Part shown: positions 1 through 43,249 of the stretch, piece after piece
Numbering within the stretch: position 1 is the stretch's first letter
Layout of the letters: every line of letters starts with the position of its first letter
IMG/VR virus record: IMGVR_UViG_3300010883_000089
Coordinates: 1-43,249 of that record
From: a virus
Strand: one strand, 5' to 3'
DNA length: 43,249 nucleotides
Notes under the pieces: generated by a model
Told to the model about the DNA's origin: nothing
Databases searched by the model: none
The model's input: only the letters and a program-made list of their open reading frames with translations
Program-made: the position numbers and the translations under genes

Positions 1-17
1 AAGAAAGAAGGTAATGA

Positions 18-881
18 ATGGCACAAAGAAACAATCTGGAGCGAGCCCTAGGGGGTAAGGATCCAGTAGTACCGGACCAAGGAAGTCCGGCAGCCACCCA
101 GACAGGCGGAGACACGTTCTCCTTCGTAACACCCACAGCATTTGTCGAGCTTCCCAGCCAGGGAAGATTTTATGGAGAAGGCCATGGCCTCCATAATGCT
201 GAAACTATTGAAATTCGACATATGACGGCCAAAGAAGAAGACATTCTTACATCAGAGGCTCTTCTTAAAAAGGGTGTCGCCGTGGATCGAATGATTCAGT
301 CTGTTTTGGTGGACAAAACTATTAAAGTAACCGACCTTTTGGTGGGCGATAAGAATGCAATTATTATTGCCTCCCGTATTACAGGTTTCGGACCTCATTA
401 TGAAACCAAGATTACGTGTCCTGCATGCACCAGCACTATAGACCACTCGTTTAATTTGGAAGAGCTTGATCTCGTGGATCAGGGTGAGCTTCCCGAAAAC
501 GTTACGCTTCTCCCGAATGGTAATTTTGAGATCCACCTATCATCGATTGATTTTACCGTTCAGGTGCGCCTGCTTACGGGTCTCGATGAGACTAGGTGGA
601 CTGCAGCCAAAGAAAAGAAAAAGAAACTTAAGCTTCCCGATAGCAACGTAACCGATCAGCTTAAGCTGATCCTCACAAATGTGGGAGGGTTTGAGGATGG
701 AGATCACATCAAGCAATTTATTGATGCGGTTCCCACCACCACCTCTCGTGAGATTCGTAGTGCCTATGAGTCGGTAATGCCCAACATTGATCTTAATCAA
801 GATTTTACTTGCACAGAGTGCAGCTATGATGGGAGGATTGGAGTGCCGTTGACGGCCGACTTCTTTTGGCCTGACGACTGA
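18..881 (+). CDS. 26: T4 gp26-like baseplate hub assembly protein
   Basis: Resembles the gp26 baseplate hub family of T4-like marine phages. These proteins take part in building the hub at the base of the contractile tail. Typical family stretches are visible at residues 45-120: LPSQGRFY, IRHMTAKEEDIL and LLVGDKNAI. Two Cys pairs, C134/C137 and C265/C268, look like a split zinc ribbon. At 287 residues it is longer than T4 gp26 (about 208). The first 35 residues look disordered. The ATG at 18 follows an AAGAAGG ribosome site; an overlapping ATG at 14 is in another frame. The gp51-like gene follows with an overlap, as in the T4 order 26-51. The family call is from recognition of motifs, not a search. 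Confidence 0.82.
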   Translation: MAQRNNLERALGGKDPVVPDQGSPAATQTGGDTFSFVTPTAFVELPSQGRFYGEGHGLHNAETIEIRHMTAKEEDILTSEALLKKGVAVDRMIQSVLVDKTIKVTDLLVGDKNAIIIASRITGFGPHYETKITCPACTSTIDHSFNLEELDLVDQGELPENVTLLPNGNFEIHLSSIDFTVQVRLLTGLDETRWTAAKEKKKKLKLPDSNVTDQLKLILTNVGGFEDGDHIKQFIDAVPTTTSREIRSAYESVMPNIDLNQDFTCTECSYDGRIGVPLTADFFWPDD

Positions 882-1056
882 GTATCAACGCGCCGTCTAT
901 GAAGAATTCTTCATATTAAAACACCATGGCGGCTGGTCATTCTTCGAAGCATATAATCTACCAGTCCAGCTGCGACGTTGGTTCCTCGAACGCCTGGTTA
1001 AAGAGTTTGAAGACGAAGCCAAGGAAATGGAAAAGAATAACAAGGGAAGCCGTTAG
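871..1056 (+). CDS. 51: gp51-like baseplate hub assembly protein, non-ATG start
   Basis: A 61-residue reading frame that starts inside the end of the gp26-like gene. Its core reads EEFFILKHHGGWSFFEAYNL, followed by a charged helix ending KNNKGSR. This pattern is typical of the small proteins next to gp26 in T4-like phages (T4 gp51, needed for hub assembly). The frame is closed upstream by a stop at 850-852. It has no ATG, GTG or TTG before the conserved core, so CTG at 871 (giving MTTEYQRAV) is the only plausible start. It overlaps the previous stop codon by 11 bases, which suggests translational coupling. The existence of the protein is fairly sure; the start is inferred. Confidence 0.6.
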   Translation: MTTEYQRAVYEEFFILKHHGGWSFFEAYNLPVQLRRWFLERLVKEFEDEAKEMEKNNKGSR

Positions 1057-1081
1057 CAGATAATAATGCGCGGCTTTTTTT
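1047..1081 (+). terminator. Probable intrinsic terminator
   Basis: AAGCCG at 1047-1052 pairs with CGGCTT at 1071-1076, and a run of seven T follows (1075-1081). The loop of 18 bases is long and contains the stop codon of the gp51-like gene. A candidate CTATTTA promoter begins 8 bases later, which fits a boundary between transcription units. Confidence 0.55.
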
Positions 1082-1086
1082 GATTA

Positions 1087-1098
1087 AACTATTTAGTT
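1087..1098 (+). promoter_or_regulatory. CTATTTA motif in a dyad, candidate late promoter
   Basis: AACTA-TT-TAGTT is a perfect dyad containing CTATTTA (1089-1095). It lies between the terminator and the gene at 1113. The same heptamer occurs in the gaps before the genes at 17812, 24886, 35326, 40989 and 43034. Promoter function is inferred from position only. Confidence 0.4.
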
Positions 1099-1112
1099 AG
1101 AGAGGGCTCCCT

Positions 1113-1436
1113 ATGGAAGATCTAGTTCCAATTGAAATCAACTTAAATGTAGATCCACAACAAGTAGATGAAAGTTTCCTGGTGACGTTTGGTTTTTTGA
1201 CCAAAACGTTACTTAAATATATGTTCGGAGGCCACACCGCGCCAGCCAAAATTCGCGGCACCTCGTCACAAATCGGCGCATTTACTGATGCGCTGGGCAA
1301 AGAGAAACGCTATATGGACTCCTTTCTTAAATACGGCCTCAACGATGCGCACACCCTCCGAAGCCGCTCACGCTTAATGAGAGCAGTCAGCGATTTTGAA
1401 CGAGAGACGGGACTTCGCTGGCCGTACAGTAGCTAG
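1113..1436 (+). CDS. Hypothetical protein in the tail gene cluster
   Basis: 107 residues, no assigned function. It begins MEDLVPIEINLNVDP, has a hydrophobic patch (VTFGFLTKTLLKYMFGG) and a basic C-terminal half ending ETGLRWPYSS. The size and the ending resemble conserved small proteins in tail loci of T4-like marine phages, but I cannot name a family. It sits just before the tape measure gene with an 11-base gap, so a role in tail or tape-measure assembly is reasonable. It has its own terminator-plus-promoter boundary upstream. The ATG follows GAGAGGG at a suitable distance. Confidence 0.7.
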   Translation: MEDLVPIEINLNVDPQQVDESFLVTFGFLTKTLLKYMFGGHTAPAKIRGTSSQIGAFTDALGKEKRYMDSFLKYGLNDAHTLRSRSRLMRAVSDFERETGLRWPYSS

Positions 1437-1447
1437 GGTGGGGTCCT

Positions 1448-4400
1448 ATGGCAGTTGACGAAAAAGATCTAGACCCCGAATTGAGAGAGGACGCCATCAA
1501 GCAGGCGGCCGCAAAGAACAAAGTTTGGGAAGAAGAACTGTCCCTCATTCGAGAGGTTCAGATTGAAGAGCAACGCCTCTTTTCTGCTCGTCTTGGAAAA
1601 GACCGGATGAAGGCATATCGCCTCGCACAACAAGAACTCGTGGAGTTCGAGAAAAAGCTTAAGGCCCACGATAAAGAAACCGAGAGACTAGAAGAAGAAT
1701 TCGAGCAAAAGAAAAAGCTCTGGCACGCCGAATCCGCCGAGAGAAAAAGAGAAGAAAAACGTCATAAAGAAAAGATGAAAGAGCGCGACGGCGCGCGCGA
1801 TAAAATAGAGGACCTGGCCGACACCACGGTAAAGCAAGCTCGCAAGATGAAGGATGCTTTAGAGGGCGCCGAGAAAAAACTCCGGGATATAGAAACTGCG
1901 GCCGGCAATGCCACCGAGGGGATGTTGGGTCTGAACTCAGGCCTTAAGGGCACCATGAAGGGCCTCCTTTCCACCAAGGGCGGCTTTAAAGCCTTTGGCA
2001 CAGGCATCTTGCGGGCTCTAAACCCCGTTAACTTACTCCTGAGCCTCTTTACCAAGGTGATTGAGGCGAGCATCGCCGTGGGCGTGGCCCACGATGACGC
2101 CGCCAAGGGCTTTATGAAGGCCACGGGCGCGACACTCGGGCAAACGAAGGCCCTTAAAGATATTGCGTGGCAACTCAATACCACCAGCGTTAGTGCACAG
2201 GAAGTCGCACAAGCATATGGGGACCTTTACACCACGGCCACCGGGTTTACCGACGCGTCGCTAGCACAGCAAAAGGCGCTCACCAAAACCAGCGCTTTGA
2301 TGAGCGAGTTGGGAGTGTCTTCTCAGGTGACGGCCGACATTGTTCACGAGGCCACGAAGAGTTTGGGGTACGGCTTTGGAGAAACCGAAGAAGTACTGCG
2401 AGAAGTTGCGGGTGTCGCTGCCAGCCTCAATCGACCATTTAATGTGGTTGCCAAGGACTTTGCCACAGTTTCTAAGAAGCTCGCGTTCTACGGCAAGAAC
2501 GTAATGGGTACATTTAAGAAGCTATCTGCTCAGGCCAAGAGCACGGGGCTCTCTGTTGATTCACTACTGGGCGTCGTTGAACAGTTTGACACCTTCGAGG
2601 GCGCAGGACGCGCTGTGGGCAAGCTCAATGCCATTATGGGTGGTCCCTACCTCAACTCCATTGATATGCTTAACGCTTCTGAGGATGAGAGGGTCGAGAT
2701 CCTGAAACGATCCATGAAACAGTCGGGAATGAACTTCAAGCAGATGGGCAAGTATGAGCAAAAGATGGTTGCCAGCAGCTTGGGAGTGGGGGTCGACGAG
2801 GCACGCAAGTTATTCGGCGCCGAAACCGAACAACAAAAGATGGAGGCCCTGAAGAAGGGAGAACTCGAAAGCCGAGCGCGCAAAACGATGACAATGCGAG
2901 AAAGCATGGACGCGTTCATTAGGTCTTTTGCCTCGAAGACCTTGGTAAACATGCTTCAAGAAATTATTGATGCCATCAAGGGGGCGACTGAGTGGGTCCG
3001 GAAGATGATGGTAAAGTTCGATGCTCTCAGCACCGGAGGCAAAGCCGTAGCTGTAGGGGGTTTGGCCGCCGGCGCCGTCGGCCTCAAGATGGCGGGCGGA
3101 GCAGCCAAGCGCGGCATCCAGCGTCGACTTCCTACCTGGATGGGAGGCACCCCTGCCGGAAGTGCTCCTGGCCCCGCACCCGGAGCAGGCCCCAAGCCTA
3201 TGCGCAAGGGCTGGATGAAATCCCCAAAGACAGGGCGCGCAATTAAAGTTGGTGGCCCCACATATAAGAAACTTGGGCTAGGACCCAAAGCGCGCCTCGC
3301 CCGCGCCGGCAAAGCGGTGGCCAGCAGCCCCGTGGGCACGGCAGGCAAAGCGGTGGGTAGAGGCGCTGCAACGGCAGGCAAAGCGGTGGGCAAAGGTGCT
3401 GCCAAGGCCGGGAAGGTCGCCGTGAGTGGGATCCAAGCCGTCGGGCCCGCTGCAGCGAAGGCCGGAGGCACAATCGGCAGAGTACTCGGCAGCATGGTCA
3501 AGTTCTTGGGCCCCGTTCTGAAAGTACTTGGTCCTATTGGCCTTGCTATTACTGTTATTATGGGTGCCATTGGTCCGCTGATGGATAAGTTTAAGCGGCT
3601 GACCAAGATTTTTGATATGTTTAAGTCCGGGGACATTATGGGAGGTATAAAAGAACTCATGTGGGAGGCATTCGACACTCTGGCGTTGCTGATCCCCAGG
3701 ATTCTTTTGAATATTGTAGATCAAACAGTTAATGCGATTACCGGTATCATTAACTGGTTGTTTGGTACTAAGATTGGCAAGCTTAATTTGTCTGGTATGT
3801 TTGACAAATATATTGTGGCGCCCCTTAAGGCCGCGTTTGGATGGCTTTTCGACAAAGTGGTCCCCGCTGTTAAGGTTGTGTTTGGCGGGATTGTTAGTCT
3901 TGCTAAGCTGTGGTGGAAGGGAATGAAACTCATCTTTGACGCCATCAAGACTGCCGCCCTCTTCGTATTTGACGCCATCAAGACTGCCGCCCTCTTCGTT
4001 TTTAAGATGGTTAGTGCCGTTTTCAAGGTCTGGTGGGGGGTTGTCAAATGGGTCTTCGACAAGGTCAAGACTGTCGCGCTCTTCGTCTTCGACATCTGGT
4101 TGAAATCTGTGAAGTTTGTCTTTAAGGTTGTTACCGGTATCTTTAAGGCGTGGTGGAAGGCAACGAAATGGGTCTTCGGTATGTTCAAGAAGGTCGCTGT
4201 CGGCGCATTTAAAATATGGTTGAAATCTGTGAAGTTTGTCTTCTCGGCGATTGGTGCCGGCTTTAAGCTGTTGTGGAAGGGAATTAAGGCTGTCTTCTCG
4301 GCGATTGGTGCCGGCTTTAAGCTGTTGTGGAAGGGAGTTAAAGCAGTATTCACCAAAGCCGGCGAGGTAATTAAAAATATTTGGGGGGGCATTAAAGACG

Positions 4401-5023
4401 CTGCCTTAGCCATCTGGACCCCGATCAAAGATGGTCTCACTGCGGCTGTAGACTGGGTTAAAGAAAAAGCCGGCGCTGCCATGGCCTGGCTCAAAGATAA
4501 GGTACAGTTTTGGAAGGGCCTAGGCGCGAAAGCAAAAGGTGCCGCAGGGAAACTCGTAAGCAGGTTCGTCGACGGTATGAAAGAGCAGTGGGAAAAGCTT
4601 AAAGACAAGATACCTGCACCCCTTCGAAGTGCTGGTGCCAAACTTGGGGCTGCCGGCAAGTGGGTCGGCGGTAAGTTGGGCATCGGCAAAGGCGCCGATG
4701 ACTTCGTGTATCAAGACGGATCCAACGGCCGCGGAAAAGTTACTCCCATTAATAAAAAAGATGTTATAATGGGGTCAAAACGAGGAGGAGCAGTAGATAG
4801 TATACTGAAGCGTATGGCAGACGCGAGCCCTATGATGCAGATGGGTAAGCTTGTTAAGAGCATGATACAAGATGGCCAGCGACCTGCGCCAGCAACGGGA
4901 GGCAACGATAAGCCAATTATTATTAACGTTCACGTGGGCCAGAAGAAGATCGATCAGATTGTTATCGATGCTCTTAACTCACCCACAGGCAAGAAGTATC
5001 TATCGCCGTATGCGAACCACTAG
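1448..5023 (+). CDS. Tail tape measure protein (gp29-like role)
   Basis: 1191 residues. The N-terminal 160 residues are highly charged and predicted coiled coil (runs such as EEEFEQKKKLW). A glycine-rich, partly hydrophobic region follows (about 155-300), then an Ala/Gly/Lys-rich stretch (about 535-670), a hydrophobic segment near 680-710, and a long block of amphipathic repeats of the type FKVWWKxVKxVF (about 815-970). This order of coiled coil, hydrophobic segments and repeats is typical of tape measure proteins, which set tail length and leave the tail with the DNA. Its position between gp26/gp51-like genes and tube/baseplate genes matches gp29 in T4, but it is about twice as long as T4 gp29. 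Start ATG follows GGTGGGGTCCT. Ends 12 bases before the next gene. Confidence 0.85.
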   Translation: MAVDEKDLDPELREDAIKQAAAKNKVWEEELSLIREVQIEEQRLFSARLGKDRMKAYRLAQQELVEFEKKLKAHDKETERLEEEFEQKKKLWHAESAERKREEKRHKEKMKERDGARDKIEDLADTTVKQARKMKDALEGAEKKLRDIETAAGNATEGMLGLNSGLKGTMKGLLSTKGGFKAFGTGILRALNPVNLLLSLFTKVIEASIAVGVAHDDAAKGFMKATGATLGQTKALKDIAWQLNTTSVSAQEVAQAYGDLYTTATGFTDASLAQQKALTKTSALMSELGVSSQVTADIVHEATKSLGYGFGETEEVLREVAGVAASLNRPFNVVAKDFATVSKKLAFYGKNVMGTFKKLSAQAKSTGLSVDSLLGVVEQFDTFEGAGRAVGKLNAIMGGPYLNSIDMLNASEDERVEILKRSMKQSGMNFKQMGKYEQKMVASSLGVGVDEARKLFGAETEQQKMEALKKGELESRARKTMTMRESMDAFIRSFASKTLVNMLQEIIDAIKGATEWVRKMMVKFDALSTGGKAVAVGGLAAGAVGLKMAGGAAKRGIQRRLPTWMGGTPAGSAPGPAPGAGPKPMRKGWMKSPKTGRAIKVGGPTYKKLGLGPKARLARAGKAVASSPVGTAGKAVGRGAATAGKAVGKGAAKAGKVAVSGIQAVGPAAAKAGGTIGRVLGSMVKFLGPVLKVLGPIGLAITVIMGAIGPLMDKFKRLTKIFDMFKSGDIMGGIKELMWEAFDTLALLIPRILLNIVDQTVNAITGIINWLFGTKIGKLNLSGMFDKYIVAPLKAAFGWLFDKVVPAVKVVFGGIVSLAKLWWKGMKLIFDAIKTAALFVFDAIKTAALFVFKMVSAVFKVWWGVVKWVFDKVKTVALFVFDIWLKSVKFVFKVVTGIFKAWWKATKWVFGMFKKVAVGAFKIWLKSVKFVFSAIGAGFKLLWKGIKAVFSAIGAGFKLLWKGVKAVFTKAGEVIKNIWGGIKDAALAIWTPIKDGLTAAVDWVKEKAGAAMAWLKDKVQFWKGLGAKAKGAAGKLVSRFVDGMKEQWEKLKDKIPAPLRSAGAKLGAAGKWVGGKLGIGKGADDFVYQDGSNGRGKVTPINKKDVIMGSKRGGAVDSILKRMADASPMMQMGKLVKSMIQDGQRPAPATGGNDKPIIINVHVGQKKIDQIVIDALNSPTGKKYLSPYANH
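3938..4003 (+). repeat. 33-bp tandem repeat, two copies, inside the tape measure gene
   Basis: Copies at 3938-3970 and 3971-4003 differ by one base. Each encodes eleven residues, DAIKTAALFVF. The unit is in frame, so gain or loss of a copy would change protein length without a frameshift. Confidence 0.9.
4238..4345 (+). repeat. 54-bp tandem repeat, two copies, inside the tape measure gene
   Basis: Copies at 4238-4291 and 4292-4345 are almost identical. Each encodes eighteen residues beginning VFSAIGAGFKLLWKG. The low divergence indicates a recent in-frame duplication. Confidence 0.9.
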
Positions 5024-5035
5024 GAGGAAAGACCA

Positions 5036-5911
5036 ATGAGAATGATGCCAAACCCAGAAGATTTTAGTATAAAAATCACACATCTTCCCACGGGCCAAAA
5101 GGTTAACTTCATTGGATGGGTAACCGCCTTCAGTGATAGCTTTAGTTCTACTTGGAATGAGGTGTCCGTCTATGGTCGGATGGATGCTCTTCCGACATTC
5201 CAGAATACAACGCGTAAACTAAGTGTTGGTTTTGATGTGGTGGCAAAAAATGCAGAAGAAGCGTATGTGAATGATCATAAAATGAATCGTCTCATTCAAT
5301 TTTTGTATCCGGTTTATGATAGGGGGGACTCGGATCAGAGTCCTGATGCCTCTATCGTTGCAGCCGCCCCTCTCCTGCGGGTGAGTTATGCTAACCTGGT
5401 TCAGTCACAGGTGGACCAGCAGGGTCTTGTGGCATACTTGGATGGCGTAGACTATAACCCCAATATCGAAGCCGGCCAGTTTTTTGCCAAAGAAGGCCGC
5501 GGCCCGAAACCCTTCGGGAAATCAACTGTCGAGGGAAGCAATTATTTAGAAAATAAGGAAGCCCATAACCAGATGTTCTATCAGCAGCTGAGTGTAAGCT
5601 TGAATTTCACCATACTGCACTCTCATCTAACAGGCTGGGTGAAAGGAAAAGGAAATACATTTTACTTCGGCGCCGACCCGGAGACGAAGGGGGGATCTAA
5701 GTATTTGCACAACTTCCCTCATGGGGGAACAAATGAATTCTTTGATGGAGGCCTCGATCCGGTCCCTCCCGCGACTCCTCCTTCGGAGGTCGCCGCGGAC
5801 CCGACTGATCCCGGCGCCGACGCGCCGGTCCAGACGGCCAAGGTCGAGAAGATAACTCAGGGCAGCCGTTTCCCCTCCGGCAACGGCGGCGGCGGCCAGG
5901 GCTTCGCCTAG
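5036..5911 (+). CDS. Probable tail tube or baseplate tube-cap protein
   Basis: 291 residues. The central part (about 25-215) is rich in beta strands, with FIGWVTAFSDSFSSTW near the start and a conserved-looking segment LSVGFDVVAKNAEEAY. It resembles structural proteins encoded between tape measure and LysM-type baseplate genes in other myoviruses. In T4 this position is held by gp48 and gp54, which cap the baseplate and start the tube. The last 60 residues are Pro/Ala/Gly-rich and probably disordered. RBS GGAGGAAAG precedes the ATG; an ATG three codons further (MMPNPEDF) is an alternative. The exact gp48/gp54 equivalence is not shown. Confidence 0.55.
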   Translation: MRMMPNPEDFSIKITHLPTGQKVNFIGWVTAFSDSFSSTWNEVSVYGRMDALPTFQNTTRKLSVGFDVVAKNAEEAYVNDHKMNRLIQFLYPVYDRGDSDQSPDASIVAAAPLLRVSYANLVQSQVDQQGLVAYLDGVDYNPNIEAGQFFAKEGRGPKPFGKSTVEGSNYLENKEAHNQMFYQQLSVSLNFTILHSHLTGWVKGKGNTFYFGADPETKGGSKYLHNFPHGGTNEFFDGGLDPVPPATPPSEVAADPTDPGADAPVQTAKVEKITQGSRFPSGNGGGGQGFA

Positions 5912-5928
5912 GCTAAGGAGATTAAACG

Positions 5929-6267
5929 ATGACAAGCAGATTTGATGATAGAACAGTGTATCGAAACAACAACGAGATGTATGAAAGTATTTTAGATGCT
6001 CGCGATGTCCCGTTCATTCGTCAGTATGGCACGCCCCGAACGCGCTACCCTTCTCCTCAGCAAATGGCAGAGTTACAAACCCTTCAGCATATCTGGAAGA
6101 CTGGCGACCGGTTTTATAAACTGGCTTCCCAATATTATGTTTCGCCCGAATATTGGTGGGTTATCGCTCAATTTAATAAACGCCCCACCGAAGGTCACCT
6201 GAAGCCTGGAGATGTTATATATATTCCTTTGCCTTTGGAGCTTATTCTAGCGGCTTATTTGAGGTGA
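5929..6267 (+). CDS. 53: LysM-domain baseplate wedge protein, gp53-like
   Basis: 112 residues. The C-terminal half is a clear LysM-type domain: IWKTGDRFYKLASQYY, then PEYWWVIAQFN, then LKPGDVIYIP. This is the arrangement in gp53-type baseplate proteins, where the LysM fold is a structural part of the wedge rather than a wall-binding domain. RBS AAGGAG lies 7 bases before the ATG. The stop codon overlaps the start region of the next gene, so translation is probably coupled. Confidence 0.8.
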   Translation: MTSRFDDRTVYRNNNEMYESILDARDVPFIRQYGTPRTRYPSPQQMAELQTLQHIWKTGDRFYKLASQYYVSPEYWWVIAQFNKRPTEGHLKPGDVIYIPLPLELILAAYLR

Positions 6268-6271
6268 GTTG

Positions 6272-9200
6272 ATGGGGAGTGCCAAAAATTATAAAAAGGA
6301 ATATGTCCGCTGGTACAAAGAGATATTTGTGCCGGCATGCGCGGCATATGCGGTGGCTTATGACTGGACCGATCAGGCCTATATTTTGGAGAATGCTCCC
6401 AAAAAAGAAGCCGAGTTTAAATTTGATAACCCAGGCATAACCAATGCAGTCAAGCCCACCAAAAAACTGAAACAAGCGCGCGACGCTTTCCTACACCTCG
6501 CTACTGCAACCTCAGCGGCGGGGCTCAAGAGTAGTTTTAAGAATCATTTAGAGAAAAAAGGGGCCGCCGACAAGAGCAAGTATCTCACCGGCGACAAAGT
6601 GATCCTCCATGGAAAAGAATATTCGATCGCCGAGTTCAAGACTAAAGCCGACAAGCTCCAACAAAGCACCAACGCCACCGGTTCGGGCGACGTCTACGAC
6701 GACGCTTATGTTGCCGCGGCCCAAGATCAGAGTTATCGATTAGAGTTTCGTAAGTCCAAGATAGCTTTGGAGAATGTTTTTAACGCTATCACCCAGTGCC
6801 CGGGCCCGGGGGACGAACCCTGGAAACTTGGCATATGGACTACGGCCCAAAAGTTTAAGTTTTTTAATATCGCGGACACCCCGGATCCGGATCTTTTTAA
6901 TGCCATCATATCCACGTCTCAAACGAACCATGAAAGCCCCAACTCCGGTCACCCTACGGAGCCGATGGACCCCGGCGGTAGTGTCGTCAATACCACCAAG
7001 GCTATGAAAACGTTTCCGGGTTTTTTCGCCGCGCCCGGGGCGGAAGCTGGCGACGGGCTTTCCCATACACCGATTACTTTTTATCGTCCCTATGGGGGAA
7101 AGTCCGGGAAGTCACCGCTGGGGGAGGTGCCCGACTTGATTGAGGTCGATAGTGGCGATGTCCCAAAACTTACAACCGAACAGGTTGCACGTGAGACAAA
7201 AACACATCAATGGAAAATGAACACCGGAAAGACCTTCACCCAGGCGGACGTTGTCAGGGCCAACTCTACTACAACTGAGAAACTTCCCCTCCCGGCCCCG
7301 GGCCTTTCGGTCGACCGGACGAGCGTCTTCACCGCTGAGCGCCTTGGTAAACTTTGGGAAGCCTTCTCTATCCCGGCAGTCACCAGGTTGCTGGGCGCCG
7401 GGACCATAGCCCTATTGGGCGACTTCCCCGCGGTCAAGGGCTGGGAAGGAGTCTACTACGCCAAACGAGAAAGGCTTTTCGATGAGTTCCAGAAAATGGT
7501 CATCGCGATTGGAAAATCGAAATTCAAGGCACGCCAGCAGCCCCGCGGAGCCCCCGGTGGTCTAAGCCATTATGACAAGATTCTCTATACCGTTCTATAT
7601 GGCCTTCAGGAGCCGATCCCTCCACCGCTTCCGGGCGATGATCCCGCTGCTTCTGCCCCTTCAGAGCGTTTGCCACAGAATGTGGACAAGCGTGCACTTC
7701 GCAAGGGCGAGGTGCATGCCATTGAGCTTCAGTGTTTTCTTTTAGAGAATATTAAACAACTAGCCAGTATTCGAGAGAAGCTGAACTACAAACATCTCGG
7801 CAAAATCAGCGATGCAATGCCTGGCAATATTGTGTCAAAGCTTAACCATGGGTCCCCGTTGCCAAATGAGCCCCCAGTAGGCTCTTGGCCCCCCGCAGGA
7901 GGCCCCGATCAGGAGGCCTACTGGCTACAAAATATGTGTCCCGATCTCTGGGCTCTTATGACACCACATATCGAGATATATAGGGTGGATTATGATAAAG
8001 AGAACGCCGGCAATTTGATTTCGACAGGCGAACTGCGCATTCCTTTCAAAAACTTTGTGGATAAAGAGGACATTAATGAGATTACCGACGGGAAGTACGG
8101 ACGCGTGGGAGGAGCCGGCATTAAATCATTTAGCTGGAGCCTCGATGGTGTACAGCCGGCGGAAGTTGATAACATGATTAGCGCCAAATTGGTTATTCAC
8201 TTTCAAAGCGTATATGATTTATTTCGTCACAACAAGGTCACCGACAAGGCCAGTGACGATGAGTATGCTGCGGGGATTATCGGCAAAGCCGGCTATCTAG
8301 ACCTTATTATTGGGTCTGGGACCTCCGTCCTTGATAAGCCTAAGCAACCGGAGGAGAAAACGGGGCAACAGGAAGACGCCTGCGGGAGCCTTCATCAGGG
8401 CTACGACGGCGCACGATTTAGAATTAAGGCAATCGTGGGGTGGGCTACTCCTCCCAACTTCAAAGATTTACAAATTCCAGGTTATAGTCCGGTGCAGCTG
8501 GAAGCAATTGCCAAAGCTATTACCAACTCGCGAACAGCTCTGTATCTACAGATTGTAAGTCACGCCATCAATTTTCAACAAGACGGGACGCTGGAACTAG
8601 ACATAGATTATCAGGCCTCCATCTCTGGAATTATGAGATCCGCAGATGCTGACATCTTTATTGCAAAAGAGATACATGCCCAGGCGATAAAAGACATTCA
8701 AAAGGACCTTGACGATCCGGCTGTTGCCCAGGAACACTCAACCACGCATGGTACCGCGAAGGGAAAGGCGAAAGAGGAGAAAAGGACAGAGCTTCTTAAA
8801 GAGCAAATAGAATTGATGCGTCAAAATAGAATGCATAAGTATAGCATATTCCTTAAAGAGCTACAAAAGAAGAATAAGGTGTATGGAGTGAGAGTGCCTT
8901 CTGAGACTCTTCTGAATCCTATTCGCAAGATGGATTCCGAGGATCGTCTGAAGGCAGCAAAGACCAGACAGAGTCAGGATATTAGCAAGCTTGTGGTATC
9001 CGGGAAGGCCGCCAAGAAGTCGGCAGCCGCGGCAGAAAAGGAAGCCGCGGACCTCATTGAAGCTCTGAAGAAAGCCGAGACCGACGATGCTCCGAAGTCC
9101 GACCCGACCCAAAACACGAAGCTTAAAGGTATGGCAGACGAGGTGGGAATCTTTAATACAGGCAACCAAGACACGGTTCTGGTACCTTATTTCTACCTGG

Positions 9201-10687
9201 GGGACCTGATTGATGTTCTCTTCGAAACACGATTGGCTCATTTAGCTCAGAAGGATGGCCCCAAGAAGTCTTCTCCCATGCAAATGGTTCTGGGAACCGT
9301 AGAATTGGTCGATCCTTTGGCAGCCTTTCAAATACAAAGCGTGGCAGTCGAGTGCCCCGGGAAATCAGCCACGGTTTATAGGCGTCTTTCTGAGATAGAT
9401 CCACTCCGCTTTAAAAAGATCACCGGTATCACCACTTTTATGAATATTGGGAGCATTCCTATTTCTATAGATAAATTTAATGAGTGGTTTCTGAACAAGG
9501 TGATGCGCTCCAAGAAGGATTCTTATTTCCTGCTTAACTTCATTAAAGATATCTGCGCTGATTTAATTTCTGCAGCCTATGGAGAAACATGTTTTGAGGA
9601 CGTGTTTAAGTTTAACATACGATTTGATACGGCCTCCTTCAGGCTTGCTCCTCCTACGGTGATGGGGAAGAAGGATCTTACTATTGATCAACTGGGGCAG
9701 TCCATTCGTAAAGGTAAGGCTTTGGATAAGATGCGCCTGACTAAGGACTCTAAACAGGGGGCCTGCATTCCAACGGTGCTGATATACAGTGTGGATTCGC
9801 GACCCATGTCAGCCGACAGAATGTCAGACATGTCCGAGGGTATTTATCACTACTTCCTAGGGGGACGCTGCGGACTTGCCAAAGAGATTCAGTTTAACCG
9901 ACAGGATATGCCCTACTACCGGGAAGCCCGCATTAGCAAGGACGCTTCTCTGGGCGCACAACAACTTAAGGAATTGTATACTGTTAATATGAACATGGTA
10001 GGAAACAACTTGCATAAAAATGGCACATATGTCTACATTGATCCAATTGCTATCGGCGCCGGCTCCTCCCGCGCTGTTGGTGGTATTCCTAATATTGCCA
10101 GGCTAATTGGATTAGGGGGATATTTTTTGGTAACAGGCGTCAAGCACGACGTGAGCAACACCGGGTTTAATACAACTGTTGATGCCATCCAGCAGGCCTC
10201 CAACTTTGACGACGGAGCCAACGAAAAGATAACCGGGCTAGCAGCGCCCGTCCCCAAAAAAGATCCGGCCCTCAACAAGGACCCGGACGACGACGGCGAC
10301 CTGGACCACACAATGCGTGAGATGGAAGCGCAGCAAAGCCTGGCTCCTCCGACTGGCCCGGGTTCGGAGAATGTCCTGTGGCCCGACGAGCAGCCCCCCC
10401 AAACCCGCGAAGAGGAAGAAAAGGCGCGCCAACAATCGGTGCAGAGACCTGGCGACAAGGCCCGCGCAGCCCTCGAAGCCCGCGACGAGGAGCGCGACGC
10501 AATCTATGCTTCGGGAGGCAATCCCTACCCGTCCCTAGGTCACCTGGGGCGCCGAGTATATGAACAACATCAGAGACTTGAAGCCAGCGGCGCCGTGGCC
10601 CGGGAGCAGGGCGGCTCGGCCACTATTGAAGGGGGTCCGAACGGGGACGTTGATGCTGCCCGTCAAGCCAGAGAGGCTAATGAGTAG
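6272..10687 (+). CDS. Very large virion protein, probable baseplate hub component
   Basis: 1471 residues. Beta-rich segments around 560-660 (LRIPFKNFVDKEDINEITDG, IKSFSWSLDG) and 960-1320 (LVPYFYLGDLIDVLFETR, then GIPNIARLIGLGGYFLVTGV) look like the folded domains of phage hub proteins of the gp27/gpD type. A long charged coiled-coil-like stretch (about 810-960) lies between them. The last 150 residues are Pro/Glu/Arg-rich and probably disordered. The gene follows a gp53-like gene, which supports a baseplate role; the precise function is inferred. A TTG at 6269 is one codon upstream, but the ATG at 6272 after GAGGTGAG is preferred. The annotation as one chain is firm because the frame is open throughout. 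Confidence 0.6.
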   Translation: MGSAKNYKKEYVRWYKEIFVPACAAYAVAYDWTDQAYILENAPKKEAEFKFDNPGITNAVKPTKKLKQARDAFLHLATATSAAGLKSSFKNHLEKKGAADKSKYLTGDKVILHGKEYSIAEFKTKADKLQQSTNATGSGDVYDDAYVAAAQDQSYRLEFRKSKIALENVFNAITQCPGPGDEPWKLGIWTTAQKFKFFNIADTPDPDLFNAIISTSQTNHESPNSGHPTEPMDPGGSVVNTTKAMKTFPGFFAAPGAEAGDGLSHTPITFYRPYGGKSGKSPLGEVPDLIEVDSGDVPKLTTEQVARETKTHQWKMNTGKTFTQADVVRANSTTTEKLPLPAPGLSVDRTSVFTAERLGKLWEAFSIPAVTRLLGAGTIALLGDFPAVKGWEGVYYAKRERLFDEFQKMVIAIGKSKFKARQQPRGAPGGLSHYDKILYTVLYGLQEPIPPPLPGDDPAASAPSERLPQNVDKRALRKGEVHAIELQCFLLENIKQLASIREKLNYKHLGKISDAMPGNIVSKLNHGSPLPNEPPVGSWPPAGGPDQEAYWLQNMCPDLWALMTPHIEIYRVDYDKENAGNLISTGELRIPFKNFVDKEDINEITDGKYGRVGGAGIKSFSWSLDGVQPAEVDNMISAKLVIHFQSVYDLFRHNKVTDKASDDEYAAGIIGKAGYLDLIIGSGTSVLDKPKQPEEKTGQQEDACGSLHQGYDGARFRIKAIVGWATPPNFKDLQIPGYSPVQLEAIAKAITNSRTALYLQIVSHAINFQQDGTLELDIDYQASISGIMRSADADIFIAKEIHAQAIKDIQKDLDDPAVAQEHSTTHGTAKGKAKEEKRTELLKEQIELMRQNRMHKYSIFLKELQKKNKVYGVRVPSETLLNPIRKMDSEDRLKAAKTRQSQDISKLVVSGKAAKKSAAAAEKEAADLIEALKKAETDDAPKSDPTQNTKLKGMADEVGIFNTGNQDTVLVPYFYLGDLIDVLFETRLAHLAQKDGPKKSSPMQMVLGTVELVDPLAAFQIQSVAVECPGKSATVYRRLSEIDPLRFKKITGITTFMNIGSIPISIDKFNEWFLNKVMRSKKDSYFLLNFIKDICADLISAAYGETCFEDVFKFNIRFDTASFRLAPPTVMGKKDLTIDQLGQSIRKGKALDKMRLTKDSKQGACIPTVLIYSVDSRPMSADRMSDMSEGIYHYFLGGRCGLAKEIQFNRQDMPYYREARISKDASLGAQQLKELYTVNMNMVGNNLHKNGTYVYIDPIAIGAGSSRAVGGIPNIARLIGLGGYFLVTGVKHDVSNTGFNTTVDAIQQASNFDDGANEKITGLAAPVPKKDPALNKDPDDDGDLDHTMREMEAQQSLAPPTGPGSENVLWPDEQPPQTREEEEKARQQSVQRPGDKARAALEARDEERDAIYASGGNPYPSLGHLGRRVYEQHQRLEASGAVAREQGGSATIEGGPNGDVDAARQAREANE

Positions 10688-11970
10688 TGCCAGTTAAAAT
10701 TACCAATCCAGATGGCGACTTCTTCTTTACCCCCGAAGACCTTGCATATCCCCGCGGCACCAACGGGCTCGCATCTTTTGCTGCAATGTTTCAGCGTACT
10801 CTGTACAAAGAGAATATGTATCCGGGTCCTGATGTTGGAATTCCCGTCCCCCTTGATACTTGGTACGAACGAGGCTTCTTCGGCCGCGTCGATCGAACGC
10901 AAAACACTATTATTCCTGACACCACCAACCTGGTTCAGGTGACAGAAGCCGAAGGCCCGATCTTTACTTTTGATTTTGTGGCTGATTGCTTCACACGGTG
11001 GGTGAACCATATGGGAGATGCGTATTTGATGGGAGCCGTCTCCAAGCAGGGGCGCAAAGCCATCCTCGCCCCTCGTGCGGTGGGGGGCTATAGCGATCCC
11101 ACTCAACAATTTTTTCAATTCCATGAAGGTCTTGCGAAGGCTTTCATTACGAGCTTTCGCCCACCCCGAGAAAAACCGATTGAAAATTTTAAAGGGTTCC
11201 TTGAATACTATGTGCCTTTCCTGATCAATCTCGCGCCCTCCTTCCCAATGACCAAGACTAACTTTGTTTTGTCTTACAAAATGGATCCCATGTGTAATGG
11301 GCTATCTCTTAGTTTATATGATGGGGACGCCGGCGATGATACAACTAAATTTGGCGAGTTCATTCAAGATCCCAACTTTGCATTTTATACCAATTCGATC
11401 AAAAAGTATGGTTTTTTGGTTAACAAGAACAAACCATGGATAATCACGGCTGATCTTTTTACGCCGGCTTTGCAAGACCGACTCGAATATTACATTGATG
11501 AGGTCACTCACAAACCTGTTCGACCTTCCAACTTTTTTAATGTCTATTATCGTAAAACTTATCTGACGGATTTTGATGATTTGACTCAGATTCTTTTAAG
11601 TGCTTATCGTTATTTGCAATCCGGCGCCCCACTATGTCAGAAAGAAACCATCTGCCCAAATGGAACTTTTAACTATAAGAGTTATCCGCGCGAACTATAT
11701 GATAGAGATCAGTTAGCTTCTCAGATCAGCCCTCAGCTGTTGATCGATACTTATCTGGCTTTGCGACAAGCTGAAAGTAGCAACACTCTTACCCGCATCG
11801 GAGTGGATCGTCTGCGCCGCCGCGCCTATCAGATATACAAGCTGCGCCACCCCGGGGTAGCCCTGACCCCCCTCCAACGCGTTGCCCACGAAATCAATCT
11901 TGAGTATAAAAAATATATCTACCCTGCCTCGTTGTCGCGCCTTACCGGCATCCCCCTCTCAATGATGTAG
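10687..11970 (+). CDS. Probable virion structural protein
   Basis: 427 residues, no named family. Aromatic-rich and without signal peptide or membrane segment. Visible features are an N-terminal segment with FTPEDLAYPRGTNG, a middle region with FLEYYVPFLINLAPSFPMTK, and a basic helical C-terminus (RLRRRAYQIYKLRHPG, LTGIPLSMM). The GTG start overlaps the stop of the hub-like gene (TAGTG). It is the last gene before a sigma70 promoter, so it ends the structural operon. Placement and composition suggest a baseplate or tail part; nothing in the sequence fixes which. Confidence 0.6.
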   Translation: MPVKITNPDGDFFFTPEDLAYPRGTNGLASFAAMFQRTLYKENMYPGPDVGIPVPLDTWYERGFFGRVDRTQNTIIPDTTNLVQVTEAEGPIFTFDFVADCFTRWVNHMGDAYLMGAVSKQGRKAILAPRAVGGYSDPTQQFFQFHEGLAKAFITSFRPPREKPIENFKGFLEYYVPFLINLAPSFPMTKTNFVLSYKMDPMCNGLSLSLYDGDAGDDTTKFGEFIQDPNFAFYTNSIKKYGFLVNKNKPWIITADLFTPALQDRLEYYIDEVTHKPVRPSNFFNVYYRKTYLTDFDDLTQILLSAYRYLQSGAPLCQKETICPNGTFNYKSYPRELYDRDQLASQISPQLLIDTYLALRQAESSNTLTRIGVDRLRRRAYQIYKLRHPGVALTPLQRVAHEINLEYKKYIYPASLSRLTGIPLSMM

Positions 11971-11984
11971 AATAATAAAAAAGC

Positions 11985-12013
11985 TTGACTTAAGAGAGAA
12001 AACCCTCTATCCT
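11985..12013 (+). promoter_or_regulatory. Sigma70-type promoter, predicted leaderless
   Basis: TTGACT (11985-11990), 17-base spacer, TATCCT (12008-12013). The ATG of the polymerase gene begins after 6 bases at 12020, so the expected transcription start falls on the start codon. No ribosome site fits in between. Confidence 0.7.
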
Positions 12014-12019
12014 ATTCAT

Positions 12020-13219
12020 ATGACGATTGCACCCCTATTCCAAGTACTGGATAGTAAGAAAGATTGTGTGGGCTATTTTACCGACAACATGATTAATGGT
12101 TCGAGCGCGCCACCACTGGCTGGTGCAACCTGGGATTATTCGAGCCATCTACCCGGCGAGTCCTATGAGCTAGCGCGCCTTTTTTGTGGGGGCGCCTCTC
12201 TCACCGAAGTGTGCCCCGATGAATTGAAGGAAGAATGGGCCCAGATCAAGTCGCGACTCAAGGCGTGTCTTAGGGCCTTTAATACCGCGCATCTATCTTT
12301 AGATTATAACTGTCTCTATGACGTGATCCCGGAATATTTTCTTTTTCGGTATTTGGATACCAAGAATAAGATCACGCGTCACGTTCTCGACACCTATCCT
12401 CGCCCCCCCAACTATCAACTTATGTATAACTTGGTGGAAATGCTGTCAGTGATCGGGAGCAACGAGTTACTTCTGGATATCCGCCCCATTCAGCATTTGC
12501 TGGGATCGGTACGGGGAAAGAATTTTCTTCGCACCCTCCAAACAGTTCGGCCGGTTTGTGACTACAACGCGTGGGGGACCGTTACTGGGCGCCTGTCCAC
12601 CAACCCCAACACCTTTCCTATTCTTACCATGAGTAAAGATTTTCGAGCCTGTATTAGGCCTACGAACGACTGGTTAGTGGAGCTTGATTTTAATGCCGCA
12701 GAGCTGAGGGTACTCCTCGCACTTGCCGGTGTTGAGCAGCCCAAGAATGACATTCATAACTGGAATGTTAAGAACATTTTCGACGACAACCTGACTCGCG
12801 AAGAGGCTAAGGTGAAGACCTTCGCGTGGTTGTATTCTAGTAAGGAAAACAAGCAGTTAGAGAGTCTTTATAACAAGGATTTAGTGAGAAATAAGTACTG
12901 GGATGGCTGTAAAATTGAGACAGATTATGGTAGAATAATAGAGAACGTAGACGAGCATCATGCTCTCAACTACATCGTTCAAAGCACCACAATTGACATG
13001 GTGCATGAACAGGCTTATAAAGTCTACGAGCTTTTGAAGGGGAGAAAGAGCCACATCGCATTTCTTATTCACGACGCAGTGTATATCGACCTCGCAGCAG
13101 AAGATCGATATGAATTAGTGAATTTGCTTGACACGTTCAGGAAAACACGGTATGATATGTTCAAGGTTAACGTCTCCGCTGGAAAGAACCTCGGAGATAT
13201 GAAGGAACTAAAGTTATGA
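12020..13219 (+). CDS. Family A DNA polymerase core (no exonuclease domains)
   Basis: 399 residues. Polymerase I-type motifs are present: TGRLSTNPNTFPIL before the palm, motif A as DFNAAELR (D223, E228), motif B as REEAKVKTFAWLY (R260, K264, F268, Y272), and motif C as LIHDAVYID (H351, D352). The usual motif C Glu after the Asp is Ala here, but the catalytic Asp residues remain. There is no room for 3'-5' or 5'-3' exonuclease domains; a separate FEN-type exonuclease is encoded at 19782. The first 170 residues are not recognisable as a standard domain. It opens an operon with a predicted leaderless start, and the next gene overlaps by ATGA. A DnaE polymerase at 26793 is also present, so the division of labour is unclear. 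Confidence 0.88.
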   Translation: MTIAPLFQVLDSKKDCVGYFTDNMINGSSAPPLAGATWDYSSHLPGESYELARLFCGGASLTEVCPDELKEEWAQIKSRLKACLRAFNTAHLSLDYNCLYDVIPEYFLFRYLDTKNKITRHVLDTYPRPPNYQLMYNLVEMLSVIGSNELLLDIRPIQHLLGSVRGKNFLRTLQTVRPVCDYNAWGTVTGRLSTNPNTFPILTMSKDFRACIRPTNDWLVELDFNAAELRVLLALAGVEQPKNDIHNWNVKNIFDDNLTREEAKVKTFAWLYSSKENKQLESLYNKDLVRNKYWDGCKIETDYGRIIENVDEHHALNYIVQSTTIDMVHEQAYKVYELLKGRKSHIAFLIHDAVYIDLAAEDRYELVNLLDTFRKTRYDMFKVNVSAGKNLGDMKELKL

Positions 13220-13446
13220 ATGAAAGGGAAAAAATGCAACACGCAGAACTAGACAGAATCAAGAGGATGCTGTTAGAAAACCCCGAGAAGCTAGGTCCCG
13301 ATGGCGCCCAGCGCCGAGCAACCCTTAAGTGGCTTGACGACGAAGTCGCCATCGCCGAGAACTTCGAGGTCATCGACGGCCGCGGCAATCTTGATCTCGA
13401 TGATCCAAGGCTTCGCAACCGCTCCCACCTAAAGGTTGTAAAGTGA
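13216..13446 (+). CDS. Small hypothetical protein
   Basis: 76 residues, charged and mostly helical, with a C-terminus containing DLDDPRLRNRSH. No family recognised. ATGA overlap with the polymerase gene and GTGA overlap with the next gene place it firmly in the operon, so it is very likely translated. Confidence 0.7.
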   Translation: MNEREKMQHAELDRIKRMLLENPEKLGPDGAQRRATLKWLDDEVAIAENFEVIDGRGNLDLDDPRLRNRSHLKVVK

Positions 13447-13760
13447 AGAAGATTTATCAAAAGTTAGTCCGGGATCGTATTCCCGAGATCATTGAGAAGG
13501 ACGGCAAAGACTACCAGATAAGTCAGCTACGCGGTGACGACCTGACACGGTTTGCTCTTAAGAAGCTTCGTGAAGAGGTCCAGGAATTTGTTGAGAATCC
13601 TTGCGCCGAAGAGGCGGCAGATATAGAGGAGATTCTACAGTTTGTATGTGGGAGGCTCTCTATAGGACCAACAGCCATAAGGGCTCAGCGTTTGTCAAAG
13701 TGCGCCACTCGTGGGAGCTTTGATATGGGGTTCCTTTTGGAGTGGGTTGAAGAAGAATGA
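13443..13760 (+). CDS. MazG/PRA-PH-like NTP pyrophosphohydrolase
   Basis: 105 residues. It begins with the characteristic YQKLVRDRIPEII of the all-alpha NTP pyrophosphatase superfamily. The metal-binding pattern is visible as LREEVQEF followed after a short gap by EEAADIEEI (ExxE...ExxD type). Members hydrolyse nucleoside triphosphates to monophosphate and pyrophosphate, often to clean damaged nucleotides or shift pools. The C-terminal 35 residues are less typical. GTG start overlaps the previous stop (GTGA), and the next gene starts by ATGA. The substrate cannot be read from the sequence. Confidence 0.75.
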   Translation: MKKIYQKLVRDRIPEIIEKDGKDYQISQLRGDDLTRFALKKLREEVQEFVENPCAEEAADIEEILQFVCGRLSIGPTAIRAQRLSKCATRGSFDMGFLLEWVEEE

Positions 13761-14608
13761 TAGTGGTTGGCTTAGGGAAAGCCGGCTGCAACATAGCGCG
13801 GGTGTTTAAAAAATTCCCTCAGTACGAAACGTATGGAATTGATGTTACCACAGAGGCCGACATCACCATCAGAAAACGCGCGACTCATGAGGAGTATGAG
13901 AAGCATTTCCCTTCGCTCAAAAAAAAATTGAAGTTCTCAAAGAAAGAGGTGACTGTTATTATTGGAGGCAGTGGTGCCATATCCGGCGCTAGCCTCCGAC
14001 TGTTGGAGCAGCTTCAAGATAATAACCTCTCGGTTATTTACATTCAGCCGGATCTTGACCTTCTCAGTGAAGTTCAGACCATGCAGGAACGAATTGTAAA
14101 GAATGTGTTGCAAGAGTATGCGCGGTCAGGACTTCTGGAAGTGATTTATTTAATTAATAATGGGCTCGTGGAGCAAGGAGTGGGCGAGGTACCAATCCTT
14201 GGTTATGCCGACGTTCTTAATCAAGCTATCGTTAATACCTTGCACATGATTAATGTTTTTAAAAACTCAGAATCGGTAGCGGGCAACTTCACACGCCCCT
14301 CCCCTCTGAGTCGCATCGCGACGATCGGCGTTATGGATGTCGAAGAAGAAAAAGAAAAATGGTTTTATGACTTGACTAATGCACGTGACGTGGTATACTA
14401 CTATGGTATCAATGAAGAAGACCTAAAGGAAGATGGTACGTTGTTCCGTAAAATAGTCAACTATGTTAAGAAGCAGCTAAACGAGGGAGTTAATATTTCG
14501 TATGGCATCTTTAAAACAACCTACGACCAAAAATATTGTTATTGCATTAAGTATTCATCTGTGGTACAATCATATAAAGAACTACTAGACGATCAGGATA
14601 TTGGCTGA
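13757..14608 (+). CDS. Divergent tubulin/FtsZ-like protein
   Basis: 283 residues. The N-terminus IVVGLGKAGCNIARVF matches the first nucleotide-binding loop of FtsZ (GxGGxGxN). GGSGAISGAS at 70-79 stands where FtsZ and tubulin have GGGTGTG. It is followed by a strand (LSVIYIQPD), a helix, a second strand with IYLINNGLVEQ (compare the IPNDxLL of FtsZ) and a helix ILGYADVLNQAIVNTLHMIN (compare the helix before the T7 loop). The T7 catalytic motif NxDxxD is not visible; the region reads FTRPSPLSRI. So the nucleotide fold looks kept while GTP hydrolysis may be lost. It overlaps the NTP pyrophosphohydrolase gene (ATGA) and precedes gp32. Phage tubulins such as PhuZ and TubZ build filaments, but this one is much shorter and its role is unknown. 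Confidence 0.6.
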   Translation: MIVVGLGKAGCNIARVFKKFPQYETYGIDVTTEADITIRKRATHEEYEKHFPSLKKKLKFSKKEVTVIIGGSGAISGASLRLLEQLQDNNLSVIYIQPDLDLLSEVQTMQERIVKNVLQEYARSGLLEVIYLINNGLVEQGVGEVPILGYADVLNQAIVNTLHMINVFKNSESVAGNFTRPSPLSRIATIGVMDVEEEKEKWFYDLTNARDVVYYYGINEEDLKEDGTLFRKIVNYVKKQLNEGVNISYGIFKTTYDQKYCYCIKYSSVVQSYKELLDDQDIG

Positions 14609-14640
14609 TCGTACTTTAACCCAACTATAAGGAGATAAAA

Positions 14641-15411
14641 ATGGGTATCAATTTAGATAAGATGAGAGAAAAGCTCTCGTCACTACGTGGAGACGGTAAC
14701 TCAAATGACACATTCTGGCGTCCTGATGACGGCGACCAGACTATTCGGATCGTTCCGACGGCAGACGGCGATCCCTTCAAGGAGATGTGGTTTCATTACA
14801 ACATCGAGAAGGGCGGTTTCCTCTGCCCCAAGCGTAACTACAGTGACGAGTGTCCTGTATGTGAGTTCGCCTCACAGCTTTGGCGCGAGGGAGTCGATAA
14901 CAACGACGACCACAGTAAGAAGACTGCAAAGTCTCTCTTCGTACGACAGCGCTTCTTCAGCCCCGTGATGGTCCGCGGTGAGGAAGAGAAGGGTGTGCGT
15001 GTATGGGGCTATGGTAAGACCGCTTATGAGAATCTTCTGACTCTCGTGCTGAATCCGGAGTATGGTGATATCACCGACACCGAGACTGGTACAGATCTCA
15101 CGATGACCTACGGAAAGCCACCCGGTGCGTCTTTCCCGCAGACGAAGCTCGTACCTCGTCGACGGTCTTCCCCGCTCTGCGAGGAAATGACCCCCGACAA
15201 GTGCGTAGAGCTTCTCGATAGCATTCCAGAGTTTTCTGGCTTGTTTGAACGAAAGACAACCGATGATGTTCAGACCATTCTGGACACCTTTGTTAATTCT
15301 CAGGTCGAAGATCCCGAGACGGTGAGTAGCGAAACCGAGAAGTATGGGAAGACTGCGGACGGCGAAGCCAACGCCGTCGACGCTGCTTTCGCCGAGCTTG
15401 GCGCTCTTTAA
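14641..15411 (+). CDS. 32: gp32-like single-stranded DNA-binding protein
   Basis: 256 residues. The core contains WRPDDGDQTIRIVP, MWFHYN and a zinc site made of H52, C62, C71 and C74, with the same His-Cys-Cys-Cys layout as T4 gp32. The C-terminal 60 residues are acidic (EDPETVSSETEKYG) and end in a short hydrophobic tail, FAELGAL; in T4 the acidic tail contacts replication and recombination partners. It coats single-stranded DNA during replication, recombination and repair. Start ATG follows AAGGAG at 8 bases. It is close to the polymerase operon and UvsX, as expected. The repeated hairpin begins 16 bases after its stop codon. Confidence 0.93.
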   Translation: MGINLDKMREKLSSLRGDGNSNDTFWRPDDGDQTIRIVPTADGDPFKEMWFHYNIEKGGFLCPKRNYSDECPVCEFASQLWREGVDNNDDHSKKTAKSLFVRQRFFSPVMVRGEEEKGVRVWGYGKTAYENLLTLVLNPEYGDITDTETGTDLTMTYGKPPGASFPQTKLVPRRRSSPLCEEMTPDKCVELLDSIPEFSGLFERKTTDDVQTILDTFVNSQVEDPETVSSETEKYGKTADGEANAVDAAFAELGAL

Positions 15412-15426
15412 TATCCCCCCCACAGG

Positions 15427-15451
15427 GAGGCACAGGGTTATCAGGTGTCTC
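15427..15451 (+). ncRNA. Repeated RNA hairpin, copy 1
   Basis: GAGGCAC (15427-15433) pairs with GTGTCTC (15445-15451), with one G-U pair; loop AGGGTTATCAG. Same flanks as the other copies (CCACAGG before, ACA after). It lies 28 bases before the ATG at 15480. No T-run follows, so it is not a standard terminator. Confidence 0.65.
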
Positions 15452-15479
15452 ACACTTATACACACACAAAGGAGATATT

Positions 15480-15683
15480 ATGAATGATACAAACAAAAGC
15501 GGATACGAACTCCGCCAAGAACTGCTAGGAATGGCAATGGGCATTGTAAGTGAGCGCAATCATCGCGCTCGCGAGAATGAACATCTTAAGTCGGAGGGCC
15601 AGCGGACTACCGTTGAACCTTTCACGACTGAGGAAATTCTAATGGAAGCTGAAAAGCTTTACACCTTCGTTCAAAAGAAGTAA
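15480..15683 (+). CDS. Small conserved phage protein
   Basis: 67 residues. It contains ELRQELLGMAMGIV and a C-terminal TTEEILMEAEKLYTFVQKK. This pattern recurs in small proteins of T4-like marine phages; no function is known to me. A strong AAAGGAG site lies 7 bases before the ATG. Hairpin copies 1 and 2 flank the gene. Confidence 0.75.
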   Translation: MNDTNKSGYELRQELLGMAMGIVSERNHRARENEHLKSEGQRTTVEPFTTEEILMEAEKLYTFVQKK

Positions 15684-15699
15684 AGCTTTGACCCACAGG

Positions 15700-15724
15700 G
15701 AGGCACAGGGTTATCAGGTGCCTC
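15700..15724 (+). ncRNA. Repeated RNA hairpin, copy 2
   Basis: GAGGCAC (15700-15706) pairs perfectly with GTGCCTC (15718-15724); loop AGGGTTATCAG identical to copy 1. It lies 19 bases before the ATG at 15744. Confidence 0.65.
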
Positions 15725-15743
15725 ACATATGAAAGGAACAGAT

Positions 15744-15932
15744 ATGACTATTGGAACAAATCTTCTAGAGGAGCTTATTATTCTCCTTGAGGAAACCCGA
15801 GAGGACCACGAAAAGTTTTTTGAGCGCGGCAACAATGCCGCCGGAACGCGTATTCGTAAGGCGATGCAAGAAGTAAAGACACTTGCGCAAGAGCTTCGGT
15901 CCGAAGTTCAAGAGACTAAGAACTCACAATAA
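15744..15932 (+). CDS. Hc1-like small histone-like protein
   Basis: 62 residues. The segment EKFFERGNNAAGTRIRKAMQ followed by EVKTLAQELRSEVQE resembles the N-terminal part of bacterial histone H1-like Hc1 proteins, which bind DNA. The lysine-rich tail of full Hc1 is absent. The upstream ATG at 15729 has no ribosome site; ATG at 15744 lies 7 bases after AAAGGA and is preferred. It lies between hairpin copies 2 and 3. The function in the phage is unknown; nucleoid binding is inferred from the family. Confidence 0.6.
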   Translation: MTIGTNLLEELIILLEETREDHEKFFERGNNAAGTRIRKAMQEVKTLAQELRSEVQETKNSQ

Positions 15933-15948
15933 ACCTTAACACCACAGG

Positions 15949-15971
15949 GAGGCATGGGTGACAGATGCCTC
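15949..15971 (+). ncRNA. Repeated RNA hairpin, copy 3
   Basis: GAGGCAT (15949-15955) pairs with ATGCCTC (15965-15971); loop GGGTGACAG. Against copies 1 and 2 the closing pair changed from C-G to T-A on both sides, which supports selection for RNA structure. It lies 28 bases before the GTG at 16000. Confidence 0.65.
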
Positions 15972-15999
15972 ACATTTTTAACAGAAGAAAGGCATCACA

Positions 16000-16500
16000 G
16001 TGAAATCAATTGTAGAAACTCTCCGCGAACTCGGAATTGCAGAGGAGGATTATGTATATCTTAATTACGAGGATGTTGCCAGCATTTGGCATATCTCCGA
16101 TGATTATATTTCGACCGCCCTGGCGGACACCAGCACCGCCACCATCCTAGCTAGCCTTTTGGCCACGCCGGGAATTACTATATGGTCGCGGTATGAGGAG
16201 GACATCCTCGGCAGCATGCGCGACGAAGGGTTGTTGGAAGATTATGATCGCGGGGGGGCCTTTGAAGAATACCTTGTTGAAGCTATTATTGAACACGCCT
16301 ATGAATATAATTTGCTCACGATCTCTACTGAGAGACACGATCACAAGCGCGGCTCGTGCGAAGTCGCCGCGAACGTAAAAGTCCGCGCTGGTGAACTGTA
16401 CGCTTTGAACGACGATGCCGACAGCTTCGTCGCCGGCTTTGATGTGGTAGTGCAAACACAGAATGGTCTGCTCACCATCAACAAATACGAGCTTGATTAG
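16000..16500 (+). CDS. Hypothetical acidic protein
   Basis: 166 residues, strongly acidic, no recognised domain. The N-terminus MKSIVETLRELGIAEEDYVY is helical; the C-terminal third looks like beta strands (SFVAGFDVVVQTQNGLLTIN). The GTG start follows AGAAAGG. It is the third gene preceded by the repeated hairpin, so it may share post-transcriptional control with its two small neighbours. Confidence 0.7.
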   Translation: MKSIVETLRELGIAEEDYVYLNYEDVASIWHISDDYISTALADTSTATILASLLATPGITIWSRYEEDILGSMRDEGLLEDYDRGGAFEEYLVEAIIEHAYEYNLLTISTERHDHKRGSCEVAANVKVRAGELYALNDDADSFVAGFDVVVQTQNGLLTINKYELD

Positions 16501-16507
16501 GCCGCTG

Positions 16508-16669
16508 ATGTCTTTTTTGATTTTGGTTATTCTCGCTGCCCTCGGGCTATATGTAATGGACCTGCGTCGTCAGATAGATGAAGTGGGCGAAGAGGTGTCG
16601 CAAATGCACAAAGATTTTTTGGCAGAAGTTTATCTGAGGTATGGAGGTCCCGCCGATGGCCAAGAGTAA
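16508..16669 (+). CDS. Small single-pass membrane protein
   Basis: 53 residues. An N-terminal hydrophobic segment, SFLILVILAALGLYVM, is followed by a charged helix (DLRRQIDEVGEEVSQMHKDF) and a short tail. The ATG at 16508 is preferred over one at 16463, which lies inside the previous gene and lacks a ribosome site. The end of this frame overlaps the start region of UvsX, so the two are probably co-translated. A membrane helix plus cytoplasmic coil fits many small phage membrane proteins; no function is assigned. Confidence 0.55.
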   Translation: MSFLILVILAALGLYVMDLRRQIDEVGEEVSQMHKDFLAEVYLRYGGPADGQE

Positions 16670-17777
16670 ATCCAAAGTAGGTAAGATTTCTATTGATGGC
16701 CTGCGCACCTTGATTAATAAAACATCAGGACTTGAAGTGGCGCACAATCTTAATGAAGCAAACCCCACAGAAGTAAAAGAGTGGATTCCCACTGGATCTC
16801 GCTGGTTGGATTCTATTGTTTGCCGGGGACAGCTAGGTGGTATTCCTGTTGGGAAGTTCACAGAGATTGCTGGCCTTGAATCTACTGGCAAATCATTTAT
16901 GGCCGCGCAGATTGCTGGCAATGCCCAGAAGATGGGGATGACCGTTATTTATATGGATTCTGAGTCAGCAATTGACCCGGGCTTTCTTGAACGAGCTGGC
17001 TGTGACATAGATGAGCTTATCTACGTCCAGGCACAATCCGTTGAGCATGTTCTAGAAACCATTGAAAACGTTTTGAAGTCCGGAGCAGAAAGAACTCTGT
17101 TTATCTGGGACTCCCTGGCAATGACTCCGACCATTACAGATGTGGAGGGAGACTTCAACCCTCAATCTACGATGGCCATGAAAGCACGCATTCTCTCAAA
17201 GGGAATGTCTAAACTAACCATCCCGATTGCGAATACAAAGTCAGCCTTCCTGGTTCTTAACCAGTTGAAGACCAATATTCCACAGGGCCCCAACGCACGC
17301 ATCGTCGCAATGACGACACCCTTTATTACTCCAGGCGGGAAGGCCATGCACTATGTGTATTCCCTACGCGTCTGGCTGACGGGGCGTAAGGCAAAGTCTG
17401 CCTTCATCGAGGACGAGAGTGGTTTCCGCATTGGTTCTGAGGTAAAGGTCAAACTTGAGAAGTCTCGCTTCGGCACGCAGGGACGTAACTGTGCCTTTAA
17501 AATTTTATGGGGAACCGACAAGGTTGGCATACAGGACCAAGAGAGTTGGTTGGAAGCAATCAAGGGCTCCGACAATCTGAAGCAAGCCGGCGCCTGGTTC
17601 TCCCTGGTCTATAAGGATGAAACCGAAGAGAAGTTCCAGAGTGCCCACTGGATTGAAAAGCTTAAGGGCAAGAAGTTCAAAACCCGGGTCCTTGAGATCA
17701 TGGATGAACAGATCATTCGTAAGTTTGACACCCGCGAGGGAAGCGCTGAGGATTTCTACGACGTAGATAAAGAATAA
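16656..17777 (+). CDS. uvsX: UvsX/RecA-like recombinase
   Basis: 373 residues. Walker A is GLESTGKS (73-80), with the RecA-type hydrophobic strands LFIWDSLAM (Walker B) and AFLVLNQLKTNI following. GGKAMHYVYSLRVWLTG is the usual RecA/UvsX segment after the DNA-binding loops. The enzyme polymerises on single-stranded DNA and catalyses strand exchange, driving recombination-dependent replication and repair with gp32. An upstream in-frame ATG at 16641 overlaps the ribosome site itself; ATG at 16656 lies 8 bases after GGAGG and is preferred. A candidate late promoter follows the stop. Confidence 0.9.
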   Translation: MAKSKSKVGKISIDGLRTLINKTSGLEVAHNLNEANPTEVKEWIPTGSRWLDSIVCRGQLGGIPVGKFTEIAGLESTGKSFMAAQIAGNAQKMGMTVIYMDSESAIDPGFLERAGCDIDELIYVQAQSVEHVLETIENVLKSGAERTLFIWDSLAMTPTITDVEGDFNPQSTMAMKARILSKGMSKLTIPIANTKSAFLVLNQLKTNIPQGPNARIVAMTTPFITPGGKAMHYVYSLRVWLTGRKAKSAFIEDESGFRIGSEVKVKLEKSRFGTQGRNCAFKILWGTDKVGIQDQESWLEAIKGSDNLKQAGAWFSLVYKDETEEKFQSAHWIEKLKGKKFKTRVLEIMDEQIIRKFDTREGSAEDFYDVDKE

Positions 17778-17798
17778 GACTATTTATTATACGTCTTA
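17775..17798 (+). promoter_or_regulatory. CTATTTAT motif in an inverted repeat, candidate late promoter
   Basis: CTATTTAT at 17780-17787 lies inside TAAGAC (17775-17780) and GTCTTA (17793-17798). It starts in the stop codon of UvsX and lies about 30 bases before the tagged gene at 17812. Confidence 0.4.
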
Positions 17799-17811
17799 GG
17801 AGTTCCTCGCG

Positions 17812-18885
17812 TTGTCTGATATGAAACTTATAATGGAAGGTTGGCGCCAGTATGTGGCGGAACAAGATCCGCCCCAGGATCTAGGTCCGCTCTACATCTT
17901 TGAAAATGATGCGGTCACTACAACATCATTCAGCGATCGATTGAACATGCTCACTGAGTCCGACGGCGACCTTTTACTTTTTATTGAGCAGTGGGAACGC
18001 TCGGCAGAGCACGTTCTAGAAACACTTGAAGAGGGATTAATGGGTCAGCTCAAGTTGTTTGGCAGCGATCCCATAGGATTTTTGTCCACCCAGGCTTATC
18101 ATCTCATAGAGAAACTAAAGCAGACCCCCAAACTATTGTTTAAAGGAATGAAAAAGGTTTTCGCTATTGCAGCAAAGGTTATAGGATTATCTGGAAATTT
18201 AAGTAAGAAGCACCCTAGGCTAGCGAAGCTAGGGTTTATTGTGGGAGCTAGTATAGTAGCGTTTGCGGCCGCCACATTGATGGCTGGGATCCCGGAAGCT
18301 TTTGCCGGAGACTTGGTTACCAATTCTGGGGACCTGATCGCTAACGCCGGCGAGCTTCAAAGTGATGCTGCTTATTTAAGCGACGCTGCTGAAGCTATAG
18401 CAAGGGAAGCTCGCACAGCCTTCGACATTGGGGACACCGACTTGGCGAAGACCTTAGTGGATTCTGCCAAGGAGTTTAAAGAATCAGCCGACTGGATGGA
18501 GCAAGTAGCCAATAGTCCGGAGGACCAGTCGATAATAGACCTAGGTCCCCAAAAAGCTAACAAGCTGGAGCATCTGCACAATGAAATAGAAAAAATTCGT
18601 GCAGACGTAGCACAAGAAGCAGCACAAAATAGTGATGCAGCCGACGCCGCATCAGGCGTCATCCAGATGCCACGTGGAGTTTCTATTGATACTGAAGCAT
18701 TACAAGTAACTGTCGACAAGAAGGTAAGTGGGGGGAGTATGGACTTGGCACGTACGATGGCTCCCCGTCGCGCCCAACAAGCCCTTGAGGCATCTGGTAT
18801 AAACGTTACAGATCTTCAACAGGCCAACGCAGAGATGCTAGAGGGCGATATCCTGCGTGTAACATTTAAGTACACCAAAGAATAG
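17812..18885 (+). CDS. Membrane protein with capsid-targeting-like N-terminus
   Basis: 357 residues, no named family. The N-terminus MKLIMEGWRQYVAEQ shares the pattern IxExWxx[YF]xxE with proteins at 24886 and 37303. This resembles the capsid-targeting peptide of T4 internal proteins (MKTYQEF-), which the prohead protease trims after a Glu. One strong hydrophobic segment (about 140-162, GFIVGASIVAFAAATLMAG) follows, then an Ala-rich helical region (about 170-290) and a possible small beta domain at the end. TTG at 17812, 9 bases after AGGAG, is taken as start; ATG at 17821 is the alternative. Packaging in the capsid is inferred from the tag. Confidence 0.6.
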   Translation: MSDMKLIMEGWRQYVAEQDPPQDLGPLYIFENDAVTTTSFSDRLNMLTESDGDLLLFIEQWERSAEHVLETLEEGLMGQLKLFGSDPIGFLSTQAYHLIEKLKQTPKLLFKGMKKVFAIAAKVIGLSGNLSKKHPRLAKLGFIVGASIVAFAAATLMAGIPEAFAGDLVTNSGDLIANAGELQSDAAYLSDAAEAIAREARTAFDIGDTDLAKTLVDSAKEFKESADWMEQVANSPEDQSIIDLGPQKANKLEHLHNEIEKIRADVAQEAAQNSDAADAASGVIQMPRGVSIDTEALQVTVDKKVSGGSMDLARTMAPRRAQQALEASGINVTDLQQANAEMLEGDILRVTFKYTKE

Positions 18886-18896
18886 AAACAAAACCC

Positions 18897-18925
18897 TTGA
18901 CACCGAGGCTCCTGTGAGGTATACT
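18897..18925 (+). promoter_or_regulatory. Sigma70-type promoter
   Basis: TTGACA (18897-18902), 17-base spacer, TATACT (18920-18925). It starts the operon of deaminase, exonuclease, helicase, ribonucleotide reductase and GroES-like genes. Its -10 box is embedded in a long inverted repeat. Confidence 0.8.
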
Positions 18926-18934
18926 CATAGGAGC
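18908..18934 (+). promoter_or_regulatory. Inverted repeat over the -10 box, candidate operator
   Basis: GCTCCTGTGAG (18908-18918), five-base centre GTATA, CTCATAGGAGC (18924-18934). Ten of eleven positions pair. A dimeric repressor bound here would block the -10 box; in RNA only the right arm lies in the transcript, so an RNA hairpin is less likely. Confidence 0.5.
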
Positions 18935-18955
18935 TTCATACATTAGGGGATACAG

Positions 18956-19339
18956 TTGAAGAACAAGAGATATATAGAGTTCGCCAAGAGAGTGGCAGAA
19001 CAATCAGATTATGGAAAGTTTAGGCACGGAGCCGTCCTCGTTAAGGGCAGTTCCGTTCGTAATATTTCCTGTAACAAGCACCGGCATTGTAGTTTCGGTG
19101 CAAGATTTCGTAGAGAGGGTCACGGTGAAGCCACCCTCCACGCAGAGTTGGGAGCCATCCTCGGGATCGAGCGCTCCACTACACGGGGGTCAGACGTCTA
19201 TGTCGCCCGCATTAACAAAGAAGGAGAGGCTCGCATCAGCAAGCCTTGTCCTATGTGCGAAGCAGCCATGCGCCATGTGGGTGTGCGTCGCGTCTATTAT
19301 ACTAATGAACATGGCAAGATTGAGAGAATGAGACTATGA
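18956..19339 (+). CDS. Cytidine/deoxycytidylate deaminase family protein
   Basis: 127 residues. The zinc deaminase signature is complete: HAE at 62-64 (zinc ligand His and proton-shuttling Glu) and PCPMC at 97-101 (two zinc-binding Cys). In phages such enzymes usually turn dCMP into dUMP for thymidylate synthesis, and a dUTPase is encoded at 32974. No thymidylate synthase is in this window. The short N-terminal part and basic middle (RFRREGHG) differ from T4 dCMP deaminase, so a related substrate is possible. TTG start after TAGGGGA. The next gene overlaps by ATGA. Confidence 0.75.
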   Translation: MKNKRYIEFAKRVAEQSDYGKFRHGAVLVKGSSVRNISCNKHRHCSFGARFRREGHGEATLHAELGAILGIERSTTRGSDVYVARINKEGEARISKPCPMCEAAMRHVGVRRVYYTNEHGKIERMRL

Positions 19340-19800
19340 ACATATTTGTAGTTGACGAAGACCCAGTAATCGCCGCGCGGCAGCTTTGTGACAAACATGT
19401 GGTTAAAATGATTTTAGAGACCGCGCAGATGTTGTGTACTGTAGCGGCCAAGGAGGGATATGATACTCCCTACCGGCAGACGCATGCCAAGCATCCCTGT
19501 ACTCTATGGGCTGCAAAGTCCGTTGCCAACTGGACATGGCTTCTCCGGCACGGCCTGGCTATGTGTGCGGAATACACTCGTCGTTACGGTCGCACCCACA
19601 AGAGCGAAGAAGTTATTATGTGGGCCGCAGGCTTACGAATGAGGTTTACGGAGACGGCCCTGACGCCGTTCGCCCAATCGATGCCTCCTCAATACCAGAA
19701 TGAGTGCGCCGTGACTGCGTACCGTGCGTATTACCACGGAGAGAAAGCAGACTTCGCTACCTGGAAGTCGGAGGTGCCCAAATGGTGGACAGCAGCATGA
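19336..19800 (+). CDS. Conserved phage protein of the CDKHVVKMI family
   Basis: 154 residues. It starts MNIFVVDEDPVIAARQLCDKHVVKMI and continues ILETAQML, HPCTLW, and a C-terminal MPPQYQ...AYRAYYHGEK pattern ending in PKWW. This is a familiar protein in T4-like and other phages. Homologues are sometimes labelled pyrimidine dimer glycosylase, but I see no motif that proves that activity. The gene overlaps both neighbours and sits among DNA metabolism genes, which makes a DNA or nucleotide role plausible. Confidence 0.65.
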   Translation: MNIFVVDEDPVIAARQLCDKHVVKMILETAQMLCTVAAKEGYDTPYRQTHAKHPCTLWAAKSVANWTWLLRHGLAMCAEYTRRYGRTHKSEEVIMWAAGLRMRFTETALTPFAQSMPPQYQNECAVTAYRAYYHGEKADFATWKSEVPKWWTAA

Positions 19801-20762
19801 AACGCGTAATGATTGTTGACGCCCTGAACGCCTATTTTAGAGCTTTCATCGTCAACCCTAGCCTCTCGGTCCACGGGCACCCCATCGGGGGTCTCAAGGG
19901 CTTCCTAGGCATCTTGCAGAAGCTCTGTAGAGACATCAAACCGGACACCGTGATGATCATCTGGGATGGCCCGGGCGGCTCTAGGAAGAGGCGTGAGCAA
20001 AACAAGAATTATAAGGCAGGTCGCAAGCCCATCCGGGTCAATCGACAGACAGACTTGACTGACGAACAGCAAAGAGCCAACATGGCGTGGCAGCAGCTGC
20101 GCTTGATGGAGTACCTCAATGAGCTCCCTGTTATTCAGCTGCGCTTTGACGAGGTAGAGGCTGACGATGTAATCGCGTACGCCACCCAGGTAGATCATCT
20201 TAAGGGCTGGGAGAAGGTTATCATCTCTAGTGACAAGGACTTCCTTCAGCTGTGCAATGATGAAACAGTTTTGTTCCGGCCGATTCAAAAGAAGGTTCAC
20301 ACTAAGCTGAACATCGTGGAGGATTTCGATATCCACCCCCGCAATTTTGCCATGGCCAGAGCAATCGCCGGCGATCCCTCTGACAATCTTAAGGGCGTCC
20401 CCGGTGCTGGCCTAAAAAGTATTTCAAAAAACTTAAATTTTTTAAGGGAGGATAAAGACGCAACATTGCAGGAGATTTTCGATTGTTGTCTTCAGACTGA
20501 GTCAAAAGCTAAGTTTTTCACGAACGTTTTGTCCCACAGAGATGTAATTATAGAGAACTATAAATTGATGCAACTCTACGCTCCGGCTCTTTCATTACAG
20601 TGTCGGGAAAAGGTGCACTATGCCCTGGAAAATTTTGAATATGATTATAACAAAACCGAGATTATTCGAATGATGAATCAAGACGGGTTTGGAGTATTCA
20701 ATTGGGATGATTTGCATGCAACAATGAATAGAATTTGTGTTGACAAGGCGCTTGGAAAGTAG
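19782..20762 (+). CDS. 5'-3' exonuclease / RNase H of the FEN family
   Basis: 326 residues. FEN-type motifs occur in order: MIVDALNAYFRAF at the N-terminus, WDGPGGSRKRREQNKNYKAG, EVEADDVIAY, ISSDKDFLQL, and GDPSDNLKGVPGAG (helix-hairpin-helix start). Acidic metal ligands are present. It matches T4 RNase H in role: removing RNA primers and 5' flaps on the lagging strand. It supplies the activity missing from the polymerase at 12020. The ATG at 19782 lies 7 bases after GGAGG; ATG at 19797, overlapping the previous stop, is an alternative. The longer frame from 19704 runs inside the previous gene and is rejected. Confidence 0.9.
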   Translation: MVDSSMKRVMIVDALNAYFRAFIVNPSLSVHGHPIGGLKGFLGILQKLCRDIKPDTVMIIWDGPGGSRKRREQNKNYKAGRKPIRVNRQTDLTDEQQRANMAWQQLRLMEYLNELPVIQLRFDEVEADDVIAYATQVDHLKGWEKVIISSDKDFLQLCNDETVLFRPIQKKVHTKLNIVEDFDIHPRNFAMARAIAGDPSDNLKGVPGAGLKSISKNLNFLREDKDATLQEIFDCCLQTESKAKFFTNVLSHRDVIIENYKLMQLYAPALSLQCREKVHYALENFEYDYNKTEIIRMMNQDGFGVFNWDDLHATMNRICVDKALGK

Positions 20763-20785
20763 TAAGATTAGAGATGAGGGAAGCC

Positions 20786-22153
20786 ATGAAATTAAACGGC
20801 GAATCTGTTAGCTTTTCCAAGTATGGAAAGTCCTTTCAAGAGAAATTATGTATGGTAATCCTGGATGATCGCAGCTTTGCAGATCAGATTGAAGAGGTAT
20901 TGGATGTAAGCTTTTTGGAGTTGAATTATCTCAAACTTTTTCTTAATAAAATTTTTGATTATCGAAAGAAGTATGAGGTTCATCCTTCGCGCGATATTAT
21001 GAAGACCATTCTGCGCTCGGAACTTGACAATGAGAACGAGCTAACAGCTAAGCAAGTACGCGAGTACTATGTAAGAAGCCAAGTCGCGGCCCTGACCGAC
21101 ATAGCCTATATTAAAGACACCTCCCTAGATTTCTGCAAAAAGCAGAACCTTAAATCTGCTATGGTAAAGTCTATCGGACTTCTGCAGACCTCCTCGTTCG
21201 ATGAGATATCCCAGGTTATTAATGATTCTTTAAAGCTGGGTATCGACAACGAAGAGGGCTATGATTGGAAGCGCGATTTTGAAGAACGCTTTAAGCCGCG
21301 GTTTAGGAACCCGGCGGCAACTGGCTGGACACTGATTGATGACATTTGTAAGGGAGGCTTGGGCCAAAAGGAGTTGGGCGTTGTAATCGCCCCCACTGGC
21401 GCCGGCAAATCTATGGCTCTTGTTCATTTGGGAACTCAAGCTCTTAAAGAAGGACAGACCGTCGTTCATTATACTCTTGAACTTCAGGATACCGTGGTTG
21501 CTTCTCGCTATGATTCTTGTTTGACTAAAATTCCTCTCCAAAACCTCAGTGCCTTTAAAGAAAAAATTTATGAGGAGGTGCAAGATATTGAGGGAAGACT
21601 GATTGTAAAAGAATACCCCACCAAGACGGCAAGTACCCAAACTATTCGGTCTCATTTAGAAAAATTACGTATGCGCAGCATTCATGTTGACATGATTATC
21701 GTCGACTACGGAGATTTACTGCGCCCCGTTCGATACTTAAAAGAGAAAAGGAACGAACTCGAATCTATTTATGAAGAGCTGCGTGGAATCGCATCAGAAT
21801 ACAAGTGCCCAGTGTGGACAGCATCCCAGACAAATAGATCAGGTCTTAATGCAGAGGTCATTACAATGGAAGCGATCTCCGAGGCATTTAACAAGTGCTT
21901 TATAGCTGATTTTATTTTTACTATTTCTCGAACGATTGACGACAAGGTAGCTAATGGTGGACGCCTCTTCATTGCTAAGAATCGCAATGGGCCCGACGGA
22001 TTGGTATTCCCCTTATTTATGGATACATCTAACGTATGTATTAAGGTGTTGGAGCCTTCCGAAGAAGACGGATTGGTTGCGGTCAGCGCTAAAAAGCAAA
22101 AAGAGAATTTAGTTGAGAAGTATAAGAAGTTCAAGAAGAATAACGGAGGTTAG
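20786..22153 (+). CDS. 41: DnaB/gp41-like replicative helicase
   Basis: 455 residues. Walker A APTGAGKS (202-209), a Walker B strand DMIIVDYGDLLRP, and a DnaB-type SQTNRSG segment place it with hexameric RecA-fold replicative helicases (T4 gp41, DnaB). The N-terminal 170 residues are helical, as in the DnaB N-domain. It unwinds the fork ahead of the polymerase. ATG at 20786 follows GAGGGA at 7 bases; ATG at 20774 is possible but has a weaker site. It lies between the exonuclease and the ribonucleotide reductase in one operon. Confidence 0.88.
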   Translation: MKLNGESVSFSKYGKSFQEKLCMVILDDRSFADQIEEVLDVSFLELNYLKLFLNKIFDYRKKYEVHPSRDIMKTILRSELDNENELTAKQVREYYVRSQVAALTDIAYIKDTSLDFCKKQNLKSAMVKSIGLLQTSSFDEISQVINDSLKLGIDNEEGYDWKRDFEERFKPRFRNPAATGWTLIDDICKGGLGQKELGVVIAPTGAGKSMALVHLGTQALKEGQTVVHYTLELQDTVVASRYDSCLTKIPLQNLSAFKEKIYEEVQDIEGRLIVKEYPTKTASTQTIRSHLEKLRMRSIHVDMIIVDYGDLLRPVRYLKEKRNELESIYEELRGIASEYKCPVWTASQTNRSGLNAEVITMEAISEAFNKCFIADFIFTISRTIDDKVANGGRLFIAKNRNGPDGLVFPLFMDTSNVCIKVLEPSEEDGLVAVSAKKQKENLVEKYKKFKKNNGG

Positions 22154-22155
22154 GC

Positions 22156-24582
22156 ATGTTTGAGGAAGCTGAAGTCCGGGCAACGACCCGAGAATATTTT
22201 GATGGTGACGAGTTAGCTACAAATGTTTTTATAACAAAGTATTGTTTACGTGATAAGAAGGGCCACTTTATGGAACGCTCCCCTGACGATATGCACAAAC
22301 GTTTGGCTAAAGAGTTTGCGCGCATAGAGGATAAATTTATCACACGCAAGTCCAACCACCTAACTGAAAGTGACATCTATTCTTTCCTCAAAGATTTTAA
22401 ATATATTGTCCCTCAGGGCTCTCCTATGATGGGGATTGGAAATGATTATGTTAATGTATCTCTTTCTAACTGCGTGGTAGTTGAAAATCCAGAAGATAAT
22501 ATCTCGTCTATTATGGATGCCGGCAAAGACCTGGCTAATCTTTTTAAGCGACGTTGTGGTGTTGGTCTAGACATTAGTGACCTACGCCCTACGGGCGGGA
22601 TTGTTAATAATTCTGCTCGCACCACTACGGGGGCTTGGAGTTTTGCTGATTTCTACTCTTACGTCTGCCGGATGATCGGTCAGAACGGTCGTCGCGGTGC
22701 CCTCATGATTTCGATGGATGTGCGTCACCCTGACATTGAAAAGTTTGTTACGATGAAACAGGACCTTAGCAAAGTTACGGGTGCGAATGTCTCGGTGAAG
22801 ATAAGCGATAGTTTTATGAAGGCCGTGGAAAATAACGAAACGTTTACCCTGCAGTTTCCCGTGGACGCCACGGAGCCGGAGTACACTTCCGAAGTCGATG
22901 CAGCCAGCTTGTGGAATACAATTATTGAGTCTGCCACCAAGACAGCAGAGCCGGGCCTCCTGATGTGGGACACCATTACCAGGAACCTGCCTGCCCACGC
23001 CTACCCCGAGTTCCAAACCAAGACCACTAATCCGTGTGGGGAGATTCCCCTTTCAGCCTATGACTCCTGCAGGCTTGTTTCTTTGAATTTAAAAAGTCTC
23101 GTAAAAAATTCTTTTGAAAAAAATGCAGACTTTGACTTTAATAAATTAAGAGAAGTGGCCACCGTAGGAATGCGCCTGTCTGATGACCTTGTAGAACTCG
23201 AACTAGAGAAGTTGAGTAACATTCAGGAGGTAGCTGACACTCCTGACGAGAAAGAGCTGTGGGGGAAGCTGTATTCTGCCGCGACAAACGGCCGCAGAAC
23301 AGGGCTTGGCACCCATGGGCTAGCTGATGCATTAGCTTGTTTGAATTTGGCATACGATAGCGAGGAAGCACTGGTAATTGTTGAACAAATCTATCGCACC
23401 TTACGGGACGCTGCGTACGAAGAAAGCGTTTATCTAGCTCAGGAGCGAGGCGCATTTCCCGCGTTCGACTGGAGCATAGAGGAAAGTAATGAGTTTATCC
23501 AGCGCCTTCCCGACGATCTTAAAGAAATGATCGCCCAGCATGGCCGCCGCAACATTTCTATTCTTACTAACGCGCCTACTGGTTCGGTATCAATTATGTC
23601 GCAGACCTCCTCGGGCCTAGAACCTGTTTTCAGAAACTCCTATGTCCGTCGCCGCAAGTTGTCCCACGATGAACAACACCTAGAAGCTGACCACATAGAT
23701 GAACTGGGAGATCGATGGGTTGAATATATTGTTCACCATCACAATGTGCAGAAGTGGCTAGACTGGCATCCATTCAAGGACCCAGGTACCCTCCCGGCCT
23801 TTTTTGTAGAGTCGGATAAGATTGATTGGAAACGCCGGGTCGCACTCCAGTCAGTAATTCAACAAAATATTGATCATAGTATTAGCTCTACCATTAATTT
23901 ACCAAAGGGAACTGCCCCGGCTTTGGTGGGGGAACTTTACATGGAAGGGTGGCGCCAGGGATTAAAGGGGATTACCGTCTATGTTGATGGCTCCCGCTCC
24001 GGCGTCCTGGTAGCACGAGACAAAGCCAGCGCCGAGTTCCCACAACATACGGCGCCGAAGCGACCCATCGAGTTGCCTTGCAACATTCATCACTCCACCA
24101 TTCAGGGGGAGAAGTGGATTATTGTGGTGGGGTTGATGGACGGCAAGCCCTATGAGGTGATGGGAGGCCTCTCCACCTTAATTGAAATACCTCGCGACAA
24201 GGCGGAAGGATTTTTAGTTAAGAACCCGCGCAAAACAATGAATTCCATTTATGACTTGAAAGTTGGAAAGAATGGTGATACCATAATCATTAAGGATTTG
24301 GTTAAAGTATTTGATAATCCCAATCATTCGTCCTTTACACGGATGATATCTTTGGGGTTGCGGCATGGTACCAATATCCAATATGTTGTTGAACAGCTCC
24401 ACAAGGATCGGGATAGTGATATGTTTAGTTTCGCTCGCTGCATTGCACGCATCCTAAAGAATTACATTCCCGATGGCCAGAGTGCTACAGAGAAGACTTG
24501 TAGTGAGTGTGCCACTGAGGGCCTTATTTATATTGAGGGTTGTGTTACGTGTAGGAACTGTGGCTTTGCCAAGTGTGGATAA
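22156..24582 (+). CDS. nrdJ: Class II (adenosylcobalamin-dependent) ribonucleotide reductase
   Basis: 808 residues. The ribonucleotide reductase barrel is clear: VSLSNCVVV early, NPCGEIPLS at 292-300 with the catalytic Cys and Glu, and GRRTGLGTHGLADAL. A TSCPD-like region (CNIHHSTIQGEKWIIVVGL) and a C-terminal Cys-rich zinc-ribbon-like tail (CSEC, CVTCRNCG; about 782-808) are typical of NrdJ. No NrdB-like radical subunit is present, which agrees with B12 use. It reduces ribonucleotides to deoxyribonucleotides. The enzyme needs cobalamin from the host or medium. RBS GGAGG lies 6 bases before the ATG. I see no cobalamin riboswitch upstream. Confidence 0.92.
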   Translation: MFEEAEVRATTREYFDGDELATNVFITKYCLRDKKGHFMERSPDDMHKRLAKEFARIEDKFITRKSNHLTESDIYSFLKDFKYIVPQGSPMMGIGNDYVNVSLSNCVVVENPEDNISSIMDAGKDLANLFKRRCGVGLDISDLRPTGGIVNNSARTTTGAWSFADFYSYVCRMIGQNGRRGALMISMDVRHPDIEKFVTMKQDLSKVTGANVSVKISDSFMKAVENNETFTLQFPVDATEPEYTSEVDAASLWNTIIESATKTAEPGLLMWDTITRNLPAHAYPEFQTKTTNPCGEIPLSAYDSCRLVSLNLKSLVKNSFEKNADFDFNKLREVATVGMRLSDDLVELELEKLSNIQEVADTPDEKELWGKLYSAATNGRRTGLGTHGLADALACLNLAYDSEEALVIVEQIYRTLRDAAYEESVYLAQERGAFPAFDWSIEESNEFIQRLPDDLKEMIAQHGRRNISILTNAPTGSVSIMSQTSSGLEPVFRNSYVRRRKLSHDEQHLEADHIDELGDRWVEYIVHHHNVQKWLDWHPFKDPGTLPAFFVESDKIDWKRRVALQSVIQQNIDHSISSTINLPKGTAPALVGELYMEGWRQGLKGITVYVDGSRSGVLVARDKASAEFPQHTAPKRPIELPCNIHHSTIQGEKWIIVVGLMDGKPYEVMGGLSTLIEIPRDKAEGFLVKNPRKTMNSIYDLKVGKNGDTIIIKDLVKVFDNPNHSSFTRMISLGLRHGTNIQYVVEQLHKDRDSDMFSFARCIARILKNYIPDGQSATEKTCSECATEGLIYIEGCVTCRNCGFAKCG

Positions 24583-24592
24583 AGGAGAGAAA

Positions 24593-24871
24593 ATGACATT
24601 TACACCAGTAAATAATTACCTTGCGGTACGAACCGTTGAGGACACCGACACCGAAGAGAGTGCCATTCTCTTACCACAAGACTATCGGGCTGTAGAGAGT
24701 CCGTTTGCCGTGGTAGAAGTAGTCAGCTGCTCGGGCGAAAACGGAACCTTGTGGGGCACCGGCTTACAGCTTGTGGTAGAGGCGCATATGCTGCGCGACA
24801 TCCAACACAACGGCGAGACTTTCACGGTCATCAAGGAAAACCACGTGATAGGGATTTTAAGTCCGGCATAG
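24593..24871 (+). CDS. GroES/gp31-like co-chaperonin
   Basis: 92 residues. The N-terminal FTPVNNYLAVRTVEDTDTEE followed by SAILLP, the PFAVVEVVSC strand, and the C-terminal FTVIKENHVIGIL fit the GroES fold (compare the GroES ending ILREDDILAIL). The mobile loop that contacts GroEL would be the DTDTEESAILLP stretch. A phage GroEL is encoded at 39381, so the pair may work together or with host GroEL, as T4 gp31 does for capsid protein folding. ATG at 24593 follows AAAGGAGAG; a longer frame from 24473 lies in the previous gene and is rejected. Confidence 0.72.
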   Translation: MTFTPVNNYLAVRTVEDTDTEESAILLPQDYRAVESPFAVVEVVSCSGENGTLWGTGLQLVVEAHMLRDIQHNGETFTVIKENHVIGILSPA

Positions 24872-24872
24872 A

Positions 24873-24898
24873 CTATTTATAAGTGATGCAACTTATAA
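24873..24898 (+). promoter_or_regulatory. CTATTTATAA motif plus start-codon hairpin
   Basis: CTATTTATAA (24873-24882) lies 3 bases before ATG. TTATAAGT (24877-24884) pairs perfectly with ACTTATAA (24891-24898), leaving GATGCA with the ATG in the loop. The first part may be a promoter, the second a translational control. Confidence 0.4.
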
Positions 24899-25176
24899 TG
24901 GAAAACTGGCGCCAGTTTACAGAAGGCACCCAACTCGACCGAGACGTACAGTGTCTGCTAGAAAGCTATGGAGTCACCCCGACCAACGGACACTTGTCGT
25001 TGGATCTGTTAGAAGAGGGCCTGAAGGATGAGATTCGAGCGCTTGCTCGTAAGTACGGGAAGAAGGCGGTGGCCCTTGCAGTGGCCGCAGCGTTGGGGTT
25101 TGCAGCCGGCGCAAGCACCGGTCCCGATGAGCCTGACCGTATTACCACAGTCTCGTCCGCGGCCTCAGACTTTTAA
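24886..25176 (+). CDS. Small tagged protein, possible capsid cargo
   Basis: 96 residues. The N-terminus MQLIMENWRQFTEGT is nearly the same as that of the protein at 17812; over the first 33 coding bases 28 are identical. The Glu-Gly step FTE/G fits a prohead protease site. The C-terminal half holds a basic helix (ALARKYGKKAV) and a small-residue hydrophobic segment (ALAVAAALGFAAGAS) that could span a membrane, then a short disordered tail. GTG at 24883 is one codon upstream; ATG is preferred. No function is known. Confidence 0.62.
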   Translation: MQLIMENWRQFTEGTQLDRDVQCLLESYGVTPTNGHLSLDLLEEGLKDEIRALARKYGKKAVALAVAAALGFAAGASTGPDEPDRITTVSSAASDF

Positions 25177-25185
25177 AATAATCCC

Positions 25186-25214
25186 TTGACCTAACCATTC
25201 ACCGGTGCTATACT
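25186..25214 (+). promoter_or_regulatory. Sigma70-type promoter, predicted leaderless
   Basis: TTGACC (25186-25191), 17-base spacer, TATACT (25209-25214), then 6 bases to the ATG at 25221. GTGCTA-TAC-TAGCAC (25205-25219) is a perfect dyad centred on the -10 box and is a candidate operator. Confidence 0.75.
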
Positions 25215-25220
25215 AGCACT

Positions 25221-25949
25221 ATGATGGAGCTGTCCCCCCTGCAATATACCCTAAATAATATCGTGGTGGGCTGGGGCGCCGCGGCAATTTCTTTTGCCCA
25301 GAAACATGGGTATCATTTGATTGTTAATAGTGAACAGCGTCCATTCTGTTACTTGGTGGGGCATGAAGAGGTTAAGAGCCGATGGTTCGACGGCGTATAC
25401 CGCCTCGGAATGGCGGGGCTACTCCCCGTTCCTTTTGAAGTAGAGACTGTAGCGCTAGAAGAGGGGCGCCTTAAGATAATCACCAGAGGGAATACCAAAG
25501 TATTGGTACAGTTTCAAACACTGCATCTATTTGACGGAGATAACTTTAAAGAATTGCCCTTTGAGGAAGTGGTGGAAGACCACACAGTCTATGATGTATT
25601 TGATATCACTCAGGGGTCGCGACTAGGAGATGACTTTACTGTCCTCTGCCCGGGCCCCTTAATGCGTAGTATTAAATTTGTTAAATCTAATCGTATTGAT
25701 CGAAATAAAAAAGGAGACTTTAAAGATATTCTAGTGAGGAGTGTCATTCCTGACGCTGATTTGAAAAGCTTCGATTTTTCTGAAACGGTGGTTCGAATTT
25801 TGTTGGAGCGTACTCTTAAGGAGCACAACATCCAAAGCGCCGACGGCCTTCCTATTAAAGTCAGTCACTCTTATCGTCACACTACCAAAAACAACTATTG
25901 TTTTAAGGTAGCGGAAGCACTGGACCCGCGAATCATTTTGCATGGCTAA
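25221..25949 (+). CDS. Hypothetical protein
   Basis: 242 residues, mixed alpha/beta composition, no signal peptide. Recognisable pieces such as LLPVPFEVETVALEEGRL and LCPGPLMRSIKFVKSNR do not match a family I know. First gene of an operon with the nucleotidyltransferase-like protein and DnaE, so a role in DNA or nucleotide metabolism is possible. Two adjacent ATG codons (25221 and 25224) serve as start; transcription is expected to begin at the first. The next gene overlaps by 8 bases. Confidence 0.7.
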   Translation: MMELSPLQYTLNNIVVGWGAAAISFAQKHGYHLIVNSEQRPFCYLVGHEEVKSRWFDGVYRLGMAGLLPVPFEVETVALEEGRLKIITRGNTKVLVQFQTLHLFDGDNFKELPFEEVVEDHTVYDVFDITQGSRLGDDFTVLCPGPLMRSIKFVKSNRIDRNKKGDFKDILVRSVIPDADLKSFDFSETVVRILLERTLKEHNIQSADGLPIKVSHSYRHTTKNNYCFKVAEALDPRIILHG

Positions 25950-26796
25950 GAAGCTGAACATGCCTGCCATTATACCCGTGGCTGGGATGTCAACCGAACT
26001 AGGGATGGAGTGGGATGCCTCCTTAGTGCCAGTGGCGCCCAACTATACAGCATTAGAGGCCACCGTCTATGAGTGTTTGCATGCCGGCTGCACTTCTATC
26101 TGGATTGTGGCGAACGACGATGTAGCCCCCCTCCTACGCTACCGGCTTGGTGAGATCGCCACGGACATAGACAGTATTCAACGGGGAACGTTTGTTAAGT
26201 TTGGACAGACCAGACACATAGAGGTTCCCATTTATTATGTTCCCATTCATCCTAAACATAGAGAGAAGGTAGACAATTATGCGTGGTCTGTTATTTATGG
26301 CGCCAATGTGGCATACTGGATACAAGCACAGTTTTCGCGATGGTCCCAGCCGGATCGGTACTACATATCTTTTCCTATGGGGATGATGGATCCCAAAGAA
26401 GTATTAGAGTACCGATCTAAACTACGTAAGGGCCCCCCTTTTTATTTCTCACACAATGGAAAAACAGTGAAGGATGGCTTGCCACTAAGCTTTGTTATCG
26501 ATCCTGAGGAGTGGCGCCGCGCCAAAAGAACTATTACGACGAACGCCTCATATTACAGAGCACCTCCGCCCGGTGAAATGCCCTCTGAAGCACTGCCCCC
26601 CGAAGAGAGATATGTGTCTTTACGCTATAATCTCGAAGATGTTTTTGGCGATGGGCCAGAGGGCACCCATCAAGAAATGAAATGTTTTTATGACTTGACA
26701 TCATGGGCTGGCTATGTTAAATTTATATCATCGGAACTTGGTAAGAAAACCAAACGTCCGAACACAAACACTATGTATAGAGGGAGAAACAAGTGA
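25942..26796 (+). CDS. Nucleotidyltransferase-like (GT-A fold) protein
   Basis: 284 residues. The start MPAIIPVAGMSTELGMEWDASLVPV, then ALEATVYECLHAGCTSIWIV, follows the beta-alpha-beta plan of sugar-nucleotide pyrophosphorylases (IPAAG..., main helix, then AGI-type strand). The usual GTRM loop is replaced, so catalytic activity is uncertain. The rest (PIYYVPIH, YYISFPMGMMDP) continues in the same style. Such enzymes make NDP-sugars; in a phage this could serve DNA or surface modification. It overlaps the previous gene and the GTG of DnaE. Alternative: a non-catalytic GT-A relative. Confidence 0.5.
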   Translation: MAKKLNMPAIIPVAGMSTELGMEWDASLVPVAPNYTALEATVYECLHAGCTSIWIVANDDVAPLLRYRLGEIATDIDSIQRGTFVKFGQTRHIEVPIYYVPIHPKHREKVDNYAWSVIYGANVAYWIQAQFSRWSQPDRYYISFPMGMMDPKEVLEYRSKLRKGPPFYFSHNGKTVKDGLPLSFVIDPEEWRRAKRTITTNASYYRAPPPGEMPSEALPPEERYVSLRYNLEDVFGDGPEGTHQEMKCFYDLTSWAGYVKFISSELGKKTKRPNTNTMYRGRNK

Positions 26797-29700
26797 ACGA
26801 GAAAAAGATTCCTTTCGTAGGCCTGCACGCACACAGCGTAGCGGGTTCTATTTTTGATGCCATCGGATATCCGGATGAGCATATGGATTTTTGCTATGAG
26901 AACGGGGGCGAAGCACTCGCTCTCACAGACCACGGGAACATGAATGGGTTTTCGCACCAGTTTTTACACTGGCAAAAGATGAAGTCCGAAGGAAAGGAAT
27001 TTAAGCCTATCTTTGGTGTAGAAGCATATTTCTTGCCTTCTATCGAAGAGTGGCGCCAGGACTATGATAGGATCAAGGAGGATAAGAAGCTCGCGAAATC
27101 ATTGGTGAAAGAGGGGGATACCTCTGGCGCCACAGTTGAGGACGAAGCAGCTTCAAAGAAAGCAATTAAGTCCGTTATTAATCGCCGGCGGCATCTCATT
27201 CTCCTGGCACAGAACCAGACTGGTCTCAACAATCTGTTCAAGCTAATATCAGCTTCATACAGAGAGGAGAACTTCTATCGCTACCCGCGTGTAGATTATA
27301 AGATGCTCGCAGAACACTCTGAAGGCGTCATCGCTGCATCGGCCTGCTTAGGCGGACCCTACGCTGGCAATTATTGGGAGAACCGCGAGGAGGGACCAGA
27401 GGCCGTGAGAGAGGCAATGAGGGAAACGACCCGTCGCTTCATGGAGGTCTTCGGTGACCGCTGGTATGGGGAACTTCAGTGGAATAACATTCTAGAACAA
27501 CATGAACTAAACCAGCACATTATTGAGGTGTGCAAGGAATTTGATGTTACATTAATTTCAACAGCGGACAGCCACTATCCTAACCGCGAAGCCTGGAAGG
27601 ACCGTGAGCTTTACAAGCGCCTAGGCTGGCTAGGCAAGGGAACCCCGGCGTGGGCGGAAGACAATACAGAACTGCCCCCTGGCGTAGAAGAGATCGGCTA
27701 CGAACTCTACCCGAAGAACGGCAACGAGATTTGGGAGTCATATAAGCAGTACTCTAAGAACCTAGGAATGGAATACGACGATGACTTGGTAATGAACTCT
27801 ATTACCGAAACACACAATATTGCATTCAATCGGATTGAGACCTTTGTCCCCGACACCAAGGTGAGGCTACCTGACTTTGTGGTTCCCGCAGGATTCACAG
27901 ATGCAGAAGCATTGGTGAACTATGCATTGGAAGGGTTACGCGATCGTGGCCTCCACGAGAACGAGGAATACACTACTCGCCTGCAGCAAGAATTAGATGT
28001 CATCGAGGACCGAGGATTTAGTAAGTACTTTCTCACCATGAAGGCAATTGCCGACAAGGCCAATGCGGTTCAGTTGACCGGCCCGGGCCGCGGCTCTGCT
28101 GCTGGTTCGCTAGCTGCGTATGTCCTGGGTATCACACAGATCGACCCCATCAAGTATGGGCTCCTCTTCGAGAGGTTCCTGCGCAAGGATGCGACAGACT
28201 ACCCTGACATCGACTATGATGTTGCGGAGCCCATGCAACTCAAGGAAATGCTTATGGAAGACTGGGGCAAGAACTCGGTCATCCCAATTTCAAACTGGAA
28301 CACGCTTCAGCTTAAGTCCTTGATCAAGGACATTTCAAAGTTCTATGGAGTTGAGTTCGGAGAAGTTAATAAAGTAACGTCGACGATGATTGCGGAGGCA
28401 ACCCCGGCTGCAAAGATGAAGCACGGGATCAAGGCCGGAGTGTACGCTCCGACCTGGGAAGAAGTTATGGAACTCTCCCCCTCCCTGCGCGGCTATCTAA
28501 TAAAGCATCCCCATATCAAGACACACGTTGAGGCGTTGGTGGGACAGGTTCGTTCCTGTTCCCGTCACGCGGGCGGCGTTTTGATTGCAGATGACTTGAA
28601 TGAGCATATGCCCATCATTAGTTCGGGCGGCGTGCGCCAGTCTCCGTGGGCGGAGGGACAGAACGTCCGGCACTTGGAGCCGCTTGGGTTTATTAAGTTT
28701 GATTTGTTGGGACTCTCGACACTTCGAATGATCGAGGGCGCAATCCGACACATCTTGAAGAGACACCATAACAACCCAGAACCTACGTTTAAGGATGTGA
28801 AAGAGTTCTATGACAAGAACCTTCATCCCGATGTCATCGACTTCGACGACGCGTCCGTGTATAGAAACATTTTTCAGCGAGCAAATTTCGCGGGAATTTT
28901 TCAGTTCACTGAACAGCGAGCACAGGAATTCTGCGCGAACGCAAAGCCGAAGTCACTGATTGATATCTCGGCCATCACATCGATCTATCGACCAGGACCA
29001 CTCTCAGCCAACGTGCACGAGCAATACATTCAAGCCAAGGCGAACGCAGGAGATATCGATTACATTAATGAGCATGTAAAGGACGTAACCAAGGAGACAT
29101 ATGGGTTCCTAATCTTTCAGGAGCAGATTGCTCTCCTTGCTCACAAGCTCGGGAAGGACATCTCTCTCGATGAGGGGAACATCCTTCGCAAGGTTCTCAC
29201 CAAGAAGGGAACAGGGAAGGAAGCCAGAGTTAAGAAGGTTCTCCGCACTAAGTTCATTGACGGGTGTGTAGAGAAGGGAATTCGCCACAGCGAAGCGGAG
29301 GATATGTGGGAGAGGTTTGAATACTTCTCGGGCTATGGCTTTAACAAGTCGCATGCCATTTCGTACTCGGCAATCTCGTTCCAATGCGCGTGGCTATATA
29401 ACTATTACCCCGTAGAATGGATGGCATCGTTCCTCGACAAGGAACCTGAGAAGCGCAAAGAGAAGGCAATCAACATCGCTAAGTCGAACGGCTTTGAGAT
29501 TGTGGAGGCAGACGTAAATACTTCATCGTTTGTGTGGGAGATCGATCCCAACAACGACAAACGTTTGGTGCAGCCACTGGCAGGGCTTAAGGGTCTAGGC
29601 GACGCTGCCATCGAACAAATTGTCGCGAACCGACCGTTCAATGATATTGAGGAGTTCCTCTTCCATGACGATATTGTGTACAGCAAGCTGAACAAGAAGG

Positions 29701-30233
29701 GGCTCGATGTGCTCGTTCGTTCGGGTGCCTTGCACAACCTGATGGACGAGCGCTTTAGTGGGCGCAAGCATTTTTGGTCTGCGGTAGCTGTGGATAGAGT
29801 TTATAGCAAGAAGAAGTTTCTGGAAAACATTGAGACCTACCGGGACGAAGGCGACTTCACTACAGAAGAAGAGATTGATAACCTTACGACGCTCACTGGC
29901 ATCTTCCCGATGCACTTAGTGATGACTGACTCCGTGCGGAACAAGCTCGACTCCTACTTCGTCCCTGCCATTTCTGATTATGACCCAGCATTGGGGCTCG
30001 TGTGGTTTATCCCTCGCGAGGTTATTAAAAAGAAAACGAAGCACGGCAAACCATATTGGATTGTTTCTGTAATAGATTCAAATTCAGTGTTGACAAAGTT
30101 CAGGTGTTGGGGTATAGTAGAAGGTAAGGATAGGATTCACTTGAACCACCCCTACATGGGACGCTTAGACTATGACGCTGCGTGGGGATTTTCAACGAGA
30201 TCGATTAGAAGAAATTTAAGAATATTGGGATGA
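26793..30233 (+). CDS. dnaE: DNA polymerase III alpha subunit (DnaE, family C)
   Basis: 1146 residues, close to the bacterial DnaE length. The PHP domain opens with HAHS (12-15) and ALTDHGN (43-49). The polymerase core has GPGRGSAAGS (430-439), the catalytic PDIDYD (D472, D474), SRHAGG near 590, FDLLGL (636-641) with the third catalytic Asp, and YGFNKSHAISYS in the fingers. A helix-hairpin-helix-like segment (LKGLGDAAIEQIV) follows; the final 100 residues could hold an OB-like domain. It would act as the main replicative polymerase. GTG start overlaps the previous stop (GTGA). Most T4-like phages use a family B enzyme, so this replacement is notable. Confidence 0.93.
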   Translation: MNEKKIPFVGLHAHSVAGSIFDAIGYPDEHMDFCYENGGEALALTDHGNMNGFSHQFLHWQKMKSEGKEFKPIFGVEAYFLPSIEEWRQDYDRIKEDKKLAKSLVKEGDTSGATVEDEAASKKAIKSVINRRRHLILLAQNQTGLNNLFKLISASYREENFYRYPRVDYKMLAEHSEGVIAASACLGGPYAGNYWENREEGPEAVREAMRETTRRFMEVFGDRWYGELQWNNILEQHELNQHIIEVCKEFDVTLISTADSHYPNREAWKDRELYKRLGWLGKGTPAWAEDNTELPPGVEEIGYELYPKNGNEIWESYKQYSKNLGMEYDDDLVMNSITETHNIAFNRIETFVPDTKVRLPDFVVPAGFTDAEALVNYALEGLRDRGLHENEEYTTRLQQELDVIEDRGFSKYFLTMKAIADKANAVQLTGPGRGSAAGSLAAYVLGITQIDPIKYGLLFERFLRKDATDYPDIDYDVAEPMQLKEMLMEDWGKNSVIPISNWNTLQLKSLIKDISKFYGVEFGEVNKVTSTMIAEATPAAKMKHGIKAGVYAPTWEEVMELSPSLRGYLIKHPHIKTHVEALVGQVRSCSRHAGGVLIADDLNEHMPIISSGGVRQSPWAEGQNVRHLEPLGFIKFDLLGLSTLRMIEGAIRHILKRHHNNPEPTFKDVKEFYDKNLHPDVIDFDDASVYRNIFQRANFAGIFQFTEQRAQEFCANAKPKSLIDISAITSIYRPGPLSANVHEQYIQAKANAGDIDYINEHVKDVTKETYGFLIFQEQIALLAHKLGKDISLDEGNILRKVLTKKGTGKEARVKKVLRTKFIDGCVEKGIRHSEAEDMWERFEYFSGYGFNKSHAISYSAISFQCAWLYNYYPVEWMASFLDKEPEKRKEKAINIAKSNGFEIVEADVNTSSFVWEIDPNNDKRLVQPLAGLKGLGDAAIEQIVANRPFNDIEEFLFHDDIVYSKLNKKGLDVLVRSGALHNLMDERFSGRKHFWSAVAVDRVYSKKKFLENIETYRDEGDFTTEEEIDNLTTLTGIFPMHLVMTDSVRNKLDSYFVPAISDYDPALGLVWFIPREVIKKKTKHGKPYWIVSVIDSNSVLTKFRCWGIVEGKDRIHLNHPYMGRLDYDAAWGFSTRSIRRNLRILG

Positions 30234-30236
30234 GCC

Positions 30237-30422
30237 ATGGCACGTAGTAAACAAGAGAAAAAAATAATTGATGATCAAATCAAAGCATATCAAAACATGA
30301 TTAAGTTTATGCGCGCCCAGATCAAGGGCCTGCGTGTACACCGAAAGGGCGGCAAGCTCGACAACCTTCAGATCGTGGTGGGGGGCCCCGATGGCCGACC
30401 GCGGATGCTAAACAAAGATTAA
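30237..30422 (+). CDS. Small basic hypothetical protein
   Basis: 61 residues, Lys/Arg-rich and helical (KIIDDQIKAYQNMIKFMRAQ), ending in a short glycine-rich segment. No family recognised. It begins 3 bases after the DnaE stop codon and is the last gene before a sigma70 promoter, so it belongs to the DnaE operon. Nucleic acid binding would fit the charge but is not shown. Confidence 0.6.
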   Translation: MARSKQEKKIIDDQIKAYQNMIKFMRAQIKGLRVHRKGGKLDNLQIVVGGPDGRPRMLNKD

Positions 30423-30436
30423 TTAAGATTACTGGG

Positions 30437-30465
30437 TTGACACCCAATTAACAATATGTTAGGAT
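30437..30465 (+). promoter_or_regulatory. Sigma70-type promoter, predicted leaderless
   Basis: TTGACA (30437-30442), 17-base spacer, TAGGAT (30460-30465), then 6 bases to ATG at 30472. TGGGT-TGAC-ACCCA (30433-30446) forms a dyad over the -35 box. It drives the DUF262/HNH/methyltransferase operon. Confidence 0.72.
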
Positions 30466-30471
30466 ATAAAT

Positions 30472-31110
30472 ATGAGTAAAACAAATAAGAATACGATTCC
30501 ATCTATCACGCTGGATAATCGTTTTGACAAAGACCCGAAACCGAAAAGCCTTAATTCCATTCGGAAGCTGTACGAGAAGACGCTTCTTGATGGTAGCTTT
30601 CAACGGTGGGGCGGTATTAGCCACGGATCCGGCTGGAGCGCGGAAGACGGAAGAGACTATCTCCGAGAGGTCCTCACCGGTGCGGTCTTCAACAAGATTA
30701 TTCTGGCCGATGTGGAGCGATGTCTCCAGTGGGCCCACGAGATTGGTGACCAGGAGTCCATCAAATATTTTGAAGAGCGACGCGAAGAAGGTCACACCTA
30801 TGTCAGTATTGATGGTAATAACACCTCCAGCATGATCTCGGCCTTCTTGGAAAACCACCCCGAACTTTATTTTAGGGACGGGAAGGGTAACAAGAAGTAC
30901 TTCAAAGATTTCAGCGACGACGAACGCGAAGACATCCGTAACGAAAAGGTCCTTGATGTAGTTTTTCTACGCCGGATCACTGTTACTGAAATGTGCAAGC
31001 TGTTTCGTAAGCTCAACAAGTCGACTCACCTGAACGATCAGGAGCGCCGGCAGGCACGCATAACACCTTTAAGTGATTTTGTGCGCCATATTGCTAACCA
31101 AGAAACCTAG
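30472..31110 (+). CDS. DUF262-type protein (GmrS/ParB-like nuclease fold)
   Basis: 212 residues. SIRKLYEKTLLDGSFQRWGG corresponds to the opening of DUF262 domains (QR-x-x-W type). YVSIDGNNTSSMISAF stands where the family has DGQQR, with Asn for Gln and no Arg. LFRKLNKSTHLNDQERRQAR matches the very typical family segment FxxLNxxxxxLxxxExRxA. DUF262 proteins include the GmrS half of the type IV restriction enzyme GmrSD, which hydrolyses NTP and cuts modified DNA. Here the next gene carries an HNH domain and the third a methyltransferase. The changed DGQQR motif leaves catalysis uncertain. Start from a leaderless-type promoter. Confidence 0.72.
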   Translation: MSKTNKNTIPSITLDNRFDKDPKPKSLNSIRKLYEKTLLDGSFQRWGGISHGSGWSAEDGRDYLREVLTGAVFNKIILADVERCLQWAHEIGDQESIKYFEERREEGHTYVSIDGNNTSSMISAFLENHPELYFRDGKGNKKYFKDFSDDEREDIRNEKVLDVVFLRRITVTEMCKLFRKLNKSTHLNDQERRQARITPLSDFVRHIANQET

Positions 31111-31120
31111 GAAAAATATA

Positions 31121-31960
31121 ATGAAAAGCAAACAGATGTTTAAGAAGTTTATTTATAGTAAACAAAGTCACCTAGATCAACGATTTCATGAGGAACTGAT
31201 AGCACAACTATGTCTAAAGTATACGAAAGAGTTTACCATAGATCTGAAAGCTGCTCAGCTCGATGAACTTTATGAGGCGCGGACAATTCTGGATAAGGAT
31301 ATCATAAAAGAGGTGCACAACGTGCTCGGCATTTTATGTAAGATGGCAGCCAACGTTCCGCAAGCGTTCATAGAGAAAAAGAAGCTCACCAAGGGTATGT
31401 TTCACGCGCTGTGCGATGTAGTTCATTTGATCTTCTCACAGGGCTACACCGTTAAGAGGCCTAAAGCACTTTTAACATGGTTCTTGGAGGTCGACGCCGA
31501 AGCACGCTCCGCGGCCGCGGATTTAACCGAGGCCGAGAAAGAGAACTCTTATATCTATTGGATTAAGTACTATTACAATAGAGTTTGTTACTCTCGCTCG
31601 CGACAGCTGTACAGTGATCAACTGGCAGTTTCATATGCGCAACTCGTTAAGGACGGAACGCTCGCCAAGAAACGCACTCATCGAGATTGTTTCTCTCGCT
31701 CGAATATTGACCTGCATTTGTGGGTTGATCAAGCTCACACCGATCGTAATTACAATGAGATTGATATTCTAGACATTTATCTGGGCAAGACACACGTGGA
31801 TCACGTGCGCTCAGTGCGGGATGGGGGCGCGACTACTTATGATAATGCGGAGCTTATGATGGCAGAAGATAACTTAACCAAGGGTGCATCTTCTAACGCT
31901 GCAGCATTCCCCCACCAGAAAGAATTTGCTTTCCCCGAGGACGCAGAAGATGACGATTAA
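31121..31960 (+). CDS. HNH nuclease protein, partner of the DUF262 gene
   Basis: 279 residues. The C-terminal domain has DH at 227-228, a glycine pair and the NAELMMAEDNLTKG ending, the pattern of HNH (His-Me finger) nucleases. The helical N-terminal 200 residues resemble the part that follows DUF262 in single-chain family members (QSHLDQRFHEELIAQL), so the two genes may be a split DUF262-HNH protein. A cut here would be made together with the DUF262 product. ATG at 31121 follows AGGA; the longer frame from 31073 overlaps the previous gene and lacks a site. The acidic tail overlaps the methyltransferase start. Confidence 0.7.
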   Translation: MKSKQMFKKFIYSKQSHLDQRFHEELIAQLCLKYTKEFTIDLKAAQLDELYEARTILDKDIIKEVHNVLGILCKMAANVPQAFIEKKKLTKGMFHALCDVVHLIFSQGYTVKRPKALLTWFLEVDAEARSAAADLTEAEKENSYIYWIKYYYNRVCYSRSRQLYSDQLAVSYAQLVKDGTLAKKRTHRDCFSRSNIDLHLWVDQAHTDRNYNEIDILDIYLGKTHVDHVRSVRDGGATTYDNAELMMAEDNLTKGASSNAAAFPHQKEFAFPEDAEDDD

Positions 31961-32999
31961 AGGATTTGCCTGGATGGATGGTATTGACTATCTTACCACA
32001 TTAAGTAGTAAGAGTGTCGACCTGGTGTTGACCGACCCTCCTTACGGGATCTCCCAATCCACCGGCATGGATAAGTGGGTGGCCCATGTGGCTGCGTGCC
32101 GTAACAGCACCACTAATTATAAAACTGAATCCTCTTGGCGCTCCCTTAAGACGGCGCCTGAGTGGAAAGAGTGGTGTCGAAAAGGTAAGTACAAGCCCGG
32201 TAAAGAAAGGCTTAGTGCCTTGCGCACAGCGAAGCGTAACTACCTGAAGTATGGCTCAATCTATGGTGCCAAGTATGCTCTCAATACCCATTATGGAAAG
32301 TGGGATACGGATTTTGATCCAACGCGGGACCTCCCGCAATTTCTTGAGCAATACTATAGGGTTCTGAAGCCCGGCGGCACATGCATTATCTTTTTTGATT
32401 TATGGCAGATTAGTCACTTACAAAAGATGATGCAGGCATGCGGCTTTAAGCAGATTAGATTTATTGAGTGGATCAAAACCAATCCACAACCCCTTAATAG
32501 CAGTCGGAACTACCTGACGAACTCCCGAGAGGTCGCCCTTCTTGGGGTAAAGGGTGCCAAGCCCACCTTCCATAGTCAATATGACAGCGGGGTGTATTAC
32601 CACCCCGTTCAGGGAGGGAAGTTTCGACTCATGCCCACTCAGAAGAATACAGAACTAATCAAAGAGTTGATAGAGAAGCACACCAACCCGGGCGACGTGG
32701 TGCTGGACACCTTCGCGGGTTCCGGGACTACTGCTATAGCTGCACACCGATCAGGCCGAGAATTTCGGGGGTGTGAGCTAGACGAGGAGATGTGGGAGAA
32801 ATCCATTACTAGAATACAAGGAGAAATACAATGGCAAAGAAATCAGACGGCAGCAAACACGAAACGCGCAAGAAAAAAACGCGCGTCGGAAATAGCAAGT
32901 TCACAAAAACTGGCCACCCAGGCCCCTGCGGCGGCAACAAAACCTATAAGAAACCCTACAGAGGACAAGGAAAATGATACTACAATACTATATGCTTAG
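31950..32999 (+). CDS. DNA methyltransferase, beta class (N6-adenine or N4-cytosine)
   Basis: 349 residues. DPPYG (29-33) is motif IV; DTFAGSG (253-259) is the S-adenosylmethionine motif I. Motif IV before motif I defines the beta class. The part between them (about 60-150) may hold the target recognition region. The last 55 residues are Lys/Ala-rich and overlap another small gene in a different frame. It would methylate specific sites, protecting phage DNA from host enzymes or from the upstream DUF262/HNH pair. ATG at 31950 overlaps the previous stop by 11 bases. The recognition site cannot be read from the sequence. Confidence 0.88.
   Translation: MTIKGFAWMDGIDYLTTLSSKSVDLVLTDPPYGISQSTGMDKWVAHVAACRNSTTNYKTESSWRSLKTAPEWKEWCRKGKYKPGKERLSALRTAKRNYLKYGSIYGAKYALNTHYGKWDTDFDPTRDLPQFLEQYYRVLKPGGTCIIFFDLWQISHLQKMMQACGFKQIRFIEWIKTNPQPLNSSRNYLTNSREVALLGVKGAKPTFHSQYDSGVYYHPVQGGKFRLMPTQKNTELIKELIEKHTNPGDVVLDTFAGSGTTAIAAHRSGREFRGCELDEEMWEKSITRIQGEIQWQRNQTAANTKRARKKRASEIASSQKLATQAPAAATKPIRNPTEDKENDTTILYA
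32831..32977 (+). CDS. Small basic protein nested in the methyltransferase 3' end
   Basis: 48 residues in a different frame from the methyltransferase tail: MAKKSDGSKHETRKKKTRVG and so on, rich in Lys, ending GQGK. AGGAG lies 7 bases before the ATG, and the stop overlaps the dUTPase ATG (ATGA). This junction style is used across the window, which argues that the frame is a real gene. The overlapping methyltransferase tail is low in complexity and may be the less constrained frame. A nucleic-acid-binding role is possible from its charge only. Confidence 0.5.
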   Translation: MAKKSDGSKHETRKKKTRVGNSKFTKTGHPGPCGGNKTYKKPYRGQGK

Positions 33000-33456
33000 A
33001 GGAGGTAGCCCGATACCAAGGAATTCGTTCCCTCCCGTACGAGAGAACCCTAGTGACGCCGGCCTCGACTTGCGGTGGACACCATCAGAGGTATCCGAAC
33101 AGGTATTTAAAATTGAGCCCGGCGAGAGCGTACTCATTCCAACGGGTTGTAAGTTTGCAATCCCGCACGGTTATATGTTGGAAATTAAAAACAAGTCCGG
33201 CATTGCCCATAAGCGGCAGCTATTGGTGGGGGGCTGTGTGGTAGACAGTGGATATGATGGCGAAGTTTTTGTCAACCTTCATAACACGGGTACTGAAACA
33301 CAGTACCTGGAGCCAGGTGATAAGGTCGCGCAAGCGGTCGTGATCCCTATCATCCACGCTCGTTTTATCGCTAGCTCGAGCCCCGACATTTATGAGTGGT
33401 ACCCCATTACAATCTCAGAACGTGGTGAGGGTGCTCTAGGTTCAACGGGCAAGTGA
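32974..33456 (+). CDS. dut: dUTP pyrophosphatase
   Basis: 160 residues. All five trimeric dUTPase motifs are visible: SDAGLDL, NKSGIA (usual RSGLA), VVDSGYDGEVFVNLHN, GDKVAQAVVIP, and the C-terminal RGEGALGSTGK that closes over the active site. It turns dUTP into dUMP plus pyrophosphate, keeping uracil out of DNA and feeding thymidylate synthesis. ATG after AAGGAAA, overlapping the nested small gene by ATGA and the methyltransferase by 26 bases. Confidence 0.95.
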   Translation: MILQYYMLRGGSPIPRNSFPPVRENPSDAGLDLRWTPSEVSEQVFKIEPGESVLIPTGCKFAIPHGYMLEIKNKSGIAHKRQLLVGGCVVDSGYDGEVFVNLHNTGTETQYLEPGDKVAQAVVIPIIHARFIASSSPDIYEWYPITISERGEGALGSTGK

Positions 33457-33701
33457 AAAAGCTGCGCAAGGTTGTCACCAAAAAAGGGAAGACAGCCAAG
33501 GTAATAAAAAAGCAACTGACCGACCAGGCCTCCCTCTTGATGAATGAGCCTACGGAGTGTTGCTTATGCAAGGCGCCCTTTGAAAGAACGCCCGCCACTG
33601 TTCAGAGTTGGCACGTTACGGTACTTCAGGAGAAGAAGGTAGTACGCCTCACTTGTCCTCAGTGTTGGAGCACGGTGAGCGAGGTCCTCCATGACACTTA
33701 A
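33453..33701 (+). CDS. Small zinc-finger-like protein
   Basis: 82 residues. A basic N-terminus (KKLRKVVTKKGKTAKVIKKQ) is followed by CCLC and CPQC about 30 residues apart, a likely zinc ribbon. Similar small proteins occur in marine T4-like phages; the function is unknown. GTG start overlaps the dUTPase stop (GTGA), and the end overlaps the next gene. Confidence 0.68.
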   Translation: MKKLRKVVTKKGKTAKVIKKQLTDQASLLMNEPTECCLCKAPFERTPATVQSWHVTVLQEKKVVRLTCPQCWSTVSEVLHDT

Positions 33702-34716
33702 GGAAGGCCTCGCCTATGACGATGTACTCTTGGTCCCGCAGTACTCTGATATTTTAAGTCGCCGAGAGGTGAATATCGCTAGCGCTTTTCACGGGCCTTA
33801 TGCCACTATCAAGCTGCACCTTCCAATCATTGCTAGCCCGATGGATACCATCACGGAAACCGAAATGGGGGTTGCGATGTGGAAAGCTGGAGGGTTGGGG
33901 GTTGTGCATCGATATAACTCTATTGAACATCAGTGTACCCTGGTAGACAAAGTCATTGTTGGAGCAAATGCTAATGTGGCAGCTGCTATCGGCACTTCGG
34001 GAGACTATTTAGATAGAGCGCGCGCCCTTGTTGGCGCCGGCGTTAGGATCTTATGTGTTGATGTGGCTCATGGCCACCACATTTTAATGAAAGAGGCGCT
34101 GGCAACCCTGCGGCAAGTGTTTGATGATGGCGTCCACATTATGGCGGGCAACATCGCAACCTTGGAGGGTTACAATGACTTGGTCGATTGGGGAGCCGAT
34201 AGTGTGCGTTGCAATATTGGCGGCGGTTCTATTTGTTCAACTAGGATCCAGACTGGCCACGGTGTCCCGGGCCTTCACACAATTATTGAGTGCGCGAGAT
34301 CGGACCGGAACGCTCCCATCATTGCTGACGGGGGAATCCGAAACGCGGGGGATATTGTCAAAGCTTTGGCAGCTGGGGCTGACTTCGTTATGCTTGGTTC
34401 TCTCTTGTCAGGTACTGATGAAACTCCTGGCGATGTAGTTTTTACTCACGACGGGAAGTTTAAGTCATACCGTGGAATGGCTAGCAAAGACGCCCAGATA
34501 GAGTGGCGCGGCAAGACTGCATCCCTGGAGGGAGTAGCTACCAGCGTACCGTGTAAAGGCCCCGTTGCGGACACCCTCGCCGAACTAGAGCGCGGCATTC
34601 GGAGCGGACTTTCGTACTCTGGTGCCCGAACGATAAGCGAGTTGCAGCAAAAGGCTCGCTTCATCCGACAGACGAGTAGTGGGCAGACCGAAAGCTCTCC
34701 CCATATTTTAAGATGA
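33691..34716 (+). CDS. guaB: IMP dehydrogenase/GMP reductase family enzyme without CBS domains
   Basis: 341 residues. Family motifs: [10 protein letters not shown] at the start, the catalytic loop GGGSICSTR (usual GPGSICTTR, with the active Cys), [17 protein letters not shown] for phosphate binding, and YRGMAS. CBS domains found in most IMP dehydrogenases are absent, so allosteric control by adenine or guanine nucleotides is probably missing. IMP dehydrogenase makes XMP for guanine nucleotides; GMP reductase does the reverse. The catalytic loop and the YRGM segment fit IMP dehydrogenase slightly better. The last 30 residues are a non-family tail. It overlaps both neighbours. Confidence 0.8.
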
Positions 34717-35048
34717 GCACCATGATGCCCGACACCGAATCCAAGCTAACTTTCTTTTTGAATTCGAAATTGCACGAGAATCTTAAGATAAGATTGTACT
34801 ATGATCAAATTAAAACTCAAAGTGAGTTCTTTAGATACTGTGTTGAGTCCTATCTCGCGAAGGACCCTCTTTTTATGGAGTTCCTTGATGAATATAAGAT
34901 TAATAAGAAGGTGCAATCGAAGACTAGAACCACGCGCTCTCGCAAGCTGCGCTTAAAGGGAGAAAAGATTCTACAAGAGTTGGCCCTCAGTGCTGCGGAA
35001 GTGGAAAGCATCTTTGATATACTAGAAGAGGATTTACCAGAGTTATGA
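34713..35048 (+). CDS. Putative ribbon-helix-helix DNA-binding protein
   Basis: 111 residues. The N-terminus KLTFFLNSKLHENLKIRLYY followed by DQIKTQSEFFRYCVESYL has the strand-helix-helix look of Arc/MetJ-type repressors. The middle is strongly basic (SKTRTTRSRKLRLKG), and the C-terminus is acidic. Such proteins bind DNA as dimers on short inverted repeats, of which this window has several at promoters. A link to any of those sites is inference. ATGA overlap with the previous gene. Confidence 0.6.
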   Translation: MSTMMPDTESKLTFFLNSKLHENLKIRLYYDQIKTQSEFFRYCVESYLAKDPLFMEFLDEYKINKKVQSKTRTTRSRKLRLKGEKILQELALSAAEVESIFDILEEDLPEL

Positions 35049-35287
35049 AATATTGTGCAACAGAATGTTATTTGGCGCGCGTTTCTTGTGAAAACCAAGA
35101 GTGCCGACTGCATCTAGACTATGAAGAAGATTTGAATTGTACGTTGGTTGCGGTCCACAAACATGGGCCCCTTACTCTGGAGGAGATAGGTAAGCGACAC
35201 CACGTAAGTACGGTCCGAATAAAACAAATATTAGATGCCACGCTCGTAAAATTAAAAAAGACATTAGTGAAAGAAAATACTATTTAA
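35045..35287 (+). CDS. Small sigma region 4-like HTH protein
   Basis: 80 residues. The C-terminal 45 residues (LTLEEIGKRHHVSTVRIKQILDATLVKLKK, shown here in pieces as LTLEEIGKRHHVST and VRIKQILDATLVKLKK) look like the helix-turn-helix of sigma70 region 4, which binds the -35 element. The N-terminus has Cys residues (CATEC, CENQECRLH) that could bind a metal. No region 2 is present, so it would act with host sigma or as a co-activator. It could help recognise the second promoter class seen here. It overlaps the ribbon-helix-helix gene by ATGA. Confidence 0.6.
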   Translation: MKYCATECYLARVSCENQECRLHLDYEEDLNCTLVAVHKHGPLTLEEIGKRHHVSTVRIKQILDATLVKLKKTLVKENTI

Positions 35288-35307
35288 AAGTAGCATATTG
35301 CAATATG
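35278..35307 (+). promoter_or_regulatory. CTATTTA motif and a 14-base palindrome
   Basis: CTATTTA (35280-35286) within TACT-N7-AGTA, overlapping the end of the previous gene. CATATTGCAATATG (35294-35307) is a perfect palindrome just downstream and before the RBS TAGGAG. Candidate late promoter with a possible operator. Confidence 0.4.
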
Positions 35308-35325
35308 TTGTAGGAGATATCAATT

Positions 35326-36192
35326 ATGTCAGGCAAAAAGAACCTTCTGAATGAAGCGCAAGTTCGAAAGTTTATGAAGCTTGCTAGCTTAGAGCCGCTC
35401 GCGCACGGCTTTGTAAATGAAATGAACTATCGTGACGATGAGGAGGAGCTTGATGAGCTTCGCACCGGAGTCACTGGTGCACTTGGCCCCAAGTCCGGAC
35501 GAGCAAATCCGGGCCATGGCCGAGGTCAAGGGGAGGCCGCTGATGGCTCTCTCTTTGAACAGGAAGCCGATCCCGAAGCGCTGGAAGATTATGCGATGGG
35601 CGACGAAGAGCGCGGCGAGCCCGAAGAGGCCGGCGAGGATGAGTTAGAAGCTGACATAGAAATGGAGCCCGAAGCGGGCCCCGGCGAGGGACGCATGGTG
35701 TCCGTCGATGATTTCTTGGCTGCCCTAGAGACAGCCCTCGAAGACGCTATTGGCGATGAGGTCGAGATTGACTCTGACGAAATGGAAGACGAAGAAGAGG
35801 TCGACGAGTTTGCGCCCGAGGGTGAAGATGTGGTGGCCGATGATGAATTGGGCGCCGAAGACGAGATGATGGAAGGCTTTGAGCAACCTAAGTCTGCCGG
35901 AGGTCCAGTCAATACCCACAAGGGTTCCAAGCAGCACCCAGATCACCGCCGCACGAAGAACTCTAAGGGAGGCCTCGCCTCACAGGGCCCGGGCCTCGTG
36001 AAGGAAGAGGACGACGACGACGACGACGCTGATGAGTCCCCCCGCAAAGGCGAGAAACTAACTCGGTCTGGCAAAGGCCGCGGCGAAAAGAAGGGCGATG
36101 AAGCCTATGTCAACGAGGCTACAGACGACCTAGTCGAGCAAATTACCAAGCGTGTGGCTGCACGAATTCTTAAGAGTGCACTGAAGAAATAG
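35326..36192 (+). CDS. Acidic prohead or scaffold-like protein
   Basis: 288 residues, extremely acidic in the middle (about 60-185; many Glu/Asp), with a run of Asp near 225 and a basic stretch after it. The N-terminus LLNEAQVRKFMKLASLEPLA with HGFVNEM resembles the start of several marine T4-like phage proteins and contains a possible prohead protease site at VNE. The C-terminus DDLVEQITKRVAARILKSAL is an amphipathic helix. Low complexity, acidity and conserved ends fit a scaffold, core or packaged protein. The function is inferred. Confidence 0.55.
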   Translation: MSGKKNLLNEAQVRKFMKLASLEPLAHGFVNEMNYRDDEEELDELRTGVTGALGPKSGRANPGHGRGQGEAADGSLFEQEADPEALEDYAMGDEERGEPEEAGEDELEADIEMEPEAGPGEGRMVSVDDFLAALETALEDAIGDEVEIDSDEMEDEEEVDEFAPEGEDVVADDELGAEDEMMEGFEQPKSAGGPVNTHKGSKQHPDHRRTKNSKGGLASQGPGLVKEEDDDDDDADESPRKGEKLTRSGKGRGEKKGDEAYVNEATDDLVEQITKRVAARILKSALKK

Positions 36193-36221
36193 TTGACAAA
36201 GAGTTCCTAGTCTGATAGAAT
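36193..36221 (+). promoter_or_regulatory. Sigma70-type promoter overlapping a terminator
   Basis: TTGACA (36193-36198), 17-base spacer, TAGAAT (36216-36221). The expected start at about 36228 is inside the left arm of the following hairpin. Confidence 0.75.
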
Positions 36222-36222
36222 A

Positions 36223-36247
36223 AGGCTGTGAGAGATCACAGCCTTTT
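36223..36247 (+). terminator. Intrinsic terminator downstream of the acidic protein gene
   Basis: AGGCTGTGA (36223-36231), loop GAGA, TCACAGCCT (36236-36244), then TTTT (36244-36247). Perfect 9-bp stem. Transcripts coming from upstream contain the whole hairpin; those from the promoter at 36193 should not. Confidence 0.78.
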
Positions 36248-36262
36248 CTATTTGGAGTTTGT

Positions 36263-36667
36263 ATGTATGAGTTAACCACCCAGGACCTTGCAGTGTTTGT
36301 GGTGTTGGGATTTTGTTGTGGGGTGTTTGCTACCTATTACCTTGGGCGCCTGCTGGAGATTATCCATATGTGGCGCCTTCTGCGTCAGGTGATCGGCCAT
36401 CTTTTGTTGATGTGTCTTTCTATTGTGGAGAATATATCTTTTCTTAACACACTTAAGATTAAAGCAATGCATGAAGCAGACTTTAACGATAAACAAATTG
36501 CAGAGTTTGAAGAAGTGTGGGAACAGACCTTGACAAACTGGCAGGACTCAGCTATACTAACTATAATAAGTAAGGCGCCGCCACACTTTCGCACGATGAT
36601 GCCCTTTGATAATTGGTCCGGCGCCATGAAGTTCTTACAACAAGAGAGACGAGGCGACAATGATTAA
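36263..36667 (+). CDS. Membrane protein of unknown function
   Basis: 134 residues. Two hydrophobic stretches, VFVVLGFCCGVFATYYLG and VIGHLLLMCLSIVENI, are likely membrane helices in the first 60 residues. The rest is soluble and helical with FDNWSGAMKFLQQE at the end. RBS TTTGGAG is 8 bases before the ATG. It overlaps the ClpP gene by 8 bases, so both are probably translated together. Confidence 0.65.
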   Translation: MYELTTQDLAVFVVLGFCCGVFATYYLGRLLEIIHMWRLLRQVIGHLLLMCLSIVENISFLNTLKIKAMHEADFNDKQIAEFEEVWEQTLTNWQDSAILTIISKAPPHFRTMMPFDNWSGAMKFLQQERRGDND

Positions 36668-37280
36668 AGCAGAAGAAGAACAAGCGACGGAGGAAGAAGA
36701 GCAAGAAGGGGGAGTCCTGCCGCCCCCCGATGACGACGACCCCCCGGCCCTCCTGGGTTTGTGCGGGGACGTCAATGAAGAAACCCTACAGGATCTGTCG
36801 GCTGCTCTTATCGCTGCCAATCACAATAAGATTTTAAACATTGATGCGTCCGAGTTTGAAAACGATGAAGATATAGAATTCTTTATCTCTTCTAATGGAG
36901 GTTCCGTGGGAGATATGTTTGCCGTCTATGATCTGATGCGTATTGTTAAAAAGAATAGAGACATTCGGACATATGCCTTTGGTAAGGTGGCGTCTGCGGC
37001 TGTGGTTCTACTAGCTGCGGGGACGAAAGGGAAGAGGTTTATTTCTCAGAACACGCGCTTAATGATTCACCACTGTTCTGCAGCTGAGCAGGGCCCCGTA
37101 CCCAATTTGAAAACCGTCTACAAAGAGGCCCACAAGGTAGAGGAGATGATGATCCAGGCCCTGTCCGACAACTCTCATCTCAGCGTAGGAGAGATCTATA
37201 ATATCTTCTCCCGCAACACGGATGAATATTTCTCAGCTGATGAAGCCTTAGAAATGGGCTTTGTTGACGCGGTCGTCTAA
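36660..37280 (+). CDS. clpP: ClpP-type serine protease
   Basis: 206 residues. The catalytic triad is visible: S112 in GKVASAAVV, H137 in RLMIHH, and D188 in the NTDEYFSADEA segment. Oligomer-type ClpP features SSNGGSVGDM and ALEMGFVDAV are kept. The first 30 residues are an acidic, Pro-rich extension not found in bacterial ClpP. ClpP needs an ATPase partner (ClpX or ClpA) for protein breakdown; none is encoded here, so it might use host ATPases. ClpP-like folds also serve as prohead proteases in other phages, but a T4-type prohead protease is expected elsewhere in the genome. Confidence 0.9.
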   Translation: MIKAEEEQATEEEEQEGGVLPPPDDDDPPALLGLCGDVNEETLQDLSAALIAANHNKILNIDASEFENDEDIEFFISSNGGSVGDMFAVYDLMRIVKKNRDIRTYAFGKVASAAVVLLAAGTKGKRFISQNTRLMIHHCSAAEQGPVPNLKTVYKEAHKVEEMMIQALSDNSHLSVGEIYNIFSRNTDEYFSADEALEMGFVDAVV

Positions 37281-37302
37281 TTAGTATTACGGAGTCTTTA
37301 TA

Positions 37303-37659
37303 ATGAAACGCATAACTGAAAATTGGAAAAGGTATCTTGATGAGGATCTGGGCCCTGAGGAGCCAATGGTGAGCAACGACCGTGAAGGTGCATGGCTTGT
37401 GCATCTAGGCTTAAGCCGCGTCGACCACGACCGGCTAGCAAATGTGGGAGGTGGCGTACCCAAGCTGTCGGACGAGGCGCCCCGACGCACGTGGAATATC
37501 AACAATAACGTTCTGGCTGTGGTAGATGGGCAGGGAGACCACTGGTTTAAGAGGCCCCACCATGAGCGCCAGCTAGATGATGCTCTCCGAGCACTCGAAC
37601 AAGCTGGTTTCTCCCAATGGGAGCACATGCCGGTGCCATCCTGGGGCCGCGCCGGATGA
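37303..37659 (+). CDS. Tagged small protein, possible capsid cargo
   Basis: 118 residues. It starts MKRITENWKRYLDEDLGPEE, the third clear example of the IxExWxx[YF]xxE tag, with a possible protease site at LDE/D. The body is a small alpha/beta domain (WNINNNVLAVVDGQGDHWFK, then RQLDDALRALEQAGF). No family recognised. GGAG lies 9 bases before the ATG. It is coupled by ATGA to the larger protein at 37656, so the two probably work together. Confidence 0.65.
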   Translation: MKRITENWKRYLDEDLGPEEPMVSNDREGAWLVHLGLSRVDHDRLANVGGGVPKLSDEAPRRTWNINNNVLAVVDGQGDHWFKRPHHERQLDDALRALEQAGFSQWEHMPVPSWGRAG

Positions 37660-39320
37660 ATCTAAATGGGTTGGTGAAAAACTTTTATAAGACGGCCGCG
37701 GACGAAGACCTGATAAATGAGGTGCTTCAGTTCCTTGTGGCGCCTCCTCTAGAGGAAGGACTGAGCGGCGCCCGGGCCCGCGATCGCGTTCTGCGTCTTC
37801 CAAATGTGATGCCAACTGAAATCACCGTCGGGCAGAAGCCTTCTAGTGAGGACCGAGCGCAGTTTGAAATGTGGATGGGCAACATCGGAGGGGGGTGGAC
37901 TCCGGCCAGCGACAGCAGCGCGGTCGCCGCAAAGCTTAAGGCTCTTACAAATTTTTTTAATGATCCTGCGGCCAACCTTAAGAACACTACTATTCCAGAA
38001 ACCCTCTCATACCTAATGTTTCTAAATCAATTTGTATACATGTTGAAAGAGTTTAATGCCGCAGTGGCGGGCTTCTTATGGGAGCCGTTTCTCGCTACCC
38101 TCTTCGGAGGTAAATCACGCCAGGTCCCCACCAGCGAGGGAGATATTGCGGACATTCGTATTGATGAGCCCGGCGGCCGCAGCGGCGCCCCCGTCAGCCT
38201 CAAGATTCTCAATTCTGCAGGAAATGTGAAAGGCTCCTTTGTAGATTTGGTAAAACATTTCGCTGGCTATGACGGCAAGCCTCCCGGAGAAGAGATGCGC
38301 TACGTCATTCTTGTCAAGACCCAGAGCGGGAAGAACAAGAGTGTTTCGGCGGTTACCTTTTATGAATTTAACATTACAGCCCAGAACTTTTTTGAGTGGA
38401 TCGGTCACCCACAGCATCGCCAAACATTTGAGGTCAAGCCCGTCAGCTTTACGCTTGCGGACGCTAACAAGAGGGGGTGGCTCAAGGTGGGAAGCTCCGC
38501 GCCCAAGGACTTCGTCAATGGGGTGCCCGCCGGGGAGGGTAACTATATTTGGATTCGAACTGCTAAGTCTTTAGAAAAGAGTCGTACGGCTTCGCCTGAG
38601 TGGGTGCGTATTGGTAAGTTTGTTAAAGGACTGGCTACCTTGTCCGCTGACGCGGATGTTCAGGCTCGCCTGCAGATGTCCGGGGTCCCCGAAGATGGAC
38701 TGGTTGACCCTAACACCACGAAATTAAAAGCTAATATTGCTGTCTTCGGCCGCGGCGGCGTGGGCGGGGCCACTCTCACTAAAGGGTACGAAGCCGTACC
38801 CGGCACCGAATCCAAAGATACAAAAGATTTGTGGGGAGGCAAGGAAGAAATGGCGCAGTGGGCCGATCTTGCAGCCAGACTTAAAGAGTCCGGCCAGCCT
38901 CCCTCAGTTTTCTTTAACGCTGTTTTGGGCAACGATCCTGGTGTTCCGTGGCCCGGGGAACCTGCGCTTGGCGCCCGGCGCGGCAAAGGTGCGGAAGCCG
39001 GGGGCACCCAGTTTCACATTACCCCGAACCACTACAAGGGGAAGGCCGGCCAGCTGGGAGTACTGCGAATCACTACCCAAGCCACCGAAAAGTTCTTTGC
39101 AGAGGCGGCTGCCTCCATGAACGAAGAACTGGTGACAATGTTTAACAAGCTTGCGGATCTCAATGATAATATTGGTCGCTTCTTCTTAGCCAACTGCGGG
39201 GAAGGTAAAGCATGTACCCCCAAAGATGCAGCCAACCGTACTCAAGCAGGCCAGGATGCCATCAGCGACTCCAAAGAGTTGGAGTCAGCAGTTGTTAAGT
39301 CTGTGTCAGGAATGCAATAA
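37656..39320 (+). CDS. Large protein with a possible PD-(D/E)xK nuclease core
   Basis: 554 residues. The segment FLWEPFLATLFGG, then GDIADIRID, then APVSLKIL (E143, D163/D166, K183) has the spacing and secondary structure of a PD-(D/E)xK nuclease fold, though the residue before the Lys motif is Ser where Glu or Asp is usual. The remainder (about 250-554) is unassigned; it includes FYEFNITAQNFFEWIG and RIGKFVKGLATL. Similar proteins occur in marine T4-like phages beside tagged proteins. It could be a packaged DNA-end or host-DNA nuclease, but this is inference. ATG at 37656 overlaps the previous stop; the longer frame from 37617 is rejected. Confidence 0.5.
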   Translation: MNLNGLVKNFYKTAADEDLINEVLQFLVAPPLEEGLSGARARDRVLRLPNVMPTEITVGQKPSSEDRAQFEMWMGNIGGGWTPASDSSAVAAKLKALTNFFNDPAANLKNTTIPETLSYLMFLNQFVYMLKEFNAAVAGFLWEPFLATLFGGKSRQVPTSEGDIADIRIDEPGGRSGAPVSLKILNSAGNVKGSFVDLVKHFAGYDGKPPGEEMRYVILVKTQSGKNKSVSAVTFYEFNITAQNFFEWIGHPQHRQTFEVKPVSFTLADANKRGWLKVGSSAPKDFVNGVPAGEGNYIWIRTAKSLEKSRTASPEWVRIGKFVKGLATLSADADVQARLQMSGVPEDGLVDPNTTKLKANIAVFGRGGVGGATLTKGYEAVPGTESKDTKDLWGGKEEMAQWADLAARLKESGQPPSVFFNAVLGNDPGVPWPGEPALGARRGKGAEAGGTQFHITPNHYKGKAGQLGVLRITTQATEKFFAEAAASMNEELVTMFNKLADLNDNIGRFFLANCGEGKACTPKDAANRTQAGQDAISDSKELESAVVKSVSGMQ

Positions 39321-39323
39321 AAT

Positions 39324-39341
39324 AGTTTGACATTTCAAACT
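39324..39341 (+). promoter_or_regulatory. Inverted repeat over the groEL -35 box
   Basis: AGTTTGA (39324-39330), CATT, TCAAACT (39335-39341). Perfect 7-bp arms covering TTGACA, so a dimeric regulator could block the promoter. Confidence 0.45.
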
Positions 39342-39354
39342 TCTGTGCTATAAT
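39327..39354 (+). promoter_or_regulatory. Sigma70-type promoter for groEL
   Basis: TTGACA (39327-39332), 16-base spacer, TATAAT (39349-39354). Perfect consensus boxes. A leader of about 20 bases with GAGAGG precedes the GTG start. Confidence 0.85.
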
Positions 39355-39380
39355 AAACCTAACTGAAAGAGAGGTGACGT

Positions 39381-40952
39381 GTGCCCAAGTGTAAATTTGA
39401 GTCTCGTTCTAAACTAAATACCAAAGTACTTAATGGAATCAATACGCTAGCGGACAACGTCGCTGCTACGCTCGGCCCCAAGGGCCGCAACGTTCTTCTT
39501 CAAGAGAAGGGGAAGGACCCTTTCATCACCAAGGACGGTGTGACCGTCGCCGCGTTCATTCACCTCGAAGACGAGTTTGAAAATGCGGCAGCCCAGGTGC
39601 TCAAACAAGCTACGCAGGAGACCAATAATGCAGCCGGCGATGGAACCACTACGGCCACCGTTTTGGCGCGCGAACTAATGGTCAAGGCCCAGCGGTACAT
39701 CACTGCGGGGGCCTCACCGGTTGAAATCAAGCGTGGGATGGACTTGGCAGTAGATGAAATTGTTAATAATCTCAAGGAGATGGCTCAGCACATTGAAACG
39801 TTAGATGATGTTGAGAATATCGCCACCATTTCTGCCAACAATGATCGTACGATTGGTAAGTTAATTGCCACAGCAGTTGATAAAGCTGGTAAAGATGGTG
39901 CCATCACAATCGAGGAGTCCAAGACAGTTGATACTAGTCTTGATATCATTGAGGGATTCCGACTCGAAGCCGGCTACGCAGCCTCCGCTTTCATAACCGA
40001 CGAACGACGCGGCGCAGCCCACTATGATTCCCCTCTTATCCTCGTTACAGATGAAAAGATCGATACTGTTGATCAGATTTTGCCTGCCTTGGAATTGGTC
40101 GCCCGCGATGCTAGGCCCCTGGTTATCGTAGCGGAGGAGATTGAAGGCCAAGCATTGGCTGCGTTGATCATGAATACGGTTCGTGGCTCAATGAAGATTG
40201 TTGCCGTCAAAGCTCCTTTCTATGGAGAACGACGTCGTAATATTTTATCGGATCTAGCCATCTCCACCGGTGCCGAGTTTATATCTCGGGAGTCATCCAC
40301 GCGCCTCCGCGATCTCAAGCTGGCTCATTTTGGTCAGGCACGATCTGTCGACATCACTAAAATAACTACGACTGTCATCGGGGGTAAAGGCGACAATGCC
40401 GATATAGACAGACGCATCGAGACTCTTAAAGCAGAATTAAAAAATACGGAAGAGCTGCTAGAATGTGACAAAGTTCAAGAAAGGATTACTAAGTTAGCCT
40501 CAGGTGTTGCCGTGGTTAAGGTAGGTGCTGCCACCGAGGTGGAAATGATTGAGAAGAAACATCGTATTGAGGATGCTCTTGAAGCAGTAAAGTCTGCCCA
40601 GCAGGAAGGTATCCTTCCCGGAGGGGGCATTGCACTGCTACGCGCTAGCGACGGGATCAGCGCGCCAGTAGAGAACGAGGACCAACAGTTTGGGGTGGAT
40701 ATCGTCGTAGCCGCATGCGCAGCCCCCCTACGTCAGATGGCGAAGAACTGCGGTCTTTCTGAAGACTTGATCGAAGCTGAAATTCGAAAGTCCCCCAAAA
40801 ATTACGGACACAATTTTCGAGACTTTTGTGTGGTAGATATGTATGAGGCCGGAATTATTGATCCTTTGAAGGTAACGCGCACGGCTCTGCAAAATGCTGC
40901 ATCGGCCGCCGGCACTTTAATTACGACTTCGCATGCCATTATCGAAATATAG
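39381..40952 (+). CDS. groEL: GroEL chaperonin (60-kDa, phage-encoded)
   Basis: 523 residues. ATP-binding residues D52 (KDGVTVA) and D87 (GDGTTTATVLA) stand at the same numbers as in E. coli GroEL. The ATPase Asp of the VEDAL segment is kept (RIEDALEAVK). The C-terminal GGM tail is missing; the protein ends TSHAIIEI. Apical-domain hydrophobic residues are present but divergent. It should form a folding chamber, with the GroES-like protein at 24593 as possible lid. Phage GroELs are uncommon outside some large phages. It has its own promoter with perfect boxes. GTG start. Confidence 0.93.
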   Translation: MPKCKFESRSKLNTKVLNGINTLADNVAATLGPKGRNVLLQEKGKDPFITKDGVTVAAFIHLEDEFENAAAQVLKQATQETNNAAGDGTTTATVLARELMVKAQRYITAGASPVEIKRGMDLAVDEIVNNLKEMAQHIETLDDVENIATISANNDRTIGKLIATAVDKAGKDGAITIEESKTVDTSLDIIEGFRLEAGYAASAFITDERRGAAHYDSPLILVTDEKIDTVDQILPALELVARDARPLVIVAEEIEGQALAALIMNTVRGSMKIVAVKAPFYGERRRNILSDLAISTGAEFISRESSTRLRDLKLAHFGQARSVDITKITTTVIGGKGDNADIDRRIETLKAELKNTEELLECDKVQERITKLASGVAVVKVGAATEVEMIEKKHRIEDALEAVKSAQQEGILPGGGIALLRASDGISAPVENEDQQFGVDIVVAACAAPLRQMAKNCGLSEDLIEAEIRKSPKNYGHNFRDFCVVDMYEAGIIDPLKVTRTALQNAASAAGTLITTSHAIIEI

Positions 40953-40954
40953 TC

Positions 40955-40962
40955 CTATTTAT
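40955..40962 (+). promoter_or_regulatory. CTATTTAT motif, candidate late promoter
   Basis: CTATTTAT 2 bases after the groEL stop codon and 26 bases before the ATG at 40989. No dyad here. Confidence 0.35.
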
Positions 40963-40988
40963 TGGAGAGCCACCCGGAGGTTAATCCT

Positions 40989-41273
40989 ATGCCCGAAATA
41001 GAACAGTCACACAATCTTGCTCTCATGATTACTGAGATTGCAACAAAAATGCAAGTTCTTTTGGATAAGCAGGATGAATTGGCAGAGAACATCTCAAAAA
41101 TTAAAGAGGCCGTTTACGATCCCGACAAGGGACTCTACGCCCGCTTGAATAGACTAGATGCTCGGCTAGATGCGCTAGAAGCGTGGAAAAATAATAACAA
41201 TAAGGTCGTGTGGATTATAATTACTGTAGGAACGGGGCTGGTTTTGTCTACTACATGGCAGGCCGTTTTCTAG
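40989..41273 (+). CDS. Coiled-coil membrane protein, XhlA/holin-like architecture
   Basis: 94 residues. A coiled coil (about 10-70, with LYARLNRLDARLDALEAWK) is followed by one C-terminal membrane segment (VVWIIITVGTGLVLSTTW). This layout is that of XhlA-type proteins in phage lysis cassettes, though no lysin is nearby. ATG at 40989 lies 8 bases after GGAGG; the TTG at 40962 upstream is rejected. It is a reasonable candidate for a holin-like or membrane-anchoring protein. Confidence 0.5.
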   Translation: MPEIEQSHNLALMITEIATKMQVLLDKQDELAENISKIKEAVYDPDKGLYARLNRLDARLDALEAWKNNNNKVVWIIITVGTGLVLSTTWQAVF

Positions 41274-41285
41274 AAAGGAAAATTA

Positions 41286-41603
41286 ATGAAAGTTCAACTT
41301 ACGTATACGGTCGATGAAGACGAGGTCTTGATCGAGGCTGCAAAGCTACTCGGTTTAAAAGCATCGACTCTGCAAGAAGTGATTAACTCTTTTGCTAGCA
41401 TTCAAACAGAGTTGCAAAAAACCGACGAAACTGTCAACACTCCTCAAGTGCTAGAGGAGTTGATGGAGTATCGTCAAAAACTGGTGAGTCTAGACGTACG
41501 GGCCGCAGAGGTGTGGCAGATAGTTACAGCTTATAGCCGCCTGGAAGAAGAGGCCGCAGCCAAATCACCCCCAGCAGCCACCGCCGCGGCTGACCAAGGA
41601 TGA
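41286..41603 (+). CDS. Small helical protein conserved in T4-like marine phages
   Basis: 105 residues. Begins MKVQLTYTVDEDEVLIEAAK and continues as helices (VLEELMEYRQKLVSLDVRAA), ending in an Ala/Pro-rich tail. The N-terminal motif recurs in cyanophage small proteins; the function is unknown. RBS GAAAGGA before the ATG; overlaps the next gene by ATGA. Confidence 0.68.
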   Translation: MKVQLTYTVDEDEVLIEAAKLLGLKASTLQEVINSFASIQTELQKTDETVNTPQVLEELMEYRQKLVSLDVRAAEVWQIVTAYSRLEEEAAAKSPPAATAAADQG

Positions 41604-41827
41604 TCACGTATCAAGTGGGGGATTTGGTGCATATACCTCAATCAGTTGATCTTATAGATTGTGATGTGGAAGCTGATCCTCAATTAACCATTCCGCTTAG
41701 AGTACAAAGCACGAAATGCCCTAAGATTGGAGTGGTCACGTATATATCTCCCGCGGGCTACGTTCGTGTGTTCTGCGATGGCCTTCACTGGTCAGTTAAT
41801 GATAAAAGCCTTTATAAGTTAGGATAG
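41600..41827 (+). CDS. Small hypothetical protein, beta-rich
   Basis: 75 residues, mostly beta strands: MITYQVGDLVHIPQ, IGVVTYISPAGYVRVFCDG. It looks like a small barrel domain (KOW/SH3-like layout), but no family is assigned. ATGA overlap with the previous gene, and the next gene starts 2 bases after its stop. Confidence 0.62.
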   Translation: MITYQVGDLVHIPQSVDLIDCDVEADPQLTIPLRVQSTKCPKIGVVTYISPAGYVRVFCDGLHWSVNDKSLYKLG

Positions 41828-41829
41828 TA

Positions 41830-42138
41830 ATGATTAAGTTTGTAGAAGTTGTTAATGAAACAGAGTTTAACTCTCGGCTAGAACGCACTGCGGTACCGCG
41901 GTTCACACTGAGCGAGTTATGGGTGAATGAGGACACAATAGTCACCATTCGGGAAGCTACGGGCTATAAGAAACTGTTGCGTGCTAGCGCGGCGGGAGAA
42001 GAACTTCATGAAGATCATAGCTTTACGTCGCTTACCCTTAATAACTGCGGTATAATGGAAACTCATGTTGTGGTGGGGGCCCCGAGTACGGTCGCTTCCC
42101 GCTTGAATAAGGAGACCCGGACGCTCCTGAAGGGATAA
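41830..42138 (+). CDS. Small hypothetical protein
   Basis: 102 residues. Contains FTLSELWVNEDTIVTIREA and a C-terminal basic helix. Similar short proteins with this start pattern (MIKFVEV) are present in marine phages; function unknown. The ATG has only a weak ribosome site and probably relies on coupling. Confidence 0.62.
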   Translation: MIKFVEVVNETEFNSRLERTAVPRFTLSELWVNEDTIVTIREATGYKKLLRASAAGEELHEDHSFTSLTLNNCGIMETHVVVGAPSTVASRLNKETRTLLKG

Positions 42139-42140
42139 AA

Positions 42141-42539
42141 ATGAGAAGAACAACCGCTATTACCCCCAAGCCGTGGGGGCATGAAGAATTGTGGGCCCAA
42201 ACTAATCGATATGTTGGCAAAATTTTGGTTATCAAGGCGGGACATCGCCTTTCGCGACAGTATCATACAGTAAAAGAAGAGACAATAATGGTTTTAGAAG
42301 GAGTTTTACTTTTAGAGGAGGGCCCTTCCAAAAAAGGGGGTGACATAGAGCGCCATATTTTAAACCCCGGCGAGATCTTCCATATCTATCCCGGTATTAT
42401 CCATCGGTTTTGCGCGGAGCAACGCGACGTGCGCCTTGTCGAAGTGAGCACCCCAGAGATAAATGACGTTGTGCGTCTAGAAGACGACTACCACCGCGTT
42501 ACCGATATCCTGCCACCTCCCCCCAGTAGTGGAAAATAA
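42141..42539 (+). CDS. Cupin protein, mannose-6-phosphate isomerase type II-like
   Basis: 132 residues. KPWGHEELWAQT, then LVIKAGHRLSRQYHTVKEE, then FHIYPGIIHRF show the cupin fold of the isomerase part of ManC-like enzymes (metal ligands His and Glu in the HxxxxE and H motifs). It would convert sugar phosphates or simply be a sugar-binding cupin. The nucleotidyltransferase-like protein at 25942 could be its partner, giving a partial sugar-nucleotide pathway. Gap of 2 bases from the previous gene. Confidence 0.75.
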   Translation: MRRTTAITPKPWGHEELWAQTNRYVGKILVIKAGHRLSRQYHTVKEETIMVLEGVLLLEEGPSKKGGDIERHILNPGEIFHIYPGIIHRFCAEQRDVRLVEVSTPEINDVVRLEDDYHRVTDILPPPPSSGK

Positions 42540-42552
42540 TTTACTTTTTTGC

Positions 42553-42580
42553 TTGACACTCTGGTATAGAGTGTTATAAT
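42553..42580 (+). promoter_or_regulatory. Sigma70-type promoter with a CIRCE-like inverted repeat
   Basis: TTGACA (42553-42558), 16-base spacer, TATAAT (42575-42580). Between and overlapping the boxes lies ACACTC (42556-42561), 7 bases, GAGTGT (42569-42574). The CACTC/GAGTG arms recall the HrcA operator CIRCE, but with a spacer of 7, not 9. Confidence 0.7.
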
Positions 42581-42606
42581 ATGAAGTGAAGGAGGTTAGA
42601 ACACTT

Positions 42607-43011
42607 ATGAATTCAGTTCTACACAACAGCGCGAGGTCTCCGCGCAGCTTACTCTTTGAGACCATTTTTGGTGATGACTTTATTAATTTCGGCAATCAGC
42701 TTGTTGATGATTATTCAGTAAAGACCAACGTATCCAGCACTGACGAGGAATACAAGGTTGATGTTATTGCCCCGGGACTTGACAAGGACGATTTAGGCGT
42801 GAAGGTTGAGAACAACCATCTTTACGTCACTTATAATAGTGAGAACAATACTGACACCACTGTGCAGTATAAATCTTTTAGTCGCTTTTGGAAGCTCCCC
42901 ACCGACGCAGATTATGGTACCATCCGCGCTGAATACAAGCAGGGCATTCTGTCCGTCTTCGTTCCCCGCGAAACCCCTGCTACCAATTCCATTGATATTG
43001 ACATTATGTAA
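42607..43011 (+). CDS. hsp20: Hsp20/alpha-crystallin small heat-shock protein
   Basis: 134 residues. The alpha-crystallin domain spans about 35-120, with VDVIAPGLDKDDL and the terminal AEYKQGILSVFVP motif (usual A-x-x-x-G-L/I-L). Such proteins hold unfolding proteins in a refoldable state. Small heat-shock proteins are common in T4-like cyanophages. A GTG at 42586 in frame is upstream of the ribosome site and is rejected; ATG at 42607 follows AAGGAGG. It is separately promoted from the cupin gene. Confidence 0.9.
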   Translation: MNSVLHNSARSPRSLLFETIFGDDFINFGNQLVDDYSVKTNVSSTDEEYKVDVIAPGLDKDDLGVKVENNHLYVTYNSENNTDTTVQYKSFSRFWKLPTDADYGTIRAEYKQGILSVFVPRETPATNSIDIDIM

Positions 43012-43017
43012 TATACA

Positions 43018-43033
43018 CAACTATTTATAGTTG
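43018..43033 (+). promoter_or_regulatory. CTATTTATAG motif in a perfect dyad
   Basis: CAACTAT-TT-ATAGTTG, containing CTATTTATAG (43021-43030), ends directly before the ATG at 43034. The distance from motif to ATG is the same as at 24873-24886. On the reverse strand it reads TATAAATA, the T4 late promoter, but no minus-strand gene is present to use it. Confidence 0.4.
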
Positions 43034-43249
43034 ATGTATCTGCGTCAATCTGATAAATGGAATGAATACATGTTGCAGGAGGGGGTCGAAGATATCGGCT
43101 TGCCTCCTGCAATATCGTTTTTCCTCAGACAACAAAACGACGCCTTCGGTCCCGTCGAGAACAAGCACCTGACTTGGATTGGGAATCTTGTAAAGGAAGC
43201 GCGCTCAGACCTCCTGCTCCCCCGCGAAAACCTGATGGAAATCAGGCGC
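43034..43249 (+). CDS. Tagged protein, truncated by the window end
   Basis: 72 codons without a stop. The start MYLRQSDKWNEYMLQEGVED has the W-x-x-Y-x-x-x-E core of the tag, with a possible protease site at LQE/G. It is a looser match than the other three. The following region (FFLRQQNDAFGPVENK, then WIGNLVKEARSDLL) is not recognised. TTG at 43031 is one codon upstream. Its promoter-like motif and position match those of the other tagged genes. Confidence 0.55.
   Translation, partial: MYLRQSDKWNEYMLQEGVEDIGLPPAISFFLRQQNDAFGPVENKHLTWIGNLVKEARSDLLLPRENLMEIRR

Follow-up and report, generated by a model that had tools for sequence, protein, structure and literature searches.

A predicted tubulin/FtsZ-fold protein lacking conserved T7 acids in the replication operon of an uncultured caudovirus lineage

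Most known phage tubulins come from jumbo phages that form a nucleus or from plasmid-like phages, and they are thought to act via GTP-driven dynamics. A short gene within a viral replication module, which an earlier note had read from the sequence as tubulin/FtsZ-like with a degenerate catalytic loop, raises the question of how such a fold might be used by a phage. The gene is found in IMG/VR record IMGVR_UViG_3300010883_000089, the 43,249 nucleotides of which are hereafter called the window. It occupies positions 13757-14608 on the plus strand and is an ORF with an ATG start, encoding a 283-aa protein with the N-terminus MIVVGLGKAGCNIARVF. Both the ORF and the motif positions were as noted earlier, GLGKAGCN being residues 5-12 and GGSGAISGAS residues 70-79.

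The tubulin-like gene belongs to a chain of overlapping plus-strand genes headed by a gene for a short family-A DNA polymerase-like protein (PolA-like; 12020-13219, 399 aa, phrog_17, E = 1.3e-17). The next member is a 76-aa ORF (13216-13446) that has a 4-nt overlap at either side and no family match. It is followed by a 105-aa ORF (13443-13760), which was named MazG-like (all-alpha NTP pyrophosphohydrolase-like) by eye from the pattern KLVRDRIPEII...EEVQEF...EEAADIEE and had no match in the family libraries. The start of the tubulin-like gene overlaps the end of the MazG-like ORF by 4 nt. As a 4-nt start/stop overlap is present at each junction from the PolA-like gene to the tubulin-like gene, a single coupled mRNA is likely. 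Downstream, a gene encoding a gp32-type ssDNA-binding protein (14641-15411, plus strand, phrog_1192, E = 1.7e-21) follows after a gap of 32 nt and has its own strong Shine-Dalgarno sequence (aaggagataaaaATG), and a UvsX/RecA recombinase gene (16641-17777, plus strand, phrog_97, E = 1.2e-55) is part of the same replication module. The placement described earlier, between polymerase-linked genes and gp32, was thus confirmed. The window contains two polymerases, the other being a DnaE-type Pol III alpha (26793-30233, 1146 aa), and the apparent motif C of the PolA-like protein is IHDA, not HDE.

At the sequence level, the window protein was assigned to no Pfam family and had no match at the cut-off of PF00091, and only weak and unconvincing matches (E 0.02 or worse) were obtained from PHROGs and NCBIfam. 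When 40 family members were scanned singly, one matched Pfam Tubulin (E 0.011) and 13 matched TrkA_N (best E 8.8e-6), the latter presumably because of the GLGxAG (GxGxxG) loop. Searches of PDB by phmmer and by profile returned nothing significant, and no relative was detected by tblastn among 50,697 phage records (cultured phages) or when the family alignment was run against 84,980 species genomes in a pattern-based, non-exhaustive scan. With hhalign, PhuZ was the sole family above background (E 9.8e-6 and 1.6e-4). The alignment to FtsZ was at background (E about 0.06) and was not used as proof of homology because it was no better than those to unrelated null families. One match to a MazG-like null family (hhalign E 4e-21) was rejected as not representing real similarity; it was traced to the fusion in locus L276 alone, where the MazG-like ORF and tubulin are joined in frame (L276:779-1951, 391 aa), a single case and possibly a sequencing error.

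Structure prediction was more informative with regard to the fold. The AlphaFold2 model of the window protein, built from a 59-sequence alignment, had a pLDDT of 90.8 and a pTM of 0.89, and a Foldseek search of PDB gave 644 matches when E was limited to 0.001. FtsZ and TubZ filled the first 50 places, the best match having an E of 2.1e-13, with TM of 0.59-0.70 by query length. The outcomes that would have spoken against the FtsZ-like fold claimed earlier were not seen: the tubulin GTPase domain was present in the model, and neither ThiF nor ParA ranked first among the Foldseek matches. A second homolog, L076, which is only 34% identical to the window protein, was modeled with a pLDDT of 91.2 and matched FtsZ, TubZ and one eukaryotic tubulin in PDB. 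Among viral models, the best match was A0A6J5RW92, an FtsZ-like protein from uncultured Caudovirales (TMq 0.74, 14% identity), and no close relative was present among the matches listed. The predictions thus give good support to a tubulin/FtsZ fold, and the modeled two-domain architecture (nucleotide domain, H7 and activation domain) places the protein within the tubulin/FtsZ superfamily. The TM of 0.6-0.7 with 4-6 A rmsd shows a distant relative rather than a close copy.

Residue conservation was examined over 200 homologs. The T1-like nucleotide loop GLGKAGCN (residues 5-12, 13769-13792) is highly conserved, with G5 in 99%, G7 in 100% and G10 in 98% of them. The T4-like loop GGSGAISG (residues 70-77, 13964-13987), which lies between strand 64-70 and helix 74-85 of the model, replaces GGGTGTG; G71 is kept in 96% of the homologs and S76 in 57 of the 59 sequences of the smaller alignment, and the signature GGGTG[ST]G is not present in its exact form. 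N135 (14159-14161), the T6-equivalent base-contact Asn, is 97% conserved and was aligned by hhalign with N165 of E. coli FtsZ. Helix H7, as defined by DSSP of the model (residues 150-169, 14204-14263), carries Y150, N155, H163, M164 and F168, and N155, which was aligned with FtsZ N186 at the start of H7, is 99% conserved. Residues conserved in at least 95% of the homologs include G5, G7, G10, D29, G71, R123, S124, N135, N155, H163 and M164. The mapping of N135, N155 and the loops comes from the profile alignment to FtsZ, which is not significant alone (E about 0.06), and the loop assignments are consistent with the predicted order of strands and helices. The residues expected to contact GTP are thus conserved, from which we infer GTP as the ligand.

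In tubulins, the GTP of one subunit is hydrolyzed by the T7 acids of the next subunit; the beta-tubulin T7 that faces the alpha-tubulin N-site has no catalytic acid, and the GTP there is not hydrolyzed. The T7/H8-equivalent stretch of the window protein (residues 170-186, 14264-14314) contains no conserved acid and no H8, and ends with a conserved basic residue, R186, which is R or K in 197 of the 200 distinct homologs (99%). Acids occur at position 172 in 74% and at position 183 in 60% of these sequences and at every other position in at most 36%; in the window protein, position 183 is Pro. None of the FtsZ-type NxDxxD acids is conserved at residues 170-186. Helix H8 is absent from both AlphaFold2 models (the window protein and L076), and the stretch after H7 is, by our own count, approximately 4-5 residues shorter than its counterpart in E. 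coli FtsZ. As controls, the T7 D-x-x-D was kept in 10 of 10 PhuZ sequences and NxDFAD in all six of the eight FtsZ sequences that were readable by motif search. The loss of the catalytic acids is thus a property of the whole family, and the degenerate T7 loop noted earlier is confirmed beyond the window protein. By analogy with beta-tubulin T7, every subunit in this family would be of the non-hydrolyzing kind. For the catalytically inactive PhuZ mutant D190A, GTP was still needed and the filaments were stable and non-dynamic (PMC4244570). Given this precedent, GTP should remain bound to a protein in which the pocket is retained and the T7 acids are lost.

The C-terminal, activation-type domain (14315-14605) consists of a beta-sheet and two helices in the model and has a short acidic end, DDQDIG. 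The domain had been described as short, which is true of its end (approximately 12 residues past residue 271, with no long tail) and not of its fold, which is complete. Y214, T254, Y256 and Q271 in this domain are nearly invariant, and pLDDT is below 50 at residues 279-283. The extended acidic tail of PhuZ type, a long C-terminal tail that PhuZ uses for polymerization and filament assembly (PMC3678025), is absent from the window protein. A short acidic C-terminal motif, LDDQ[DE]I[GS] (14566-14605), is kept in the clade of the window protein and not in the divergent clades; it is possible that this end is a partner-binding tail.

The tubulin-like gene was identified at no fewer than 271 loci from a lineage of uncultured caudoviruses. 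A protein-anchored scan of IMG/VR gave 77 related loci, and the aligned full-length copies were 34-79% identical to the window protein. The median dN/dS of 0.067 indicates purifying selection. Gene order in these first 77 loci (a large protein, a 430-aa protein, PolA-like, an optional MazG-like ORF, tubulin, gp32 and UvsX) was nearly constant where sequence allows, with occasional inserted ORFs. A 4-nt overlap couples the tubulin-like gene to the polymerase or MazG-like gene, and the gap between tubulin and gp32 has a median of 48 nt. An ORF of approximately 320 aa is inserted between the two genes in L043 and L044, and a gap of similar size is present in L147. Using gp32 or PolA as independent anchors, we found tubulin in 269 loci, 12 further loci being short of upstream DNA and four lacking the gene; it was thus present in 269 of the 273 gp32 loci with enough upstream DNA, although 75 of the 269 had been fetched via tubulin itself and some share a contig, so that they do not represent independent genomes. 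In two of the four exceptions (L253 and L261), the upstream DNA extends for slightly more than 1 kb and is occupied by other genes, whereas the other two (L313 and L314, gp32 32% identical) look like true outgroups. The evolutionary distances of tubulin and gp32 were correlated (Spearman 0.58, 0 of 200 permutations).

In the outgroups and Flavobacterium phage immuto, the order is PolA, a short ORF, gp32 and RecA, the short ORF encoding an unrelated protein of approximately 140 aa that is also seen upstream of gp32 in Microcystis phage Mel-JY01. Proteins of approximately 130-150 aa, alike by eye and unrelated to tubulin, were observed at L313:2450-2876, L314:1886-2294, L115:1346-1801 and L114:5867-6256; upstream of gp32 in the outgroups and cultured phages, such a protein takes the place that tubulin has in the lineage studied here. 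No tubulin was found in the equivalent place of phages immuto and Mel-JY01 or of Bacillus phage SPO1. The simplest reading is that the ancestor of the lineage acquired the tubulin gene in this operon, where it subsequently became fixed. No second tubulin was detected in eight large relatives (76-194 kb), nor was a match to chimallin (phiKZ gp54), although these eight may be fragments and the chimallin search had no positive control.

Comparison with the known systems suggests where this family belongs. It shares with FtsZ the two-domain fold, the order of T1, T4, T6 and H7 and the best PDB matches (TM about 0.6-0.73). On the other hand, identity is only approximately 10-16%, GGGTGTG, the T7 acids and H8 are lacking, there is no C-terminal linker or peptide and no match to PF00091, and FtsZ is located in a division gene cluster whereas the tubulin-like gene is in a phage replication operon. 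PhuZ resembles it in being a phage-encoded tubulin fold of comparable size (about 315-330 aa vs 283 aa) and is the only family with above-background profile similarity; however, the T7 D-x-x-D and the long acidic tail are PhuZ features that were not found in this family, and PhuZ accompanies a nuclear shell whereas the gene described here sits in a PolA/gp32/UvsX operon. Bacillus TubZ structures were among the top fold matches, but the matched TubZ chains are longer (360-410 residues), and TubZ is an active protein that has a C-terminal tail and works with the partner TubR. FtsZl1 is a diverged family of the tubulin superfamily that has lost part of the canonical elements and whose filament formation is doubtful (PMC2875224); its T6-H7 region is not confidently recognizable and it carries a coiled coil (Makarova and Koonin, 2010, PMC2875224). 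Divergence, partial loss of canonical elements and doubtful filament formation are features common to FtsZl1 and the present family, which nevertheless keeps T6 and H7 (150-169, N155) and loses only T7-H8; the 283-aa protein is also too short for the coiled-coil C-terminal part. Because the T7 acids of FtsZ, the T7 acids and tail of PhuZ and the unrecognizable T6-H7 of FtsZl1 are all missing here, the proteins fall outside these three families, and they are best called a new family of the tubulin superfamily that is not a member of FtsZ, PhuZ or TubZ. A search of the openly accessible literature gave no earlier account of a family of this kind.

Several other genes of the window should be mentioned. 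An IMP dehydrogenase/GMP reductase-type enzyme (33691-34713, 341 aa; Pfam IMPDH E 1.8e-105, below the NCBIfam cut-offs) shows that the virus with the GTP-pocket protein also encodes an enzyme that acts on guanine nucleotides. A ClpP-like protease (36660-37280) is encoded near a full-length GroEL (39381-40952). The closest PDB entry to this phage GroEL is a reconstructed Fibrobacteres-Chlorobi-Bacteroidetes chaperonin, an affinity that may give a weak hint of the host. Tubulin has been reported to co-occur with HSP60 in jumbo phages (PMC7824862).

With respect to function, we tentatively favor, at somewhat less than an even chance, a GTP-held static scaffold or adaptor in phage replication that is built on a hydrolysis-deficient tubulin fold. 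The protein would bind GTP without hydrolyzing it by the usual T7-loop mechanism, would be produced together with the PolA-like protein and gp32, and would most likely serve the phage replication center as a scaffold or adaptor without dynamics, a static oligomer or filament tethering replicating DNA or the replisome. Ligand, lack of hydrolysis, assembly and replication role are all what we infer from the modeled fold, the absence of conserved T7 acids while N135 and N155 are kept at 97-99%, the fixed position next to gp32, the correlated gp32 distances, the dN/dS of 0.067 and the stable filaments of PhuZ D190A (PMC4244570). However, canonical protofilaments may not form in the absence of H8 and a PhuZ-type tail; operon position means co-expression and not a physical link; and the loop assignments lean on the non-significant FtsZ profile alignment (E about 0.06). 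The first of these points is also an argument for a monomeric GTP-binding switch or sensor, that is, a non-polymerizing adaptor that links the GTP level to replication or brings a partner protein to the polymerase or gp32, since T7/H8 is shortened and the long tail is lacking, and both are used in longitudinal contacts of FtsZ and PhuZ. We consider such a switch rather unlikely: the conserved pocket and the IMP dehydrogenase/GMP reductase-type enzyme, which implies that guanine nucleotides matter to this virus, agree with it, but nearly invariant residues also occur outside the pocket, both at the distal end of H7 (H163, M164 and F168) and in the C-terminal domain (Y214, T254, Y256 and Q271), a pattern that would be expected of a protein with several functional faces.

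The other possibilities are less probable. The earlier note had suggested positioning of replicating DNA or poisoning of host FtsZ; a replication role fits the fixed operon position, whereas fixation, slow evolution and location disfavor the poison. A decoy that copolymerizes with or caps FtsZ and blocks division would have the design expected of a capping subunit (FtsZ-like fold, nucleotide-side surface and no hydrolyzing T7 face), and targeting of FtsZ by small phage proteins is known (PMC11897509, PMC11762379). It seems improbable for a slowly evolving gene that is fixed in the lineage, sits in a replication operon and is co-inherited with gp32, considering also that known phage FtsZ inhibitors are small unrelated accessory proteins and that sequence similarity to FtsZ is at background. 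A PhuZ-like filament that is active and dynamic through another catalytic residue could account for the above-background hhalign to PhuZ (E 9.8e-6 and 1.6e-4) and the partly conserved acids at 172 (74%) and 183 (60%), but there is no family-wide T7 acid, the window protein has Pro183, the PhuZ tail is lacking and no chimallin homolog was seen in the eight large relatives (fragments, searched without a positive control), which makes such a filament quite improbable. Finally, the TrkA_N matches of 13 of 40 members (best E 8.8e-6, presumably via GLGxAG) might point to a Rossmann-type dinucleotide (NAD)-binding protein that merely resembles FtsZ. This is very improbable and largely refuted by the predicted fold, because the models of two proteins that share 34% identity both align with FtsZ/TubZ along their entire length, C-terminal domain included, no Rossmann dehydrogenase is among the top 50 fold matches, and the conserved T4 loop, N135 and N155 are not needed by Rossmann NAD sites.

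Without the T7 acids, this phage tubulin may well be static and not dynamic. The broader proposal, that a hydrolysis-dead tubulin has become a fixed replication-module protein building static, GTP-locked scaffolds that organize replication without a phage nucleus, is one we consider doubtful. A family that keeps the pocket without the hydrolysis machinery raises the question of what use a tubulin is without dynamics, as well as whether phages without a known nucleus organize their replication with a cytoskeletal scaffold. Pfam, PHROGs, NCBIfam and the genomes of cultured phages all fail to reveal this family, which therefore represents a testable extension of the tubulin superfamily.

Follow-up and report, generated by a model that had tools for sequence, protein, structure and literature searches.

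Positions 30437-32999 of the virus record IMGVR_UViG_3300010883_000089 (43,249 bases, analyzed over its whole length and called the window below) carry three genes, A, B and C, that represent one state of a modular phage cassette, in which the methyltransferase gene C is the stable part. We propose, with roughly even credence, that this trio is a phage-borne restriction-modification (R-M)-like cassette in which C would write a self mark and A-B would cut DNA without that mark. The source phage is probably marine, judging from its relatives. PHROGs matches in the window comprise tail tape measure, head protease, SSB, PolA-like and GroEL-like genes, and the trio is flanked by DnaE, dUTPase and IMP dehydrogenase-like genes. 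The window encodes two polymerases, a DnaE-type polymerase III alpha (26793-30233) and a PolA-type polymerase domain (12020-13219), the former being ~30% identical to DnaE of Bacillus phages, as well as a phage-encoded GroEL-like chaperonin (39381-40952; phrog_5725, E 6.5e-141). The features of the cassette are as follows.

30437-30465 (from 30434 including the dyad), + strand: cassette promoter TTGACA-17 nt-TAGGAT, 10/12 matches, with the dyad GGGTTGACACCC over the -35 box
30472-31110, + strand: gene A, 212 aa, DUF262/GmrS-fold (ParB/Srx superfamily) domain with motifs FQR, SIDGNNTSS and LFRKLN
31109-31112, + strand: AGGA, ribosome-binding-like site of gene B, 8 nt before its ATG and overlapping the stop codon of A
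31121-31960, + strand: gene B, 279 aa, ATG start, helical domain and C-terminal HNH nuclease domain (VDH-GG-N-N type)
31950-32999, + strand: gene C, 349 aa, ATG start, beta-class N6/N4 DNA methyltransferase (DPPY, FAGSGTT)

The three adjacent or overlapping genes described in an earlier note on this DNA are borne out as consecutive plus-strand ORFs, with 10 nt between the end of A and the ATG of B and an overlap of 11 nt between B and C. Distant homologues of A and B were found in more than 12 phage lineages, and dN/dS values of ~0.1-0.46 in four pairs indicate purifying selection; A and B are therefore real genes. Many of their relatives are present in IMG/VR, and none were detected among named phage isolates (50,697 phage records) or, in one scan, in GTDB genomes. 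A 61-aa ORF (30237-30422, + strand) occupies the interval between DnaE and gene A. The counterpart intervals of the related phages L018 and L021 are similar at the DNA level, and a family search with this ORF gave no hit.

A and B are fused into a single protein of ~470-490 aa in most relatives. The two-gene form was observed in the window, L016 and L017, and the split is probably genuine, since these three phages share one split point with differing spacings (gap, gap and overlap, respectively) and have ribosome-like sites of their own, including those of L016 and L017. A sequencing error is, on the same grounds, an unlikely cause of the split. The window junction contains ~6-8 extra residues, and a programmed frameshift at this point is possible. 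RNA structure at the promoter and at the A/B junction was no better than in shuffled sequences. The suggested parallel with a GmrS/GmrD pair divided over two genes proved weak: the 'split' of the founding GmrSD was reportedly an annotation or sequencing error, the CT596 system being described as one polypeptide (PMC4619093), and most relatives of A-B are likewise fused.

The reading of A and B as a DUF262 and HNH pair held for the motifs and the predicted fold, but not at the level of the expected Pfam profile: GmrSD_N (PF03235) did not match gene A, was absent across the window even at E<=10 and gave zero hits in fused A-B relatives. What supports the label 'DUF262' for A is its motifs (FQR, IDG, FxxxN) together with the fold predicted for a fused relative. 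The structure model represents one such fused relative rather than the window proteins and was built with 19 aligned sequences (pLDDT 88.5, pTM 0.75). Foldseek matched this model to viral GmrSD_N proteins (best E 2.8e-10, probability 1.00) and, over its whole length but weakly, to BrxU 7p9m (rank 7, E 0.019, probability 0.69), and its C-terminal part fits the HNH domain of Cas9 8f43 with an rmsd of 1.4 over 67 columns. Gene B itself matched the PF01844 HNH profile with an E of 4e-4 and a score of 20.9, just below the curated cut-off of 21.4. Across 16 A-B sequences, the HNH residues H, N and N are invariant and DH is present in 15, with PQ absent and NRxKG found instead of the DUF1524 pattern. 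The DUF1524 HNH motifs (E/D)HxxPQ, LxNLxLL and NxxFxxKK were not found as a set in A-B. Together, these motifs and the model suggest that the HNH domain of A-B is Cas9/EndoVII-like rather than of the DUF1524 type.

With respect to GmrS motifs, FQR and FxxxN are kept in all 16 sequences. The (I/V)DGQQR motif is near 100% conserved in the GmrSD family (PMC4619093); in A-B, its D and G are kept in 16/16 sequences and QQR is retained in 0/16, the counterpart being DGNN(T/S) in 15 of them (NNT in the window) and DGHNT in L017. As the second Q and the R of DGQQR are required for nucleotide hydrolysis by BrxU (PMC8565348), and the box II arginine of ParB folds is required to bind nucleotide (PMC12704722), the nucleotide step in A is predicted to be altered. 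If the absent arginine matters as it does in BrxU, A would not hydrolyze NTP by the GmrSD mechanism. This DUF262-HNH branch, with its natural change in a catalytic motif, is useful for asking what role DUF262 plays without NTP hydrolysis.

These observations bear on the filing of the pair as a GmrSD type IV system, under which A-B would be a modification-dependent nuclease directed against modified rival-phage DNA or host methylation, and C would be unrelated and protective. Such a nuclease would fit the structural similarity to BrxU and to viral GmrSD N-terminal proteins, and these phages may meet rivals carrying modified DNA. On the other hand, the Q and R of DGQQR that BrxU requires for hydrolysis (PMC8565348) are replaced here, the HNH domain lacks the DUF1524 PQ and fits the Cas9 type, and a type IV enzyme would not be expected to be tightly linked to a methyltransferase in several contexts. 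A cutter of modified DNA beside a methyltransferase would also be self-defeating unless it read another mark. The filing as GmrSD type IV is unsupported, and A-B is not a canonical GmrSD. Given these altered motifs and the methyltransferase linked to A-B, we favor the type IV explanation less and consider it distinctly unlikely. A-B resembles GmrSD and BrxU in having a DUF262-fold domain and a C-terminal HNH domain, fused or in two genes, with the QR and FxxxN motifs, and differs from them in the absence of a Pfam match, the DGNN(T/S) or DGHNT motif, the Cas9/EndoVII-type HNH without PQ, the linkage to a methyltransferase and its carriage by phages.

The presence of a methyltransferase beside the nuclease-like pair was confirmed. 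Gene C matched PF01555 with an E of 1.3e-34 (120.5 bits against a cut-off of 26.7), and D29PPY32 is followed by F255AGSGTT, that is, motif IV lies before motif I; these features identify C as a beta-class DNA methyltransferase. In the PDB, C matched 5hek (E 2.4e-26), listed there as adenine-specific DNA methyltransferase DpnA, which we take to be M1.HpyAVI. Based on DPPY and this nearest solved relative, N6-adenine is a likelier target base than cytosine. We collected 80 loci related to C. Its core is conserved to ~32838 and its C-terminal tail is not conserved. A 48-aa ORF (32831-32977, + strand) with an AAGGAG ribosome site overprints this tail in another frame and shows 55-77% identity in L018, L019, L020, L022, L024 and L040. 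In beta-class methyltransferases, the target recognition part is located between motif IV and motif I, and block 166-232 of C, which lies between these motifs, is the most conserved one (0.86 across 46 sequences that differ in their partners). A single shared mark predicts high conservation of this candidate target-recognition part, with which the block agrees, and the C family may have one common specificity.

A-B was found beside C in ~8 lineages and in at least four genomic contexts, in both gene orders. These contexts are the DnaE-dUTPase interval, the g13757-SSB interval (L014, order reversed), the exonuclease-DnaB interval (L049 and L078) and a 190-kb phage (L037). The recurrence of the linked pair and methyltransferase supports the R-M-like architecture put forward in the earlier note, and it agrees with type II R-M systems in that a methyltransferase and a predicted nuclease are encoded together, in adjacent or overlapping genes. 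A PF01555 and/or PF05869 methyltransferase is present in all 13 A-B records examined and adjoins A-B in most of them, and every A-B record checked encodes a methyltransferase of the adenine type. In one related group of ~6 lineages, the neighbor of A-B is Dam (PF05869); this adjacency may be synteny and is weak evidence, because Dam lies in the same place in phages without A-B. PF01555 is absent in the 68-kb record of L017, in which a Dam gene is present away from A-B. As to whether the trio recurs as such in other phages, the outcome is mixed: the genes also occur apart, yet the A-B records checked always contain a methyltransferase, and where A-B is missing, C is usually accompanied by a substitute.

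The identities of A-B and C correlate (r 0.64, p 0.01; eight lineages, near-copies included). However, given the near-copies in this correlation and the comparison of L089 with L107 (A-B 94%, C 69%), a fixed enzyme pair is unsupported, and in some pairs A-B exchanges independently of C. Nor does co-variation establish the PvuII-like enzyme and C as a cognate pair, their distances being only weakly correlated across 31 loci (r 0.21) and uncorrelated in the subset with DnaE.

Proximity to C could also arise if A-B were a selfish homing-type or host-takeover nuclease inserted at a gene-exchange hot spot in replication modules. HNH nucleases are common among homing enzymes, and genes are clearly prone to exchange in the DnaE-dUTPase interval; yet A-B and C adjoin in at least four different places and in both orders, and we know of no homing nuclease with a DUF262/ParB-fold partner. 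We consider this origin highly improbable.

A profile scan of the C loci showed that the neighbors of C are A-B, a PvuII-like endonuclease, ParB-fold proteins, a helicase-like protein, or combinations of them, with at least one such neighbor at 64 of the 75 assessable loci. On the C tree, a quick tree with several long branches, the partner label changes 24 times and the presence of A-B at least six times. Among phages whose DnaE is 88-93% identical to that of the window, the same promoter is followed by split A-B and C, by fused A-B and C, or by PvuII-like, ParB-like and C genes. Comparison of the window with L018 indicates a clean allele exchange: C is 97% identical and A-B ~32%, DNA identity is ~80% on both sides of the exchanged part, and the non-aligning segment begins at the start codon of A and stops ~50 nt short of the end of B. 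The converse was observed between L089 and L106/L107, where A-B is 94%, C ~69-70% and the PvuII-like protein 38% identical.

The PvuII-like family has D53 and E63-x-K65 invariant over 17 sequences and matches PvuII 3ksk (E 1.6e-4) around the active site. The ParB-like proteins of the cassette match the folds of Noc, KorB and Spo0J (probability 0.9-1.0), and a gene of this superfamily often lies between the PvuII-like gene and C. For the C-terminal half of the ParB-like proteins, similarity to some restriction enzymes did not go beyond E 0.15-0.6 and was left unused. No sequence-profile link was found between A-B and these ParB-like proteins, their link being the predicted fold. No remnants of PvuII-like or ParB-like genes were detected in the window. 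A 570-640-aa helicase-looking protein, read as such from its sequence alone ('QVGKTGAM', 'DEAHYG'), takes the place of the ParB-like gene next to C in L034 (1946-3865), L038 (4058-5977) and L086 (4271-5974); it has no Pfam hits above cut-off.

The pattern of promoter plus dyad has one occurrence in the window and zero chance matches in shuffled sequences. The same promoter is kept ahead of the cassette site in five related phages, where the first gene behind it is fused A-B (L018) or the PvuII-like gene (L021, L022, L023 and L024), and phages near the window share the promoter GGGTTGACACCC-...-TATTAT in the DnaE-dUTPase interval. The cassette had been credited with its own leaderless promoter carrying a dyad; the promoter and the dyad are upheld, while a leaderless transcript of A, whose ATG is 6 nt past the -10 box, is plausible. 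Read-through transcripts could use the AGGA within the -10 box as a ribosome site. A broader reading of the region, which we hold only tentatively and as rather improbable, is a polymorphic phage restriction locus: C would write one mark throughout the group, the swapped partners (NTPase-altered DUF262-HNH, PvuII-like and ParB-fold proteins) would all stand behind one regulated promoter, and the DUF262/ParB subunit would read the mark without a sequence-specific nuclease.

Under the marking-plus-cutting proposal, C would methylate a motif on phage DNA, most likely at N6-adenine, as the self mark. A and B would form a two-subunit nuclease, with A as the DUF262/ParB-fold sensor and regulator and B providing the HNH active site, and would cut unmarked DNA, be it that of the host chromosome, of competing phages or of both; degradation of host DNA would supply the nucleotide metabolism genes that the phage itself encodes. 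The attacking part would be swapped among A-B, the PvuII-like endonuclease and ParB-fold proteins while C stays, perhaps driven by inhibitors evolved in hosts or rivals. The main rival, which we judge rather unlikely, assigns A-B an accessory role as a sensor or regulator occupying the ParB slot, for instance as a clamp of ParB/Srx fold that licenses or times the action of a nuclease or methyltransferase; the true restriction enzyme of the window would have been lost, leaving C as a solitary anti-restriction methyltransferase. Elsewhere the slot holds ParB-fold proteins (Noc/KorB/Spo0J fold) with no known nuclease domain, so its occupation need not mean cleavage. The PvuII-like enzyme is absent from the window, and fusions between ParB folds and N6_N4 methyltransferases are frequent in phages (PMC12704722). 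In several phages (L004, L037, L089/L092 and L105-L107), A-B and the PvuII-like enzyme stand together, and A-B may on account of this coexistence be accessory rather than a restriction enzyme. An accessory role is harder to reconcile with the HNH site intact in 16/16 A-B sequences under purifying selection, and with the window, L014, L018, L047 and L048, in which A-B is the only cassette partner found.

SspE is a bacterial phosphorothioate-sensing protein in which DUF262 is followed by a nuclease at the C-terminus and which is coupled to a modification system; it shares this arrangement with the trio and differs in its phosphorothioate mark and bacterial carrier. The PvuII type II R-M system (R.PvuII and the beta-class M.PvuII) has a counterpart in relatives where a PvuII-like D...ExK enzyme adjoins the same beta-class methyltransferase, but the window has no PvuII-like gene, and relatives often have an extra ParB-superfamily gene in between. 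Phage fusions of ParB folds with N6_N4 methyltransferases similarly couple a ParB/Srx domain to the same methyltransferase family (PMC12704722), and the ParB part of the ParB-methylase Bce_0392 was reported to nick DNA (PMC5512222). Unlike these fusions, the cassette has separate genes, a DUF262-type fold and an HNH domain, and is interchangeable with ParB-type proteins. Chloroviruses also encode a methyltransferase with an adjacent endonuclease (PMC7019647). Degradation of host DNA is the presumed role of their endonucleases, which in a co-infection test were found not to be responsible for mutual exclusion (PMC7019647); these are eukaryotic algal viruses with classical type II enzymes and no DUF262/ParB component. 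Like the chloroviruses, jumbo phages offer a precedent for marking plus cutting, as their modification systems are predicted to act against the DNA of the host or of superinfecting phages (PMC7824862). Virus-encoded R-M, phage ParB-methyltransferase fusions and GmrSD are already known. As far as the literature searched shows, the DUF262-HNH branch with a changed motif in two-gene and fused phage forms is new, as is A-B as one exchangeable partner of a conserved phage methyltransferase.

Methyltransferases of phages are generally classed as stand-alone anti-restriction enzymes. In a marine survey, nearly all type II methyltransferases were reported without a nuclease partner (PMC9516812). Most members of the C methyltransferase family have a likely unrecognized partner, which makes it testable whether phages mark and cut to kill host DNA or rivals. 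In the isolated cyanophages P-SSM2 (L097, 4992-5498) and P-TIM68 (L098, 4941-5486), members of the PvuII-like family are annotated as hypothetical, and that of P-TIM68 lies between the PF01555-type methylase gp049 and the methyltransferase gp051.
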